From: Owenia fusiformis
Taxonomy: Eukaryota > Annelida > Polychaeta > Sabellida > Oweniidae
Direction: 5' to 3'
Length of the DNA: 64,000 bases
Assembly: GCA_903813345.2 (NCBI GenBank)
Contig: CAIIXF020000012.1
Location: forward strand, 14,688,020-14,752,019
In this document: in pieces, positions 1-64,000 of the stretch
Position numbering within the stretch: position 1 is the stretch's first letter
Layout of the letters: each line of letters begins with the position of its first letter
Notes under the pieces: model-generated
Told to the model about the DNA's origin: nothing
What the model saw: the letters and a program-made list of their open reading frames with translations, nothing else
The model's database searches: none
Program-made: the position numbers and the translations under genes

Positions 1-196
1 GGCCAATACCCCTAGAAAATTTTTCAATTTTAAGATGCTATTTGGTGCTTTCTGGGTACTTTCAAAGTGTATGAGTCAATGAAAAAAAAATTACAAAAAA
101 AATATTTTTCAAAAAAAAACATTTTTTCAAACTTTTTTTGTGGGGTGACAAAGGGGGGTGCGGTCGCACCCATCGCACCCCCCCCCCCCCCCATCT
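1..196. repeat. hAT-like MITE fragment, cut by window edge
   Basis: A-rich sequence followed by a G/C-homopolymer block with GCACCCATCGCACCCC near 166-181. The same words occur at the right end of the better-defined element at 20767-20998, so this is probably the right-hand part of a related copy whose left end is outside the window. The open frame on the minus strand here is low-complexity and is not taken as a gene. Confidence 0.4.
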
Positions 197-296
197 GACG
201 GCCCTGAAGTGTTACGAAAATCGAACGCTTTTTTCGAATGCGAGTAGAATATGAGTGAGTGAATAGGTGTGTAGTGTTTAGGAGAGACGAAATCAT

Positions 297-734
297 TCTG
301 GCTACGTCGTCTATACAGTGAACACCTTCTTAAACGTCATTGCAGGTTAAACATGTTCAACGCTCGATAGGTTCCATGCATTAGTTCATACCTTTTCAGG
401 CCACATTTCGAGGCTCCTCACATAGAGGTTTTAATGGTGAAAATTAATGCATTCAATCAATCGAAAGTTTTCTCAACATATCATTAAGTCTCAGTCTTTA
501 CGTTTTTATGTACTAGTAATCTAAATCAACTCAGACATGCATGTGTAGGCATACCTTATTACCGATGTTCATAAATGATGCGTAAATTTACACTACTGGA
601 AAATTATCTGATGTAATTCAATGGGTCCTGGCCTTAATAATTAATAAACGAGATGCGACCTCTAGCCAAAGCTATTTTTAATATCTAATGAGTGTCATGT
701 TATTTTAAAAGCGCAACGCTTTGTAATATATAGA
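297..734. other. AT-rich stretch, nothing recognised
   Basis: No open frame with coding character, no inverted repeat and no tandem repeat seen. It may hold more decayed LINE sequence, because a LINE reading frame becomes recognisable at its right edge. Confidence 0.3.
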
Positions 735-923
735 AGAACTGGTATACTTCCTTTAGCAATAGAAACGGGGAGATTTACCCAACCGAAAACCCCAGTAAAC
801 CAAGGACAGTGCCAAATTTGTAACTCAAATGATTTTGAAAATGAATCGCATTTTGTATTTGAGTGTTCAAATTATTCAGAAGCTAGAAAGTCTTTTCTTC
901 AAGAAATCAAAGACATTTCCTAA
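735..923 (+). mobile_element. LINE ORF2 C-terminal relic
   Basis: Open frame ending at TAA 921-923. It reads a LINE C-terminal signature, LAIETGRFTQP, followed by a zinc-knuckle-like C-x2-C-x(n)-H-x4-C segment (CQICNSNDFENESHFVFEC). The same architecture occurs at 52308-52624 on the minus strand (LEIETGRYTKPF, CSMCNKK, HFLLEC), so the two loci carry related non-LTR retrotransposons. No reverse transcriptase core is present, and the fragment is a 5'-truncated copy typical of LINEs. The family is probably CR1/Jockey/Rex-like, but I cannot name it exactly. Confidence 0.75.
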
Positions 924-955
924 AATGAAAAAATATATTTACAAGTCGCACGAAA

Positions 956-1670
956 CTGGGGACAATTAGCGTAACATTATGGCGTCAAAAACCAAGACAA
1001 AACAATGAGCAGCATAGGGCGCAAACAGCCTTACAACGTCAAAAACGACAAGCGTCACATTTTTGTCAAGTTTAGTCAACCTAAAAATAAAATACTTTAC
1101 CCTTATCTAATCATGACAAAATTCACAAGGTAGCAAGATCTCGAGGACAATATTTCTAAAATGTTTTTGAATTTTGAAAAACGGTCAAGAAATCAACTTG
1201 GGGCGTTGGTAAAAATTGATATGTATGGAATTTGTGGTAAAAAAATCGATGCGTCACATTTTTTCAAGTCTCGAAAACCAGCCCTCATTTTAATATTATT
1301 TGCAAAATAAACAAACTGGTTATTGTTATTTTAACTGTAGCCGTTAAGCAATTGTGACGTCATAAATGAACAATAAATTTTGAAATTTTAGGGGAATTTT
1401 GATCATTATTTCAAAAGTTATCCCGATTTCAACGAGCCCTGTAAGCGTAAAGTGTTACGTCTTACAGCGTATTTGACGATGTCGGGATATATTTAACTTT
1501 AAAAATATGTTTGAACCCATCAAAATTTTGAAGGAAAAATAATATCACTGAAATGCGAATAAAAAATGCTTCAAAATGATATATAAAACACATAGTTAGC
1601 TTTTTAAATAAGGCAGAAACGCTTAACGCTCAAAGCTAACATCAGCCCGTATTTCCCGAATTGTCCCCAG
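956..1670. mobile_element. Short DNA element inserted in LINE 3' region
   Basis: Bounded by CTGGGGACAATT (956-967) and its inverted match AATTGTCCCCAG (1659-1670). The 715-bp interior has no long open frame. On its left is the end of the LINE frame and on its right a LINE-like 3' tail, so it seems to have landed between stop codon and tail. I could not identify a clean target-site duplication, so the ends and superfamily are uncertain. Confidence 0.5.
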
Positions 1671-1923
1671 GTCCGTGCACGTCATAATTAAATGTTTTGG
1701 AAAGTATTTGCAAAAAATATTCTATATAAGGAAAAGCGTTTTATTCAAAAATCAAAATCAATAATGTTGTTGAACTGAATTGCACTAATTTTATATTTGT
1801 ATTGTAAAAAATGTAACTAATGTAAAATGTGTCTAATAAGCATAGGTAGGGCTGCCTATTTTAGATAGGTGACACTTAAATAAATGAATGAATGAATAAA
1901 TAAATAAATGAATAATAAATATT
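1671..1923 (+). mobile_element. LINE 3' tail with AATG/AATA microsatellite
   Basis: Sequence leading into a short microsatellite of AATG and AATA units at about 1876-1920. Many LINE families end in such simple-sequence tails. Its position and orientation fit the LINE relic at 735-923, allowing for the inserted element between them. Confidence 0.5.
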
Positions 1924-2841
1924 TCAATGTTGTACCGAGAGAAACATGGCAAAAATAACTTTGTAAGTGATGAGGAAATATTCTTGAAAGTCAGTCATCC
2001 TGACAGGACCTGACAATCTAATTATGATTTATATGGTTTAGAGAGAAACTTGCTTTAGCACCATCACCCATTTTCAATTCGTTATTATAATATATACATG
2101 TATATGTGTGTATACTGTATGTAGATGTACATTAAGAAAGAAAAACAAAAAATATTTGGGGAAATATAATTTTAAAATAGTTTTAGCAAAGCATTTTGAA
2201 TTTTGAACTTTTTATTCAATAATCATCTGTAAGTGTCCACATAAGATTTTTTTTTTAAATTACCCATTCTTTAAATATCGGTTATTATCGGTATCATGAA
2301 AATAATCGTCATGGGAGCTTACGTTAAACATCTGTGACTAACGCATCGATAGTTTTGTAAAAATTAGACGTCTTCAGTACGAAATGCATGTTCACTTTAA
2401 AGTGCAAATTTTAGTTATGACAGAGTATTTTTTCGGTAAGTTATCAAACATTTAACGTTAGTGTGTTGAACGATTTGATCCTGCAAGGTCAAACCATATC
2501 GCCCAAGGATAAACATTTCCATTTTGAATTGCATATAAATAAAAATGAAATTACTCTAATCTCCCAGTCTGGATTCTAGCTTGTCAATTAATTGGACATG
2601 CTGCCCGATCTAGTGCAATAATTTCCTCGTTTATGAACTCTCGGATCTTTACATTAACATCCCAGTCGTCAAAAAGGGAGGCCTCATCTAAGAAATATAT
2701 TCAGAACTAAGTTTAAATAAGATAAGCAAGAAAAAACATGAATGGGAAACTTTAAATCCACTTTTCAATTTTCCTTCATCAATGAATCAATATTATATGG
2801 GAAAATAACACGAGTAACTTTAAATAACTCAACGTCATTTA
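1924..2841. other. Intergenic AT-rich DNA
   Basis: No gene, long inverted repeat or tandem array seen. A short TA-rich run (about 2087-2125) is present. Confidence 0.4.
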
Positions 2842-3369
2842 CACTGTTCCACAACTACATGTAGTTACTTTGACGGAACGTCAATGTAACAAAATGGATG
2901 AATTTCCTGGTAAAGAGTTTTTTTATTTTCTCGATTTAAACCTACTTATAAGTCAAGTTGCAGATAACTTGGCACAAAGCTCGAAAATGTAATTTAGTTT
3001 TAATAAGTTTCTTCGATTTGGATTTTGTTTTGTAAATGAAGTTGCAATTCATATATTTAGCCCCTCGCTTTTGTTACATTGACGAAAGTCCGTTATATTA
3101 CCAATTAATGTATGTTACTTTGACGACTTACGTCATTGTAACAAAAGCGATGTTCTAAATGAATGCATTACAGCTTTATTTAAAAATCAAATTCCAAACC
3201 GAGAGCATTTCTAAAAGCTAGACTATATTGTGTAACTTTGTGCCAAATGATAATCCGCAACATGACTTATAAGTAAATTCAAAGCGAGAAAACGAAAAAT
3301 TCGTATCCAGGAAGTTCATCCATTTTGTTACATTGACGTTCCGTCAAAGTAACTAGTTGTGGAACAGTG
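2842..3369. mobile_element. 528-bp fold-back MITE
   Basis: The ends are inverted copies: CACTGTTCCACAACTA at the left, TAGTTGTGGAACAGTG at the right. The inverted match continues inward through GTTACTTTGACGGAACGTCA and AATGGATGAA. Inside, the words GTTACTTTGACG and CGTCAATGTAAC recur as smaller palindromes (near 2870, 3075, 3115 and 3325), so the element is built of nested hairpins. There is no coding capacity. Non-autonomous DNA transposon; superfamily not assignable. Confidence 0.8.
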
Positions 3370-3804
3370 GTTTACTTCAGAGTATAATGGTTTTTTCGAC
3401 TTTTTGCCAGTGATTCAACTAGTTTTATCAAGATTACATTCAAAATGGGGGTACACAGTTGAAGGGAAAACTTTATTTTTTTAAATATTTTTCAATGTTC
3501 ATAGTTATATCAAAATATCAAAATGCGTGACATATATGGAAAAGTATTTTTAGATTTCTAATATGATAATGTTTCACATGTATTTAGTAAGAAAAATTCA
3601 CAAAGTTTGGTTGATAATCCGGGAGTATCCATAATTTTGAGCCATTTTAGAACTCAACGGATATTGCATATTAATAGTTCTAAAATACTTCTATTCTATC
3701 ATTTACCTCTATGAATATTAATAGTACGAGAAGAACTTATAAAAATGGCATCTCGAAGCTTTCCACAATACCTTCCGTTGCCCTTTACAATTTGAAATTC
3801 ATGA
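3370..3804. other. Intron start or intergenic, downstream of BMP-like exon
   Basis: If the splice donor at 3805-3810 is used, this is the first part of the intron of the BMP-like gene read leftwards. No second exon with the conserved cysteine-rich ligand domain was seen here or further left. Confidence 0.4.
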
Positions 3805-3810
3805 ATTTAC

Positions 3811-4300
3811 CTTTTAGAGCTGTGTGAGCATAAACGTTGACCCCCTCTAGTGGGTTTTCGGCTTCCAATCGACTTTTTCTCTCTTTCATGTACATTATAT
3901 CCATGTAGATTGGAATTTTGGACCGAGGCTTTGGCTTTGGGATCTCTTTCACACCAAGAAGCTTTAACATATGTAGCTCGAGTTCCTCGACTGCTGTGAG
4001 ATTCTCGTCTGCGTACGTGTCGATGTCCCATATTGTGCCTTGATAGTCATGATCCAGCTCTCCATCCGCTCTGTTTTGAGATTCTGATTCTGTCGCGAGT
4101 CCGTCGTCATACGCTTTCTTTTTTACGTCATCATATACATGATCACGGCCCCAAATTGCGTCCCATAGACGTTGAAGGAATGATTTCTGTTCAGGGGTTG
4201 TCTCTTTTAGTCCACGGGCCTTCCCCTCCGTCGTACCCATAATGCAACAGCAACCGATTAAGCAGACAATCACAAAAACGCTACCCACCGGTACCTTCAT
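3811..4300 (-). CDS. BMP/TGF-beta superfamily ligand precursor, first coding exon (partial)
   Basis: Encodes the secretory signal and N-terminal prodomain of a TGF-beta-family morphogen. Residues 4-24 form a hydrophobic signal peptide rich in Cys and Val. Residues 100-102 (NLT) are a possible N-glycosylation site. Residues 106-140 match the alpha-1 helix and following segment of BMP prodomains: ELELHMLKLLGV, then PKPKPRSKIPIYMDIMY, comparable to the BMP pattern of a helix ending in a short PRP/PKP stretch followed by IPxYMxxLY. GVNVYAHTALK (153-163) sits where BMPs have their ANTVRSF-like strand, and vertebrate BMP genes often split near here. The exon ends in a donor (AAAAG then GTAAAT, phase 1). 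The mature cysteine-knot domain is not in the window, so it must lie beyond the left edge. The acidic middle (residues 50-100) is not conserved. BMP, ADMP or GDF type cannot be told without the mature domain. Confidence 0.72.
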
Positions 4301-4940
4301 CCTAACTAGCGCTTGTTAGGTCGCTTGGTATCAAAAGAACAATCCGAATTTGGTAATGGTTCATATAGTCCTTCGTTATCAATTATTGTTTCATCCAAAT
4401 GCGTTTTTGTAACATAATTACAACTGACATCTTAACCTCATTGAATGTATTTGTGATGCTTTTGGTAATACGACACACAGTGCCAAAGCCACACCCCGTA
4501 GCTGTCACATGACAGATATTTACCAATAGTATTAACGCAAAATATGACTCCGTTTTAAAGGCTAAAAAATAAAATTGTGGGTAAGACGCTTTGCTAGGGT
4601 AGTTCAGCACAAGGTCAAAAATCAGCTGGGTTCGTGGAACGTTTATTTAGTCTACATTAATAGTTTGATAAAACTTGAATATTATTGTAGCCTAGTCAGG
4701 CACACACCGGTAATAAGATATGATAATGTGCTTATTACTTCTGACAATTATTGGTACTCAAAAAAACAAAAATATCTCGGTTTCAATTTAAAAGTAATGA
4801 AATAAACCAGTGAATATTACTTCATTTTATAAGATCTTCTATAAATCTATAATTAATCAATATGGGTTTATTTTGCAATTTATTTTTCACCGACGATGAC
4901 AAATGGCAAATGGTCAACACTAGAAACTCCAAAAAAATAT
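4301..4940. other. Upstream region of BMP-like gene
   Basis: Expected to hold the 5' leader and promoter of the minus-strand exon at 3811-4300. No TATA box or clear upstream exon was seen. Two short open frames (4383-4610 minus, 4575-4805 plus) have no recognisable product. Confidence 0.3.
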
Positions 4941-4942
4941 CT

Positions 4943-5080
4943 AGGGGGTGGTCCAAAAAAGTGAACCCTTGCAACAAGCTAGCTATACTTGTATCTCAGT
5001 TATTACCCGCATTAATGAGCTGATATTCTCACATATCTAAGAGTAATGTCTAAAGTTTTTTCGGTACCATGAAGGTCACC
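4943..5080. repeat. Solo end of mariner-type MITE
   Basis: Begins GGGGGTGGTCCAAAAAAGTGAACC and continues CTTGCAACAAGCTA, matching the left end of the complete MITE at 23479-23943 (GGGTGGTTCGAAAAAGTGAACC, GCTGCAACAGGCTA). No inverted partner was found, so this is a broken copy. Confidence 0.55.
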
Positions 5081-5157
5081 CAGTTTTAATTCTTGCAGAG
5101 GTTACATCGTACATGGCAACAGCATCCATGCCTTATTTATGGATTATTTGCTCAAAC

Positions 5158-5475
5158 TTGCTCCACGGTTCTGGATAACTGCTGCATGTTTAAATTATTC
5201 ACTGCTCTGTGCAGCATATCTAGGGTTATTTTTATTTCTAATGCATTTTTTTATTTTCGGGGGAGGGAGGAGGTGGTAGCTTACGTTTTTGGGCAGTGAA
5301 CAACTCCAACATCCGCTCCATGGTTCTGGATATCGATAACTGCTGTGATGCGAATGCAACACGAACGTTGAAGTTGTTCACTGCTCTATCCAGCGTATCT
5401 GGGGTTCTTTTGTAGTTCTATTGCATTCTTCTTTATTTTCAGGAAAAAGTTCAACACGAATATTGAAATTGTTCA
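5158..5475. repeat. Two diverged direct repeats of about 150 bp
   Basis: Copy 1 starts GCTCCACGGTTCTGGATAAC (5160) and copy 2 GCTCCATGGTTCTGGATATC (about 5317). Both run through TTCACTGCTCT, a CAGC(A/G)TATCTxGGGTT segment and a T-rich stretch with (T)TTATTTTC. A third short echo is TTGTTCACTGCT near 5470. No coding content recognised. Confidence 0.6.
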
Positions 5476-5549
5476 CTGCTAAAAAGCTTTAGATATAACT
5501 TTTTTCCTGTACGATGATACTAAAGGAAGTTACTTTTATGACATATACA

Positions 5550-6681
5550 AGGTATTAACATGCAAAACATCACCACCTGTCATTTGTAACAGACGCCAAC
5601 CGCCTAACGCCGAACACCGACCGCCGAATGCTAAACACCGTCAGCAAAAACACGAGATAATAACAGTATGTCACCACTTATGATGGTGACATATCACCAC
5701 TTGTGATTGTGACATATACTAACTCAGTCCTAGAATATTATGTACATGTATAGTACATGTACAAACGTTCTGTTCGTAGAAATACTTGTGATTTTGTAAC
5801 AAATGATACATGTTGTAAGGTCTTATAATTAAGAAAATACATTTAATTGTAAATATGGAAAAATACATCTACTAGTATTATATCATAGATCTGCAAAGCG
5901 TATGTTCATTTTGAAGGACTCTTTGACAACCTAACATTGTGGATAATTAATCCAGTTACACCAGGCGATTAATGTTGAAATCAAACACTCATCAATTCAC
6001 AACACTAATTTGTCCCATATCATTTTTATATGCTTCGGGGCCAATTAAGTTCAGATTATTGACGTCAATGATCTCATTTTGTGTCGCGATCGCAGATGAT
6101 TTATAATCTCAAAACTAAACAACCGGCAAGAAATGGTCAGTATGTAATGGGGAAAACGTGCAGTTTTTCATGTGTTTAGTCTATACTTATCTCCCAGGTA
6201 ATCTAATTTGACAATTTAATAATAAACTATCTTTAAGAACTCGGTCCCTCACACTTTAAGCATCAAACTACTAAACTTTCTGACATACATTTATAACCTA
6301 AGTCAGAGACTAAATACAGGTATGAACCTGATAAACCATACGTAAAGAGCTTATCTGAGGCATCAAAGAAGAATTTCTTTATTCCTTTACAGAATGATGC
6401 AGCTGTACCCACAAGGACTGTCCCGGGCAATACCATGGGGTGGACAATTTTATTAGAGTAAAATGAATGGTAGAATGGAAGAGTTCTGAATGCCTCAAAG
6501 TTATCAACCACTCCTATGTAGTACGTAGTTTTTACATTCCTTATTATGTCACTACCACAAGTGGTGATCATGACATATAGTTTCCAACTTTTTTGTGGAC
6601 GGTGTTTTGCAGTTTGTGTTCAGCATCTGGTGGTTGGTGTTCGGCGTTTGACAGGTGGTGATATTTTGACTGTTAATACCT
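5550..6681. mobile_element. 1.1-kb TIR element of the GTTCGGCG family
   Basis: Left end AGGTATTAACA, then CATCACCACCTGTCA and a block of CGCCGAACACCGACCGCCGA words; the right end is the inverted equivalent (TGACAGGTGGTGATATTTTG, then TGTTAATACCT). Inverted arms are about 140 bp, including CACCACTTGTGAT and its mate. The minus-strand open frame 6263-6571 (102 codons) in the middle matches nothing I know and may be chance. Partial copies lie at about 14735-14860 and 24587-24695. Confidence 0.65.
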
Positions 6682-7472
6682 TTTTAAAATAAATAATATG
6701 TGTCAAAGTATTTTGCCAATAGACTAACTGAGTCCCTTCAAGTATTTCAATTTGTATTAACATAAGACACCTTTGAATGTTATTACGTACATGATCTTCG
6801 TGACATGGGCATTGTGGTTAGACATTAAAATTGATCTTCATAGGAGTAAAAATGAATTTTTAAATGTTTTCAACATTGTGTCAATAGATGTAGCCAGGCA
6901 TGTTTCAGAAAAGTTATTACAAACATCATACAAAGTTGTTTTTGAAAATAATTTTTGACATAAACTATAACGAATTTTTATTTCACTTTTCTTTAGTTCT
7001 TACCACTGTTTTCTTACCAGAACCTTGTAGTTTTACAGTCACAGAGGTTGAACAACCTGTCGTAACTGCATTACATTGTATATTTTGGTAAGTTCTTGAG
7101 ATTGTATTCACCGATTTAAACACATATAATATTTGATCTATGGTGAGTAACAAAATAATGATTCTCAATATAAATATCGTTTTTAACTACATGTATAATA
7201 CCGACTCTCGAGCGTTCCTTCGCACCAGCCAACTGGCCTAATTTTGTGAGGTTATGTTAAGGCGTTGTGTTTTCTAGAATGACAATGGTGATTTCAGTCA
7301 GATACTATCCATCTTTTTTGACTATTTATATACTATTCGTAGATGACCTCATTATCAACATATTCACATGCATCAAAATGTGCCATATAAGCTGACGACT
7401 TGCTGGCACCATAAGCCCAGTGCATGCGCCCATGTACACAATTTTAGCAAATGCAAACCACTCGTGCCAATG
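6682..7472. other. Region downstream of the SLC43-like gene
   Basis: Presumed 3' untranslated region and flank of the minus-strand transporter gene. Open frames of 60-63 codons here (6773-6958, 6900-7091, 6983-7168) look like chance. Confidence 0.35.
6977..6982 (-). terminator. Possible polyadenylation signal AATAAA
   Basis: TTTATT on the plus strand is AATAAA on the minus strand, about 490 nt past the transporter stop codon. In AT-rich DNA this hexamer is common by chance, so support is weak. Confidence 0.2.
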
Positions 7473-7682
7473 TTATGCTTCTTCTATAGCTCTATGACGA
7501 CGCGGTTCTGTGGCTGATTCGTCAACCGTAACTATAGCATCCGGATTCAAGTCTTGTTGTTCCTCATTGGTCAATCTTTGCAATGATAGAATGACGTCAT
7601 TTGTAGGATTAATCGTGTGCTTCCAAATCAACCAAGGATGGAAGAGACACGTGAGCGACAGCAGGCACAAACTGACATGAAC
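7473..7682 (-). CDS. slc43: SLC43-like transporter, last coding exon
   Basis: Acceptor TTTAAAG precedes GTT CAT GTC. The exon continues in phase 0 from the exon at 11684-11810, giving the reading FF|VHVSLCLLSLTCLFHPWLIW. This is the last transmembrane helix of the SLC43 family (human proteins have a comparable NVMFMLAILLTFFHPFLVY). A cytosolic tail of about 45 polar residues follows, rich in Glu, Asp and Arg and ending HRAIEEA, with stop TAA at 7473-7475. Family function: sodium-independent facilitated uptake of large neutral amino acids (SLC43A1/A2), or nucleobase transport in the SLC43A3 branch. Which applies here cannot be read from this exon. Confidence 0.88.
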   Translation of the reverse strand, partial: VHVSLCLLSLTCLFHPWLIWKHTINPTNDVILSLQRLTNEEQQDLNPDAIVTVDESATEPRRHRAIEEA

Positions 7683-7887
7683 CTTTAAATTGAAAGCAGA
7701 ATAATTATTTAAGGATTTAAGTACAGGATTCAATTCTAACATATATAGCATTCATAACTTTAAAATAACTAGCATTCATAACAATAAAATAACATAACTG
7801 TAAAAGATCGATTATTGTGCTCGTCAAGCTTGAGTAAAGGATGAGTCTCGGTTTGGGGAACAGTCTCCTGGGCTAATAATTAATTTC

Positions 7888-7958
7888 ATGAAAAAATATA
7901 GAAATATCACCCAAATTAAATAATGAATATTCAAAAGAGGACATTTAAATCTACAAGA
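7888..7958. repeat. Third copy of the sequence flanking the Tc1-like MITE
   Basis: Contains AGAAATATCACCCAAATTAA, a TATTCAAAAGAGGACAT segment and AAATCTACA, as do the inverted flanks at 8063-8120 and 8997-9054. Here it is followed by GATGTCCGAAGCAGGGATAA instead of the MITE. A related TCCGAAGCAGGGATAACG recurs at about 9140, after the right flank. Confidence 0.65.
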
Positions 7959-8062
7959 TGTCCGAAGCAGGGATAACGGTGCAGGAGACCGATTCAATTG
8001 AATAGAAGTCTCGATTAGGAGAAAAAAGTTCATCAGTATACTGCGTTAATATTTTTTATGAA

Positions 8063-9054
8063 AAATGTAGAAATATCACCCAAATTAAATTTTGACTATT
8101 CAAAAGAAGACATTCAAATCTACACTCCCCTTCATAAGTTTGGCAACCTTTTTTCCCCATTGAACTACGTGTAATAGCCTCTTTACATTTGAATTTTTAT
8201 TAACTTAACCTGCGATGAAAATACTTATACTATTGATGGAAACGTAATTTGACTTTAATTCCAATACCTCCAAACTTTCTCATTTATTCCTCAATTACAA
8301 TAGGCCGAAAATTGATGATAAATTTGATGATTTTTTGAAAATCGACATTCCCATGTTAACCAATGGGAAATGGTAGGTTTGCCGCAAGTCATATGACAGA
8401 ATATCCATCCATCCGAGTCCTTGCAAAAATACGAGTTAAGCAGGCAATTGAATTTGCTAACTTAATTTAACAAAAAATTGATATGTTTCTTCAGGTTCAA
8501 CAAAGTTATAGGGCTTTAAAGTCAAAATTGTTTTTCAAAAAAACTCTCCCATTGAAATAACACGGGAGGCGAAAATTTATTTTCAAAAATGACTTTGAAG
8601 CGCTGTAACTTTAATATTCATCAAATAAACTAAACACGTAGTGTTCAAAAAAGTTAGACAATTCAATTTTCTATATAAAAATATTTTTTGCTGAATCTTT
8701 TACTGAAAAGATATCCTGATTTCTGATTTGCCCCGAACCCTTCATTTACCATTGGTTAACATCGGAATGACGATTTTCAAAAATTCATCAAATTTATCAT
8801 CAATTTTCGACCTATTGTAATTGAGGAAAAACATTGAGAAAATTTGAAGGTATTGGAATTAAAGTCAAATTACGTTTCCATCAATAGTATAAGTATTTTC
8901 ATCGCAGGTTAAGTTAATAAAAACTCAAATGTAAAGAGGCTTTAACACGTAGTTCAATGGGGGAAAAAGGTTGCCAAACTTATGAAGGGGAGTGTAGATT
9001 TGAATGTCTTCTTTTGAATAGTCAAAATTTAATTTGGGTGATATTTCTACATTT
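8063..9054. mobile_element. Tc1-like MITE inside a larger inverted repeat
   Basis: The core 8123-8994 (872 bp) has ends CACTCCCCTTCATAAGTTTG and the inverted CAAACTTATGAAGGGGAGTG, each next to a TA dinucleotide, as expected for Tc1/mariner elements. The arms match over about 250 bp (for example AAACGTAATTTGACTTTAAT and its complement near 8880). The inverted match does not stop at the TA but runs on for another 58 bp on both sides (AAATGTAGAAATATCACCCA outwards). No transposase frame. A diverged relative is at 29424-29631. Confidence 0.82.
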
Positions 9055-10610
9055 CTATTTTTCTACATATTACACGTTTCCATCAATATTATAAGTTAGG
9101 AGGAGGAGGGGAGTGTATATTATGTAAGAAAATCAAATTTATCCGAAGCAGGGATAACGCTCATTTAGAGTGATGAACTTGGTTGAAATTGGTAGTCAGC
9201 AATTATCTGCGTACTTTGCTAAATCGGGAATTTCAATTTTATCAAAACACTGTTGAATTTCTCGGTGTTTTGGTCTAACGAGACTTCTTAAGACCACTCT
9301 CTCGAGGTCTCTTTTCCGGAGACGTGAACCACCCAATACAAGTTATTTAGTCAATCGCTTGTCTTTTTGTTTGTTAGATCATGGGCTTTCAACTAAGAAC
9401 ATTATTTTTCTTAGAAAGAAATATGTTTTTGAAGGTTCGAAGAAGGCTGATAGTGCCTGATACGTTTTGGGCAGATTTACGTAGATTTAGGGTAACTCTG
9501 CAAAAACGTGTTATAATTTCTTTTTGGAATTCAAAACAGAATGAAATTTCCCCTTGCCAATCTAAAGATATTTGAAAGATATTCGGATGCAGGTTTCACT
9601 AATTATCGAATATTTCTCAGAATTAAATAGGTGAAAATTTATATCTGTCTTTATTTCAATAGTTTAAGCAGTTTATGGGTATTGATATCAACTACTTTGC
9701 ATCTGATAGGTAATAATGTTTCTCTCAAAAATATACACACTCATTCAAATAATCACTGTCAAGTTATGTGAGCATTGCACGGACCACATCTCTCTGTATT
9801 GAACACTTGGAATTGTAGTCAATTTCAATGAATGGAGGTCAAGGTTAAAATAATCATTCATCCATCGTAAAATATAAAATGGCTATGCGGTGCGTCCCAA
9901 AAAACGCAACAAGTAAAAACATTGTAAAACCGCAAAACCAGTAATTATTACATCAATTTCATTTATTTTACCATGAAGCTATGTGTCTCCTCTTTCCAAT
10001 GGTATGTCATTTGTTCATATCTGTTAATGTTTTTTCGCGCGTTGGTGAAAAGGCATTTGTGCCAAGTTTTGAAATATCCTCAGTCAACTGATCCTATTGT
10101 GCAATCAGGTAAATCATTATGTAATGGGGACTTGAGATTAAATTCTGGTTACAAGAGTTACATAATACCAAGTTTCAGATTTAGATTCCCTAAGAAAAAA
10201 GATTTAACTTTTTAAGTGTTCACAAGTATCCTTGATGGTTCAGTTAACGTTACAAACATATGGAAAAAGAAGTGGCATAAACAGTATAGTCAGTAAAGTC
10301 ACAATCATTGCCTGTGTCTGTCATCTTATGAAAGATTGCTCATTAAAGACAACATTCCATACAGTGTTTTGAATAGTCAGAAAGTGATACCGAATGTCTA
10401 GGTATATTTGAATACTTCATTCCGTCGGTCAGGAACTTAATTTCCGGCGGCTAATATAATAACAATTTGAAGGATAATCACTTGTAATAATACTTGTCGA
10501 GTTTCATGTTCTAATGGTGATCACTTTGCAGAAATACTTAGAAATACATAAAATATAAAATTATTAATTTTTGTCTGGTAAGGCGAGTCAAATTAGTAAA
10601 ACACCCAATT

Positions 10611-10971
10611 CAGATAGATCGCCTAAAATTACATTTGTATGATGCGAGACTCGACATTCATCAGGAAACTCGAAACATGATCAAATTATGATCGGACATA
10701 AGTATGATGTGTACTTCAAGATAATAAATATTTCATTACGGTTTTATCTTTACATCGTAATTTCAATCACCGCCATCGCTTTTCAAACGAGTTACCTTGA
10801 AATATCAAGACGTCGTGCTATTGTCATACTTATACATTTTAATTTGACAGTCATTCACCATTTATTAAGCAGTAAAAAAGTAATTTGCCCCATGGGTGAC
10901 AATTTATTTCAAGTTTCCTGGTGAAGATCGAGTCTCGCATCATACGAATGTAATTTTAGTCGATCTGTCTG
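10611..10971. mobile_element. 361-bp fold-back MITE
   Basis: Left arm CAGATAGATCGCCTAAAATT, then GTATGATGCGAGACTCG; the right arm is the inverse, CGAGTCTCGCATCATAC to AATTTTAGTCGATCTGTCTG. Arms are about 62 bp. The right part (GCAGTAAAAA, GTTTCCTG, CTCGCATCATACGAATGTAA) is repeated at 37226-37357, so the family is dispersed. Confidence 0.75.
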
Positions 10972-11158
10972 CATGGGGCGTAAATAGTATACAAATAGGG
11001 ACTGCCATTGAGGGCAATAGGGCAAACTATTTTCCCCGAGGGAATATCCTGTCCATTGCCCGAAATTTGGCAGTCACTATTTGTTTTATTTCATATCTCA
11101 TATGTATTCCAAATAAAAAATATTAAGACCAGCCAAAATTTCTCCAATATAGATCCTA

Positions 11159-11401
11159 TCATTTCTGGATTGTCTGAGTCAGCATCGCAGTTAGTTTCTC
11201 CACAGTACCCTTCAAAAGTTTCCTTGAAGATTTGATAATGTTTTTTGTAGCTAAAGAATCGGCTTGGTCCATCAATTCATCCAAATCATCGTCATTTATC
11301 GTTTCGAAACGACCAGCCATATTGTCGTCTGAACTGAACTTTGAATGCGCACTAATGATGCGCAGTCGTTTTCCTGGGATTTCAATGACGTCATCGGTCA
11401 T
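11159..11401 (-). CDS. Small acidic ORF, possible Crypton/KIAA1958-like N-terminus
   Basis: 80-codon frame within the transporter intron, same strand. After a possible start at Met29 it reads MAGRFETINDDDLDELMDQA, then SLATKNIIKSSRKLLKG. This resembles the N-terminal segment of proteins related to Crypton tyrosine-recombinase elements (a pattern like FxxxxDEELxxLxxxxxxxNTKKxxxxxxxxF), but the likeness is from memory and weak. It could be a relic of a mobile element or a chance frame. Real coding is possible because composition is less AT-rich than around it. Confidence 0.3.
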   Translation of the reverse strand: MTDDVIEIPGKRLRIISAHSKFSSDDNMAGRFETINDDDLDELMDQADSLATKNIIKSSRKLLKGTVEKLTAMLTQTIQK

Positions 11402-11683
11402 TAGTAGCTTTTATCTTCCCCGTAATCTGCGAAAGCGGGGATTTAGTACTTTCCAGGGAATTAGTCTATCTATTTCATATCATGTGACCATGAATTGACC
11501 AATAAGCGTATAGAATACATATGAGGTATGTAATTATGTATACCTTTATTGAATATTCAACCCCATTTAGAATACAATACGTCATTAACTATATTTTCCA
11601 AAATTGAATTTGCTCTGAAATTCTTTTGAGTGGAGCCTTTTCAATTATTGAACGCCCTATATTTTTACAATTGTGATACTTAC

Positions 11684-11810
11684 AAAGAAGGTATCCCCAA
11701 AGAGGAGGTTTCTTACAACGTGATGTTCTATCAGGTACTGAAGAGTACTAAAGATTGAGCCAAGAAATAAGGTCAGTCCCAATATACTGCCAAATATTCC
11801 CTCTGAATAA
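11684..11810 (-). CDS. slc43: SLC43-like transporter, coding exon
   Basis: Acceptor TTTTACAG, donor GTAAGT. Enters in phase 2 (TT from the previous exon plus T) and leaves in phase 0; 127 nt. Reads YSEGIFGSILGLTLFLGSIF, then STLQYLIEHHV and LLFGDTFF. This matches the family block [27 protein letters not shown], the loop and helix before the last transmembrane segment. SEGIFG at the start is the conserved [9 protein letters not shown]-type motif. Splice phases agree on both sides, so the exon assignment is firm. Confidence 0.9.
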
Positions 11811-12101
11811 CTGTAAAATGCAAATAACTTATAGTACTAAGAATGCTAACTATTCTTAAAACATGTAACATTTCAAAATGTGTGATTCTGCTTTAAAAGA
11901 AAATCAGTCCATCAAGTCCTGAGTTTGATATTTCAAATGCAAGTTAAAATGGCGCAAAATATGAAAAATTGAAAATTCTTCGCTTCTAGGAAGCAATAAG
12001 AACAATCTACATGCATATGTGTGTTTCTAATATTATATTTTGTAATATGCCAATTATGCCTTTATTTAATAATTAGATGTAAAATATATTATTTTGCTTA
12101 C

Positions 12102-12282
12102 AAAATTGTTACGAAGCACATGTTTGCAGTAAGAAGCGTTGGTTTTAAGATGGCGTTTAGCACAACTATGATGTAATGTATGTGTATCGACGGTAGAAGG
12201 CTAAACAACCCCATAGATGTCGCCAAAAGCAGTACAAATGATGACGCCATAATAAAATTAGTTTGCGTCTTCTTCTTTATCT
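12102..12282 (-). CDS. slc43: SLC43-like transporter, coding exon
   Basis: Acceptor TATGTTGCAG, donor GTAAGC; phase 1 in, phase 2 out; 181 nt. Encodes a basic loop (EIKKKTQTNFIM) and two hydrophobic helices: SSFVLLLATSMGLFSLLPSI and HYIIVVLNAILKPTLLTANM. The order corresponds to human SLC43A1 after the MDRLKQK loop (VALCSTVPSLALTSLLCLGF, then LQYLTFILQVISRSFLYGSN). This is transmembrane helices 9-10 of the usual 12-helix major-facilitator fold. Confidence 0.9.
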
Positions 12283-12922
12283 CTGCAACATAAATACAGT
12301 ACATTTAAGAATTCAGAAAGATCACTATTGATTATTTAGAAATGTTGATGTAAAGTGAAGCTTCGAAACTAGCTGCCAATATTAATCACGTGTCATCCTT
12401 GGCAATGATCTTGGAAAAATGAGTTGCCTAATGGACAATGTCGATGTATAAATTGTAGCAGACATATTTCAAATTCTAGTCGTGAAGAACCATGGTATAA
12501 TATGTTTTGAGTGGACATGTGTAACATTAGATTAGAGAATACACTAGCACAACTCTATATATCATCCAATTTGAAATACAGGCTGTTCAAAAAAGACTTG
12601 GAAAATACTAATTCAATTATGTTCATTTTTTCAGGAAAGAAAGAAGAGACTGTGTATGTATAGCTCATGTAGATGGTTAGCTGTAAAACATGATGCCTTG
12701 GACACCTATACACCAGGAGTTATACATGCACAGTCTCGTCTTTCTTTCCTGAAAAATTTCCAAGATATAGCGATTTTGGGGTTGCGTTTTTTAACACCCT
12801 TTAAACTATCTATGGACATTGCTAGAAATAAAACGATTTCCAAAACAATATTGTATTTAGTTTTTAAAATGTGATTTCGGGACTCAAGTTTGCCATTTGT
12901 ACTATCCATTTCTATTAATTAC
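12283..12922 (-). other. SLC43-like intron, about 640 bp
   Basis: GT-AG intron containing the hairpin element at 12579-12801. No other feature. Confidence 0.7.
12579..12801. mobile_element. 223-bp mariner-type hairpin MITE
   Basis: Left end CAGGCTGTTCAAAAAAGACT, right end inverted (TTTTTTAACACCCTT), with TA on both sides. The inner arms match better: TTTTTTCAGGAAAGAAAGA, then GAGACTGTG(T/C)ATGTATA, against the inverse at 12724-12760. Non-coding. Confidence 0.65.
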
Positions 12923-13039
12923 CTAATATATTTTGACATTTAGATGTTCCCCTGTCAATCATTACTCCGAGCGCTGGTGACACCAAAAGTCCCAACATTT
13001 GTATAAGGATATCCTTCTCTTCCGAAACATATCTAAAAC
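12923..13039 (-). CDS. slc43: SLC43-like transporter, coding exon
   Basis: Acceptor TTTTTACAG, donor GTAATT; phase 1 in and out; 117 nt (39 residues). Reads FRYVSEEKDILIQMLGLLVS, then PALGVMIDRGTSKCQNIL. The LLVSPALGVMIDR block is the SLC43 segment CAPWNGLLMDR (human A1) / CPLIGYIMD (A3): a helix end followed by the D-R of the loop in the second half of the transporter. Confidence 0.9.
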
Positions 13040-14273
13040 CTGTAAAAATAACGTAGTTATTCCAGACAGACAATGCTACTTTAACTATTTAATTAAAATG
13101 TTCTGGTGACCAGTGATATAAATGTTCCATTCGAAATATAAAAACCGTTCAGTCCGATCTTTTGAGTTGGTGGTAACAGTGGTAAGAGAGTAACTCATGA
13201 TTGAATAACTATTGAGTAACTATTGATAAATCTATTTTGCTATGTTTATGTCAGTATGTCAGTTGTTCCACCATAATGAATTTGTGTACATGTATTGTCT
13301 AAATGAAACAAAATTAACAAATACTCGAGGAATATACCTCCTTCACGGAAATAAAAACAAATCAAAATTTATTACATTTTTTCATCAAATTGTATGCGTA
13401 CTGGCAGAAACTTTGAAAATTGAGGTACACTTGTTAACTATGACTGAAATATAGTGGAACATGTTCAATATTATATCCTTTTAGGAAGGGCTACAAATAG
13501 TTATGATTACCAATTACTCAGAAAACATCATAAGTAGAACCATTACCTCCCACTCAACGCATCTTAGCGAGTAGAGTAAAAGAGAAAACCCAGGAGAAAG
13601 CAGTCCTTGTTTTAGTTTCAAAATATTGGCATCGAATATTGATTGATGGAAACTTCGATCGAAACAACTGACAGAAACATGCTGCCGGTAAATGGGTCAC
13701 GTGATAAGAAATGTAATCAGCCAATTACAGCCGAATTTGACAAATGACACTTCACCAAAAATGAAAAAAGTTCATACAAGTGACTTGTAAGATATACGCA
13801 GAACTTAATTTCTTCTTTAAATGTACTACCTCGTTTCTCTTTAACGTAGAGACAAGGTGACAGGGGTATGTAGTTCTGAGACAGGAAGATGGATTCAATG
13901 TTATCTCAAAACTCAGAGTCCGGCTAGGCTTGATACAAATGGATTTGAAGGTATACCATGAATATAAATAAATCATTGCCCATTTATTGTGTAATTCTGA
14001 TGTAGACCCCATATTCATTTTTTGTTTGAGCGAAACGTCGAGCGAACACAACATAAGAATATAAAGTATTAAGGCTAACATAAAAAAAGATAAATTAATC
14101 AATAAAATTTAATATTGGGTATGGAATATCTTTTATTAAATTGCATCACATATTTTTCTAACGTTTTGTAACGTAATTATCCTCATCAACAAATGGTAGA
14201 ATAAAACATACATAAACGTTATAAAGCGTACTAGTAAACTGATATCACGGTGATATTTCATGAAGGCTTTTAC
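13040..14273 (-). other. SLC43-like intron, about 1.2 kb
   Basis: Contains a 116-codon minus-strand frame (13752-14102) that is hydrophobic but does not fit between the flanking exons, whose phases join without it. Treated as non-coding. Confidence 0.6.
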
Positions 14274-14444
14274 CTTTTACGATCCTGTGGCCTGAAGCCC
14301 TCCTTAGAAAATAAGGCATGATAGACCCAGTTGTCATGGCCACTGTGTATAACAAACAGAACCATCCAGAATGACCAATGAATAAAGGTGAGCACAGCAC
14401 ACGTGCTTCTAATGCTGATACACGCTTCTTTACTTGCGAATCTT
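14274..14444 (-). CDS. slc43: SLC43-like transporter, coding exon
   Basis: Acceptor TTTGTAG, donor GTAAAA; phase 1 in and out; 171 nt. The right frame is not the longest one here: joined to the G left by the previous exon it reads EDSQVKKRVSALEARVLCSP, then LFIGHSGWFCLLYTVAMTTG and SIMPYFLRRASGHRIVK. It parallels the central-loop end and helix 7 of SLC43 proteins (a Ser-rich link, an aromatic helix with LFIGTLN-like end). The donor has two overlapping choices (GTAAAAGGTAAAA); the second keeps phase. Confidence 0.85.
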
Positions 14445-14940
14445 CTACAAATACAAATCATTTATTGGCAGGGTGGGAACATTTGTATTTATTAAACGCT
14501 CGTTAAGCGTTCTTCCTTGAACCGTCGTCCGACCCCAGGGCGTTAAACACAATGTTCTCATCTTCTGAATCAAATGTTAGATTAAATCTAATAGAAAGAT
14601 TTCTCATGGTGTAACTGAGTTGAACTAATGATCATAAATTGTTTTTTGTATTTTAATCTCAGATTGTAGCTGGCGAAATCAAAGAGTTTCTTGTATATCG
14701 TTTATAAAAACGATGGTTTTTATTTCACCAACAAAAGTAGTGACACATGATATTATTATGGTCTCCAACTTTTTTTTGTCACGGCGGTTGTTGGTATTCA
14801 GCGTTCGGCGTTCAGTGTCTGTAACAATTCGCAATAAATAACAAGGTGGTGGCATTTCGTCAGCTTAATGTCTTACAAGTATGCTAGCATAAAATCAAAC
14901 TATTTCCCTCACACATATATCCTAAGAGTAGGGAGCATAC
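14445..14940 (-). other. SLC43-like intron, about 500 bp
   Basis: Holds a partial copy of the GTTCGGCG repeat family at about 14735-14860 (CCAACTTTTTTTTGTC, GTTCGGCGTTCAGTG). Confidence 0.65.
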
Positions 14941-15160
14941 CTGTTCCTGATTTCACTCTAAAGCGATCACTTTCCTTTGGTTCTCCTTCGGGTGACTGTA
15001 AACTCATTATGCTCCCTCGGAATATGCAGTGATTGACGCTAGGGGGCCATGGTATGTGCCATTTTGGCAAAATAGCAACTGTGTTGATAACCATCGGGAT
15101 TATCGATACTGTCATGAACATAAACGATGACTGGATGTTCATGCCATCGAGAAAAGTTTC
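14941..15160 (-). CDS. slc43: SLC43-like transporter, coding exon
   Basis: Acceptor AAATTTTGCAG, donor GTATGC; 220 nt, leaves in phase 1. Reads ETFLDGMNIQSSFMFMTVSI, then IPMVINTVAILPKWHIPWP and a hydrophilic loop (LQSPEGEPKESDRFRVKSGT). It aligns with the family segment LLYEKGISLRASFIFISVCS followed by LLMPRGHIPYPLPPNYSYG: helix 6 and the start of the large central cytosolic loop. ILPKWHIPWP is the diagnostic part. Confidence 0.9.
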
Positions 15161-15536
15161 CTGCAAAATTTAAAAAGATGTAAATAATGGAATCGGGAGT
15201 CATCAAACATTCATTTGTAGGCAATGGAGACTTTTATCATTCTCTTTTTTAATTGAACTTTTTAAATTCTTATCTTCATTTAGTCATATCATATTTGCGC
15301 ACAAAATTGAATATTAGGGATATATCTAGGATAAGAATATTAGAATTAGATCATTTCAAAATCTTATTGAAAACCTGTAATTTTTTTAACTTTGTGATGA
15401 ACTTGTTTTGAAAGGTGTTCCATTGATTTGTGTCCAGTACACTATGGTAGCCCAGAACCTTGTAACATACCAGAGAATTATTGTCATAATATCTCTCGGC
15501 CATACACATCAATTCTGTGATGCTGATGTCATTATA

Positions 15537-18483
15537 CAGGGTGGTCCAAAAAAAAATTGGAACATTTGTCAATTGAACACAAAACCTTTATTTTTCCTCT
15601 AAAATGCACCAAAATTTCACTGAGCATAGTTCAGTCACTTATCTCTCTGATGTAAAGTTTATAGGTGCAAACCACAAAGTTAATACATAGTCAATGTTTG
15701 ATATGACCCCTTTTTCTGAAATATACACTTGTCAATTTCGCAGCTACTTTTTCAAGTATTCTTTTTTAAAGCTTCAATGAACATGTTGATTGCTATACAC
15801 ATTTTATAAAATCATATTTAGTTGACATTAGGTATTACGGTCAAGCCAAGTAACTTAGTCAACATTCGATATTCGTATGTTCATCAGCATTTACTAAGAA
15901 TGGTGCCACAATTTAAGTAAACCTCTGGTTAATTATTTTCAATAAACCTATCAGCAAACGTGTAAATGATAATTTTGATGTTCTGTTACATATTGGTGAA
16001 GCAATCTTTGGGATATGACCTAAATTTCTGATTTTCCACTGTGTCCCTGTATACCCCTACTTCAAAAGATGTATGTTATTCGTCATTTTTCATTATGAAC
16101 CAACCATAAATGTATTTTTTCTTGTTAACATACAGAATGAACTTTCTGTTTTCAAATATTGCAAGCTGGTACTGCATTTATTTGTTCGTGATATGGAGCA
16201 AACAAATGCGTGTCAATTTACACTGTAATATCCTACATACTTATATTTCAAGGGTAGTTTTGAAGAATAAACAAGAAAATCCATATTTTCAAATGGATTC
16301 ATCCTTGTCAAAGAACGTGAATGAGGATATACCGTTTGAAAAACTCACAACATGTTTCAAGTTCTTACAATTCTTGGTTAAAAAAAATAATTTGAAAGTT
16401 TTGATTTTGAATGTTAGATCCTACTCAATAAAATTTGTTGATATTTGTGAATTTTTTCTTTCGAAATGCACATTGCTGGATCACAGAACCTTGCCTTGTT
16501 CGAGATGCACGAAAAGTGTATTGTTAATACGTACTTGACGTCGTTCGGATATTTGGATGTGATTGACGTTTTCGTTAATCTCCTACCACTGTAACTTCCA
16601 ACTTAATTTTTGAAAGCCAAATGTAATAGTCACGAATTGATATTTAAGTCACACGTTGATGTATAATTCATGTGTGTACATTAACTGTCGAATACACGCC
16701 GACTTACATTTACATAAATATCCACAATTAACTCAAATCATCAATTTTGGAAACGGTTTATCATTTAACCTGGTGAGTTGAATGGTTTCATATTAATTTA
16801 TAATTATGGTATCGGATTTGAGTATGATATAAGTCGAGGCTTAAACAAAGCAATAAAATTACGTGAAACCTTTTGTGAAAATTCGAACGATTTTTTAAGA
16901 ATCTTTCTTCAAAGTGGTACCAAAGTGCTCCCCGGGAGTTGAAATTTCGTCTTGTGTAATCAAAATAATAGAGCGGGTGGTTTGAATTTTTGTTTGAGTT
17001 TATAGCTTACATCTATAAATTTAAAAACATATCGCCTCATTGAGAGGTACATGCAGATTTTGGCGATCTATCATCATAAAAGGCTAGATATTGTGCAAAA
17101 ACAGGAGTTGACACGCTTACATTTGGAAATGAAATTTCCTACATAATCGTCGACTCATGTTTAAAAGTCATGAAAACAAGGTTGAACACAAAACATTGAC
17201 CCAGTAGCTATCTATTTAGCATGGGTTCCCTTAGGGAAATATTATTAATGACTTAAATCGTTAACAGATATGTTGTATTCCAAGAAACTTATCAATTTAG
17301 AAAAGCAAAATGTTCAATTTTGTTTTTCAATTATAAAAAATGGCACCTGTTGAGAACAACGTTTTCGATTTTTTTTAAACGGAGATATTTACTCATGCGA
17401 CATTCATGGGCATGTGTCAGGGAGTAAATAAGAAGAATATGCATTTGATTCTATATCTTGTTCCCAAAGGAGTTTGTTAAGGAGCGGTATATCTTAACGT
17501 ACTTTTATCATCCCGAACTCAAACATTTCGAATACGTATTTCGAGAACGCTTTGTTGAGAATGGATTCGAGATGTACTCAAAATTAATACGTTAAAATGT
17601 GTATTATCATCGTAATAACCACCTCACAAATTATTTTGGAAATCAAAGATGTACGATTTTTGAGATTTTCATTTTCGAATGTTGACTTACTTACTTGACT
17701 TGACTGATTAACGTCTATTGTTTACTGGAAAAGTGTTTAATTGTGTAATTGTCAACTGAAGAATACCCCAAATCATTATTTTTATTTAAGAGTAGGAAAG
17801 AAAGAACATGTCAGAGGTAAGTGATTGCAAAACCCATAGAGCTACTAAAGTGACAAAATCATTGTTTCCACTTTTCAGTAGAGGGGAAACTGACTAGTTA
17901 TTTACAAGGCTTTATTAAAGACCACCTCTAAGCAATCATAATATAATATATCATTTGTGTTCTGGGAAACTCCTTTATGATATTGATATACATATATTGA
18001 TGTATTTAATATTATTCATATTAGAACAAGAAAGGGGAGGGGGTTCATTTACAAGTCAAAACAGACTGCCCTGGCCTCTTTCTGGAGAATATTCAATCAG
18101 TAATATATCCAACAATAGCCATCAAAATATGCTTGATACCCATCAATTTGGGTAAAAAAATGTTGAATATGTTCATATATTTGATCTTCCAAGGCAAACA
18201 TATAAGTAATTTGTTCAAGCTGAATTTTTAATCAAGATGGATTGGACAAAATCAAACGAACAGCAAAGTGAATGAATCATTTAAAAATGAGTGCCAGACT
18301 TCAACTTGTAATTCAGGAGAAAAGGGGTCATATCAAACATTCTCTAGTTTAATGCATTAACTTTGTTGTTTGCACCTAGAAACTTTACATCAGATAAATA
18401 AGTGATTGAACAATACTCATGTTGGTGCATTTTAGAGAAAAAATAACGATTTTGAGTTGTTCCAATTTTTTTGGACCATCCAG
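15537..18483. mobile_element. 2.9-kb mariner-type element with about 190-bp TIRs
   Basis: Left end CAGGGTGGTCCAAAAAAAAA, right end TTTTTTTGGACCATCCAG; TA flanks at 15535-15536 and 18484-18485. The inverted arms stay similar for about 190 bp (TCTAAAATGCACCAA, CTGATGTAAAGTTT, GGTGCAAACCACAAAGTTAA, TTTGATATGACCCCTTTT). The interior holds one fair-sized frame, 16110-16538 plus (142 codons), which starts hydrophobic and resembles no transposase I know. I see no DDE signature. Either a non-autonomous derivative or a carrier of unrelated DNA. Confidence 0.75.
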
Positions 18484-18649
18484 TATATATGTCTTTATCT
18501 CTTGTATTTAACTAATTTGTTTCCTCCTAGTTCTGGATTGACTTACTTGTCCATTATTAATTCATACGTCAACTGAAAAGGGAATAAAATGCTGACGTCA
18601 CGATTTCCCAGAGCCTCAGTATGTGAGATGTTATCTGAACTGCACACAG

Positions 18650-19070
18650 TAAGGGGAGGCATCAAAAGTCCAATGTCTGATAGGAAAGTAAATAAATCTA
18701 GTTTTGAGTTGGACCCCCCCCCCCCTCCCCCTCAAAACTAAATACAATGAAAGTTGATCGCGGACTTTTCACATGTTTTAGCGACTCAATTTGGACTTTC
18801 ATGGGGCAGTACTATAACTTATTTATAATTCTTAAAACATATGCCAACAACAATAGGCATAATATTCCATATGTTGCATGCATCTTGGTGAAGAAGGCAT
18901 CTGGTAAAGTCTTTATTTTTAAACCATTCCAATGCATTTCGAGTCGAAATTGCAAAAATTTAAATGTTGAAATTTGTCGGATAGCAAACTGGAGCTTTGA
19001 CCCCGGCCCCTCCCCAAACTAAATTTATTTAGTTTTCTATCAGACATTGATCTTTTGATACCTCCCCTAA
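18650..19070. mobile_element. 420-bp TIR element, AAGGGGAGG ends
   Basis: Left TAAGGGGAGGCATCAAAAG, right CTTTTGATACCTCCCCTAA. Arms continue with AATGTCTGATAG, and AAATAAAT(C/T)TAGTTT near the inner edge (about 60 bp). C-run near 18715-18732. The 91-codon plus frame 18747-19022 is inside it and not recognised. Confidence 0.7.
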
Positions 19071-20766
19071 AACGATCGCTAATGGGATTAATTGGACGTG
19101 ATAATACTTAATCTTGTTCAATGGGATCCTCTGAGATTTAATGGTATCGTAATGAACTATTTTTTGTTCACGCGGTTCCAAGGTCGTTTTTTCTATACTA
19201 GTAGATAATTTTATTAGATCTATTGAAAATTCTATTATCAGTCTTTGTTATAGCAAAGATATCATGCTATTGAACCCTGTTACGATTATATGAGACAAAC
19301 ATCAATCCATCAAACATCGCAATTTTCTAGAGAGCTTTACAATCATACGAGTCACTGATGATGCAACAAATGCTACTACATAGTTGGTTTTGTAGATTTT
19401 CCTCGAATGAAACACCACAAAGTAACATGACAGAACGATATATTTTTTAACCCTCTCGGAACAAGAATATGATATGATCTTCTTTTTTCTCTATTCAACA
19501 TGCATCATAGTAAAATATATCATCAAGTCATTTTCATAAATAATGATATAATATAAATTAACCGAAAGTAAAATATATCCCTTGATCTTGCTGTTGTTTT
19601 GGTGAATGATATGATAGGGTTGAAACACTGTTTTATCAATGTATGGGACACCGGGGTTTTGTTTCCTTATATATGTAACAGGCCCTTCACTTTAAAAGAT
19701 CCTTTCAAAATGTATCCCTAATATTTTTGGTCTTACTCTTACGTCACTTGAGTTTTTTGTTAATTTTGATGCCTTTATTTGGTAGTTTTATATGCTGCCC
19801 TATCATACACTCCCTATAAAGAGGAGGGAAAACCCCATGATTCAATTGATGACATACGATTTCCTCCTTATTGCACCTCCTTTCCCGAAAGTACGTATAT
19901 TTATACTTCCCTCCATCTTGGTTTTCAGTTTTCAAATTGACCTAGTTTTAAACCAATTAACGATCGACTCGCTAATTAAACAAATCAGCGACGATGTCAT
20001 CTCAATACAGATTTATATTATAACCCTGTTGTTTCTCCCCCTCTTCTCCCTATAAGATTGGCTACCGGAAGTTGTCTTAGAATAGCAGCAAAGCCTGTTG
20101 TCAACTTAATGATGTAGGAATCTTAATTTTGTTCATTGGTTACAATTGTTAGGAAACATTTGACTTTGATGCTTCTTTAAATCGCCAAATATGCAAGCAG
20201 GCGTTGATAAGTGACTCCCAGTTGCCATACTTATAGAGGGGGTGATTTAATTGATACACGCACGCACTTTCGTTTTCTAAAATACGATAGCACCGAACGA
20301 AATGCACTAAGTACTCACTTTTGTAAAAAGGAGGAGAAGACCACTTGCATGAAAGGCACCGACGTAGAATCCAACAACCGTGTACCTACGACACGGGAAT
20401 ACATGTGACACCTGGATGTTTGTAAGAAGTATGAGATACCCACTCGTTGCCTGGCAACACGTCGAAATGTACAAGAGCCATGGTTGGTCTAAAAATAAAG
20501 TAGATTATTAATTTAATTTTATCTGTTGCTAATTTCGGTCTTATTTGTATTGGGTCAATATTGGATAAGTTACATCTGATAAGGTTCTATCGGAGAGGTC
20601 GTCTTGAATTTAAATTGGTTTCTATGCATAGTTATTTCTAGCTAGCTGTGTTAATGAATAGAAAATCATAGTATCCATGTCAGGGTGTCCATGCTTTTGT
20701 GGATCTCTTGAGTATTGTTGGGAAAACATTTGAATATCCACTCTACATGAGGTTTTGTATGAATGA
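19071..20766. other. Intronic DNA, nothing recognised
   Basis: Small frames at 19744-19935, 19792-20055, 20211-20408 and 20622-20816 lack family likeness. No long repeat seen. Confidence 0.4.
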
Positions 20767-20998
20767 CAGGGGCGTAGCCAGTTTTCAGTCAGGGGGTGTG
20801 ATTGTGGCATTAACAAGCCAAAAAATAATATTTATCTTGAATCTTACAAAAATTGGTGCAACTTCCTTCAAAATTAAGCTAGAAGCTTGAAATAAAAAGC
20901 ATTTTAAAGCTCTTTTCTTCTTCTATTTCTTAATTAGTTATGGGTTATATCATTAGTTATATCGCACCCATCGCACCCCCCCCCCCCTGGATACGCCT
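20767..20998. mobile_element. 232-bp hAT-like MITE with 8-bp target duplication
   Basis: Left end CAGGGGCGTAGCCAG, right end CTGGATACGCCT; the octamer ATGAATGA stands immediately outside on both sides (20759-20766 and 20999-21006), as hAT insertions leave. The right part has the GCACCCATCGCACCCC block shared with 1-196. Confidence 0.75.
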
Positions 20999-21006
20999 AT
21001 GAATGA

Positions 21007-22576
21007 TCAATTAGTTAGATACAGGCCTACATGTATTTCCCTCAATATAACATTTACGCAATCCCAATCACTGTCTCCATAAAATAAATGATTGGGATTT
21101 GGAGCTATCCATTTGATGATGGAAAAAAAGTATAACAGATTTTGTTATTTGAATTGCAGGAGTGGTGCGGTTATTAACTAACATTTGTTCGATTCCTTGA
21201 GCAATATACAAAATCATGTAAAGTATTCCTCGTTGCCAAGGTAACATATAATAATTTGATAGCACTTAAGTATTAGATTATTGGCCTGATGGGTAATTAA
21301 TAAGTTGCTTTTATTTGATTATTACATTCACTGACGTATCCTAGGCCTTGATTTGCCAAGGTGACCAGGTCTGTATTTAAAGTATGGCGCCATGATTAAT
21401 AGAATGTTCTTGCGCAAAAATAATGTAATGCCATACACGTATAGAAATAAAGTTGAAATCAAGGAGGGTTGGCTCCCAGGGTTCCAACTTGACGATATTT
21501 TAATCTCCATGCAACTTGTTCAGTGTTGATTCCCACGGCAATAGAACGCACGGGTGAACTGCAAGGAGAATGGTCGTTATCAACGACAACGATGTCCATG
21601 TCTGACTTAATAACTGACTATAAATCCATAATCAGCGATCCAAAAAATTTGAACTCATATATCACTTCTTGTGTTTTGATATTGCACTGTAATTGTTTAG
21701 AAATAAGACCAGAACTCGCGATTCAAATTCTGATTTCTGAAGTGAAAAAATGATTACTGTTTAATTTTGGATTTTGTTATAACGACTTATGGCAGAGTAT
21801 CGTGTTGGAACCCTGGGGACCAATCCACCTTGGTCGAAATATAGAACCCTGACATGTTAGAGCTCATGCACCATAAGAAAGCTGTCATGAAGAATCGTCT
21901 CTATCCTACATTGTCTCTTGAACAAGAATGTTATACTGTCGTAATGCAAGAAAGTGTCTGTAACGTCACTACACTTGTTTCGTTCGGTACACATACTAAT
22001 CCCCGGGTATTAGATAAACATGTAGTGCCTACTATATTTTTATTTTTCTTGTGCTGATCTTGGTCGTTTCCTGGCCTTAATTAATCATTTTTAATTATTT
22101 ACTTATTGTTTATAAACATAATAGATCTCAATGATATGACGGAACTTTTCTTGCATCTAATTAAAGGGTGAAAATCAGTCATAATTGTAATATATCTATC
22201 ATAAACTTTTTTCTTAATATATGCATATAAAAATCGTCTCATGTTTTTATTGCCCATTCTGTATCATAGGAATATATTATTATCCACATCATTTTAACCT
22301 ATTAGCATCTTTAGAGATATCAAACCTTTGAATCAATACTTATTCTTTGCTCTATAGAGTCATCAAATTAACTCCCCCTTTTACATAAATGTCAGATGGT
22401 TGGTACATCGATGAAAAAACATTTCATATAGATCACACTTCCCAATGGAAAAACATAGCGGTGCCAAAAATATCCACCTTAATTGGGCAGTACCTCCTTA
22501 AGGGCTCAGAGGTTATTAAGTGATAAAGGAATTTTGCAGATGGGCCTTAATTAAGCTGTTTCCTCCTGTTTGTCCT
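21007..22576. other. Intronic DNA, nothing recognised
   Basis: No transporter exon or repeat recognised. Short frames (for example 21523-21753 and 21854-22057, plus) look like chance. Confidence 0.4.
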
Positions 22577-23125
22577 CCAATCGTTTTGATAAGTTTAAAT
22601 GATAAAACATATATTCTTACATACGTTTTCACTTGTTGAGGACCTGTCAACATTACCGTTTAATTACTTATTAGTGAGGGGTTTAACAGGGGTCCACAAA
22701 AAATAAAAAATTTAGATTTTGATAATTTTGACGTTTACAACGGATTACCTACTTATGAATCAGTTTTTGGAAAGGTTATTAGCATGATATTTTGATTTTA
22801 TCTGTTTAATTGAAAATAAGATTGTCTGTATGACTATATTTTGCATTCAAAAAGATTAAAAATAATTGTTCCATTTAGTTCACTTTCATCATCTTGTTTT
22901 TCGTTGATCCGCCAATTGTTTTGATATGTTTAAATGATAAAACATATATTCCTTCATACGTTTTCACCCGTTGAGCACCTGTCAATATTACCTTTTACTT
23001 ATTAATGTAGGGTCTAGCAGGGGTCCATAAAAAATTGAATTTATTAAATCTTGATATTTTTGAAGTTTACTACTGATGATCTACTAATGAATTGGTTATT
23101 TGAAAGGTAATTAGCATGATATATC
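22577..23125. repeat. Direct duplication, period about 335 bp
   Basis: Copy 1 from about 22577 (CCAATCGTTTTGATAAGTTT) and copy 2 from about 22912 (CCAATTGTTTTGATATGTTT). Both go on with AAATGATAAAACATATATTC, TACGTTTTCAC, ACCTGTCAA and AGGGGTCCA. Each copy is about 215-230 bp. Confidence 0.8.
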
Positions 23126-23478
23126 TATTTTATTTGTCACTTTTTATTTCCCGAGACAGTAGTTAAATAGAGTGAATGCAATTGCCCATGAAGTGGAAAG
23201 AGCACGATACGTGTTTTGGATACCATGAAAAAATGGTAGGATAAGGTTGATATTAGCTAAGCATAAGAGCTTTCATTTAGGTGAATATAGTCTCTTGTAT
23301 CATTAATTGTATACAGTATGTAAATTTATGGTGTGCAATTGTTTAAATAGCACATTTCCTCATACTCTGATGAGTCATAAAAGGCAATTTTCGAATAGGC
23401 AAGATAAGAAATAGACGCCGAATATCTTACGTCAACTATGTATCCGAATTGTCACATATTAAAGTGGATATGTATATA

Positions 23479-23943
23479 CAGGGTGGTTCGAAAAAGTGAA
23501 CCGCTGCAACAGGCTATATTTTCCTTATTACCGGCAAGAATCCTTTCATATTTTCACCTGTTGAACGGTTAAAACTGCTTCAGATAGTTAATGAAAGTGT
23601 AAAATGTGTTTCTGCTCAAATAGTGTCCCATTTGTAATATCGTAAGGTTTTAAACGTGTATCTCGCACTGAAAGCTGTTTTAAGATCATCCAGTTTGTTT
23701 CAACAATTTCCGTGAAGCCCACTGGTAAAATTTTGCACTCTTGCACAATATCTAATTTTCAGGCATGTTTGTTCAGTTGTTTAAGAGTTTGTAATTTCTT
23801 TAAAACTCAATACGGAGAATAAATTATGGAATCAACAAAAATGTATACCTTTATCTACAATGTGTGATAATATGAGCCAATTCATGCATGTATTAAGGAA
23901 AATATAGCCTGTTGCAGCGCTTCATTTTTTGGGGACCACCCTG
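23479..23943. mobile_element. 465-bp mariner-type MITE
   Basis: Left CAGGGTGGTTCGAAAAAGTG, then CGCTGCAACAGGCTATATTT; right AAATATAGCCTGTTGCAGCG, then GGGACCACCCTG. TA on both sides. No coding frame. A broken relative is at 4943. Confidence 0.82.
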
Positions 23944-24586
23944 TATATAATACTACCCTATATATTTAGACCTATTTATACCAATGTTGTCTACATATAG
24001 CAAGTCAATCCATGTAATTCCTTGTATTTTTAGACCTATTTATCCAAATGTGGTATATATAGATCATGTCAATATATAGATATATACATCGATCAAAATA
24101 AAAATTTCAGACTTATTCATCCTTAATTATCTTCTTCCCACTCCACATTGCCATGCTATGCAGTGACCACGTGGCTATATTAATGCCTATTTCATCCTTG
24201 ATCTGATAAATAGACCCATCAATCAGTCTGAATGTTATAAGTTGCGGCAATGTAGCATCATCGATGGAAACGCCTGAGCCTCGAGTTATCCTTTAATCTT
24301 AGAAGAAGTAGGGAAATAGTTATTTGTACGCATAATTAAGTCATACATTCCGTGAATAATATCTTGAATCTTGAATTTGTGAAACGTAGTGTGATGGTGA
24401 TGATAATGGTTGCGTGCAAGGGGTGATTCATAATTAGTGGAATTATTTCATGTTAGTGAAGTAATAGCATTTTCCTACTATTTATGAATCAACCCTCGTA
24501 TATCAGATCTTTCCAACATGACTTTTTCATATTGTTTGCAAGTCGAGTCTATTGGCATTGCTGGTATCGTATGTTTATAAGTTTGT

Positions 24587-24695
24587 TATGTCACTGCCAG
24601 AAGTGCTATAGTCTCCATTTTTATAGACAGTGTTCGGCGGTTTGCGTTTGGTGGTCGGCGTCTGTAACAAATAGCAGGTAGTGGCATTTTGCATA
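24587..24695. repeat. Partial copy of the GTTCGGCG repeat
   Basis: GTTATGTCACTGCCAGAAGT, then GTTCGGCGGTTTGCGTTTGG and GGTCGGCGTCTGTAACAAA. Matches one arm of the element at 5550-6681. Confidence 0.6.
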
Positions 24696-24875
24696 TTAAT
24701 GGCTTGTTGGTTTGAAGTTGTTGATGAAGCGGCCGTGTGTTGCCAAATTGAGCAGTCACGTCAACGATCCCATTTTTCCCCTAATAGACTAGAATATCCG
24801 TTTAATGTGGCACGCTACATATATCATTTCCCAACTTAGTTATTTTGACTTGGGTTCGAGTTCGGTAGAATTTTT

Positions 24876-24990
24876 GTACATAATAATGTTGAACATGCAT
24901 TACATATTTGGACCACCCTGTACATAATAATGTTGACATGCATTACATATTTGGACCGCCCTGTACATAATAATGTTTACATGCATTACA
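24876..24990. repeat. 43-44-bp tandem repeat carrying a mariner terminus
   Basis: Two full units and one partial unit of GTACATAATAATGTTGACAT, ATGCATTACATATTTGGACC, (A/G)CCCT. Each unit ends in GGACC(A/G)CCCTGTA, the mariner-type end seen elsewhere in the window, so the array probably grew from an element edge. Confidence 0.75.
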
Positions 24991-25361
24991 GAACAATATT
25001 TACCTTTACTTGTGAATGACATCGTAAGTGTTGCAGCGGTGAATAAGGATCTAAAAATATACGGTAAAACATTACTTTGATTTATTAGGTTTTTTTCTAG
25101 TGTTACCTTTATGTTTAATTAAGTGTTCTAAGATTCAATTAATAAGTTTGCCCAGATCTAGTTCTACGGTCGCTGTTCTTTACTTCCGAATGTTGTATTT
25201 GTACATTTACAGTTAGGCTTAAGGATCTTGATTAATTTCTTAAAACTCATCGTGTATTTCCTTGTACTCTTTCTATGTATGTATAATTTTGTAATTCTAG
25301 GTATTTACTTGTACTCATCATCAACATAGTAGCTATAGTTGAAATAACTTCAACCCCATTT

Positions 25362-27306
25362 TACGGAAAGCTATAGGGGACATGCGCATAATTCAAAATC
25401 GAATGGAGTTTTAACATGGGAGTGATATCACACACCGCGGCCCAGTCAGATAGATTTCATCGCGCACTGAATGAATTACAGGGGCCGCGTTTTGCAAAGT
25501 TAATTAAAATAAAGTGCGCAGAAATGCGGCATTCAGTGCGCGATGAAAAAATGATTATCTGTGAATAAATAACGAATAAAAATTCGTAGCACCACGAATT
25601 TGATTTTTTTCGAAAGACTGCGCAGTGAACCAGCGAAATGACAATTTTGGATAATATTGATGGCTCTAACGAGGAGAACTTTGAGATTTCCTGATTCTAG
25701 CGCGCAGCACATCCAGGACCATGATGCGCACTTTTATCAGATTCGATTCTAATATGGTTTCAAAGATAATGTTCATTAAAAGAGGGCGTATGCATACAGA
25801 TTACATGTGGCGTTATGTTGAAGTGACCCTTGCAAAGGGTTCCATTGAAAATATATTATTTTGGGCCATTTCATATCTTTTAATTGATATTGTATAAAAT
25901 ATTTTCAATGTTTGAAAATTATAATCTTATAAATAACATTTTATGTAATAAAACTGTAACGAAATGGTAAATACGGAATATGATGCAATACAATGCAGTG
26001 CAATATGATGTTATACAATGCAGTGCAATATGATGCAATACAATGTGGTGCAATATGATGTAATACAATGCGGTGCAATATGATGCAATACAATGTAGTG
26101 TAATATGATGCAATACAAAGCAGTGTTATATGATGCAAAAAATGCAGTGCAATATGATACAATACAATGTAGTGCAATATAATACAATAAAATGAAGTGC
26201 AATACGATGCAATACAATACAGTGCAATATAATGCAATACAATGCAGAACAATGCAATACAATGCAAAACAATGCCGTGCAGTGCAATACAATGTAGTTC
26301 ATTTCAATACAATGCAGTGCAATACAATACATCGCAGTTTAATACAGTGCAATACAATGTAGTGCAATGCAGTGCAATAAATGCAATACAGTTAGAATGT
26401 AGTTCATTTCAATACAATGCAGTGCAATACAATGTGGTACAGTGCAATACAATGCAGTGCAATACAATACATCGCAGTTCAATACAGTGCAGTGCAATAC
26501 AATACAGTGCAATACAATACATCGCAGTTCAGTGCAGTGCAATACAATACAGTGCAATACAATACATCGCAGTTCAATACAGTGCCTTTTTGACAGTTAT
26601 GGCAAAAAATCATGCGAAAAGTGCTAAGAATGGTGAAAAACTGCATGATTTTGAACGAATATTTGGCAAGGGGGAGGGGGGTGAGGCCCCCTGGCTACGG
26701 CCATGGAATACATATTGGAACTTTCCTTCTCCCAGAAGAAATGGTATACAGGTATTACATCAATCATTCTGGTATTTTGTATACGAAGGTCTGTAGTTAC
26801 TTTATTGAAAGATGGCAGTGTACACTGTGTACTACCATTTTGAGGTCAGTTTGACTTTATAATTCTGCGCACTATAATCTGTAATTCTCATAGATATCCT
26901 CTCTAGAGGCATCACTGTGATCCAAAATTACAATTTCGCAGGTCAAGTCTGCAGTCTTTCGAAAAAAGTTGAATTCGTTGTGCTACCCTTTCTTGTTGGG
27001 CATTTATTAACAGAAAACTATAATTACATCGCGCCAGCATATACAAGCTTCAGCGCGATATTTTGAGTGTGTTAATAAATAAAGTGCGCAGAAATCGATC
27101 TTACTGGGCCGCGGTGTGCTATATCACTCATAAACAATTTTTAATTGCGCACTGAATGAATTACAGGGGGCGCGTTGTGCAAAGTGAATTAAATAAATAA
27201 AGTGCGCAGAAATATATCTGACTGGGCCGCGGTGTGTGATATCACTCCCATGTTAAAACTCCATTGAATTTTAAATTCTGCGGTATATCCCCTTTCGCTT
27301 TCCGTA
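25362..27306. mobile_element. 1.9-kb TIR element with 6-bp direct flanks and internal satellite
   Basis: Ends TACGGAAAGC and GCTTTCCGTA. The hexamer CCATTT lies directly outside both (25356-25361, 27307-27312). Inverted arms include AACATGGGAGTGATATCACA, CACCGCGGCCCAGTCAGATA and mates near 27223-27270. A GCGCACTGAATGAATTACAG block followed by AAAGTGCGCAGAAAT occurs as direct repeats near both ends (about 25463 and 27147). The middle is a 25-bp satellite (see 25978-26586) plus a piece of the CCCTGGCTACGGCC repeat near 26690. No transposase. Confidence 0.78.
25978..26586. repeat. 25-bp satellite array, AATACAATGCAGTGC type
   Basis: About 600 bp of units of the form AATATGATGCAATACAATGC-AGTGC, later shortened to 15- and 10-bp variants (AATACAATGCAGTGC, AATACAATACATCGCAGTTC). 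Open frames up to 184 codons occur on both strands because the units lack stops, giving repetitive Ile-Leu-His-Cys or Gln-Cys-Asn peptides. These are not genes. Confidence 0.92.
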
Positions 27307-27312
27307 CCATTT

Positions 27313-27930
27313 AGGTAGCAACACAATAGAATAAACTGTATTTTATTTTAAAGAATGTACAGTTGTAACAAGAAGAGTGCATATTTTCTATTTTTTCATC
27401 CAAAATCGCACACAAGATGATTGACTGTCACATGACCGCTAGGCCTGACCTAAGGGCCGGTCCATTGGTCATTTGTCAGGTCATTTTTGATACGACCCAG
27501 TTGATTTTTATGGTAGGTATAGGAAAATAACGTTACAACTGGTCCGTAATGCCATTTTGACCAGATGTTCTCATAACCTTAGCTCAACCCACATGCAGGG
27601 CATTAAAGCTGATCTTATTACTCATTCAATATTTGAATAATAAACACAATAGAAATCAAATTTTAAACTGTACATGTCCTGTTGTTCACTGAAGCTGAAC
27701 TAATCACACTCGCTCGCTTCCCAATACTCTTACCTCGTAGTCTATAAAAATGAATTGAATTTTTCTAAAATTGGACCATGGGTCATTTACCTTTCATATG
27801 AGTCAGTGTGGGGTTTAAGTCAGATAAACCATTCGTACTTGGTCTCGGGAAAACTAATAGCATCGCGCCAAGTGCGGCTATTATTCCTCTAAAACCCAGA
27901 ACTCATACTTGATCCATAACATACCGAAAA
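27313..27930. repeat. Dispersed repeat, copy A
   Basis: Starts TAGCAACACAATAGAATAAA and holds ACAAGAAGAGTGCAT, AAATCAAATTTTAAACTG, TTCACTGAAGCTGAACTAA, then GGTCATTTACCTTTCATA and GTCAGTGTGGGGTTTAAGT. The same blocks in the same order form copy B at 60598-61083. No coding frame shared by both was recognised. Confidence 0.8.
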
Positions 27931-28890
27931 TTAAAAACGAGCGAGCCAGATTCATTTCTATCTGTGGCTTATTTTATTGATGAATATATAAAATTCAAAC
28001 TCATTGAAATAATATTTCAAAGCGAATAATCCAAATCCTTATTAACAAGTTTATACATGTGTTGAATGTTGATCTGCACGTTGTATTGATTGATATTAAT
28101 TGCTAATGGATGGTGTTGTTTACAGTACAGTAATGACACACTCCTCTCAAGCCAATAAAACATAATGGAATAGACTTGCACAATGAGGAAACAAGAAAAA
28201 ATACAAACCAAACATCAGTCACTCTACTAACAACAATTAATGGCGGAGTGGAAATGTCCAAGATAAAATCCCGGGGATAAAATAAAGCACTGTTATTTAC
28301 ACTCAATAAACTTTACCAAATATGTCTTCATACGTAATACAAAATATCGAAAATAATCAAAATGGGACGGGGGTGATATGTATCTATAAGGTGGAACAAA
28401 TTTACACGGATCCTTGAATTTGAAAAATGAACTCGGTAACTCAGTAAGAAACTGGATGTTAGTTACATCTCTGAAAGTGAAAACATTGGAAAGGAGGAGG
28501 TAAAGTATCGCAACAGATTTCAGACGGAGTGACAAAAAGTCAATTACCATGTCTTTTAGACATACTACCCCCATGCACGTTGGTGGCGTTGCACCTTTCT
28601 TATTAGATCTCATAAAAGCGTATATCGGTTAAAAAATCCAAGAACACCGAACATATAACCGTGCCGTGCGCTTATTCATTTAGCAATTCAATTGTAAACT
28701 TTCTCTTTAAAAAATAAATCTTCCAGATGTGTTGAATTTTCTTGCAGAAATCGCCCCCCCCCCCCTTCGTCATATTTTTCCGATCATCGGGCGTGGCTAT
28801 ATCATCAGTAATAAAATCTTATTCAGCATTTAGTTTTCTGCGCACGTTCAGACTCATTAATAAGATCTAGAAGTCACTAAATAAGCACGG
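27931..28890. other. Intronic DNA, nothing firm
   Basis: Minus-strand frames at 28017-28211, 28103-28306 and 28293-28613 (106 codons) were checked for transporter helices 3-5 and do not match. A C-run lies near 28754. Confidence 0.4.
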
Positions 28891-29019
28891 TGATAAATCT
28901 AAAAGTATTTAACAGTTCGGTGATTCAAAACAGTGATAAATCTAAAAGTATTTAACAGTTCGGTGATTCAAAACAGTGATAAATCTAAAAGTATTTAACA
29001 GTTCGGTGATTCAAAACAG
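28891..29019. repeat. 43-bp minisatellite, three exact copies
   Basis: Unit begins TGATAAATCTAAAAGTATTT and ends GGTGATTCAAAACAG. Three consecutive identical units, so the array is young or recently homogenised. Confidence 0.93.
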
Positions 29020-29163
29020 CCGGAATTCCTGGCATTGATTTATCTCACTGTTTTAAGTCTATGATGTAATTCTCAAAGTGAGTAGTCTTGCTTCAAGACT
29101 ATAAGACCCCCCCCCCCCGTATGAATTTCACCAACACATTTGTGGGGGTGTAGTGGGGGGATT

Positions 29164-29328
29164 CACTGGCGGATCCAGAAGCTAACAGGGGGAGGGGCAC
29201 ATTTCAAGTCAGGAAAATAATTTTAGGGCCAATTTTTTGAAAATTTGGCCTTAAAACGCCAAGTCATGCTCAAAAAGGCACCTTTTTGGGGCCCTAAAAT
29301 TTCTGGGCCCACCTTGATCCACCAGTGG
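29164..29328. mobile_element. hAT-like MITE, CACTGGCGGATC ends
   Basis: Left CACTGGCGGATCCAG, right CTTGATCCACCAGTG. C/G-rich interior with GGGGCCCTAAAATT and GGGCCC. A shorter relative is at 31457-31538. No clean 8-bp flank duplication seen. Confidence 0.6.
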
Positions 29329-29423
29329 ACTTACAAGAGTAGGTAACTAGACTACAAGTCGATGTGATGGGCTAAATAGGTTCGAGTATAAACTTATATT
29401 GAGAATTATCTTATTTTCACTTA

Positions 29424-29631
29424 CACTCCCGTCGACCTTTTTCCCCATAGGCTAATGTCTCTCTATGTCTGATTTTTTTTATTTTTATAACCTGCGAAGA
29501 AAAACTAATACTGATCGAGATGTAACTTGATTTTATTCCCTATATACCTCTTTTTCTAAAAAATCCTAAATTTCAATGTGTAGAAAATTGATGACAAAGA
29601 TTAAATGTTGCTAAACTTATGGAGGGGGTGT
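29424..29631. mobile_element. Diverged Tc1-like MITE
   Basis: Left end CACTCCCGTCGACCTTTTTC, right end GCTAAACTTATGGAGGGGGTG. Interior words TTTTATAACCTGCGA, GATGTAACTTGATTTTATTC and GAAAATTGATGA correspond in order to the arm of the element at 8123-8994. It is about 208 bp, shorter by internal loss. Confidence 0.65.
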
Positions 29632-30236
29632 TAATCAAGAGCCGAGTGTCTATTTGATAAACATTCTATTTTATCTTGTTGGCCTAATAGCCTTTCGAGG
29701 AGAACAAGTCTTGCATTTTCATTTGGGTGACAGTGAATCAAGAAATCCTTTTAAGTATAATTGTGGTTGACCACAATAACATCGATGAACATATTGTGTT
29801 GTGGGCATATTTGTAATTTGAGAAAAAAGATTTTATTAAAATGGAAATCAATGTTTCTGTTCGGTGCCTAGGAGCTTGTCATGAGTGAATTTCACTAATA
29901 ACTTTTTGGAAATGCATTTGATTTTGATTTTAGTATACGAGCCACTTGAAATAATCAATCATGTTGCTGAATAAATTAGTGTCAACCACCATCTAATCTT
30001 ACTTAAGCGATCTCCCGAATGAGATAACTTATTGTTTATAAATCAATTGTCTGAAAAAGGCAAATTGATTTATATTTAGTATCACGATTAGTTTGCAATA
30101 AATTAGCATGTTAGCATTATTTTCTACTTATTATATGACCTCATTGGAGTTTTGCAGGGGCGATAAAAAGAGGGTTGCGCAAAAACGGTAATGATGAATT
30201 CTCAAAGCACCACTGAGCCCATAAATCCATACTCAC
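29632..30236. other. Intronic DNA, nothing recognised
   Basis: AT-rich, next to the donor of the TM1-2 exon. No repeat or frame noted. Confidence 0.4.
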
Positions 30237-30700
30237 ATTGTAATTACTCTAACTTTCAGCGTTCCAATCTGATCAAATAAATAGCCAAGTGGGAACGCAA
30301 GTAGGAACATTACGTTAACAGCTATTTGTCCCGTCAGTTTCAGCTGGATATCTTGTTCGTCACATTTAGGGTATACCTTAACTTCTTCATCGTAATAGTA
30401 CAGCAGGTCGTCACATTCAGGCCTGTCGTCATCCGCACTTCGTTTGCCTATACTACTATATCTATCTGTAGTTCTATCATTGCTGGCGTTTGAATTAACG
30501 TGTAAAGCAACTGAATCTTGTTGTTCTAGCTCTATGGAGTCTATGGAAACATTTGCGTTGCAGAAATCGCTGAAAAATCCATTCTCTTTCAAAACAGGTA
30601 TAAGGAAAGTCCACCCGTATAGAATTCCGGAAAAGAAGAAACATTCGAGTAGCGTCCAGATGAATTTAACCGCGTAGCGCCATGTTCCATTTCCACTCAT
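30237..30700 (-). CDS. slc43: SLC43-like transporter, first coding exon (TM1-2)
   Basis: ATG at 30698-30700, 12 nt after an acceptor (TTTTTTCATTTCAG then GATTAATTCATC), so an upstream non-coding exon is expected. Residues 13-36 form helix 1 (FIWTLLECFFFSGILYGWTF), then LKENGFFSDFC, which matches the SLC43 family N-terminus (LLECLGFAGVLFGWPSL, KNEDYFKDLC in SLC43A3). A long extracellular loop follows, with N-glycosylation sites at Asn50 (NVS) and Asn71 (NAS) and an acidic patch. Helix 2 spans about 125-143, then the major-facilitator motif GYLFDQIGTLKVR (139-151). The donor GTGAGT leaves phase 2. With the six other exons, 496 residues are visible, against 490-570 in known family members; about 75 are missing. 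Confidence 0.9.
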
Positions 30701-30712
30701 GATGAATTAATC

Positions 30713-31456
30713 CTGAAATGAAAAAATGAATGTTACGATCTATTTAAATGTGCTGACAAATGTCAAGCATTACGCTGAATAAATAAGAAATAATGTCTCT
30801 TTCTCCGGAAGCACTGTTCCCTAGTAACAATGTAACCTATTCGCTTCCGGAAGAAGAAACGTACATGGATGAGTTATGTTTCACGACGCGTGGGGTTCAG
30901 GGGCACGGTGGCTAGGTAATTACAATACACTGAAGATGAAGTTCTCGAAAAGGGTAAAATATAAATGATACATGTACAACCGAAATCAAAACTTCACATT
31001 ACATATATTACGCACCATGAATTAGTCCTAAAATGGAATGAATGAATTTTACATGATAGAAATGGTCCGAGGTCGGGACCAGCATAATGTAGCCCCTATG
31101 AAAAAACAACAACAAAATAATGTTGTCCCCTATGGAAAAAAATCATGCCGGTATGACGTTAATTTCAGCTACTGAAAGTGATTTTATAAAACTGCGTACA
31201 CAAATGCGACGTAAAGAGTCATTCGCTAGTGTTAATGTCTCTCCATCTAGAAATTAGTAATAGTTTCATGACACAAGTTAGTTAAAGATTTACCTCTTAA
31301 ACGATCATTTTAGACAAAAATAGCAAGTTTAACTTTTTCAAAAAAAAAACTTCTGAAAATGCACTTTGCCTCTTGTTCATTTAAAGCATTTTGGTAATGC
31401 TATCATATCCCTATTCCTGACACTTTTTCCTATCTAATGGTATATTCAAACCCCAT
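30713..31456. other. Upstream of first coding exon; duplicated acceptor region
   Basis: Probable intron leading to the transporter's 5' leader exon, which I could not place. The sequence around the acceptor (CATGATGAATTAATCCTGAA, 30697-30716) has a diverged copy at about 31017-31036 (CATGAATTAGTCCTAAAATG) in the same orientation. A 20-bp A-rich run is near 31340. Confidence 0.45.
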
Positions 31457-31538
31457 AGGCGGATCTGAAAGTTAACTTCAAGGGGGTACATTTCATAAAT
31501 ATTGGGCCCCAAAATCCGGTCCCCAGATCCGCCAGTGA
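31457..31538. mobile_element. Short hAT-like MITE relic
   Basis: Left CATAGGCGGATCTGAAAGTT, right CCCCAGATCCGCCAGTG; same family as 29164-29328 with most of the interior lost. Confidence 0.55.
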
Positions 31539-32685
31539 AACCCTGGGACGAATAGCGTAATTATTTTGTTGATTTGACTAAAATTACTCAGCGTAATTCT
31601 GCGTCTCGATCGAAGAACAAAAGACAATGTATGGTTTTAACGCCAGACTATTTAAAGTACGTCAAAGTTTATTTCTAACTGATAATTTAATTAAACTTGT
31701 TTTATCGTTTACATAAAGTTGTACATTGTATCATGTTAAATTCTTCTTCAATAATAAATAGACAATGGCGCATCCTGCTGTTATGTTTTGTTTAAATAAA
31801 TCAATTGTTCATTATTGAAATAGCACTATATCACCAGAGTAATTATATTTAAGATCAGATGAACATTAGTTTTACGATTTATAGCCAATAATGTAATCCC
31901 ATGGCATCGTGGCGGATCCGTGTAAAGTGGTCCGTAATGGACTATCCACTTAAGCCAAGTCAAAGATGATATTACACCAGTTATATAGGTGGGTTTTAAC
32001 TCACATGCTGGCCTATAGTAATCAATCACTTGTCCGTTTGTGTGTCATCCCCCTAAGCAGGTATCCAGAAAACAATAAGTTGCACGTTTTAAAACCTTGG
32101 TCGGTAGTACTACAATAGTATAAGTGAATCTTTATAATGGCGGCCATTTTAAAAATAGGCAAACTTTTAAACCGGGGCCCGTTGGGGGATTTCTACCCTG
32201 TGTGCAGAGTCTAGTTAAACTACAAAACGAAGCTCTCTTTTAAGAAGTGAAGTGAAACGAATGCAAAAGGTAGGGGATTTCTGTAATAAAGAGGAAACTA
32301 GATAACGGAAAACGTGAATCCTAAGAGAAAGATTCAATTTTGGACCATATCAACCGTAGGCCTAAACGGTAGTTTTATGATAATTTTGTGAAAAAATCGG
32401 CAAAACATTATATCTGCTTTTTTATTATCGGTAATTTTAGCCATTATTCATTCTTCTCTTTTTGAGCAACACCATGTGAGCCCAGTACCCATGGTACTAT
32501 TTGAATTTTATTGTGTAATAATTTCCATATACATAACACTCACATTGGTGAGAAAGGTCCATGCTCCGAGAGAATTACCCTCAAACACCCACCCCACCCA
32601 CCTCGCTCTATATAACGTGTACCATCCTCTTCGTAGCTAGAAAACACACGTTTTGCCCAAGTGGGCTGCTGGCCGATTGGTAGTA
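31539..32685. other. Intergenic, nothing firm
   Basis: Contains GGCGGCCATTTTAAAAA near 32140, a word group that recurs near 33262, 40781 and 41037. No gene. Confidence 0.4.
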
Positions 32686-32911
32686 CTGTGTGGTAAAAAT
32701 GGCAACCCTAAATTTCTCTCATATCATTGACATTGTAGGAAATCAATCTCCGATATTTGGCACATTTTACCCTTCACTGCTTTGCATTCGTTTGACTTCA
32801 TCACTTCGTCTTCGTAGTTTTACTACACTCTGCACGCAGGGTAGGCACATTTGTACATCATTCAATTTTCTGATATGAGGAAAAATTAGGGTTATTATTT
32901 TTACCACCCTG
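32686..32911. mobile_element. 226-bp mariner-type MITE
   Basis: Left CTGTGTGGTAAAAATGGCAA, CCCTAAATTTCTCTCATATC; right inverse GATATGAGGAAAAATTAGGG, then TTTTTACCACCCTG. TA on both sides. The right end resembles the terminus at 42224-42236 (TTTTTACCACCCTG). Confidence 0.78.
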
Positions 32912-34517
32912 TAATTAATGCGGAGACGGAAACTAGATACAAGACAGCAACTTTCGTTTTATTTGAATACTACGCGTAGACTAATATGTCATAACACGTA
33001 TAGTCTATAATATTATTATCCAATATTATGTAAGTACTCAGTATTTGGTTAACAATTTTTGATGAATATATGTCATTTATGAACTTAATAGTACAGGTCA
33101 TAATACTGAACCTTGTTTTACGCCGTTTTACATTTAAAACTCAAGTTAAATGTCAGTTCATCAATAAAGATTCATTTCAAAGTCACTTCTTGAGGTTTCT
33201 ATGCAGTTTTCATTAATATGTTAGAGGATCTTGAGATTCTAATAGAAATCGGCAAAATCTGGCGGCCATTTTGAATTTTTTCCAAAACGAGGCTCCGGAT
33301 CACTTGCTGCCTCGAGCCATTTTATTTCAATTACAATCAGCTACACTTGTACCAATTTTGGTGCTTCTATCATAAAAAGAATTATTGGGAGGGTTTTTCA
33401 AGTGATTCAGCCTAACTATAAGTATTAATATGGCTTCGAGACCATACATTCTGACATCGTTACGACACAATAAACCACCGTTACCTTGCTTATTAAAAAT
33501 CGCAAAAAGCCACGTAGCCTACAATTTAAAAGTTCGGAACACAAGTTCTTATATTTTTCTTCGATACTTTTAAAATTATGAAATACTCAATTTACAGACT
33601 AGACCAGGCTATAACAGGTGAGGTAACGTATCCAATGGGAAGCGAGGAACCGAAATTTTGAAGAACTTTTGAAGAATATTTCCGCATGTATCGAAACGTT
33701 GATAAAAAAAATCATTTTACTCAAAAATGATAAGGACCAGAATTTCAAAATGAGCACAATGAAACTACAAAAAACAGTCCCTTGCCAAATCGTTGCAAAA
33801 CTACAAAAAGTAGTCCTGAACATAAACCACTAAACAGATATACCTGTTCTATCGAAATAGACAATTTTTTATATCAACATGTAAATTATTTCATCATATC
33901 AGAACCTTTCAACTATAAGCGCTATAACAGTCTTTAATTGTACCTGACTAACGTTTAATTGTAATGACACAACAAAAGTAGCCAAAACATTTCAAAAATA
34001 ACCACAAATGAAGATAGCTTTAGCATTCACTTCCAATGTTTACAAGTTAAACGATTAATATCGGAAATTGTATGTTTATTGGTAATTTAGCTGTTGATGG
34101 TAATTATGGGTAATATATTCCTCCTTTCCATATTATAGATACTTACGTCTCAAGAGAAACAGACCATTCCAAACATGCATTAGTATTTCTATTGTTCATA
34201 AATCAGGGTGTAATTGAAGTCTAGGGATGATATGTGCCCATACAGAGAGTGGATTATCCATTTATATAGAATGTATACAGATAATCTCACGAATAGGCGA
34301 TCTAACAACACATTTTATTGCTTCACTTGATTATAACATGAAATACTACGTCGTAAAGAAGTAGTAATAATTGTCGCCACTTCAATTGAAAATCCTTTTA
34401 ATCAAACTTCAGTGCGCCCCTTAGTAGGCATTGTTTAGTTGATATTATTTAAGGATTTAAGCCCTGGACCAAGTGCAATGCGCAATGCGGAATGGCCATT
34501 CCTTGAAGATGTTTCTT
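32912..34517. other. Intergenic, nothing recognised
   Basis: AT-rich. The minus frame 33599-33823 (74 codons) is not recognised. Near 33262 there is the GGCGGCCATTTTGAATTTTT word shared with other loci. Confidence 0.4.
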
Positions 34518-35890
34518 TCCAAAATTTGCATGTTGATTTTTGAGTGTTAATTTTAGGGCTTTTTAGGAAACTACGCCTGAAAGGAATGATCATTAGACAA
34601 TGCATTGAGTTTTAGGCTTTAATTCTTTTTATACATTGCAAAATATTTCCTACAAAATCATCTACAGGGTGACCGGAAAAAAAGGAGACCATTGAAGTAA
34701 TCAATTTCTCCTAAACTAGACAAGTGCCATCAATGAAATTTTGCATACACTGGAACAGTTATATGGAAATTTGTTACTGAAGGTTTCAATACAAGCATTC
34801 AACTGGTTCAGGAGCTATGATCATTTACATAACATGCTCCAAATAGGCACAATTGAGACTAACGCAGAGTTGGATTCATATGGCAAACTACCCTTACATG
34901 TTCTGCCCTCTATGGCATTATTATGGCATTACATATAGCAGTGATTGCCTTCTTTAGGTCAACAATAGTCTGAGGATTGTTTTGGTATAGATTGTCTTTC
35001 AAATATCCATACAAAAAGAAATCAGCAGGATTCAAGTCTAGGCTGTAATGGCAATGAAGGGTTATCTGACATGTGGTTCATCATCCTGTTGCCAAAGTGC
35101 TGATTTACCCAATCTTAAGAGTCACTTTGGGTATTGGGCATAGTGCCATGTTACTAAAACCACTATATGGCACAATTAAATCCCATATGGAAACCAAGGG
35201 CTGCCCAAAACCTCCTTAGGATGATACTGTAACTGAGTGGGACCACTGAGTCAGAAGCCATAGGTCAGATAAGCTTCGTCTCCATACACCTCAAATTTGA
35301 ATCCACCTGATTTCTTTTTGTGGGGCAATTTGAAAGACAATGTGTACCAAAACAATCCTGAGACAATTGCTGACCTAAAGGTGGCAATAAATGCTAAATG
35401 TAATGCCATAACAAGGTCGGAATATGTAAGGGTATTTGCCAAATGTATCCAGCTCTGCGTTGGTCTCAATTGCGCCTATTTGGAGCATGTTATGTAAATG
35501 ATCATAGCTCCTGAACCAGTTGACTGCTTGTATTGACACTTTCAGGAACAAATTTCCATAGAACTGTCCTGATGTATGCAAAATTTCATTGATGTCACTA
35601 GTCTATTTTAGGAGATATTGCCTATTTCAATGGTCTCCTTTTTTTCCGGTCACCCTGTAAAAGATACGAAATTACTAAATGAACATATTTTCAATTACAC
35701 TTTTTGCAAGGGTCAAGTTGGCAAAGTATCAATTTCAATATGTAGAGTCCAGACAGCACCCTGACAACTAGTGACCTTGAGTTCGTTATTGGTCATATAA
35801 CGGAATGCAATTGCGTGAAATAGCGTGTTCTCATTGGCTATGTGTGAATTATCTTTTGAATTCTTAAAATATGTTTAGATTTCAAATTGA
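34518..35890. repeat. Dispersed repeat copy 1, interrupted by a mariner fold-back
   Basis: The two outer parts (34518-34664 and 35658-35890) match, in order, the uninterrupted copy at 41385-41770. Shared words: TTTAGGAAACTACGCCTGA(A/G), ACAATGCATTGAGT, AAATCATCTA, GAAATCACTAAA-type, TTTTTTGCAAGGGTCAAGTT, GGCAAAGTATC. Confidence 0.8.
34665..35657. mobile_element. 993-bp palindromic mariner relic with two transposase 3' ends
   Basis: Ends CAGGGTGACCGGAAAAAAAG and CTTTTTTTCCGGTCACCCTG, with TA on both sides. Inverted arms of about 350 bp each. The right arm reads on the plus strand, about 35275-35497, a mariner-type transposase C-terminus: NLNPPDFFLWGNLKDNVYQN, then PETIADLKVAI, ending CVGLNCAYLEHVM. 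The left arm reads on the minus strand (about 35040-34880) the same segment: SLDLNPADFFLYGYLKDNLY, QNNPQTIVDLKKAI. So the transposase 3' end is present twice, pointing outward, and the 5' part with helix-turn-helix and first aspartates is gone. Both frames are decayed. Confidence 0.85.
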
Positions 35891-36290
35891 ATTGGTAATA
35901 AAAAGGGGTGTATGGACACCTTACACCGACACATATTGCGAAATTGAAATACTTAGACTAAAGGCTTAGACTTAGGCAATACTACTAAAAATCTATAACT
36001 CATATAGGTTACTTCCTCTACGAAAAGGGGTATATATTACACTGTACGTCTTTATTAGACCGAGTATTATAGATAGATAGTACTAAAAGTGTAAAATGGC
36101 AAATATAATAGTCATAAAGTCTCGCGTATATCACGTGACCGGATACAACGTTGAGCTAGTTAATTTCTTGATGGGCGAGACATGACATGAAACCATTGCA
36201 AAATCAACGCTAAGTCAATCATTATTCGATATTATTAATTTACGCAGTAGTCCAATGTCATACAAGGTGAGTTTGTCTTCTTGTACCTCC
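35891..36290. other. Intergenic, nothing recognised
   Basis: AT-rich spacer between the dispersed repeat and the MITE at 36291. No frame or repeat noted. Confidence 0.35.
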
Positions 36291-36486
36291 CAGGCCCGTA
36301 GCCAGGGGGGTTCGCAGGGTTCGGGCTCCTGGCCAAAAATTCTTTCAAAATCATGCAGTTTCTCACCATTTTGAGCACTTCTCAAGTGATTTTAGCCATA
36401 TTTGGGGCAAAATTGTCAAATTGAACCCACCCTGGAATTTTTTGAAAACTGACCCCCCCCCTTGGCAAATCCTGGCTACGGGCCTG
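36291..36486. mobile_element. 196-bp MITE, CAGGCCCGTAGCC ends
   Basis: Perfect 16-bp inverted ends CAGGCCCGTAGCCAGG and CCTGGCTACGGGCCTG; CCTCC stands directly outside on both sides (36286-36290, 36487-36491). Fragments of the family occur near 26690 and 47234-47251. The ends are hAT-like but the flank duplication seen is 5 bp, not 8. Confidence 0.78.
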
Positions 36487-37225
36487 CCTCCGTAACTTTA
36501 AATGAAAAGGGCCCTGGGATATGTAATTTTCATCTGCTTCATTCGTATCTGTATAAACTATAATCTAGTATATGTGAGTAAATTGACAAATTTATTTGTA
36601 GACAGCGAGATGCGTTGGGCTGAGAATATGCACGGGTGTTAAGCCACGATGATACCGTGAGCACATTTTTTGAGGATCCGCGTTGTTTGAACCTACCGCC
36701 GAGCTAACTTATACATCAAGACCCGTTACACAGTCATGATACCGCCGAGCAAGCTCATTGTATCATCGGGTCTGCTTTACCCCCGTGATATGTGACAGTG
36801 ACAATATATAACTCATGCTGTATTATAAAAATCCAGGAAATGCCAGTTAAGCTTATGCACAAGTGACAAAAATAACAAAGATAAATATTAAATACGTGAT
36901 GTGCATTAACTTTGGGGGGGTTATCTGCTAAAACACACTAAATCGTGTATAAGTACGGGGGTTGTTCAATAGATATCCGAGACTAACATAAAAAGAATTA
37001 AAATGAGAGCATTTGTATCAAGATTTATTGAAAACTACTCGTAAAATGCTCCTAGATGATGATGCGATCTGTGTCCGATTGAAAACTTGTGTTTCAGATT
37101 TGAATTGTATGAAATATGCGAACCAAATATTAATGCTACAAAGAGAAATTGAACCTGTAAGCCTTACTATTTATGTATGTTTTTCTGTTTTGAAAACTTC
37201 AATGCTATTCCCATGCTTGTAGAAC
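36487..37225. other. Intergenic, nothing recognised
   Basis: A small plus frame at 37013-37222 (69 codons) has no recognised product. A G-run is near 36912. Confidence 0.35.
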
Positions 37226-37372
37226 TTAATTTGACTGTCAATGACCATTTATTAAGCAGTAAAAATAATTTGCTGCATGGGTTACAAAATGTTTCTAGTT
37301 TCCTGTTGAATACCGTGTCTCGCATCATACGAATGTAATTTTATGCAATCTGTTTGCAAAGGGTGTATATGG
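37226..37372. repeat. Partial copy of the MITE at 10611-10971
   Basis: TTTGACTGTCAATGACCATT, TATTAAGCAGTAAAAA, then GTCTCGCATCATACGAATGT and AATTTTATGCAATCTG. Corresponds to the right half of the earlier element. Confidence 0.75.
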
Positions 37373-38018
37373 ATGAGGGACGTACCTGGAGAAGTTTTTA
37401 CTTTTCGTTCATCACTTTATTTAGTTCAAATATTTCTGGCGGATTATTGTAAGACTGACACTTTTAGTTAGTGTATCAAAAGGTGCAAGAAAATGATGAA
37501 AAACAGCTCCTGCTACCCCCATCCATATTTACTTAATTTGCTGTAAAAAAAGATTTAAAAAAAATCCAGAATTTTATAATATTTTGTCATTATAGACATA
37601 CATATTGCTTTCAATTCCTGAAAATTAAATCATCCCCTTACAAACAAGAAAATGAGGGCACGTGTTACGTATCAGAATTTTTTGAAAAAGCCCTCGTAGA
37701 ATCCTCTTTGATACATACCATACGATCGAGATCCGAGGGTTTGCACGTGCATACTTGTTTGATTCTTTAATCATGGAAATGAGCACCTTACAAATCGAAA
37801 GAGCCTTCCATCGACTTAACCTTGAATCTATAGTTATTAGATTTGAGATGTGAAATAAATTGAAAATATCTAAATCTAATAATATACCAATTCAAAGGAC
37901 TATCATTGAGTATAACTAGATTGATGATAATGACAGTAATGGAAATGTGAATGAATATCAGATGTTGTTTAAACATAACAGTAAAGCAATAAATTAGATT
38001 AGTCTGGGACACAAAAAG
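37373..38018. other. Intergenic, nothing recognised
   Basis: AT-rich. Includes the 74-codon minus frame 37788-38012, not recognised. Confidence 0.35.
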
Positions 38019-38283
38019 CAGTCGGTCGTAAAGAAAAAGTCCCCAGGATCCTGAGATCGATTTGTTTGGAAGACCAATCGGTCATAAAGAAAAAGTCCCC
38101 AGGATCCTGAGATTTGTTTGGAGGAGCAATCGGTCATAAAGAAAAAGTCCACAGGATCCTGGAGATTTGTTTTGGAGGAGCAATCGGTCATTTTAGCAAT
38201 TTTAGCAATTTAGGATTCTAAATTTTGGAGGAGTTATCGGTCATGAAAAAAGGTCCCCAAATCCCGATGATTTGTTTTAAAGA
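38019..38283. repeat. About 58-62-bp minisatellite
   Basis: Three good units and one or two decayed units of the pattern (A/G)TCGGTC(A/G)TAAAGAAAAA, GTCCCCAGGATCCTGAGAT, TTGTTTGGAGGAGCA. The minus frame 37994-38191 is a product of the repeats. Confidence 0.88.
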
Positions 38284-38849
38284 AAGTAGAACTTTTTCTC
38301 TTAATTAAAATGCACCTCTCATGATCAATGTAGGTATGATTAATTTGGATATTTCTTTTAATTTCTATACATAGACTGGACAAGAACTGGTAAGTATTCT
38401 CAGTCATGATCAGACAAGGTCGATAATGTTTTTCTCGTCCACCCTATGCTTAACAACTAACTAGACTAACTAGATTTACAAAAATCATTGAAACGAAAAG
38501 ATAATCATTTACAATCTTGTTACCAGCCTGTCACCAATAATCCTACATCAGTTATTAATCAAAACGATATTGTCAGCGTGTGTAAATCTAATAAAATAGA
38601 ACTTAAGAAGATATGGACTCTTGGGGACGATTGTGATCGATGAATTGTATCGTGCCATATCGATGTTTTCCCCACACTATCGGGTGTCCGAAAAAATTGT
38701 ATTCAAATGGAGCAAGAATAAATCTTTCTCCTTTATCGAAAAAAAGCTAAATATTCTACATGATAAAGAGAACTCATGCAATATTTCAAACATGAATAAT
38801 GGGTGGTGATACTAAATCGAATTATCTAATCTTTTAGATCTTTAGATCT

Positions 38850-39251
38850 ACAGGGTGGGCAATAAAAAACGGATCATTCTGTATCATTCTACAAGATATA
38901 ATATTACGTGGCTCATCCCCAATGTTATGAAAATTGTGATTGTTTTTAATTGTGATGTCTCAATTCACAATTCATGAAAAAATGTTGTCCAATGTGTTTG
39001 CCCTGTATATTCTTTATATGATGCCCACATTTCAAGAATATTCTTTCATACATAAAACCCATAGAGTTATTCAAAGTTTGTGTCGATACAAATTTTGCGA
39101 CACTCTGTATATTTTGTAGAACTCTAGACATGTTTTTATTTCCTCTAACCTTGGACAAATAGTTTAAACATATCAAAACGGAGAATTCCGAGATATCATT
39201 TTTTGATTGAAACTTTCGCATCGATGAGAAAAGAAGATTGTTTGGATCCAA
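38850..39251 (-). mobile_element. Possible mariner 3' end with decayed transposase C-terminus
   Basis: A CAGGGTGGGCAATAAAAAAC terminus next to TA lies at 38850, pointing left. A 101-codon frame (38946-39251) on the minus strand runs towards it. Its end, NSMGFMYERIFLKCGHHIKN, loosely fits the mariner C-terminal pattern of a basic helix, Cys, then a G-H-I-E-like ending. The likeness is weak and no DDE residue is visible. No opposite terminus found. Confidence 0.3.
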
Positions 39252-39429
39252 AAATTAAGACAGGAGACCACTATCGCCATAGATCACTGTCCTCGCTCCT
39301 TGGGTATAAAGGTCTCTACGAACACCAATAAAAAGCATTTTCGGGAACGATGACGTGCTCTGTTATTGAAAAAGAGGTGCACCAGCTTTATTAGGACACC
39401 CAAATATACGTGCCATTGCATTTGTTCGC

Positions 39430-39599
39430 CCGGTGTAAAAGGGTAGGTGGTCCTATCAAATTTTGGTCCTACCTCTCTATTGATTTATATGGTGACCTAC
39501 AATTATTTTCTTTATTATTTATACACAGTCAGGGCCAGTAAGGGCCGTAAGGAAATGGGACTATAATCCCCAGGGGACCATAATTTATTTTACACCTGG
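39430..39599. mobile_element. 170-bp MITE, CCGGTGTAAAA ends, copy 1
   Basis: Left CCGGTGTAAAAGGGTAGGTG, right ATTTATTTTACACCTGG. Interior GGTCCTACCTCT, TATTGATTTATATGGTGACC, GTCAGGGCCAGTAAGGGCCG and a GGGACCATAAT block. Copy 2 is at 52134-52307. Confidence 0.85.
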
Positions 39600-40780
39600 A
39601 CTAGAACATCTCGTGACTTGTTTTGAATTGACGTGTAACCTGTACATTTTGATTTCCTAAACTCCGAAGACAGGGTATGAAACCCATGATAATAATACGA
39701 TTATTGTGATTGGTACTATTGTTTATATTAATCCTTTTTTAGTGGTGCAAGTGTATTTACTTTTTGGATAGAGCACTCCAAACGCAGGAATGCGATTCGG
39801 AATAGTTCCTTTCTTGGAAAAAAAAACACTTTTTGTTGTGAGTTATAGTCATGAATTCTGAGATCAACGAATAGTATTAGGAAATACAGCCTAATCAAAA
39901 ATAAACAAATAATCTTCTTTTTCTAACAATGACTCATTCATTATATTGTTATCGTATTATATTATGAAAAGAAAATAATACTCAGAACTTACCAAGAATA
40001 TGTTTCGCCAATTAATGAACGTCTCCAATATTCTTTGATCTTTTCCTGACTACGCTAATCATCCAACTGGCGAAAAGTATATTTGATTGTCCTATAAAAT
40101 CATCTCTCAGCAGATTGAATGTCTATCATAGCACGTTCACAGCTTCAGTGAAGTCCTACGTTAATGAAACAAAACTAATTGTCTCGTACATCAGCTCTAT
40201 ATTAAACAAGTAAACGCGCTAATCTTGCATTTCGCCATTGTTCGTTACTAACCTCTTTGTAAGTTACTAACGAATTTATCTCAAATTGTAACCAGGACAA
40301 CCGTTTCATCAAAGTACGATTGCATATGATACGCAGTTGTGTATTTTAGATTGTCTTTATAAGAGGTCTGTAATTAAGTTTCTCAGCGTCATAAGAGCAA
40401 CAGAACTGTCTTGAAATTCAACGTCTGAAAAGCATCTTTCACGATTGGACGTTGCTTCTTCCGCAGCTCAGCTTGGCTACGGAAAGAAGTGAGATACCTT
40501 TTTGAAAAGAACATTGCTAGAGATTCACCAGATTATTTTTACGGATTCTCGTGATATTGTCATATGCATATCCATACTTGTATATTGTTATACAGTTATA
40601 TAGTTTTTACCACGTATGAAGGTGAACAATACCTATGCCGTAGCTGTAACGTTTCACGCATTACAGGGTACGAGTCGTAATTATCCCAACGAACGAAGTT
40701 CGGTACTGGGATATAGTTTTCTCCATATTTGGTGGAAAGATGTATATTGGTGAATAGTTTTACGCAAAAAAAGATTTTTC
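39600..40780. other. Intergenic, nothing recognised
   Basis: No frame over 60 codons and no repeat of note. A 53-bp stretch near 40450-40490 is GC-richer but has no identified role. Confidence 0.4.
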
Positions 40781-41260
40781 AAGATGGCCGCCGCTTTAGA
40801 AATGGCGGAAATTTTTCGCAAAAATTTTATATTTTTTATTTTAAACCAAAGTAACAAATATTATTATTTGAAATTTTGGTATTATATTCACAAAATATAT
40901 CTATTTCACATATGTTCCGTGTTCCTCATTCTGACCCCCAGGGGCCGTGAATTGGGAAAACAGAAATTTGCGTTAATTTTGAGATGTTTTTGAAGTATAG
41001 CTTTATTATACTCAAATGAAAGGCCTCAGAAAATTCAAAATGGCAGCCTATGTGGAATTTCGCAATAATTTTCTGATCTCTTAGAAGTACATGTATGTCT
41101 ATATTATACTCAAATTGAAGGAATTTTAGAGTAGATCACGAATATGGTATCGTTTTTCTGATTTGTGCCTCGGAAAAATTCAAAATGGCTGCCTAGAGCA
41201 GGAATTCGCCATTACTTGAGATATCTTTATGTATGGTTACATCATACTACAATGATTCCA
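40781..41260. repeat. Three diverged direct repeats with GATGGCCGCC-like core
   Basis: Cores at about 40782 (CAAGATGGCCGCCGCTTTAG), 41033 (TCAAAATGGCAGCCTATGTG) and 41180 (TCAAAATGGCTGCCTAGAGC), each followed by an (A/G)AATTTCGC-type segment, with ATTATACTCAAAT(T)GAA(G)G between. The frame 40784-40993 is inside a repeat and not taken as a gene. Confidence 0.55.
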
Positions 41261-41384
41261 AGTGTTTATTGAAGGGAATGGTAGATGGTAAATATTACAT
41301 TGTGAGTACAGATTCATGATTTATTTAGTCTTCGTTTGGATTTGCTAGACTCAATGCATTGTTTGCTGAATCATACCATGAAGG

Positions 41385-41770
41385 TGTTGTTTCCAAACCT
41401 TTGCATTACCGCACAGGTGGGAATGCAAAGTTTAGGAAACAACGCCTGAGTGGAATGAAGCAGCTACAATGCATTGAGTCTTGGGCTTAAATTCTTTTCA
41501 CATATGATATTGCAATTTTTTCTATAAATCATCTAAAAGGAACGAAATCACTAAAAGAACACATTTTAAATGAAATTTTTTGCAAGGGTCAAGTTGGCAA
41601 GTCATCAAATCCAATGTGAAAAATCCATTCGCTAAAACTAATGACCTTGCATGTGTTATTGATATTTCACACGCAGTTCATTATGTGAATACTCTGTTCG
41701 GATTGGCTGGAATCTGACACACCTTGCCTAGCTATGCGCGAATTTCATTTTAAAACATTATTCAATTTCC
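41385..41770. repeat. Dispersed repeat copy 2 (uninterrupted)
   Basis: Same order of words as 34518-34664 plus 35658-35890, but AAATCATCTAAAAGGAACGA (41526-41545) is continuous where copy 1 carries the 993-bp mariner relic. This is an empty site. Confidence 0.8.
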
Positions 41771-41786
41771 AACAAGCCTACATACT

Positions 41787-42236
41787 TCATAACCATCAGA
41801 CTGATAGTCACAATGTTACAGCACTTTGAACAACATGCTTCAGGTTTTGGCCATCATCGCGCTGTAGGCAAACATGCACAGGTGTCAATGATCCAAATGC
41901 ATTCCTCAGCAGCTATGACCTTAATGACACGGATGATCTCAATTTTGAGGTCTGCAGTTGTCTTATGGTCATTCTCATACACTATCTTTTCCGTATTCCC
42001 ACGGGTATAGACATCGGGTAGGGACATTTTGAACGACGTGTGCAGGTTTGCCTACAACGCAATAGTGGCCACTGGAGCATGTTCTTTTAAGTGCTGTAAC
42101 ATTGTGACTATCTGTCTGATGGTTATGAAATATAGTGGGCCGGTAGACATTGAATGATGTACAAATATATAAATTATGAGGGAGTTATTTCCTAAAATGA
42201 CAAAGATATTATACTCTTTTTACCACCCTGTTCAAT
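41787..42236. mobile_element. Second mariner fold-back relic
   Basis: Inverted arms: CTTCATAACCATCAGACTGA, GTCACAATGTTACAGCACTT near 41787-41830 against AAGTGCTGTAACATTGTGAC near 42092-42133. The minus strand of the left part reads a transposase C-terminus: KIVYENDHKTTADLKIEII, VIKVIAAEECI, and after a frame break CLQRDDGQNLKHVV. The plus strand of the right part reads the matching end, VCLQRNSGHWSM, followed by a 3' flank ending in TTTTTACCACCCTG at 42223-42236. Again both halves are transposase 3' ends pointing outward. The left terminus is truncated. Confidence 0.7.
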
Positions 42237-43390
42237 GAAAGTCAGGCCCGTGAACTCCTCCGTCACTGGAGATCAACTGGAAGCGAAGGCATTTCTGGTC
42301 TAGGGGTCAAATCCGGGCCACTTCATCACAAGTAGATAAAGTGTCGTCAGACAATACATGAGAAGGGATGTCACATATGCTAAGATATTAAGGCTACCTA
42401 ATAAGTCATCACCCAAGTAAAATGGCATAAACGGATGTTCTTGAATCATATATTTTAAATAAAAAAACAAGTTTACAAGATTGGTTTCCTAGTAATAGGT
42501 ACCCTTTGCATTTGTTCGATTTCGAGGTTCATATTCAATTAGTTGTTTACTAGACTCTGCGCGATATACCCAATGATATTACTATACTACGGAGGATTGG
42601 CAGCCATTATTCAAACTCAATACCCTGTTGGCTACAGTGGAACAAATTAGTCAAAGTATTTCTATAAGGTTCTCTTTGGACCAAATATTTCGTTGAGAGA
42701 TGGTCATTACGAGTATTTTGGTAGTACCCAAGCTTCCTCAGCGTTCTAGTCTTCAAAATATGAGTAAAATTGTTACCAAAATGGTCTACGCCAGGCAACG
42801 GAGTATCGAATTTGAATGGCGGCTTCTAATCCTCTTTGCTCAGATACTTTGGTTTCTGCTCCTGTTCTCACGATATCAGCGGAAGAGTACAGTAAGAGCG
42901 GTTGGCCTAATCACCGATTGCACTTCGGTTTTTCATATCAAACGATGTGATAAACGAAATCCGCATATGAAGCACAAATTATATCCTCATTTATAAGAGT
43001 GCACTTCATCGTCAGTTGAATAACTTCTGAAGAGTTTTAACATGAAACAGGAAATGAAGGACAAATTGAAACCATAGATAAGGATAAGAAGAATTAAATA
43101 AATCTATGATTACGTTTGAGCTTACGACAATAGCTTACACGTGAATAAAGATATTTAAAAAAAGGTGGAAGCAACTATGTAAACCGTATAACGTTTCTTC
43201 TGCATTTTAAGTTGGTAGTTTTTCCGCATTAATTGGTCAAAAAGAGAGGATCGGCATTTTCCGTCAGATTGAATCGGCAAAATTCGGTTGTATGGCTTAC
43301 CTTCGGTTTTATGGCTTACCTTCGGCTACATGGCCCAAACTCGATTGAATGGAAAAGATGCTGTCCCAAATCAAAAGGATACGATGAAAA
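42237..43390. other. Intergenic, no firm feature
   Basis: Frames 42607-42798 (minus) and 42700-42996 (plus, 98 codons, with one hydrophobic stretch LLILFAQILWFLLLF) overlap on opposite strands and are not recognised. Confidence 0.35.
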
Positions 43391-44272
43391 CCTGACAAAA
43401 CGAGGTATATCCAGAATTATGGCAATGTCTATACTTTCTATACATTGTCTATACTTTCTATACTTTCGATCTCCTTTTTCATACCATCTGCCTTCGACGT
43501 TTCTATACTTTCTATACTTTCGAACTGCTTTTTCATACCAACTGCCTTTGACAAATCAGATGTCTATAGTTTCTATACTTTCGAAATGCCCTTTCATACT
43601 AACTGCCTTTGACAAAGCAGATGTCTATAGTTTCTATACTTTCTATACTTTCGATCTGTTTTTTCCTATAACTGTCTTAGACAAATCAGATGTCTATAGT
43701 TTCTATACTTTCTATACTTTCTATCTGCTATTTCCCAGAACTGTCTTCGACATATCAGATGTCTATACTTTCTATACTTTCGATCTGCTTTTTCCCATTA
43801 CTGTCTTCGACAAATCAGATGTCTATAGTTTCTATACTTTCTATACTTTCGATCTGCTTTTCCCCATAACTATCTTCGACAAATCAGATGTCTATAGTTT
43901 CTATACTTTCTATACTTTCGATCTGCTTCTCCCCATAACTGTCTTCGACAAATCAAATGTCTATAGTTTCTATAGTTTCTATACTTTCGATCTGCTTTTC
44001 CCCATAACTGTCTTGATTCAGAAAGTGACCAAGAAACTTTTGACGTCACATATTGTTTTACAATGTATAGAAAGTATCGAAAGTATAGAAAGTATAGACA
44101 TAGGGAATTCACCAAAATCAAAAGTATAGACAGTATAGAAAGTATAGACATGTATAGACTTTAGAGAGTCCAATCGTCTAAGACTGAAAAAAGTATCATT
44201 TAAAAAGCAGTTCGAAAGTATAGAAAGTATAGAATATGCCATAATTTTGGATATACATGGACAAAACAAGGT
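43391..44272. repeat. TCTATACTTT minisatellite inside a fold-back element
   Basis: Outer inverted ends: TGACAAAACGAGGTATATCC, AGAATTATGGCA at the left; TGCCATAATTTTGGATATAC, ATGGACAAAACA at the right. Within, about six 60-70-bp units made of TCTATAGTTTCTATACTTTC, TATACTTTCGATCTGCTTTT, a CATAACTGTCTTCGACAAAT end. From about 44060 the motif reverses (GTATAGAAAGTATCGAAAGT). The 298-codon plus frame 43233-44129 is repetitive (SFYTFYTFDLLFPIT units) and is a by-product of the array. Confidence 0.8.
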
Positions 44273-44757
44273 TCATCAAAGAAATAATATATTTTTTTAC
44301 TTCCTATATTGGGTGTGAGAACTTAAAAGTTACCATAGATCTCTGGGAAACAAATGTTGCAACTTGAAAAACAGAAACTAAATTTGCATTCTAGGCTATA
44401 GCTCAATATATTTGATGTGTCATGTTTCTTTCATTCTGGGAGTCATAAATCTTGTTACTTTAGAAAGGGAACGAGTCAAGGTCGTTTCTTTTTAATATAT
44501 TCATCACATTTTTCGTGGATTAAATTCATGGATCTCATCTCGTATCTGGTAATACTATTGTTAGTTTTACCAAGACAGATGAAAAATGGACCAGATTATG
44601 GCTTTGTAGAGATCCCAAACTTAATCAATTTATGATAAATGATGTAATTATCTTGATTCTCATTGGACGTTGTACAAGGTCAACTATCCAGTGCTGTACC
44701 GTAGGGCTCTTTTGAAGTCCTAACAATCATACAGCGTTCATCAACCTTCGTGAAAAC

Positions 44758-45367
44758 ATGGGCTTTCAAGAAATGGTGCAAACATACCTTTCTTTAAGTA
44801 ATAAAAGATCTAGCCACGGAAACAGTTTCAACCCTAAAGAAACCAGTTTCAACCTTCGTGAAAATGATTTCAGCCTTGACGAAAACGGTTTCAATCATCG
44901 AGAAAACAGTTTCAACCTCCGAGAAAACAGTTCCAAACTCCGAGAAAACAGTTCATACCCTAAAGAAACCAGTTTCAACCTTCGTGGAAATGATTTCAAC
45001 CCTAACGAATATGGTTTCAACCATCGAGAAAACAGTTTCAACCTCCAAGAAAACAGTTCCAATCTTAAAGAAACCCGTTTCAACCTTCGTGAAAATTATT
45101 TCAACCCTGACGAAAATGGTTTCAACCACGAGAAAACAGTTTCAACCTCCAAGAAAAAAGTTCAACCTTCGTAAAAACAGTTTCAACCTTGGCAAAAACG
45201 GTTTCAACATTAGAGAAAACAGATTCAACCTCCGAGAAAACAGTTTCAACCCTACAGAAACCAGTTTTTACCTTCTTGAAAATAGTTTCGACGCCGAAAA
45301 CGGTTTTAACCTTGACGAAAACAGATTCAACCTTGTCGGTAACGAACCATTTGTCCCTTTAAGCTAA
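44758..45367 (+). pseudogene. Hexapeptide-repeat ORF, frameshifted, or 18-bp minisatellite
   Basis: An array of 18-bp units, AGTTTCAACCTTCGTGAAAA type, read in frame as SFNLRE/N hexapeptides (NSFNPKETSFNLRENDF, GFNHRENSFNLRENS). A higher order of seven units (126 bp) is visible: KETSFNLREN, DFN(P/L)DE, GFNHRE, NSFNL(R/Q)E recur in that order. From ATG 44758 the frame stays open to 45174. A one-base loss near 45128 (CCACGAG for CCATCGAG) shifts it, and the same peptide resumes in the next frame to TAA at 45365. So roughly 200 residues were once continuous. No signal peptide or known domain. A chance stop-free satellite is the main alternative. Confidence 0.5.
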
Positions 45368-46855
45368 TGAACATACATGTAGATACTTTGCTTCAAAAGT
45401 CTAAAAAGATTTACCAATTTCGCTTTCATAATGTACCGTGGACATTAGGTAGTCATTTTCTGCCAAACAAAGCACAAAACACATTTTGTTTCGTTAGAAT
45501 GAACAATTATCGATAAGTATGTGATCAATGTCTATGTATGAGCTCCAGAGCAAATTGAATTTGGGAAAATAAAGCTACAAAATCTACAAAGTATCATTTT
45601 GAGTATAGGGTAAATACTAAATGTGATGTTCATTTGTCAAAGTATGGAGACCTGGGAAAGCTCCATCGACGTTTCAACGTAGACATGTCACCTCGTTCTA
45701 ACCACATCCCCCTCCCTCTTCCTAAGTGATATCTAACACGTCTGAAGTATATAATTAAAGGCTAAAAATAATATTATTCATTTTTATGTCAAGGAGAACC
45801 CCCCGGTGTGAGTATCATCTATATCAAGGGTACTGACGCGTGTAAACCCTTTTGAAGAACTAGCCAGTTCATCAACATCAGACTATCATCAATTTGTTCC
45901 ATCAGATCAGGCAACGCTCATTTCTAAAAGATATTGAACGATTTGTCATCGGGGATCAAACCGAGCTTTCTTTACCAAGTAAACGGGCCTTACAGTACGA
46001 CCATTTCCTTAACCTAAAGACAAAGGGACTTGAAATGTCAAACCTTTTCAATGAATCACTAAATTACGCCATCCAAATCATACCCGTCACGTTTTGCCGG
46101 CGTTCTGCTAATCCGGGATAGAATGACATAACAAATCAAATAGAATGGAAGTTTCAGTTAAAGAGAGAATCAGATATAGCAAGCAGGCTAAACAAAAACT
46201 TGTCTCAATTTTTGAATATTTTTGGCTCGTGTCATTCCTTGTCATGTCTATTTTCTAAAAATCACAAAAGTGCATACTTTATTTAAAGAAAACTAAAGAT
46301 TTTTACAATAATGTATTATTTTTCTATAAGAATGTTTACCATTCTTATTATTTGGGAGAATTTAAACTTTTTCTACCCATTTTTGCACTTTGAATCATTA
46401 ATAACTTCACCAATTTAGAACATATTTCGAATCTTTTGGGAGATATTGTATTTGATATTGTAAGGAATAGATTGGCAGGTCAAATATAAAAGTTGCTTGT
46501 AATTTTGTCACCCCCTTTAGATCTGATTCTACCTTTAATTATTGTGAAGGGTATGGTTTAAATCAAAAACTGGGAGCTTTTACCTGTCAATCGCAGAACT
46601 CCTCATCCTTATGAACAGTGGAAATTAGGTAAAGCATAATAATTGTTATTCATTGTGTGATTTGCACATGAACGAAGTCGACGTGACAAAGAGATCTTAG
46701 AATAGATATTGATTTCTAAACAAAAAAGAAAATTAAGGGTGACATGACATCCTAGACTGAAGACCGTGAATAAAGATCCCGTGTTGTCCAATCCCTAAAC
46801 CAATCGTTGTTTCCCTTTTTAAACTGAGAAATATATATAGGTGGCGAGACTAATG
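45368..46855. other. Intergenic, nothing recognised
   Basis: Plus frame 45894-46121 (75 codons) has ordinary amino-acid composition but no family likeness. A 60-codon minus frame is at 46609-46791. Confidence 0.35.
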
Positions 46856-46999
46856 CCGTGGTCACATTTGCGCCGATTTTCAGTACCGGCGCCCGGCCGA
46901 TGAGTATTTTGTTCAGAAAATGCATTTAGTTTTGAACAAAATACTCATCGGCCGGGCGCCGGTGTGGAACTTCGAAGATCGGAGCAAATGTGAACACGG
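46856..46999. mobile_element. 144-bp GC-rich hairpin MITE
   Basis: Ends CCGTGGTCACATTTGCGCCG and the inverse CGGAGCAAATGTGAACACGG. The inner arms are perfect: CACCGGCGCCCGGCCGATGA type, then GTATTTTGTTC against GAACAAAATAC, with a loop of about 19 bases. Much richer in G and C than its surroundings. Confidence 0.88.
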
Positions 47000-48057
47000 G
47001 ATGAATGCGAGATAGGAAACCAATCCCAAGGTAGGAATGATAAATTGAGAAAAGCCTACCAGGGAATGCCTAGAAATGAAATACGGATACGTCATGTAGC
47101 TCGACGACTTTCATTTGGTTTAATATCCGTAAGAATAGTTCTGTTTCAGATATCCCCGGTTAAAAGGTGTGCCATTTACAACTTGATCAATTAAAGGTAT
47201 TTCATATGATTGATTGTTGAACCCATCGAACCCCCCTGGCTACGGGCCTGTTAATATTTTGGTTGATGGCATGTATATATTTGATCGAGTACCCGCTTCC
47301 CTTCCTGTTCCACCTACCCTCATCTGGACCGGTCGACAATAACTCCAGTTCAAATACATCCTCCTCTAAAAAGCATGATCCCCTTTATATTAACTTAACA
47401 AAGAGTTGAAGATGAAGGCCAATGCTAGGATGAGACTTTACAGAGATAAAAAGATGGGTTCAATTCAATTATAAAACTCTTGGTTTCGTAATTAAACTGG
47501 TTCGCTTAGTTGGGATATGATAAATAAGTCTTGTAGGCTGCTTATTCAGTCCGACAGATCCATTAGGCGGTCTTAATAGTGATATATGCCGATGCTCTGA
47601 TTCAATTCTCAAGAAATTATAACGAAATGATCTCGAAGTGATCTATCCACCCAGATAAAAATACAGCTGGATCGAGGGAACATTAATAAAGGATATATGT
47701 CATATTTAAAAGTTCTTTATGAACAAGTCCCGGTTTTTTATTGCGTTAGAATCGGTAAGGGCATTTCGTAAACCATAACAAAATCTTAACAGGATTAAAT
47801 GAGGATATGATTTTTGAGGGATCTCGTCTCGTGTCTATCCATGAATGGAGATGAGTGCTATGAAAATGTGTCTGCTCTTTACAAACCTTGTGTGAAGAAA
47901 ATCTAGTTTCTGCCGTTTCCCTTGTAAATTGAACCCCAACTCACCAGATTCGCCTTTAACAACATTTTATTTTTCCACAGTGAATTTAAAGGCCCCGTGT
48001 AAAGTTTGAGAATAAAGTTAAATCATTCAAATATCAAGTGTATTGTTAATTGTTTGT
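47000..48057. other. Intergenic; fragment of CAGGCCCGTAGCC repeat
   Basis: A CCCCCCTGGCTACGGGCCTG fragment lies at 47232-47251. Otherwise no feature. Confidence 0.45.
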
Positions 48058-48960
48058 ATTGTATAAAACGTATGTACATACTTAACCTGTTTTACTGTTT
48101 CAATTTGGATCTCAGCACAAATGATCTCTCAAAAGGTTGTAATTGGACAGTTGGACGATGAAGTAGCTGTTGCATCTTATATCGTCTGTGGTTCATTGGA
48201 TGAGATCCCTACATCGACCTTGGGAAAGATGGTTTACCCTCAACTAATGACAGAAGTGTATTATAAATTGTATAACATGTGTGTACATACTTAATCATCT
48301 TTTGTTTCAATTATGATCTTTGCACAGATGATCTCTTAGTGTTGTAATTTGACGATGAGGTAGCAGTAGCATCTAATCTGTAGTTCTATTGGATGAGATG
48401 CTAACACCCCAGTCACATTTGTCGCACGGCGGCCGCAAGTCGACCGCAGAACAATTAAATCGGTGAATTTCTGCGGCGAGCGTAGAAAAACTACGCTCGT
48501 CTTGTGGCCTCCGTACGGCGTATGCAGATTTTTACAGGCCGCAGGGAAGGCGTAGAAATTATAACTCGGAGTTATAATATTTGTTTATTTCTGAGGTCCC
48601 CGTAGAAATCAACTGGCTCAACAAGATTGAATCATTATTTGTCAATGTTTCACGGTCACTTTTCATTTGATATTACATCCTAGCACTATGAATAACATTT
48701 ATAAATTGTACCGATGTAAATAAAATGAAAAAAACTATTATTTATCAATATAAATTTAAAATTCACAGTGCGGCTGCCGTGGGAAATGTGACTGCAAAAG
48801 TATGAGAGCGCAGAAATTCTGCGGCGAGCGTAGAAAAGCTACTGGCCGCAGAAATGATAGACCGCAAGGTCGCCGTAGGAAATGTGACTGGGGTGTAACA
48901 TCGATCTTGCACTCAATTAACGTGTAAAGTGTAAAGTGTGTTGTACATTTTGTATAGATT
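48058..48960. repeat. Tandem duplication of about 210 bp, second copy split by a MITE
   Basis: Copy 1 from about 48058 (TTGTATTGTATAAAACGTAT, GTACATACTTAA, CACAAATGATCTCT, GTTGTAATTGGACAG, GATGAGATCCCTACATCGAC). Copy 2 from about 48262 (AAATTGTATAACATGTGTG, CACAGATGATCTCT, GATGAGATGCTA), interrupted at 48402 and resuming at 48896 with ACATCGATCTTGCACTCAA. Confidence 0.8.
48405..48895. mobile_element. 491-bp PIF/Harbinger-like MITE with TAA duplication
   Basis: Ends CACCCCAGTCACATTT and AAATGTGACTGGGGTG; TAA directly outside both (48402-48404, 48896-48898). GC-rich interior with GGCGGCCGCAAG, TTTCTGCGGCGAGCGTAGAA (twice) and a second AAATGTGACTGC near 48788. Three-base TAA/TTA duplications are typical of PIF/Harbinger. 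No coding frame. Confidence 0.82.
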
Positions 48961-50090
48961 GATAGTCTATGTTCATTTAAACATTAATGTTATCAGCCTC
49001 ATTTTCATTGTACATTGCATGTATCTCCTTTTCATAAAGGGCAATAAAGATATACATACACGCATCGCTTTAAATAACTTGAAAAACCATTTGAGACATT
49101 TTTCCTGAATGATCTAACTTTTAAAAAAGCTGTTCTTCATATAATTTTCAAACATTGGAATTTCCAGCTGTTTTAGAAACAAAAGCTTGGATTTTTAGAT
49201 AATAGATCAGACAAACTATTCAATCAATGATTTTGCATTTGTAAACCGCATTAAAAAAATATTATGTTACGACGGTACGCTGTGATGTCACTCATGTAGC
49301 AAAATATTTTTTCGAAAATTGACAATTTTTTCATATATTTTAATACTGATGTTAAAGTTTCAAAGTAAAGCGATATTGTTGACCTATCAAAGTTGAAACT
49401 AAACAAGATGTTTTAAATATTTATGTACCATTTTTTCTGAACCACTTCTCTGCGCTTTTCAACCATTTTCTTAATTTTGTCGACATAAAATAGGTTAGTA
49501 TGTGTCTTATGTAATTTTGTCAATTATTACACTAAAAGGTATGTTCGTGACAACTAAAAATTTATTAGAAATCCTTCGACATCAACTTTTCTGATAAATA
49601 TGAATTAAATTGAAAAGTTTAATTTATCCACATGGCACACCTTGGTAGCATTGGTAAGGATTATAATATAAGCAAAAGTGGTTTAAACTTTATAAAGGGC
49701 ACTCTTTAAACTAGTGCAATATTGGTATCCAAACTTTCTTCCTGAAGAGGTAGACAAAACGATAAACTGGAAGTTAGGAGATTTTTTGTTTGAAATGTTT
49801 AGAGAAAATAATTCTCATATCCTTGATACAGCACTGTCAATATCCCAGATGCAGTAGAAATAATCTTGATTTACGTCATTAAAGTGTGCGCCAAAGTTTA
49901 AAACTGCGCAGGCGCACCGCTCTCGCTAAACTATATAAAGAGATTACCGGGTACACGATTCAGAGGTAAGCCAGGAAGGCGAACGATCTTCGTCTCGTGA
50001 TGATTTCCCATATAATCGTAACCAGGGAAGTTTCACCATTGAAATTAAAAATTACTATTAGATATACTTTGTAGATGTTATTTATGAAGC
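48961..50090. other. Intergenic with a promoter-like patch
   Basis: Mostly featureless AT-rich DNA. The only notable site is the TATA-like patch at 49932. Confidence 0.35.
49932..49969 (+). promoter_or_regulatory. Possible TATA promoter and splice donor
   Basis: TATATAAA (49932-49939) lies just after a GC-richer patch (CTGCGCAGGCGCACCGC, about 49905-49921). A donor-like AGAG then GTAAGC sits near 49961-49970. The arrangement would suit a short first exon of a plus-strand transcript. No downstream coding exon was seen, so this is speculative. Confidence 0.2.
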
Positions 50091-52133
50091 TATTTAGTGT
50101 TTGCATCAATCAAATGGCTCATTTTGAACATATAAAAAGTATTTGTGTTTTGTTTCCCAGGGAATTGTATTGTATGTATGTAGTACACACATAAATAGTG
50201 TACATTATACAGTACTTGAATAGCCTGGTTTACATAATATTGAAGGGCATGCTGATTACATGCACACGAGTACATGAATGAAGGCCTAATATTGATATAC
50301 GTAGCTTGCATACCTAAATAAAAAATAAACTCTTCTAATCCCCTAATGTAAACACGGCGGTATACGTAGCCCGATTTATCGGGGACTTTAAATATTCAAA
50401 ATTCAGTCAAACTGATGTCATATTTGAAATCTACATGTAAAAATACATCTTAAAATTTGGTTTCGAAAATTGTTTATCAACTTTGAAAATTTAATATTTT
50501 TGAAAATGTGACTTCTAGTTCGGGTTGATTCCCCATAGACCCCATATTACAAAATCACAAAAAGTGAAATATCTTTTTCTTGTATTGGACATATAACATT
50601 TTCTTTTACTGGACATACTTTAATTTGCATAACTAATCGATACATAAGGGCTATATGAAAATTGAACCACTAAAACCTATGTAATTTAAGTTAAAGGGAA
50701 CTTTCTACTATACCCGCCATGCTATCTGACCCGAGCGAGCCACCTGGTGGTGAAACTGGTAACTACCTTCTCGCATTTGCGTTATTGACTTACTCGCCTT
50801 TCCTAGCGGTTAGCAAAACAAAATGCCAAACGTTGACATTGACAGCGCCTGGACAAAGTTTCTCCTCCTTTATTATAGACAAACGTAACCTAAACATGTC
50901 CTTTGCATGTCTATTGCATTCTGCAATTCATATGCGTAGTCAGGAGGGGGTGCGATGAGTGGGAACCAGCTTCCAGCTCAGTTTTGGAGAAAGTTGTATC
51001 ATTGTTTGTAAAATTCAAAGTAAATCTTAAATTAAAAAAATCGAGAGCCAACAGTAAGAAATTCTTTGATCGACCCTTGCACATATCCTTGTTGGTTAAT
51101 CATCGATGAAACTGGAGATTTGAAAAAAGTAAATAACACAATTTGTTGGTAAACGTTGATTGCAATTTTGTCAATTTCCGATCGCTTGCTTTCAACTCGA
51201 GAGTCGGGTTTATTGCTGACATTGTATGCCTCTTATGGTTCGGTGATATTTCCACAGTTTCTAATTTTCCTAATAGCTTAAGCCTATGGCCAAATAACTA
51301 AAAAGAAAGTTATTAAATAGAAAGGGGCAGATCTTGGTAATCGTGTACAGTCAAGGGTTTCATTTGCAACTATTCGATACTCTTAGGCGACAGGGGAGGA
51401 AATGATCAAAGGAAATGTGTAAAAACACAACGGTTTTCCAACCGACCAATTATATGGGTAGATTGACTACAAAAAAATCGATCACTGTTCGAAAATCTTT
51501 TAGCGTTATTAGAAAGTTAAATGTCTTCCTAAACGAATACACAAAAAATCAAACATGAAATCCTTAATGTATTCCTCAGATTATTTTTTTAAATCCTACA
51601 TCAAACCTACATCATTGTCTTTGCTTCAAATCAGTTAAATAGTGACATCGTACATCTGAAGTGTACTTCGGTATATTTTGTCACTGCACCTTGTCGATGG
51701 TTAGGCGTGATTGAGAGAGTAGGCGGTACTGTATGTGCTAAGCGAATCATTGACTTTTTCGTTAGGAGATGTTGATAATGCCCATTTAGAGGATATTGAA
51801 GGTAGCATCACATGCTGATAAGCAAATCCCATTTGGGATTGAGGTTCATGGTTGTCATTAGACTCTAACGCACAGGGCATCAGGGAAAAAATGCAACCAA
51901 CTTTTCAGCCCAAGGCAAATACCCGGGGGCAAATAGGCCTACTCTAACCTTCGGTCATCAACTTTGTAACAAAACCGAAAATTCTTCAATAATTATATCA
52001 TTCACTGAATTTCTGGACAAAGCATTTTCTTATCGATAAACCTCTCCTCGGGTTTGTAGAAAAAAAGAGTACCGGGTAGTAAATCCTCTATGCTGGGTTC
52101 AAACTTTTGGTACCCGGTACCTGGTCGAAAAAA
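50091..52133. other. Intergenic, nothing firm
   Basis: Plus frames 50719-50958 (79 codons) and 50903-51109 are not recognised. A TCAGGAGGGGGTGCGATGAG piece near 50939 recalls the hAT-like family of 1-196. Confidence 0.35.
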
Positions 52134-52307
52134 CCGGTGTAAAAGGGTAGGAGATCCTGTCAAGTTATGGTCCTACTCTCCATTGATTTATATGGTGACC
52201 TAAATACAACTCTTTCCCTCATTATCTTATACACAAATCAGGGCCAGTAAGGGCCGTTAAGAAAGGGGACCATAATCCCTGGGGGACCATCATTTCTTTC
52301 ACACCGG
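52134..52307. mobile_element. 174-bp MITE, CCGGTGTAAAA ends, copy 2
   Basis: Left CCGGTGTAAAAGGGTAGGAG, right TTTCTTTCACACCGG. Interior order as copy 1 (39430-39599), including TTGATTTATATGGTGACCTA and TCAGGGCCAGTAAGGGCCGT. It joins directly to LINE coding sequence on its right, so it probably landed in that LINE. Confidence 0.85.
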
Positions 52308-52926
52308 GTACCAATGCAAAAAACATTACATGATGTCAAATTTTGACAGTGTTTTTTTATTTTATCCATGTAACTTGACCGAACATCTTTTAACTTATTG
52401 CATTCTAATAGGAAATGGCATTCTGAACCGGTTTTCTTGTTACACATTGAACATTTTCTTTCTCCAATAGGGGTAAATGGTTTTGTGTAACGACCTGTTT
52501 CGATTTCTAATTTATGTGCGCTAATTCTTAGCTTTGTAAAGTTATTTCTGTCTGTTTCATTTTTGATTAAATCCAAGTAGGGTTCCTTGTTCCATTTTGC
52601 TTTTATTATCTTATAAAACCTCAATTTACCATTATTTGTTGATTTTATTTTAGTTTCCCAAATAATTGTATGTATCTATTTTCCAGTAATTTCTTAATTT
52701 CTCTTGGTTTTAAGTTTAAATAGTTTGGTGAAGTACCATTGTAAATATATTTAAGTACATCATTGATGTGCGTGAGCCATGATTGTTTATTCATATCTGT
52801 CAGTTGTTTATTTACCTCAAGGGCTCCACGTAGAAGCGAACCGGTTCCTTTATTGTTAATATGATTAAGATATTTCGTTTGTTGAAAAAACAAAGAAATA
52901 CATACATATAAAATCATCATCATCAT
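52308..52926 (-). mobile_element. LINE ORF2 C-terminal relic, frameshifted
   Basis: Two minus-strand frames join across a break near 52630. The upstream frame (52926-52645) reads TDMNKQSWLTHINDVLKYIY and REIKKLLENRYIQLFGKLK. The downstream one (52624-52308) reads LRISAHKLEIETGRYTKPF, then a zinc-knuckle-like segment with CSMCNKK and ECHFLLEC. This is the region after the reverse transcriptase domain of CR1/Jockey-like LINEs. The frame ends in the MITE at 52307. No reverse transcriptase core remains. Confidence 0.78.
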
Positions 52927-53145
52927 GAGAGGCTCCAGAGGCTCAAATTATATTCCCTGAATAGGAGGAAACGGGGAGATATGATACAAGTATACAAGAT
53001 AATGAATGGAATCTACAACTTGAAAAGAGACCAGTTCTTCAAAAAGTCAACATTAACAACAAGAGGACATACATGTACCCACAAAATAAGAAAACCACAG
53101 ACTTTTACTTTGATATATAAGAATCCTGTCTCTACCAATCATTAG
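52927..53145 (+). mobile_element. LINE-like reverse transcriptase C-terminal fragment
   Basis: Open frame ERLQRLKLYSLNRRKRGDMI, QVYKIMNGIYNLKRDQFF, TTRGHT, ending at TAG 53143-53145. RRKRGDMIQVYKIMNGIY is a well-known motif of the C-terminal part of CR1-like pol proteins. It is head to head with the minus-strand LINE piece at 52308-52926. Confidence 0.78.
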
Positions 53146-53330
53146 ATAATTTATCATGTTAGCAGATTCTTTTAATATGATCCCCTCACTCGTCAATAGA
53201 AAAATTGTCTTTTGGTGGTCATTCATGTTTTTAAAATTACTACACAGGTTTTCAAGTTTTTCAATGTGGGATTTTCTGATATACTCCAATTGTTTACATT
53301 TGAATACATAATATAATACCCGGGGAAAGT
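53140..53330 (-). mobile_element. Second minus-strand LINE tail fragment
   Basis: Reads YVFKCKQLEYIRKSHIEKLE, then FLLTSEGIILKESANMINYL. This matches the LINE segment after the zinc knuckle (an HFLFxCPxY-like start, then a KxxFLLTxE motif). It may once have continued the LINE at 52308-52926 but is out of order, so the locus has been rearranged. Confidence 0.5.
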
Positions 53331-54051
53331 TTTAGTATGCTTACACTAGACGAAATGTACTAAGTTAAAACTTTCTTCTGGCGAGTCATGAACCAATCAA
53401 AATTCAGTAATTTATTGAGTCCATAACTAGGGAAACAAGACGCTTTCGCAAGTTTTTAGGTAAGAAATTAGGCCTTTAAAATGCCTCTTATCTATGGTAA
53501 CAGCTCGACCTACTATAAATGATATTTATCATATACAAAAGCATTATCTATTGTAATCTACAATAAAGTTGTATGCGTTTTTAGTTCATTTTAGAGGGCC
53601 CAATTGACCCTCAAACTGACTGGACTTCTGAGAAATTATTTTTGATTTTTTTTAGTTTCTCACTCTCAGTTCTTTATTTTGAAGTGCCACATTGAAAATC
53701 ATGTCAAGTGTTGAACTTGAAAGTGTCAAGTGGAGTTGAAGTTCTTAAGGTTCGATTGAAACACAGAAACTTTTATCAACACCAGACAACTCTTGGCCAA
53801 ACCTAAGAATGTCCATGGATGATATTTGGCCTACAGTGGGGGACAAAAATAAAACTCAACGTTCACAAGTTGTCACAATGAGCTAATTTCCAAGTTTCGT
53901 GTCTCAAACTCTCCCAAGCAGTAGATAAATAATTCCCGTTCACTAAAGTAGCACAATAAATGAATCCAAAGCTTCATACCTGCAAATAATGGATAAATCC
54001 CTACCAAATCGAATGAATGTTTTCATGAATCGCCATGTTTGTTATCCAAGG
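53331..54051. other. Intergenic, nothing recognised
   Basis: AT-rich, no frame over 60 codons. No repeat noted. Confidence 0.35.
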
Positions 54052-54173
54052 ACGGTTGACTCCCAGAATGCAACATCAGTTACCGTATTTACTCATGACA
54101 GGTTTCAAAATGGCGGAACAGCATTTTGAAAGCTGGCACGTGTCATGTTGCATTCTGGGAGCCAATCCTCCGT
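54052..54173. mobile_element. 122-bp hairpin MITE
   Basis: Perfect 16-bp inverted arms CTCCCAGAATGCAACA (54060-54075) and TGTTGCATTCTGGGAG (54146-54161), with a looser ACGG/CCGT match outside. The frame 54035-54232 covers it and is not a gene. Confidence 0.72.
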
Positions 54174-55310
54174 TCCGGCGCAATCGGGCGACAAAATCAC
54201 CTCAACATTTGAAGAGTCGGCATAACATGTGAATATCCATTTCAACTTTTGAAGTTCTTATTTGTCATTAGGGACACAAATTCCACTATATTTGGACTTA
54301 CTCAGACGGAGAAAATAGAGCACTGAATACACTGAGGTAAGAAGGTATTACATGTGCGACAGCATGTAATTTTCATAGCTTTTGCAATTCTTTATGCTCC
54401 CCACTGTACAGTCCAATTCAAAATTTTATTTATAGTCTACTCTAAAAACCCTGGTGTTTGACAATCAAAAAATCCATTTATTCTCTCATTTGGCCATTTT
54501 TTATACTTTTGATTAACTTTAATTTCACCTTAAGATCTTGTCCGTTAGAGACATGGCGGACTACATGTGCGCAAATTAGAAATATAAGCCAATGTCGAAA
54601 TAGCCCCATGATGAAGTAGCCCCATACATCCAAGTTCGACGAACCTCCCCTACTTTGAATTAAAAAAATAAGCAATCAAATGACCATATTGCAAAAGTTT
54701 ATGAAAAAATAGAAACATATGTACAAGACCTAACTTTTGTATATTTTAATTTGTTTTGTAGTTTGGCTATCATATGTGTGGCCTTTTATACTTTGACGCT
54801 TCATTGTCATGTTATTTTCAAAAATATTAACATGGCTGACACTCCCTAAACAGAATTTTGAATCGAAAATTAATCACATCTTTTTAAGAACATTATAAAC
54901 TAGGGAAAGGGGATGTAATGTTGACATACAGGGTAATGTCGACATGAGAAATGTTGTAACTTCGATGCTTAACTTGTTAGAAATTAGATTATTTCAGTTT
55001 CTGGCATGTTCCATTTTGGAACAAATAATATACTGTGCTCCCAGTTAATTTCACAAGTTTTAATTTCGCAAATTTTGATTGTGCAAGTTAAGATCCCATT
55101 ATTCTCTGAATCCTCAAGTTCTGTAAATCAAGTTATCTCATGTACAGTAAGTACACCTACCTAATGTCATATTTGGATAAGATTTACAATTACTACTAGA
55201 TCTTGGTCAACGGCACGCTGCACCTTAACTTCTATTACATCGTCATTTTCGGTTTATTTTATCTAATAAGCCACTGTAACAGACATTTTTGCTAGTATCT
55301 CATTTATCGC
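54174..55310. other. Intergenic, nothing recognised
   Basis: No repeat or coding frame recognised. A 65-codon minus frame lies at 54478-54675. Confidence 0.35.
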
Positions 55311-55318
55311 CAAATAAC

Positions 55319-56067
55319 TAGGGATGTCACGGTTTCCCGATATTGTCCTGTCCCTCGGGACTTTGGTCTCGGGACGGGACAACCCTCGTGTACTGAAGAT
55401 TTTGGTCCATGTTCAGGATATACTACATGTATTTATCATGTATATGACCCTAAAACTTCCCAAATGCACGATAAAATGACCTAAACTAGTATTTTCTTTC
55501 ATTTTTACAACTTATCTGCCGGATTACATTCATGTGTAAATTCCATCTAGTGGCAGTTACTATAAGTGATTATAATAAACGAAAATTCAGGACAGAACGT
55601 GTAGTTTTATCAATAACAGTGTTTTTCTTTAAAAAATGAACAACTTAAAATTAATCTCAGATTACAAGTTTTTGCTCAACATGCGCAGCCCTCTTATGAC
55701 ATTCAAAAGATCGCGCTGCATAAGCATAACTGGAAGTAGACGAAAGTTGTTGAACTTAACTGTTGTATTAATTATGTCCTGTCAGGTTCCAAATGTCCCT
55801 GTGTTCTCCACAAGATTTTTTCTCAAGTGGGTGCAAAATTCTGGTTTTCACAAATCATCAAAAATTGGTCAAAATATGACCATTTTTCATTATTTTTCTC
55901 ATTTTCAAGTTGGTGCAAAGGGATTTGCAGGTGGGTGCAAGCCTTTTTAGGTCTCAAGGGTGTTGCGCCCACTTAATGCTTTAATGCTGGGGAGATCACT
56001 GTGTCCGGTCCAAAAATGGATAGGATCCTGTTCCGTCCCGAAATATTTTTGTCCCTTGACATCCCTA
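55319..56067. mobile_element. 749-bp hAT non-autonomous element with 8-bp target duplication
   Basis: Ends TAGGGATGTCA and TGACATCCCTA. The octamer CAAATAAC is exact on both sides (55311-55318, 56068-56075), which is diagnostic of hAT insertion. Inside, CGGGACTTTGGTCTCGGGAC and GTCCCTTG/GTTCCGTCCCG give further short inverted matches. The plus frame 55636-55950 (104 codons) is not a transposase. A smaller inverted pair, AAGTGGGTGCAA (about 55826) and TTGCGCCCACTT (about 55965), suggests a nested insertion. Confidence 0.9.
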
Positions 56068-56075
56068 CAAATAAC

Positions 56076-56680
56076 ACTGGATAAATGATTTTCAATTCGC
56101 GAAATGCAATGAAGTCCTAGGTAATTTCACAAATCCCAGGGATTTAATTGACAATATCAAGAAGATCATTTTCGTGATTTTACTACAATTGCACATTGCT
56201 TTTCCATAGATCAGGAGCAAATAAACAACTAGGTGTGGAAGTTACCCCATATGTCAAAGTTACCCTAAATTGAAGCGAAATGGCGTCTACGTTATATTAT
56301 ACAACTTTTCCTTAATTAAATCACTAAGATTAAAGATTTATTCATTTTTTAGTGCCTTTTTGTAAATTTCTACAAATAATCTTGTGCAGATTGTTGATAT
56401 TATGTTGGTCTCATAGAAAAAACTACCATTAATTTGTTGAAGAATGTTAAATATTAGAAGTCGAGATTTATGATCATTCAATATGTAGACTTAAAGACAT
56501 TGTAAACATTTATTTATGAGCTTTTTGTTAGAGATTTCATTAGAGATAAACAGATAGGAGGTGTAAACAAACATTCATTGTTGGCTATTACTGTCTAACA
56601 AAAGAAATAAAAATGCCATCCAAAAATAAGAAAAAAGTAAGCTCCATTTAAAGGCCAGAGTTGGACTGAAATCTTATAAT
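56076..56680. other. Intergenic, nothing recognised
   Basis: AT-rich spacer; no frame or repeat noted. Confidence 0.35.
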
Positions 56681-56800
56681 GAATAGGCCAATATTCCTGA
56701 AATAGAAATTCCTCTTTTAAATAGGCCAATATTCCTGAAATAGAAATTCCTCTTTTAAATAGGCCTACATGTATACTCCTGAAATAGAACTTTCATTTTT
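56681..56800. repeat. 38-bp tandem repeat
   Basis: Two near-exact units (AATAGGCCAATATTCCTGAA, ATAGAAATTCCTCTTTTA) followed by a third diverged one with AATAGGCCTACATGTATACT. Confidence 0.9.
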
Positions 56801-57034
56801 TAATTTTCATACATCCAAATGCAAATAGACCATTGGAAAGGTAGATTTGTATCATTATCTAAAATGTTTGGGATTCCTTTTAACTTTTTAATTTCACAAT
56901 CTGATTTGGTAATATTTACATAAAGTTTCATCATAACTCTGAAAGTATTAAGAGACCTAAGAGTCTAGGGGTCATTTTATTATTTTTTACAAAAAAATTA
57001 TGTTTTTACTTGTCCATTATTGGGATTACCTACT

Positions 57035-57579
57035 ATAATCACTGGTGATCCACTCGATTACGCTGGTTACCAAAACGAACTGTTTCGGTAACAAAGTGTC
57101 GGAACGTCGAAGGTACGATTTTTCTTTTTTCCTTATTTCACGCGTTGTAGGCAGAATCCCCGCGACGTTTTTTCTGACAAGGTATATCAGTATCATATGT
57201 TTTAGAAAATGTACATGTTTGCGAAAAAATAGCTCAGAAGACAACAGAATCGTCGATTTACTTCTTCACTTAAGTTACATAAACGGTTTGGGTTAAAAGT
57301 GCAGATCTTAACTGTTTTTCGAAAAACCGTTTATGTAACTTAAGTGAGGAAGTAAATCGACGATTCTGTTGCCTTTCGAACTATTTGTTCGCAAATATGT
57401 ACAATTTCTTAAACATATGATACTGATACATGTTTGTGTTAAAAAATGTCTTGGAAATTCTGCCTACAACGTGTAAAATAAGGAAACGAGAAAAATCGTA
57501 CCTTCGATGTTCCGACATTTTGTTACCAAAACGGTTCGTTTTGGTAACCAGCGTAATCGAGTGGATCACCAGTGATAAT
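57035..57579. mobile_element. 545-bp near-perfect palindrome (fold-back element)
   Basis: Left end ATAATCACTGGTGATCCACT, right end AGTGGATCACCAGTGATAAT. The two arms pair almost throughout (about 240-250 bp each), down to CATAAACGGTTT against AAACCGTTTATG near the centre, with a loop of about 30 bases. Minus and plus frames of 60-83 codons on both arms mirror each other and are not genes. Confidence 0.92.
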
Positions 57580-57739
57580 GAGGGATCAGTTTCAAGCATG
57601 GAATACATTTAGATTCCTAATATATCTTTTGTAACTACACTCTTGTAGGCTACAACGTGTTAGGCCTAAAATATGACATGTTATCTGCAAGATGAAATGT
57701 TATGAATTGTACAAAGTTTGAATTCTCCATGAAGCTGAT

Positions 57740-57810
57740 TCCCTTATAGTGGACAATCCCCTAGAGTGGACAATCCCCTAGAGTAGACAATCCCCTAGAG
57801 TGGACAAATC
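57740..57810. repeat. 17-18-bp tandem repeat
   Basis: Four units of (A/G)AGTGGACAATCCCCTAG. The family motif differs from the AGTGAACACC repeats at 58614. Confidence 0.88.
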
Positions 57811-58613
57811 ATTTTTGCATTATTTTTTGCTGCAAAATATGAAAGGACCAAATAATTAGAACTAGGTCTCATTTATACTTCCAGTGATATGATTCAAATA
57901 TCTACAAATATTATCAAGTAACAAGTAATACATTGCAAGTACTCAAAGGAGAACAGATATTTAAGTATCAAATATGCAAACACCGTTTTCAATATTACAC
58001 ATTTACTTCTAATATTATTGGACAAATAAAAGTGAAAGATATTTGCAAATGACATAAACTGATTGCATAGAGAATGTTATTTCCTTTGGTAAAACGAAAC
58101 ATCCGAGTTGAAAAAACAGATTATGAGGTTTTTTTTAATATTTTTACCAAAACTAACTTAATATCCCATAGCCAACAAATCATCTGATCCCAACCCATGG
58201 TTAATCTTAGTGTTGGTAAATCCATAGGCTCTATGAGATTCGTTTTGTTATTTTATCATTGTAAAAATAATTCCATGCTAGATTATTGAATCTTAACCAA
58301 ATATTTAGATTGTTCATTTGTACATAACAACTCTGTAAATACATCTTCAGAACCTCAATACCTTTTCTTGGCACCTGATTAAGCTGTGTTTGCTTTGATT
58401 GCAAACATATTGACTGCAGAAAAGTAACATATTTTGCCATGTTTACAATATGTTGACATAGGCCAAGGATCACTCAATGTACAACAAACATTTTCAATGG
58501 TGTTCAGAATTTTAGTTTTGTTTAAACTCTGATGTTAGAATGGTTGACCAGGATTTAAAAAATAGTCTGAAGGGAGAGTACCTTTCTTGAGACATTGATC
58601 AACTACTTAAAAC
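57811..58613. other. Intergenic, nothing recognised
   Basis: An 80-codon minus frame at 58231-58473 has no family likeness. No repeat noted. Confidence 0.35.
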
Positions 58614-60235
58614 TGTCTTAGTGAACACCTCTCTCTCTAGTGAACACCGGTGTCTAGTGAACACCCCTTCTCAGCACATACTTCACTGATTCTTGTAGTT
58701 GCCACTGTTGCCTCCCTGAAGTGAACACATTGTTGTGGCTCCATAGGTGTTTACTCAACACTGGTCTTATTTTGCTTACATAAAGTAAATCTGAAATTGG
58801 ATGAAAATTGGAAGAGCAATGTTGTTATGAAACTGAAATGAACTTTGTTTATATCAGAAATATTAATATTTATGTCATTCTTGGAACTCAAGAGGTTAAT
58901 TTGCCTAAAGAGAATGAACAAACGTTTTTTAATCCTCAATGGTAATTCCATAACATGATGTGTTACAAATACATCTTTATGGCAGTTGTCAAGGTTATAA
59001 ATAACATCGGAAACCACCTAAAGAAAGAGTTGAGTGATGGGTTTTAATCTTAAAGTCATGGATCTATAATTTTTGTTATTTTCTACTCCTGACTACATTT
59101 GTATAATGAAAGGCCTTAACTAAATAAATTAATAACAACACTCCCTGTTATTAGATGATCATAAGCTTTATAATAAAGTATATTTTGTAGTTATAAATAA
59201 ATTATCTTGACATGCATGTGGCTTTTATTGCCTCTGTTCGAATTTATTGGTCGAACCTGGTCATATGCCAGCCCTTCTGTGGAAACATGGTGTATAACCT
59301 CCCCTATTGCAGTTATATTACGGATGTGTTAAAAATATGGCTATGGGTGAATCAATATCTTTTAAGAATGGCATGAAATTGGAAATTAAAATTTAAAGTA
59401 AGCAAGGCTGTCAAATAGATAGAACTCGCATTATATGATGGGGTTTTGCTTGTTTTGTGTATTGTTACTGCAAGTCCTACAGTTTTTAATGTCATGTTCC
59501 CTTCATTTCAATATATAAAGAGATCACTTATCAATTATCAAGTAGAGGTGGTCACCCGAAATGACATGTACTGCTCTAGTAAGTAGTTTATGTGTGTTAT
59601 TTTACGTTTTTTTGTTGTTGAAATTTTGTATGTGTATACTTGGCTAATATACTTGGAATAATAGGCTAATAGGCAGCCATTAAAAATGGTCCCCTTTTTA
59701 TCCAGTAAAACCTGTCAATATGGAACACTTTTGGTACCTCTATAAAGTATTATTATTGGGAGGTGTTTCACTTATACAGGATCATTTAACATTTGGTCTT
59801 AAGACTCTGAAAAATTCTACAAGCAGAGGTGTCCCACTTTATAGGTTTCATTGTGAGTGTTATTTTACATTTTGCTTTAAAGTAGTGATGCGATTTTGTT
59901 GATATTTCATAAGTGAATACTTAAAAGCATATTACACTGTCTAATGACAATTGGCTTATAGGCTGCCATTTCCAAAAATCATTTGAGGTTTCACTACAGG
60001 TATTAATTTTCTGAGTTTTATAAAAAAAACACATTAAAACGGCATTGCCCGAGGTATGAAGTTCATTGATTACTCGTTTTAAACGGTTGACTTCATCTCT
60101 AATTCTAGCCTCTGGGTCTCATATCATCCATCAACTTATCAATAGGGGCCATTAGTCTTTGAGATTTTACAGAGAACAATGTAGAATATTCTTTTTATTA
60201 TTCATAGGTATGCCATGGGCTGATATGAGCCATCG

Positions 60236-60505
60236 TTGAGATTTTGTAGGTCTGAGTTTGTCAGATATATATCCATTAAGGTGATTTGGATCACCAATTA
60301 CAAGATTAAGTTTTGAGTTGTCCTCAATGTTTAGCCCTCGTATAAAGTTTAAACTACTTTGGATTACATTGTAGTCTTACCCTATGTTATAAGGTGGGAT
60401 ACGTCTGAGTTTGTCTGATTTATCCATTAAGGTGATCTGAGTGACTTTTCAATCATTAATTGCATGTTAGTTGAGTTATCCTCAATGTTAAGAAATTCTT
60501 ATTGG
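60236..60505. repeat. Direct duplication, period about 150 bp
   Basis: Both copies contain GTCTGAGTTTGTC(A/T)GAT, ATCCATTAAGGTGAT(T/C)TG, then GAGTT(G/A)TCCTCAATGTT. Confidence 0.75.
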
Positions 60506-60597
60506 AGTAGACAAACACAATTGATAGTGTATGTTATTTTATGGCTATTTAACTAGTACCTGTCTTTAGAATATATTTTAGGTCACATTTATACCCC

Positions 60598-61083
60598 TAG
60601 CAACACAATAAATGAACTGCAGTTTATTTCAAGAATATACAGTTGCAACTAAGAAGAGTGCATTCTTTTTCTATTGTTTTTAAAGAATTCACTTGCTATT
60701 CAAAACCAGTGTGGCACAAAAGAGGATTGACAGTCACATGGAGTATATTAAAGCTGTACTAATTACAGCCTATCTACTCATTTAATAGTTGAATAGACAC
60801 AAAAAATCAAATTTTAAACTGAACCTGGCCTGTTACATGCAGTGCACTGAAGCTGAACTAACTACACCCACTCACTTCTGAACACACTTACATTTACAAA
60901 TGAAAGAAAATTTTTCCTAAAATTGGATTATGGGCCATTTACCTTTCATAAGTGTCAGTGTGGGGTTTAAGTTAGATAAATCATTCATACTGGGTCTGAG
61001 GAGAACTTATAGCCTCGGTCAATGCCCTTAGCTATTATTCATCCTAAAACCTAGTACTCATAGTTTATCCATAACATATTTAT
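60598..61083. repeat. Dispersed repeat, copy B
   Basis: Begins TAGCAACACAATAAATGAAC and follows copy A (27313-27930) block by block, including AACTAAGAAGAGTGCATTC, TGAAGCTGAACTAACTACAC, GGCCATTTACCTTTCATAAG and AGTGTGGGGTTTAAGTTAGA. Shorter than A by about 130 bp, mainly a missing middle segment. Confidence 0.8.
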
Positions 61084-61688
61084 AGTTTTTTTAAATATCA
61101 ACTTCTGCTCTGATAATGCAGTATCTACAATCATAAGTTTTTTCAAGCTAAAGAATATTCTTTTGGGTATGTGCTAGCTAGACTATACTTTCAACACACC
61201 AATAAAGATTTAGCGTTAGATATTACAAGCCATGCCATTGTAATGATTTTTCTGAAATTAACTCGGGGCAAAGAATTGACCAATCAATAATCTAGCTTGG
61301 AAGGATCCTGTTAAGAAAAAATAAAATGGTCTGTGAAAGCAGTTTAGTAAAGCGTTAACAACGAATATTTTTGTTTTTTGAACATTTTTATGGTTAATAA
61401 ATCAAATTAATGACTATTATACATAAGTATGTAAAGTATTACATTTTGTCACAAACAAGAAAAACAATACGGGTTTAGAATTTTATTTTATAAATACATG
61501 TATATATAACATTTTAAGTTTATATCTTGTAATTAAAGACGATTTAAATAGAGATATCATATTCCATTGGACAGGGCAATTAGCAGGGGAGGACAGCATT
61601 ATGGGTTCAAAAATGAGCTATTTTGGGGCTCATCTCCAATTATTGGAAAGAAATACCATAAGGAAAACTGTCCTCAATGCTTTTTTAA

Positions 61689-61895
61689 ATGGCCCAAAAA
61701 TATCTCCCTTTATCATTATTAGTGGTGCAAGTCATGAAGAAAACTAGAGTTGTATTGGATATGAAAAATGGAGCCTGGAGTCGACCAAAAAATGTGTCTT
61801 TTGATGTCTTTATTTTGGATAAAATTATTGAAGAAAATTGCGTGAATTCATTTCCAAAACAGTCTATTGATGCGTTAATTAACACAAAGATCTAG
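61689..61895 (+). CDS. Unassigned 68-codon ORF
   Basis: ATG to TAG; reads TRVVLDMKNGAWSRPKNVSF, then DVFILDKIIEENC. Composition is protein-like, but I recognise no family. Overlapping frames just upstream are also short but ordered-looking (NAFLNGPKISPFIIISGASH), which suggests a decayed larger frame with shifts. It could be a relic of a transposon protein. Confidence 0.25.
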   Translation: MAQKYLPLSLLVVQVMKKTRVVLDMKNGAWSRPKNVSFDVFILDKIIEENCVNSFPKQSIDALINTKI

Positions 61896-62019
61896 ATTAT
61901 GTATTAATTGTTGCTAGGGCTTTTCTTTCAGTAAACAGCCCTATTTCTTTGCAAACATCTAAAATTGTAATAAGCCTCGCATAATGATTTAAAATGGATT
62001 ATAGCACGATGAGTCGATA

Positions 62020-62175
62020 TCATTGATGTCACATTGGTCTTGATGTCATTGGTGTCACATTGTTCTTGATGTCATTGGTGTCACATTGTTCTTGATGTCA
62101 TGTTGTTCTTGACATCACTGATGTCATGTTAATCTTTGGATCATTGATGCCACATTGGTCTTGGCATCATTGGTA
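62020..62175. repeat. 26-bp minisatellite
   Basis: Units TGATGTCATTGGTGTCACAT-TGTTCT; two identical, others diverged or shortened. Confidence 0.88.
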
Positions 62176-62177
62176 TT

Positions 62178-62336
62178 GCAGTTTTTAAATAAATCTTTTT
62201 ACATTTTACTTGGAAAAGCTGCACCCAGAATAAAATAAATCTATTGCAGCTTTTAAAAATTCTAATAAATCTTTTTACATTTTACTTGGAAAAGCTGTAC
62301 CCAGAATAAAATAAATCCATTGCAATTTTTAAAAAT
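62178..62336. repeat. Two 70-76-bp direct repeats
   Basis: Each contains AAATAAATCTTTTTACATTT-like sequence, then ACTTGGAAAAGCTG(C/T)ACCC and AGAATAAAATAAATC. The copies differ at few positions. Confidence 0.9.
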
Positions 62337-63482
62337 ACATATATCTTGCTATATTTAGATTGCTGTGCAAATGATATTATTGTAATTTATAACTAATAGT
62401 ATCTTAGTTCCTTTGGTTCTCGGAAAAGTGATCAGATTTTATTGAGAAGGTTTATTTTCATTGACAAATTAATCTGAAAAGCAATCAGCATTAAGGGAGA
62501 AATTCAAACTTGGATAATGGGGATTACACCCGCAGAACAACACTTAACATCAACTTTTAAATCCCTTATAATTTGGTGAATGGGTTCAAACGATCTATAC
62601 TATAGCATAGTTAGAATTAAATCTCTCCTTTGAAAGAGCTCAACTTGCATATATTTCCTAAATTGAGACAATTTGAGAAAGTCTTCAGATCTTACCTACA
62701 GCCCATCAGAATATACATATCTCGCCATTTTCTGACTTTAACAGCTACCATTCATTTGGCTTCAATTCATGCTCCTATAAATGTACATTCTGGAGGCATG
62801 GCTTACCATGATGACAAAAGTCCAAGTGTTGCCCTTGTTCGTCAAAAAGTTATATTTTATTTACTTTCACCTTTAATTAATTGGAATTCATTTATATATT
62901 TATGTTATACAGAAAATATGATCAATGTAGGTTCTACAGACCTCGATCATCAAGAGAGCATAAGATAGATAAAGAGGGACTTTGATAATGTTAAATATAT
63001 CAGATGAGGGAAAAGAAAATTTGTAATTGACCACCTCCAGTCATCCCATTAGGGTTCAAATTTTATCTGCATTATAAAACGCAAAATCATTTGTAGCATT
63101 TAGAGGCCATGCAGTGTTGTTAGATGAAGGAGATTTAGGATACATGTACAGTGAAATATGTGTACAGTGAACACCTTGGAGCCAAAAATGTGTTCACTGT
63201 AGGTAGGTGTTCACTTCAGAGACAATTTTCTACAGTACTCAATGGAGCATGCCCAGAAAAGAGGTGTTCTATAGACACAGGTGTTCACTAGACACAGGTG
63301 TTCCCTAGAGTGAAGTGTTCATTAAGACATCTTTACTATATTAAATTTGTCTTGCCATTTTAAGGCCACAGCATATGGAATCAATTTGAATGTATAGTGT
63401 ATCATGTCATATCTGATGAGAAAACACAGTAGTTATTAGCCATGGTGTGAATTGACCTTGACCTTTATTCTTATATTTTCAG

Positions 63483-64000
63483 TAGTCTCGGCAACCTACA
63501 ACCATGAGACAGAACTCATTGAAATATGATGCCAGATTGAATAATCTACATAATGGTGCAACAAATTCCTGCTAATGGTGCAGCAAATTCACATTAATGG
63601 TGCAAGAAATCCATGCTTATGGTGCATTTACACATTGGGTGTCCTCCACTTCAAAAAGACAAAGCTAAGAGAAGTCTGAGTCCAATCATGCCTCGTGCAG
63701 GAATGAGACCCCTTGGGTCTGTTAGAAAATACGACTTCAATGACACCGTGCCAAAACTACCAAATGTTAAGGCCACTGTTAATCAAAATGGTGAACCAAA
63801 CTTGACTGGTGGCATACATGGGAATGCTATGACTGTTCCACCTAAATCACCAGAAAAAGAACCAGAAAAAATAATTGTTAATAATAATCGAAAAGCTCCA
63901 TCACCAAGACGACCGATTACATCAAAGTCCGATGAAAGTAACAAATCTGATGACAGCATTGATAAAAAGAAAATTAAAGTGGTCCAAGAGAAATCTGATA
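63483..64000 (+). other. Exon containing leader and start of a coding region
   Basis: An acceptor (TTTATTCTTATATTTTCAG) ends at 63482. The first 130 nt are closed in all frames except short upstream frames, notably one from ATG 63504 in good context (ACCATG, 23 codons). A 22-bp tandem repeat (AATGGTGCAACAAATTCCTG-CT, three and a half units, 63552-63628) supplies further upstream ATGs. Confidence 0.55.
63613..64000 (+). CDS. N-terminus of unknown, probably disordered protein (partial)
   Basis: The frame opens after TAA at 63595-63597 and runs to the window edge. The first ATG is at 63613, with others at 63619 and within PIMPRAGM. The protein has little hydrophobic content: QKDKAKRSLSPIMPRAGMRP, LGSVRKYDFNDTVPKLPN, then TVPPKSPEKEPEK, KAPSPRRPITSKSDESN and SIDKKKIKVVQEKSD. 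It is rich in Lys, Pro and Ser with SP and SPRR-like motifs that could be phosphorylation sites. No domain, signal peptide or membrane segment is visible in the 129 residues present. The drop in AT content compared with the preceding 30 kb supports real coding. I do not recognise the family. Confidence 0.7.
   Translation, partial: MLMVHLHIGCPPLQKDKAKRSLSPIMPRAGMRPLGSVRKYDFNDTVPKLPNVKATVNQNGEPNLTGGIHGNAMTVPPKSPEKEPEKIIVNNNRKAPSPRRPITSKSDESNKSDDSIDKKKIKVVQEKSD

What the first reader, a model, noticed from the sequence alone, without database searches (positions are those of the whole stretch)
34665..35657. Mariner relic made of two outward-facing transposase 3' ends, with an empty site in the same window
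The element has intact mariner-like ends (CAGGGTGACC, TA flanks), yet both arms code for the same C-terminal part of a transposase (DFFLWGNLKD on plus, DFFLYGYLKD on minus) pointing outward, and no 5' part exists. An uninterrupted paralogue of the target (AAATCATCTAAAAGGAACGA at 41526) shows that the insertion duplicated only TA, so the palindromic form itself was probably mobile. Such end-to-end 3' fold-backs would pair two right-hand TIRs and could be a way to form MITEs with long arms.
Basis: partly seen in the sequence, partly recalled or inferred. Interest (0 to 1): 0.8.

Follow-up and report, generated by a model that had tools for sequence, protein, structure and literature searches.

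The report
Jumping element with two tail ends
A 993-base jumping element made of two copies of the tail end of a transposon, joined back to back, has spread recently to about 185 places in this genome, while only three complete copies were found of the transposon that probably moves it, which makes it a natural test of whether two matching ends jump better than the usual unlike pair.

Summary
Window 34665-35657 is a complete, TA-flanked, 993-bp element whose two arms are both the 3' end of a Tc1/mariner-type transposon. It is no relic: its central breakpoint occurs at 185 places in this genome (at most 3 mismatches; reversed control 0), and 20 sampled copies differ from their majority by 0.31% on average. 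The likely helper exists: three near-identical, TA-flanked 1394-bp elements with an open transposase frame and a DD41D triad. Its 5' and 3' ends share only the outer 26 bp; both palindrome ends are of the 3' type. 3'-type ends outnumber 5'-type ends 320 to 4. The centre resembles the deletion junction of old relics, so the palindrome most likely arose by a strand switch in an already internally deleted copy. The arms group together (97.8/98) yet differ by 13.4%, while few older copies turned up (4 of 185 hits with 2-3 mismatches). Engineered mariners with two copies of the better end are hyperactive; this may be a natural counterpart, but that advantage is inferred, not shown.

The parts
34665..35657 (.). 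Complete non-autonomous element, 993 bp, two inverted 3' ends
34663..34664 (.). Left TA of the target-site duplication
35658..35659 (.). Right TA of the target-site duplication
34665..34696 (+). Left terminal repeat: outer 26 bp shared with both ends of the helper, next 6 bp (ATTGAA) as at its 3' end only
   Evidence: identical to the helper's 3' end for 32 bp
35626..35657 (-). Right terminal repeat, also of the 3' type; identity with the helper's 3' end runs on to 43 bp
34665..35233 (-). Left arm: 3' end of the transposon, helper 3' bases 1-567, transposase from about residue 232 to the stop, frame broken
34910..35077 (-). Remnant transposase C-terminal frame in the left arm (DFFLYGYLKD), 55 codons
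35234..35253 (-). About 20 bp resembling the start of the 5' half in old deletion derivatives, next to the strand-switch point; limits approximate
   Evidence: BLAST alignments of relics L015, L018, L019 run through element base 587-589; sequences compared by eye
35256..35657 (+). Right arm: 3' end of the transposon, helper 3' bases 1 to about 412, transposase from about residue 283 to the stop
35273..35497 (+). Open transposase C-terminal frame in the right arm (DFFLWGNLKD), 74 codons
41364..41708 (+). Uninterrupted paralogue of the target repeat; single TA at 41534-41535

Best explanation
The element is a young, high-copy, non-autonomous member of a DD41D Tc1/mariner lineage whose two ends are both 3' ends. 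Shown: the structure, the shared breakpoint at about 185 places, TA duplication, near-identity of sampled copies, and an apparently intact autonomous relative with the same 26-bp terminal repeat. Inferred: the transposase of that relative moves the element in trans. Inferred with less certainty: it was born when an already internally deleted copy (helper base 567 joined to about 984-994) was copied from its 3' end inwards to about base 588, and the copying strand switched at a few bases of shared sequence to the opposite strand at about helper base 412-418, running back out over the same 3' end. This replaced the 5' end by a second 3' end. Inferred weakly: pairing two 3' ends, presumably the better end, helped it to spread.
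For: Both arms match the helper's 3' end; the helper's 5' end shares only 26 bp with them. Palindrome-specific 30-mer: 185 places with at most 3 mismatches, 181 with at most 1, reversed control 0. Of 20 sampled copies all have the centre; 19 have TA on both sides, and in one the left 21 bases do not align. Mean substitution distance of these 20 to the majority 0.31%, range 0.20-0.52%. Three helper copies, differing pairwise at 5, 2 and 3 of 1394 positions, TA-flanked with three different 10-base flanks; each has a 379-codon stop-to-stop frame and matches PF16087; in L006 the frame from ATG is 366 codons and PF16087 scores 7.9e-14. BLAST alignments of relics L015, L018 and L019 with the element run from the left arm across the centre to base 587-589. 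The split that joins the arms against helper and relics has support 97.8/98. Arm-to-arm differences are even over codon positions (10/81, 13/81, 15/80; p 0.53), while each arm differs from the helper more at third positions (p 0.033 and 0.001), as expected if the arms drifted apart after coding ended.
Against: The arms differ from the helper by 21-25% in BLAST (18.9% and 22.7% substitutions, gaps left out), so it is not the direct parent; identical terminal repeats and equal youth are the only links to trans-mobilisation. If the arms were born identical, the palindrome is much older than its burst (13.4% against 0.31%), yet only 4 of 185 hits carry 2-3 mismatches, so few old copies are seen. 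The left arm may have changed faster (30 against 18 polarised changes, p 0.11; 13 against 2 outside the coding columns, p 0.007), which would fit two different parents. Other nodes of the tree are weak (UFBoot 33-64). The outer 26 bp of the helper's two ends are identical, so no strong and weak end is visible in the terminal repeat proper.
Confidence: 0.8

Rival explanations
1. Hybrid of two neighbours: two related, already diverged elements lay in opposite orientation; the transposase paired their outer 3' ends, moved everything between, and an internal deletion removed both 5' ends. The arms would then have differed from birth. (Rival on the origin only; it shares the rest of the best explanation.)
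For: Explains 13.4% arm difference beside 0.31% copy difference and the scarcity of old copies without a long silent history. Possible faster change of the left arm, 13 against 2 outside the coding columns.
Against: The arms are each other's closest relatives among the 8 sequences of the tree (97.8/98). Codon positions differ evenly between arms (p 0.53), whereas two parents that went on coding should show a third-position excess; two dead parents would not.
Confidence: 0.3
2. Horizontal arrival: palindrome and helper evolved in another species and entered this genome together not long ago; the arms diverged elsewhere. (Compatible with either mode of birth.)
For: Both are young here (0.31%; 0.14-0.36%). 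Apart from the three helpers and the C467 derivative, matches to the helper's 5' half have 67-85% identity, one 33-base piece at 97% aside. Explains the scarcity of old palindromes.
Against: Relics in the same genome share the 567 deletion breakpoint with the left arm, which fits local descent. No other animal genome could be searched, and old palindromes could be searched only by 30-mer.
Confidence: 0.25
3. The high copy number has nothing to do with two 3' ends: any short element without a coding frame might have spread by chance or because it escaped silencing.
For: Homogeneous many-copy deletion derivatives with both natural ends are well known (MITEs; PMC5490172, passages). The outer 26 bp are the same at both helper ends.
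Against: A young 5'-3' deletion derivative of similar size, 838 bp on C467, TA-flanked, is the only one found with the 5'-type end (4 hits: three helpers and this one). This is a comparison with a single element.
Confidence: 0.45
4. Assembly or chimera artefact.
For: Inverted repeats can be misassembled (general knowledge).
Against: 185 places share the centre; the flanks of the 20 sampled copies differ from each other, 19 with TA on both sides.
Confidence: 0.01

Closest known systems
Engineered Mos1 with two right inverted repeats (PMC4505599; abstract and passages read)
   Same: Tc1/mariner element with two copies of one end; there two IRR beat the natural pair 26-fold in vitro, two IRL were 50-fold below the natural pair, and Sleeping Beauty is cited as similar
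   Different: Engineered, end differences lie inside the 28-bp repeat; here natural, differences begin after 26 identical bp, helper is DD41D, and no activity was measured. Mboumar-9 in the same paper prefers its left end, and only two-fold
Galileo with extended TIRs in Drosophila willistoni (PMC4168063; passages read)
   Same: Long inverted arms that have taken in the final piece of the transposase frame, more than 500 bp in one copy
   Different: P superfamily, TIRs of about 760 bp in the nearly complete copy, varied structures; the authors call the trait unique among described Galileo transposons; here a Tc1/mariner element with one structure at about 185 places
MITEs of mariner and rosa lineages in aphids (PMC5490172; abstract and passages read)
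   Same: Non-autonomous derivatives of full-length copies, homogeneous in size
   Different: Those are reported as internal deletions with two intact extremities; here one natural end is replaced by a second copy of the other
Made1 from Hsmar1 (PMC1784062; passages read)
   Same: Mariner-derived palindrome
   Different: 80 bp, two 37-bp repeats around 6 bp; here about 400-bp arms with transposase remnants that reveal which end was doubled
LTIR/Lsra elements of aphids, DD40-41D (PMC5490172; passages read)
   Same: DD41D lineage with TIRs of about 460 bp
   Different: Full-length elements over 2.3 kb that carry a transposase; here the arms are the 3' end of the gene and no complete transposase is left

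Membership tests
IS630-Tc1-mariner superfamily | TA target-site duplication | tested here: met
   19 of 20 sampled copies TA on both sides, 3 of 3 helper copies, single TA in 7 of 9 uninterrupted paralogues of the target; copy L004 has TG on one side
IS630-Tc1-mariner superfamily | Terminal inverted repeats | tested here: met
   32 bp identical between the element's ends, 26 bp between the helper's
IS630-Tc1-mariner superfamily | DDE/D transposase with HTH (in the helper) | tested here: met
   PF16087 above cut-off; PF13358 and PF13565 below their cut-offs; D165, D260, D302 assigned by motif, motif recalled
DD34D mariner proper | 34 residues between second and third D | tested here: not met
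   41 residues
rosa / VS (DD41D) | 41 residues between second and third D | tested here: met
   family names from passages of PMC5490172 (rosa) and PMC8472432 (VS)
rosa / VS (DD41D) | Groups with rosa or VS transposases in a tree | not tested
   no reference transposases were at hand
MITE | Non-autonomous, many homogeneous copies | tested here: met
   185 junction hits; 0.31% mean distance in 20 copies
MITE | Two intact natural extremities of the parent (PMC5490172 passage) | tested here: not met
   two 3' ends
MITE | Short, about 80-500 bp (PMC2642840 passage) | tested here: not met
   993 bp
Foldback/Galileo | Long inverted arms | tested here: met
   about 400 bp, 84%
Foldback/Galileo | P-superfamily transposase | tested here: not met
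   the likely helper is of Tc1/mariner type

The most novel reading that the evidence does not exclude
A natural transposon that has swapped its weaker 5' end for a second copy of its stronger 3' end and thereby out-multiplied its own helper by about 60 to 1: the natural counterpart of the hyperactive two-right-end mariner made in the laboratory, and a general route by which long-armed palindromic non-autonomous elements arise (internal deletion, strand switch, burst).
Probability: 0.35. Interest if true: 0.75.

Novelty: new variant of a known kind. Interest (0 to 1): 0.52.

Why it matters
How palindromic non-autonomous elements arise, and why some out-multiply their autonomous partners, are open questions; PMC2642840 says that its model does not explain why most MITEs, including mariner-derived ones, are palindromic throughout (passage). 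Here the arms are long enough to tell which end was doubled, an apparently intact helper is present, and a 5'-3' derivative of similar size sits in the same genome. The effect of end pairing on spread can therefore be tested with three short constructs.

Tried and rejected
Pfam on the arm fragments alone gave nothing above a cut-off. A Pfam DDE_3 search of the genome (150 of 221 candidates scored, 40 matches) did not list the helper; DUF4817 found it. I looked for a full-length parent closer to the arms among the 36 places that match the helper's 5' half: besides the three helpers, 28 of the other 33 were fetched and five weak ones were not. Of these, seven relics had enough 3' sequence to be compared with the arms, and none was closer to either arm than the arms are to each other; two of the seven (L048, L052) were left out of the tree as too short or too divergent. 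I looked for palindromes of two 5' ends: the 5'-type end has 4 hits, the three helpers and the C467 derivative, and no fetched stretch showed the 5' half in both orientations. Old palindromes could not be searched well: only the best 40 candidates of a DNA search are scored and the young copies fill them, and the 30-mer allows 3 mismatches. Literature: searches showed, in the listings that I saw (20 of 79, 12 of 201, 1 of 1, 4 of 4, 10 of 13 papers) and in passages of six papers, no natural Tc1/mariner family with two 3' ends; searches returned no paper. The library lacks most subscription journals, so this is no proof of absence. A guess at the species by chromosome number led nowhere. Hairpin RNA and silencing effects of the arms were considered and not tested.

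Full report
What is there. Window 34665-35657 is a 993-bp element with TA on both sides. Its ends are 32 bp identical in inverted orientation. The arms pair over 412 and 400 bases (84% by BLAST; 13.4% substitutions over 402 aligned bases, gaps left out). Within the element CAGGGTG or its complement occurs only at the two ends, so there is no internal terminal repeat of this kind.

It is a young family. A DNA search gave 338 first-look candidates, of which 40 were scored; these 40 cover the query from base 1-3 to 992-993 at 100% rounded identity. A 30-mer across element bases 551-580 has 183 hits with at most 3 mismatches. Because that 30-mer turned out to lie on a deletion junction that old relics share in diverged form, I repeated the count with a 30-mer across the strand switch itself: 185 hits with at most 3 mismatches and 181 with at most 1; the reversed control had 0 each time. 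I picked 20 copies by hand from the 100 places that one search lists (all 100 with an exact 30-mer, so slightly biased to young copies); none of them is among the 40. All 20 have the centre; 19 have TA on both sides, and in L029 the left 21 bases do not align. Their substitution distance to the majority is 0.31% on average, 0.20-0.52%. The majority was taken over 27 copies: the window, L002-L004, these 20, L063, L065 and L067. L001 (the window itself), L064 (only one end found) and L066 (carries an insertion) were left out. Of the four copies that came with flanks, L004 has TG instead of TA on its right side.

The helper. A genome search with Pfam DUF4817, the N-terminal domain that a 3' fragment cannot contain, gave 64 matches (97 of 97 candidates scored); the best three are near-identical full-length elements, L005-L007. 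Each is 1394 bp, TA-flanked with different 10-base flanks, and pairwise they differ at 5, 2 and 3 of 1394 positions. Each has a 379-codon frame from stop to stop; from its ATG the frame of L006 has 366 codons and matches PF16087 at 7.9e-14, with PF13358 and PF13565 below their cut-offs. By motif (recalled) the catalytic residues are D165, D260 and D302, with 41 residues between the last two; DD41D is the signature of rosa elements in PMC5490172 and of the VS family in PMC8472432 (passages). I did not place it in a tree of transposases.

Two 3' ends. The helper's 5' and 3' ends share 26 bp and then differ (5': CAAAAG, 3': ATTGAA). Both ends of the palindrome continue as the 3' end does; the left arm is identical to it for 32 bp and the right arm for 43 bp, although in BLAST the arms differ from it by 25% and 21% overall. 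At 75-79% identity such runs are unlikely by chance under a simple independent-site model (about 1e-4 and 4e-5), which points to selection on the binding site or to conversion. Genome-wide, with the same tolerance of 3 mismatches, the 3'-type 32-mer has 320 hits (the helpers' own 3' ends among them) and the 5'-type 32-mer has 4: three helpers and one deletion derivative. That derivative, on C467, is an 838-bp TA-flanked element with one 5' and one 3' end. So a conventional derivative of similar size has one copy and the 3'-3' form about 185. This is suggestive, but rests on one comparison.

How it was born. The left arm matches helper bases 1-567. There three older relics of the family also break: L015, L018 and L019 go from about 567 to 993-994 in BLAST, or about 984 by eye. 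BLAST alignments of these relics with the palindrome run from the left arm across that junction to element base 587-589, so the 20 bp after the left arm resemble the start of their 5' half (palindrome TGAGTGGGACCACTGAGTC; L019 TGAGTTACGCCACTGAGTA, 14 of 19 by my count). Then the sequence turns into the inverted right arm, which reaches helper base 412 or slightly beyond. At the turn a few bases (GTCA or GAGTCA) can be read either way; this was judged by eye and is uncertain because the parental sequence is not preserved. The order of events that fits is: internal deletion; strand switch near base 588 of the derivative back to about base 412-418 on the other strand; loss of the 5' end; burst. 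The young C467 derivative breaks at the same TGTAAC (567 to 1118), so this spot may be fragile.

Arms. In a tree of 8 sequences (best model HKY+F+I) the split that joins the arms has support 97.8/98; branch lengths are 0.103 left and 0.056 right; the other nodes are weak (UFBoot 33-64). Polarised against helper and relics, 30 changes fall on the left arm and 18 on the right (p 0.11), 6 being ambiguous. In columns outside the helper's frame, or gapped in the helper, it is 13 against 2 (p 0.007); in coding columns 17 against 16. Differences between the arms are even over codon positions (p 0.53), whereas each arm differs from the helper with an excess at third positions (right arm p 0.033, left arm p 0.001). 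This favours drift of both arms after coding ended, that is, one parent; but the uneven non-coding count and the scarcity of old copies keep a two-parent hybrid and a horizontal arrival open.

Empty site. With both TAs kept, the joined flanks align with the 41.5-kb paralogue over about 350 bases; with one TA they align without a gap at the site. The flanking DNA is an abundant repeat: 1719 first-look candidates, 40 scored, 39 of them running across the site and one being the window's own right flank. Of the 8 fetched and the 41.5-kb copy, 7 of 9 have a single TA at the site; L071 and L072 differ there.

Mechanism. A transposase of this superfamily binds both ends and cuts and pastes into TA (established knowledge). 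That the helper acts on the palindrome is inferred from identical terminal 26-32 bp and equal youth. For Mos1, passages of PMC4505599 report 26-fold higher in vitro transposition with two right ends than with the natural pair, and 50-fold lower with two left ends; Mboumar-9 works best with two left ends, two-fold above its natural pair. By analogy two 3' ends may be advantageous here. Against the analogy, the end differences in Mos1 lie inside the repeat, whereas here they begin after 26 bp, and which end is stronger varies between elements.

Known or new. The nearest precedents that I saw are Galileo copies that took the end of the transposase frame into both TIRs (PMC4168063, passages) and engineered two-right-end Mos1. 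In the listings and passages seen (two searches returned nothing) there was no natural Tc1/mariner family of this kind, in a library that lacks most subscription journals. I file it as a new variant of a known kind.

Noticed in passing
window 8063-9054: A 992-bp nearly complete palindrome (81% self-complementary by BLAST); the element studied has no BLAST match there.
   Followed up: partly
window 57035-57579: A 545-bp palindrome, 86% self-complementary, with stop-free stretches of 65-85 codons on both strands.
   Followed up: partly
window 2842-3369: A 528-bp palindrome, 77% self-complementary, preceded by TTTA and beginning CACTGTTCC.
   Followed up: partly
window 23479-23943: TA-flanked element with CAGGGTGG ends and 67-bp subterminal inverted repeats (84%), probably another Tc1/mariner-type non-autonomous element.
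   Followed up: no
G000 C467:7813-8650 (L027, L077): Young 838-bp 5'-3' deletion derivative of the helper; its breakpoint lies at the same TGTAAC as the much older deletion in the relics, joined at 6 bp of shared sequence.
   Followed up: partly
window 34561-34664 and 35660-35790; 41364-41708: The target DNA is a copy of an abundant dispersed repeat (1719 first-look candidates, 40 scored); its copy at 41.5 kb contains an inverted stretch, 41347-41481.
   Followed up: partly
L066 (G000 C5:22698100-22699800): One palindrome copy carries an insertion of about 500 bp within its right arm, with 6 bp of the element repeated on both sides of it.
   Followed up: no
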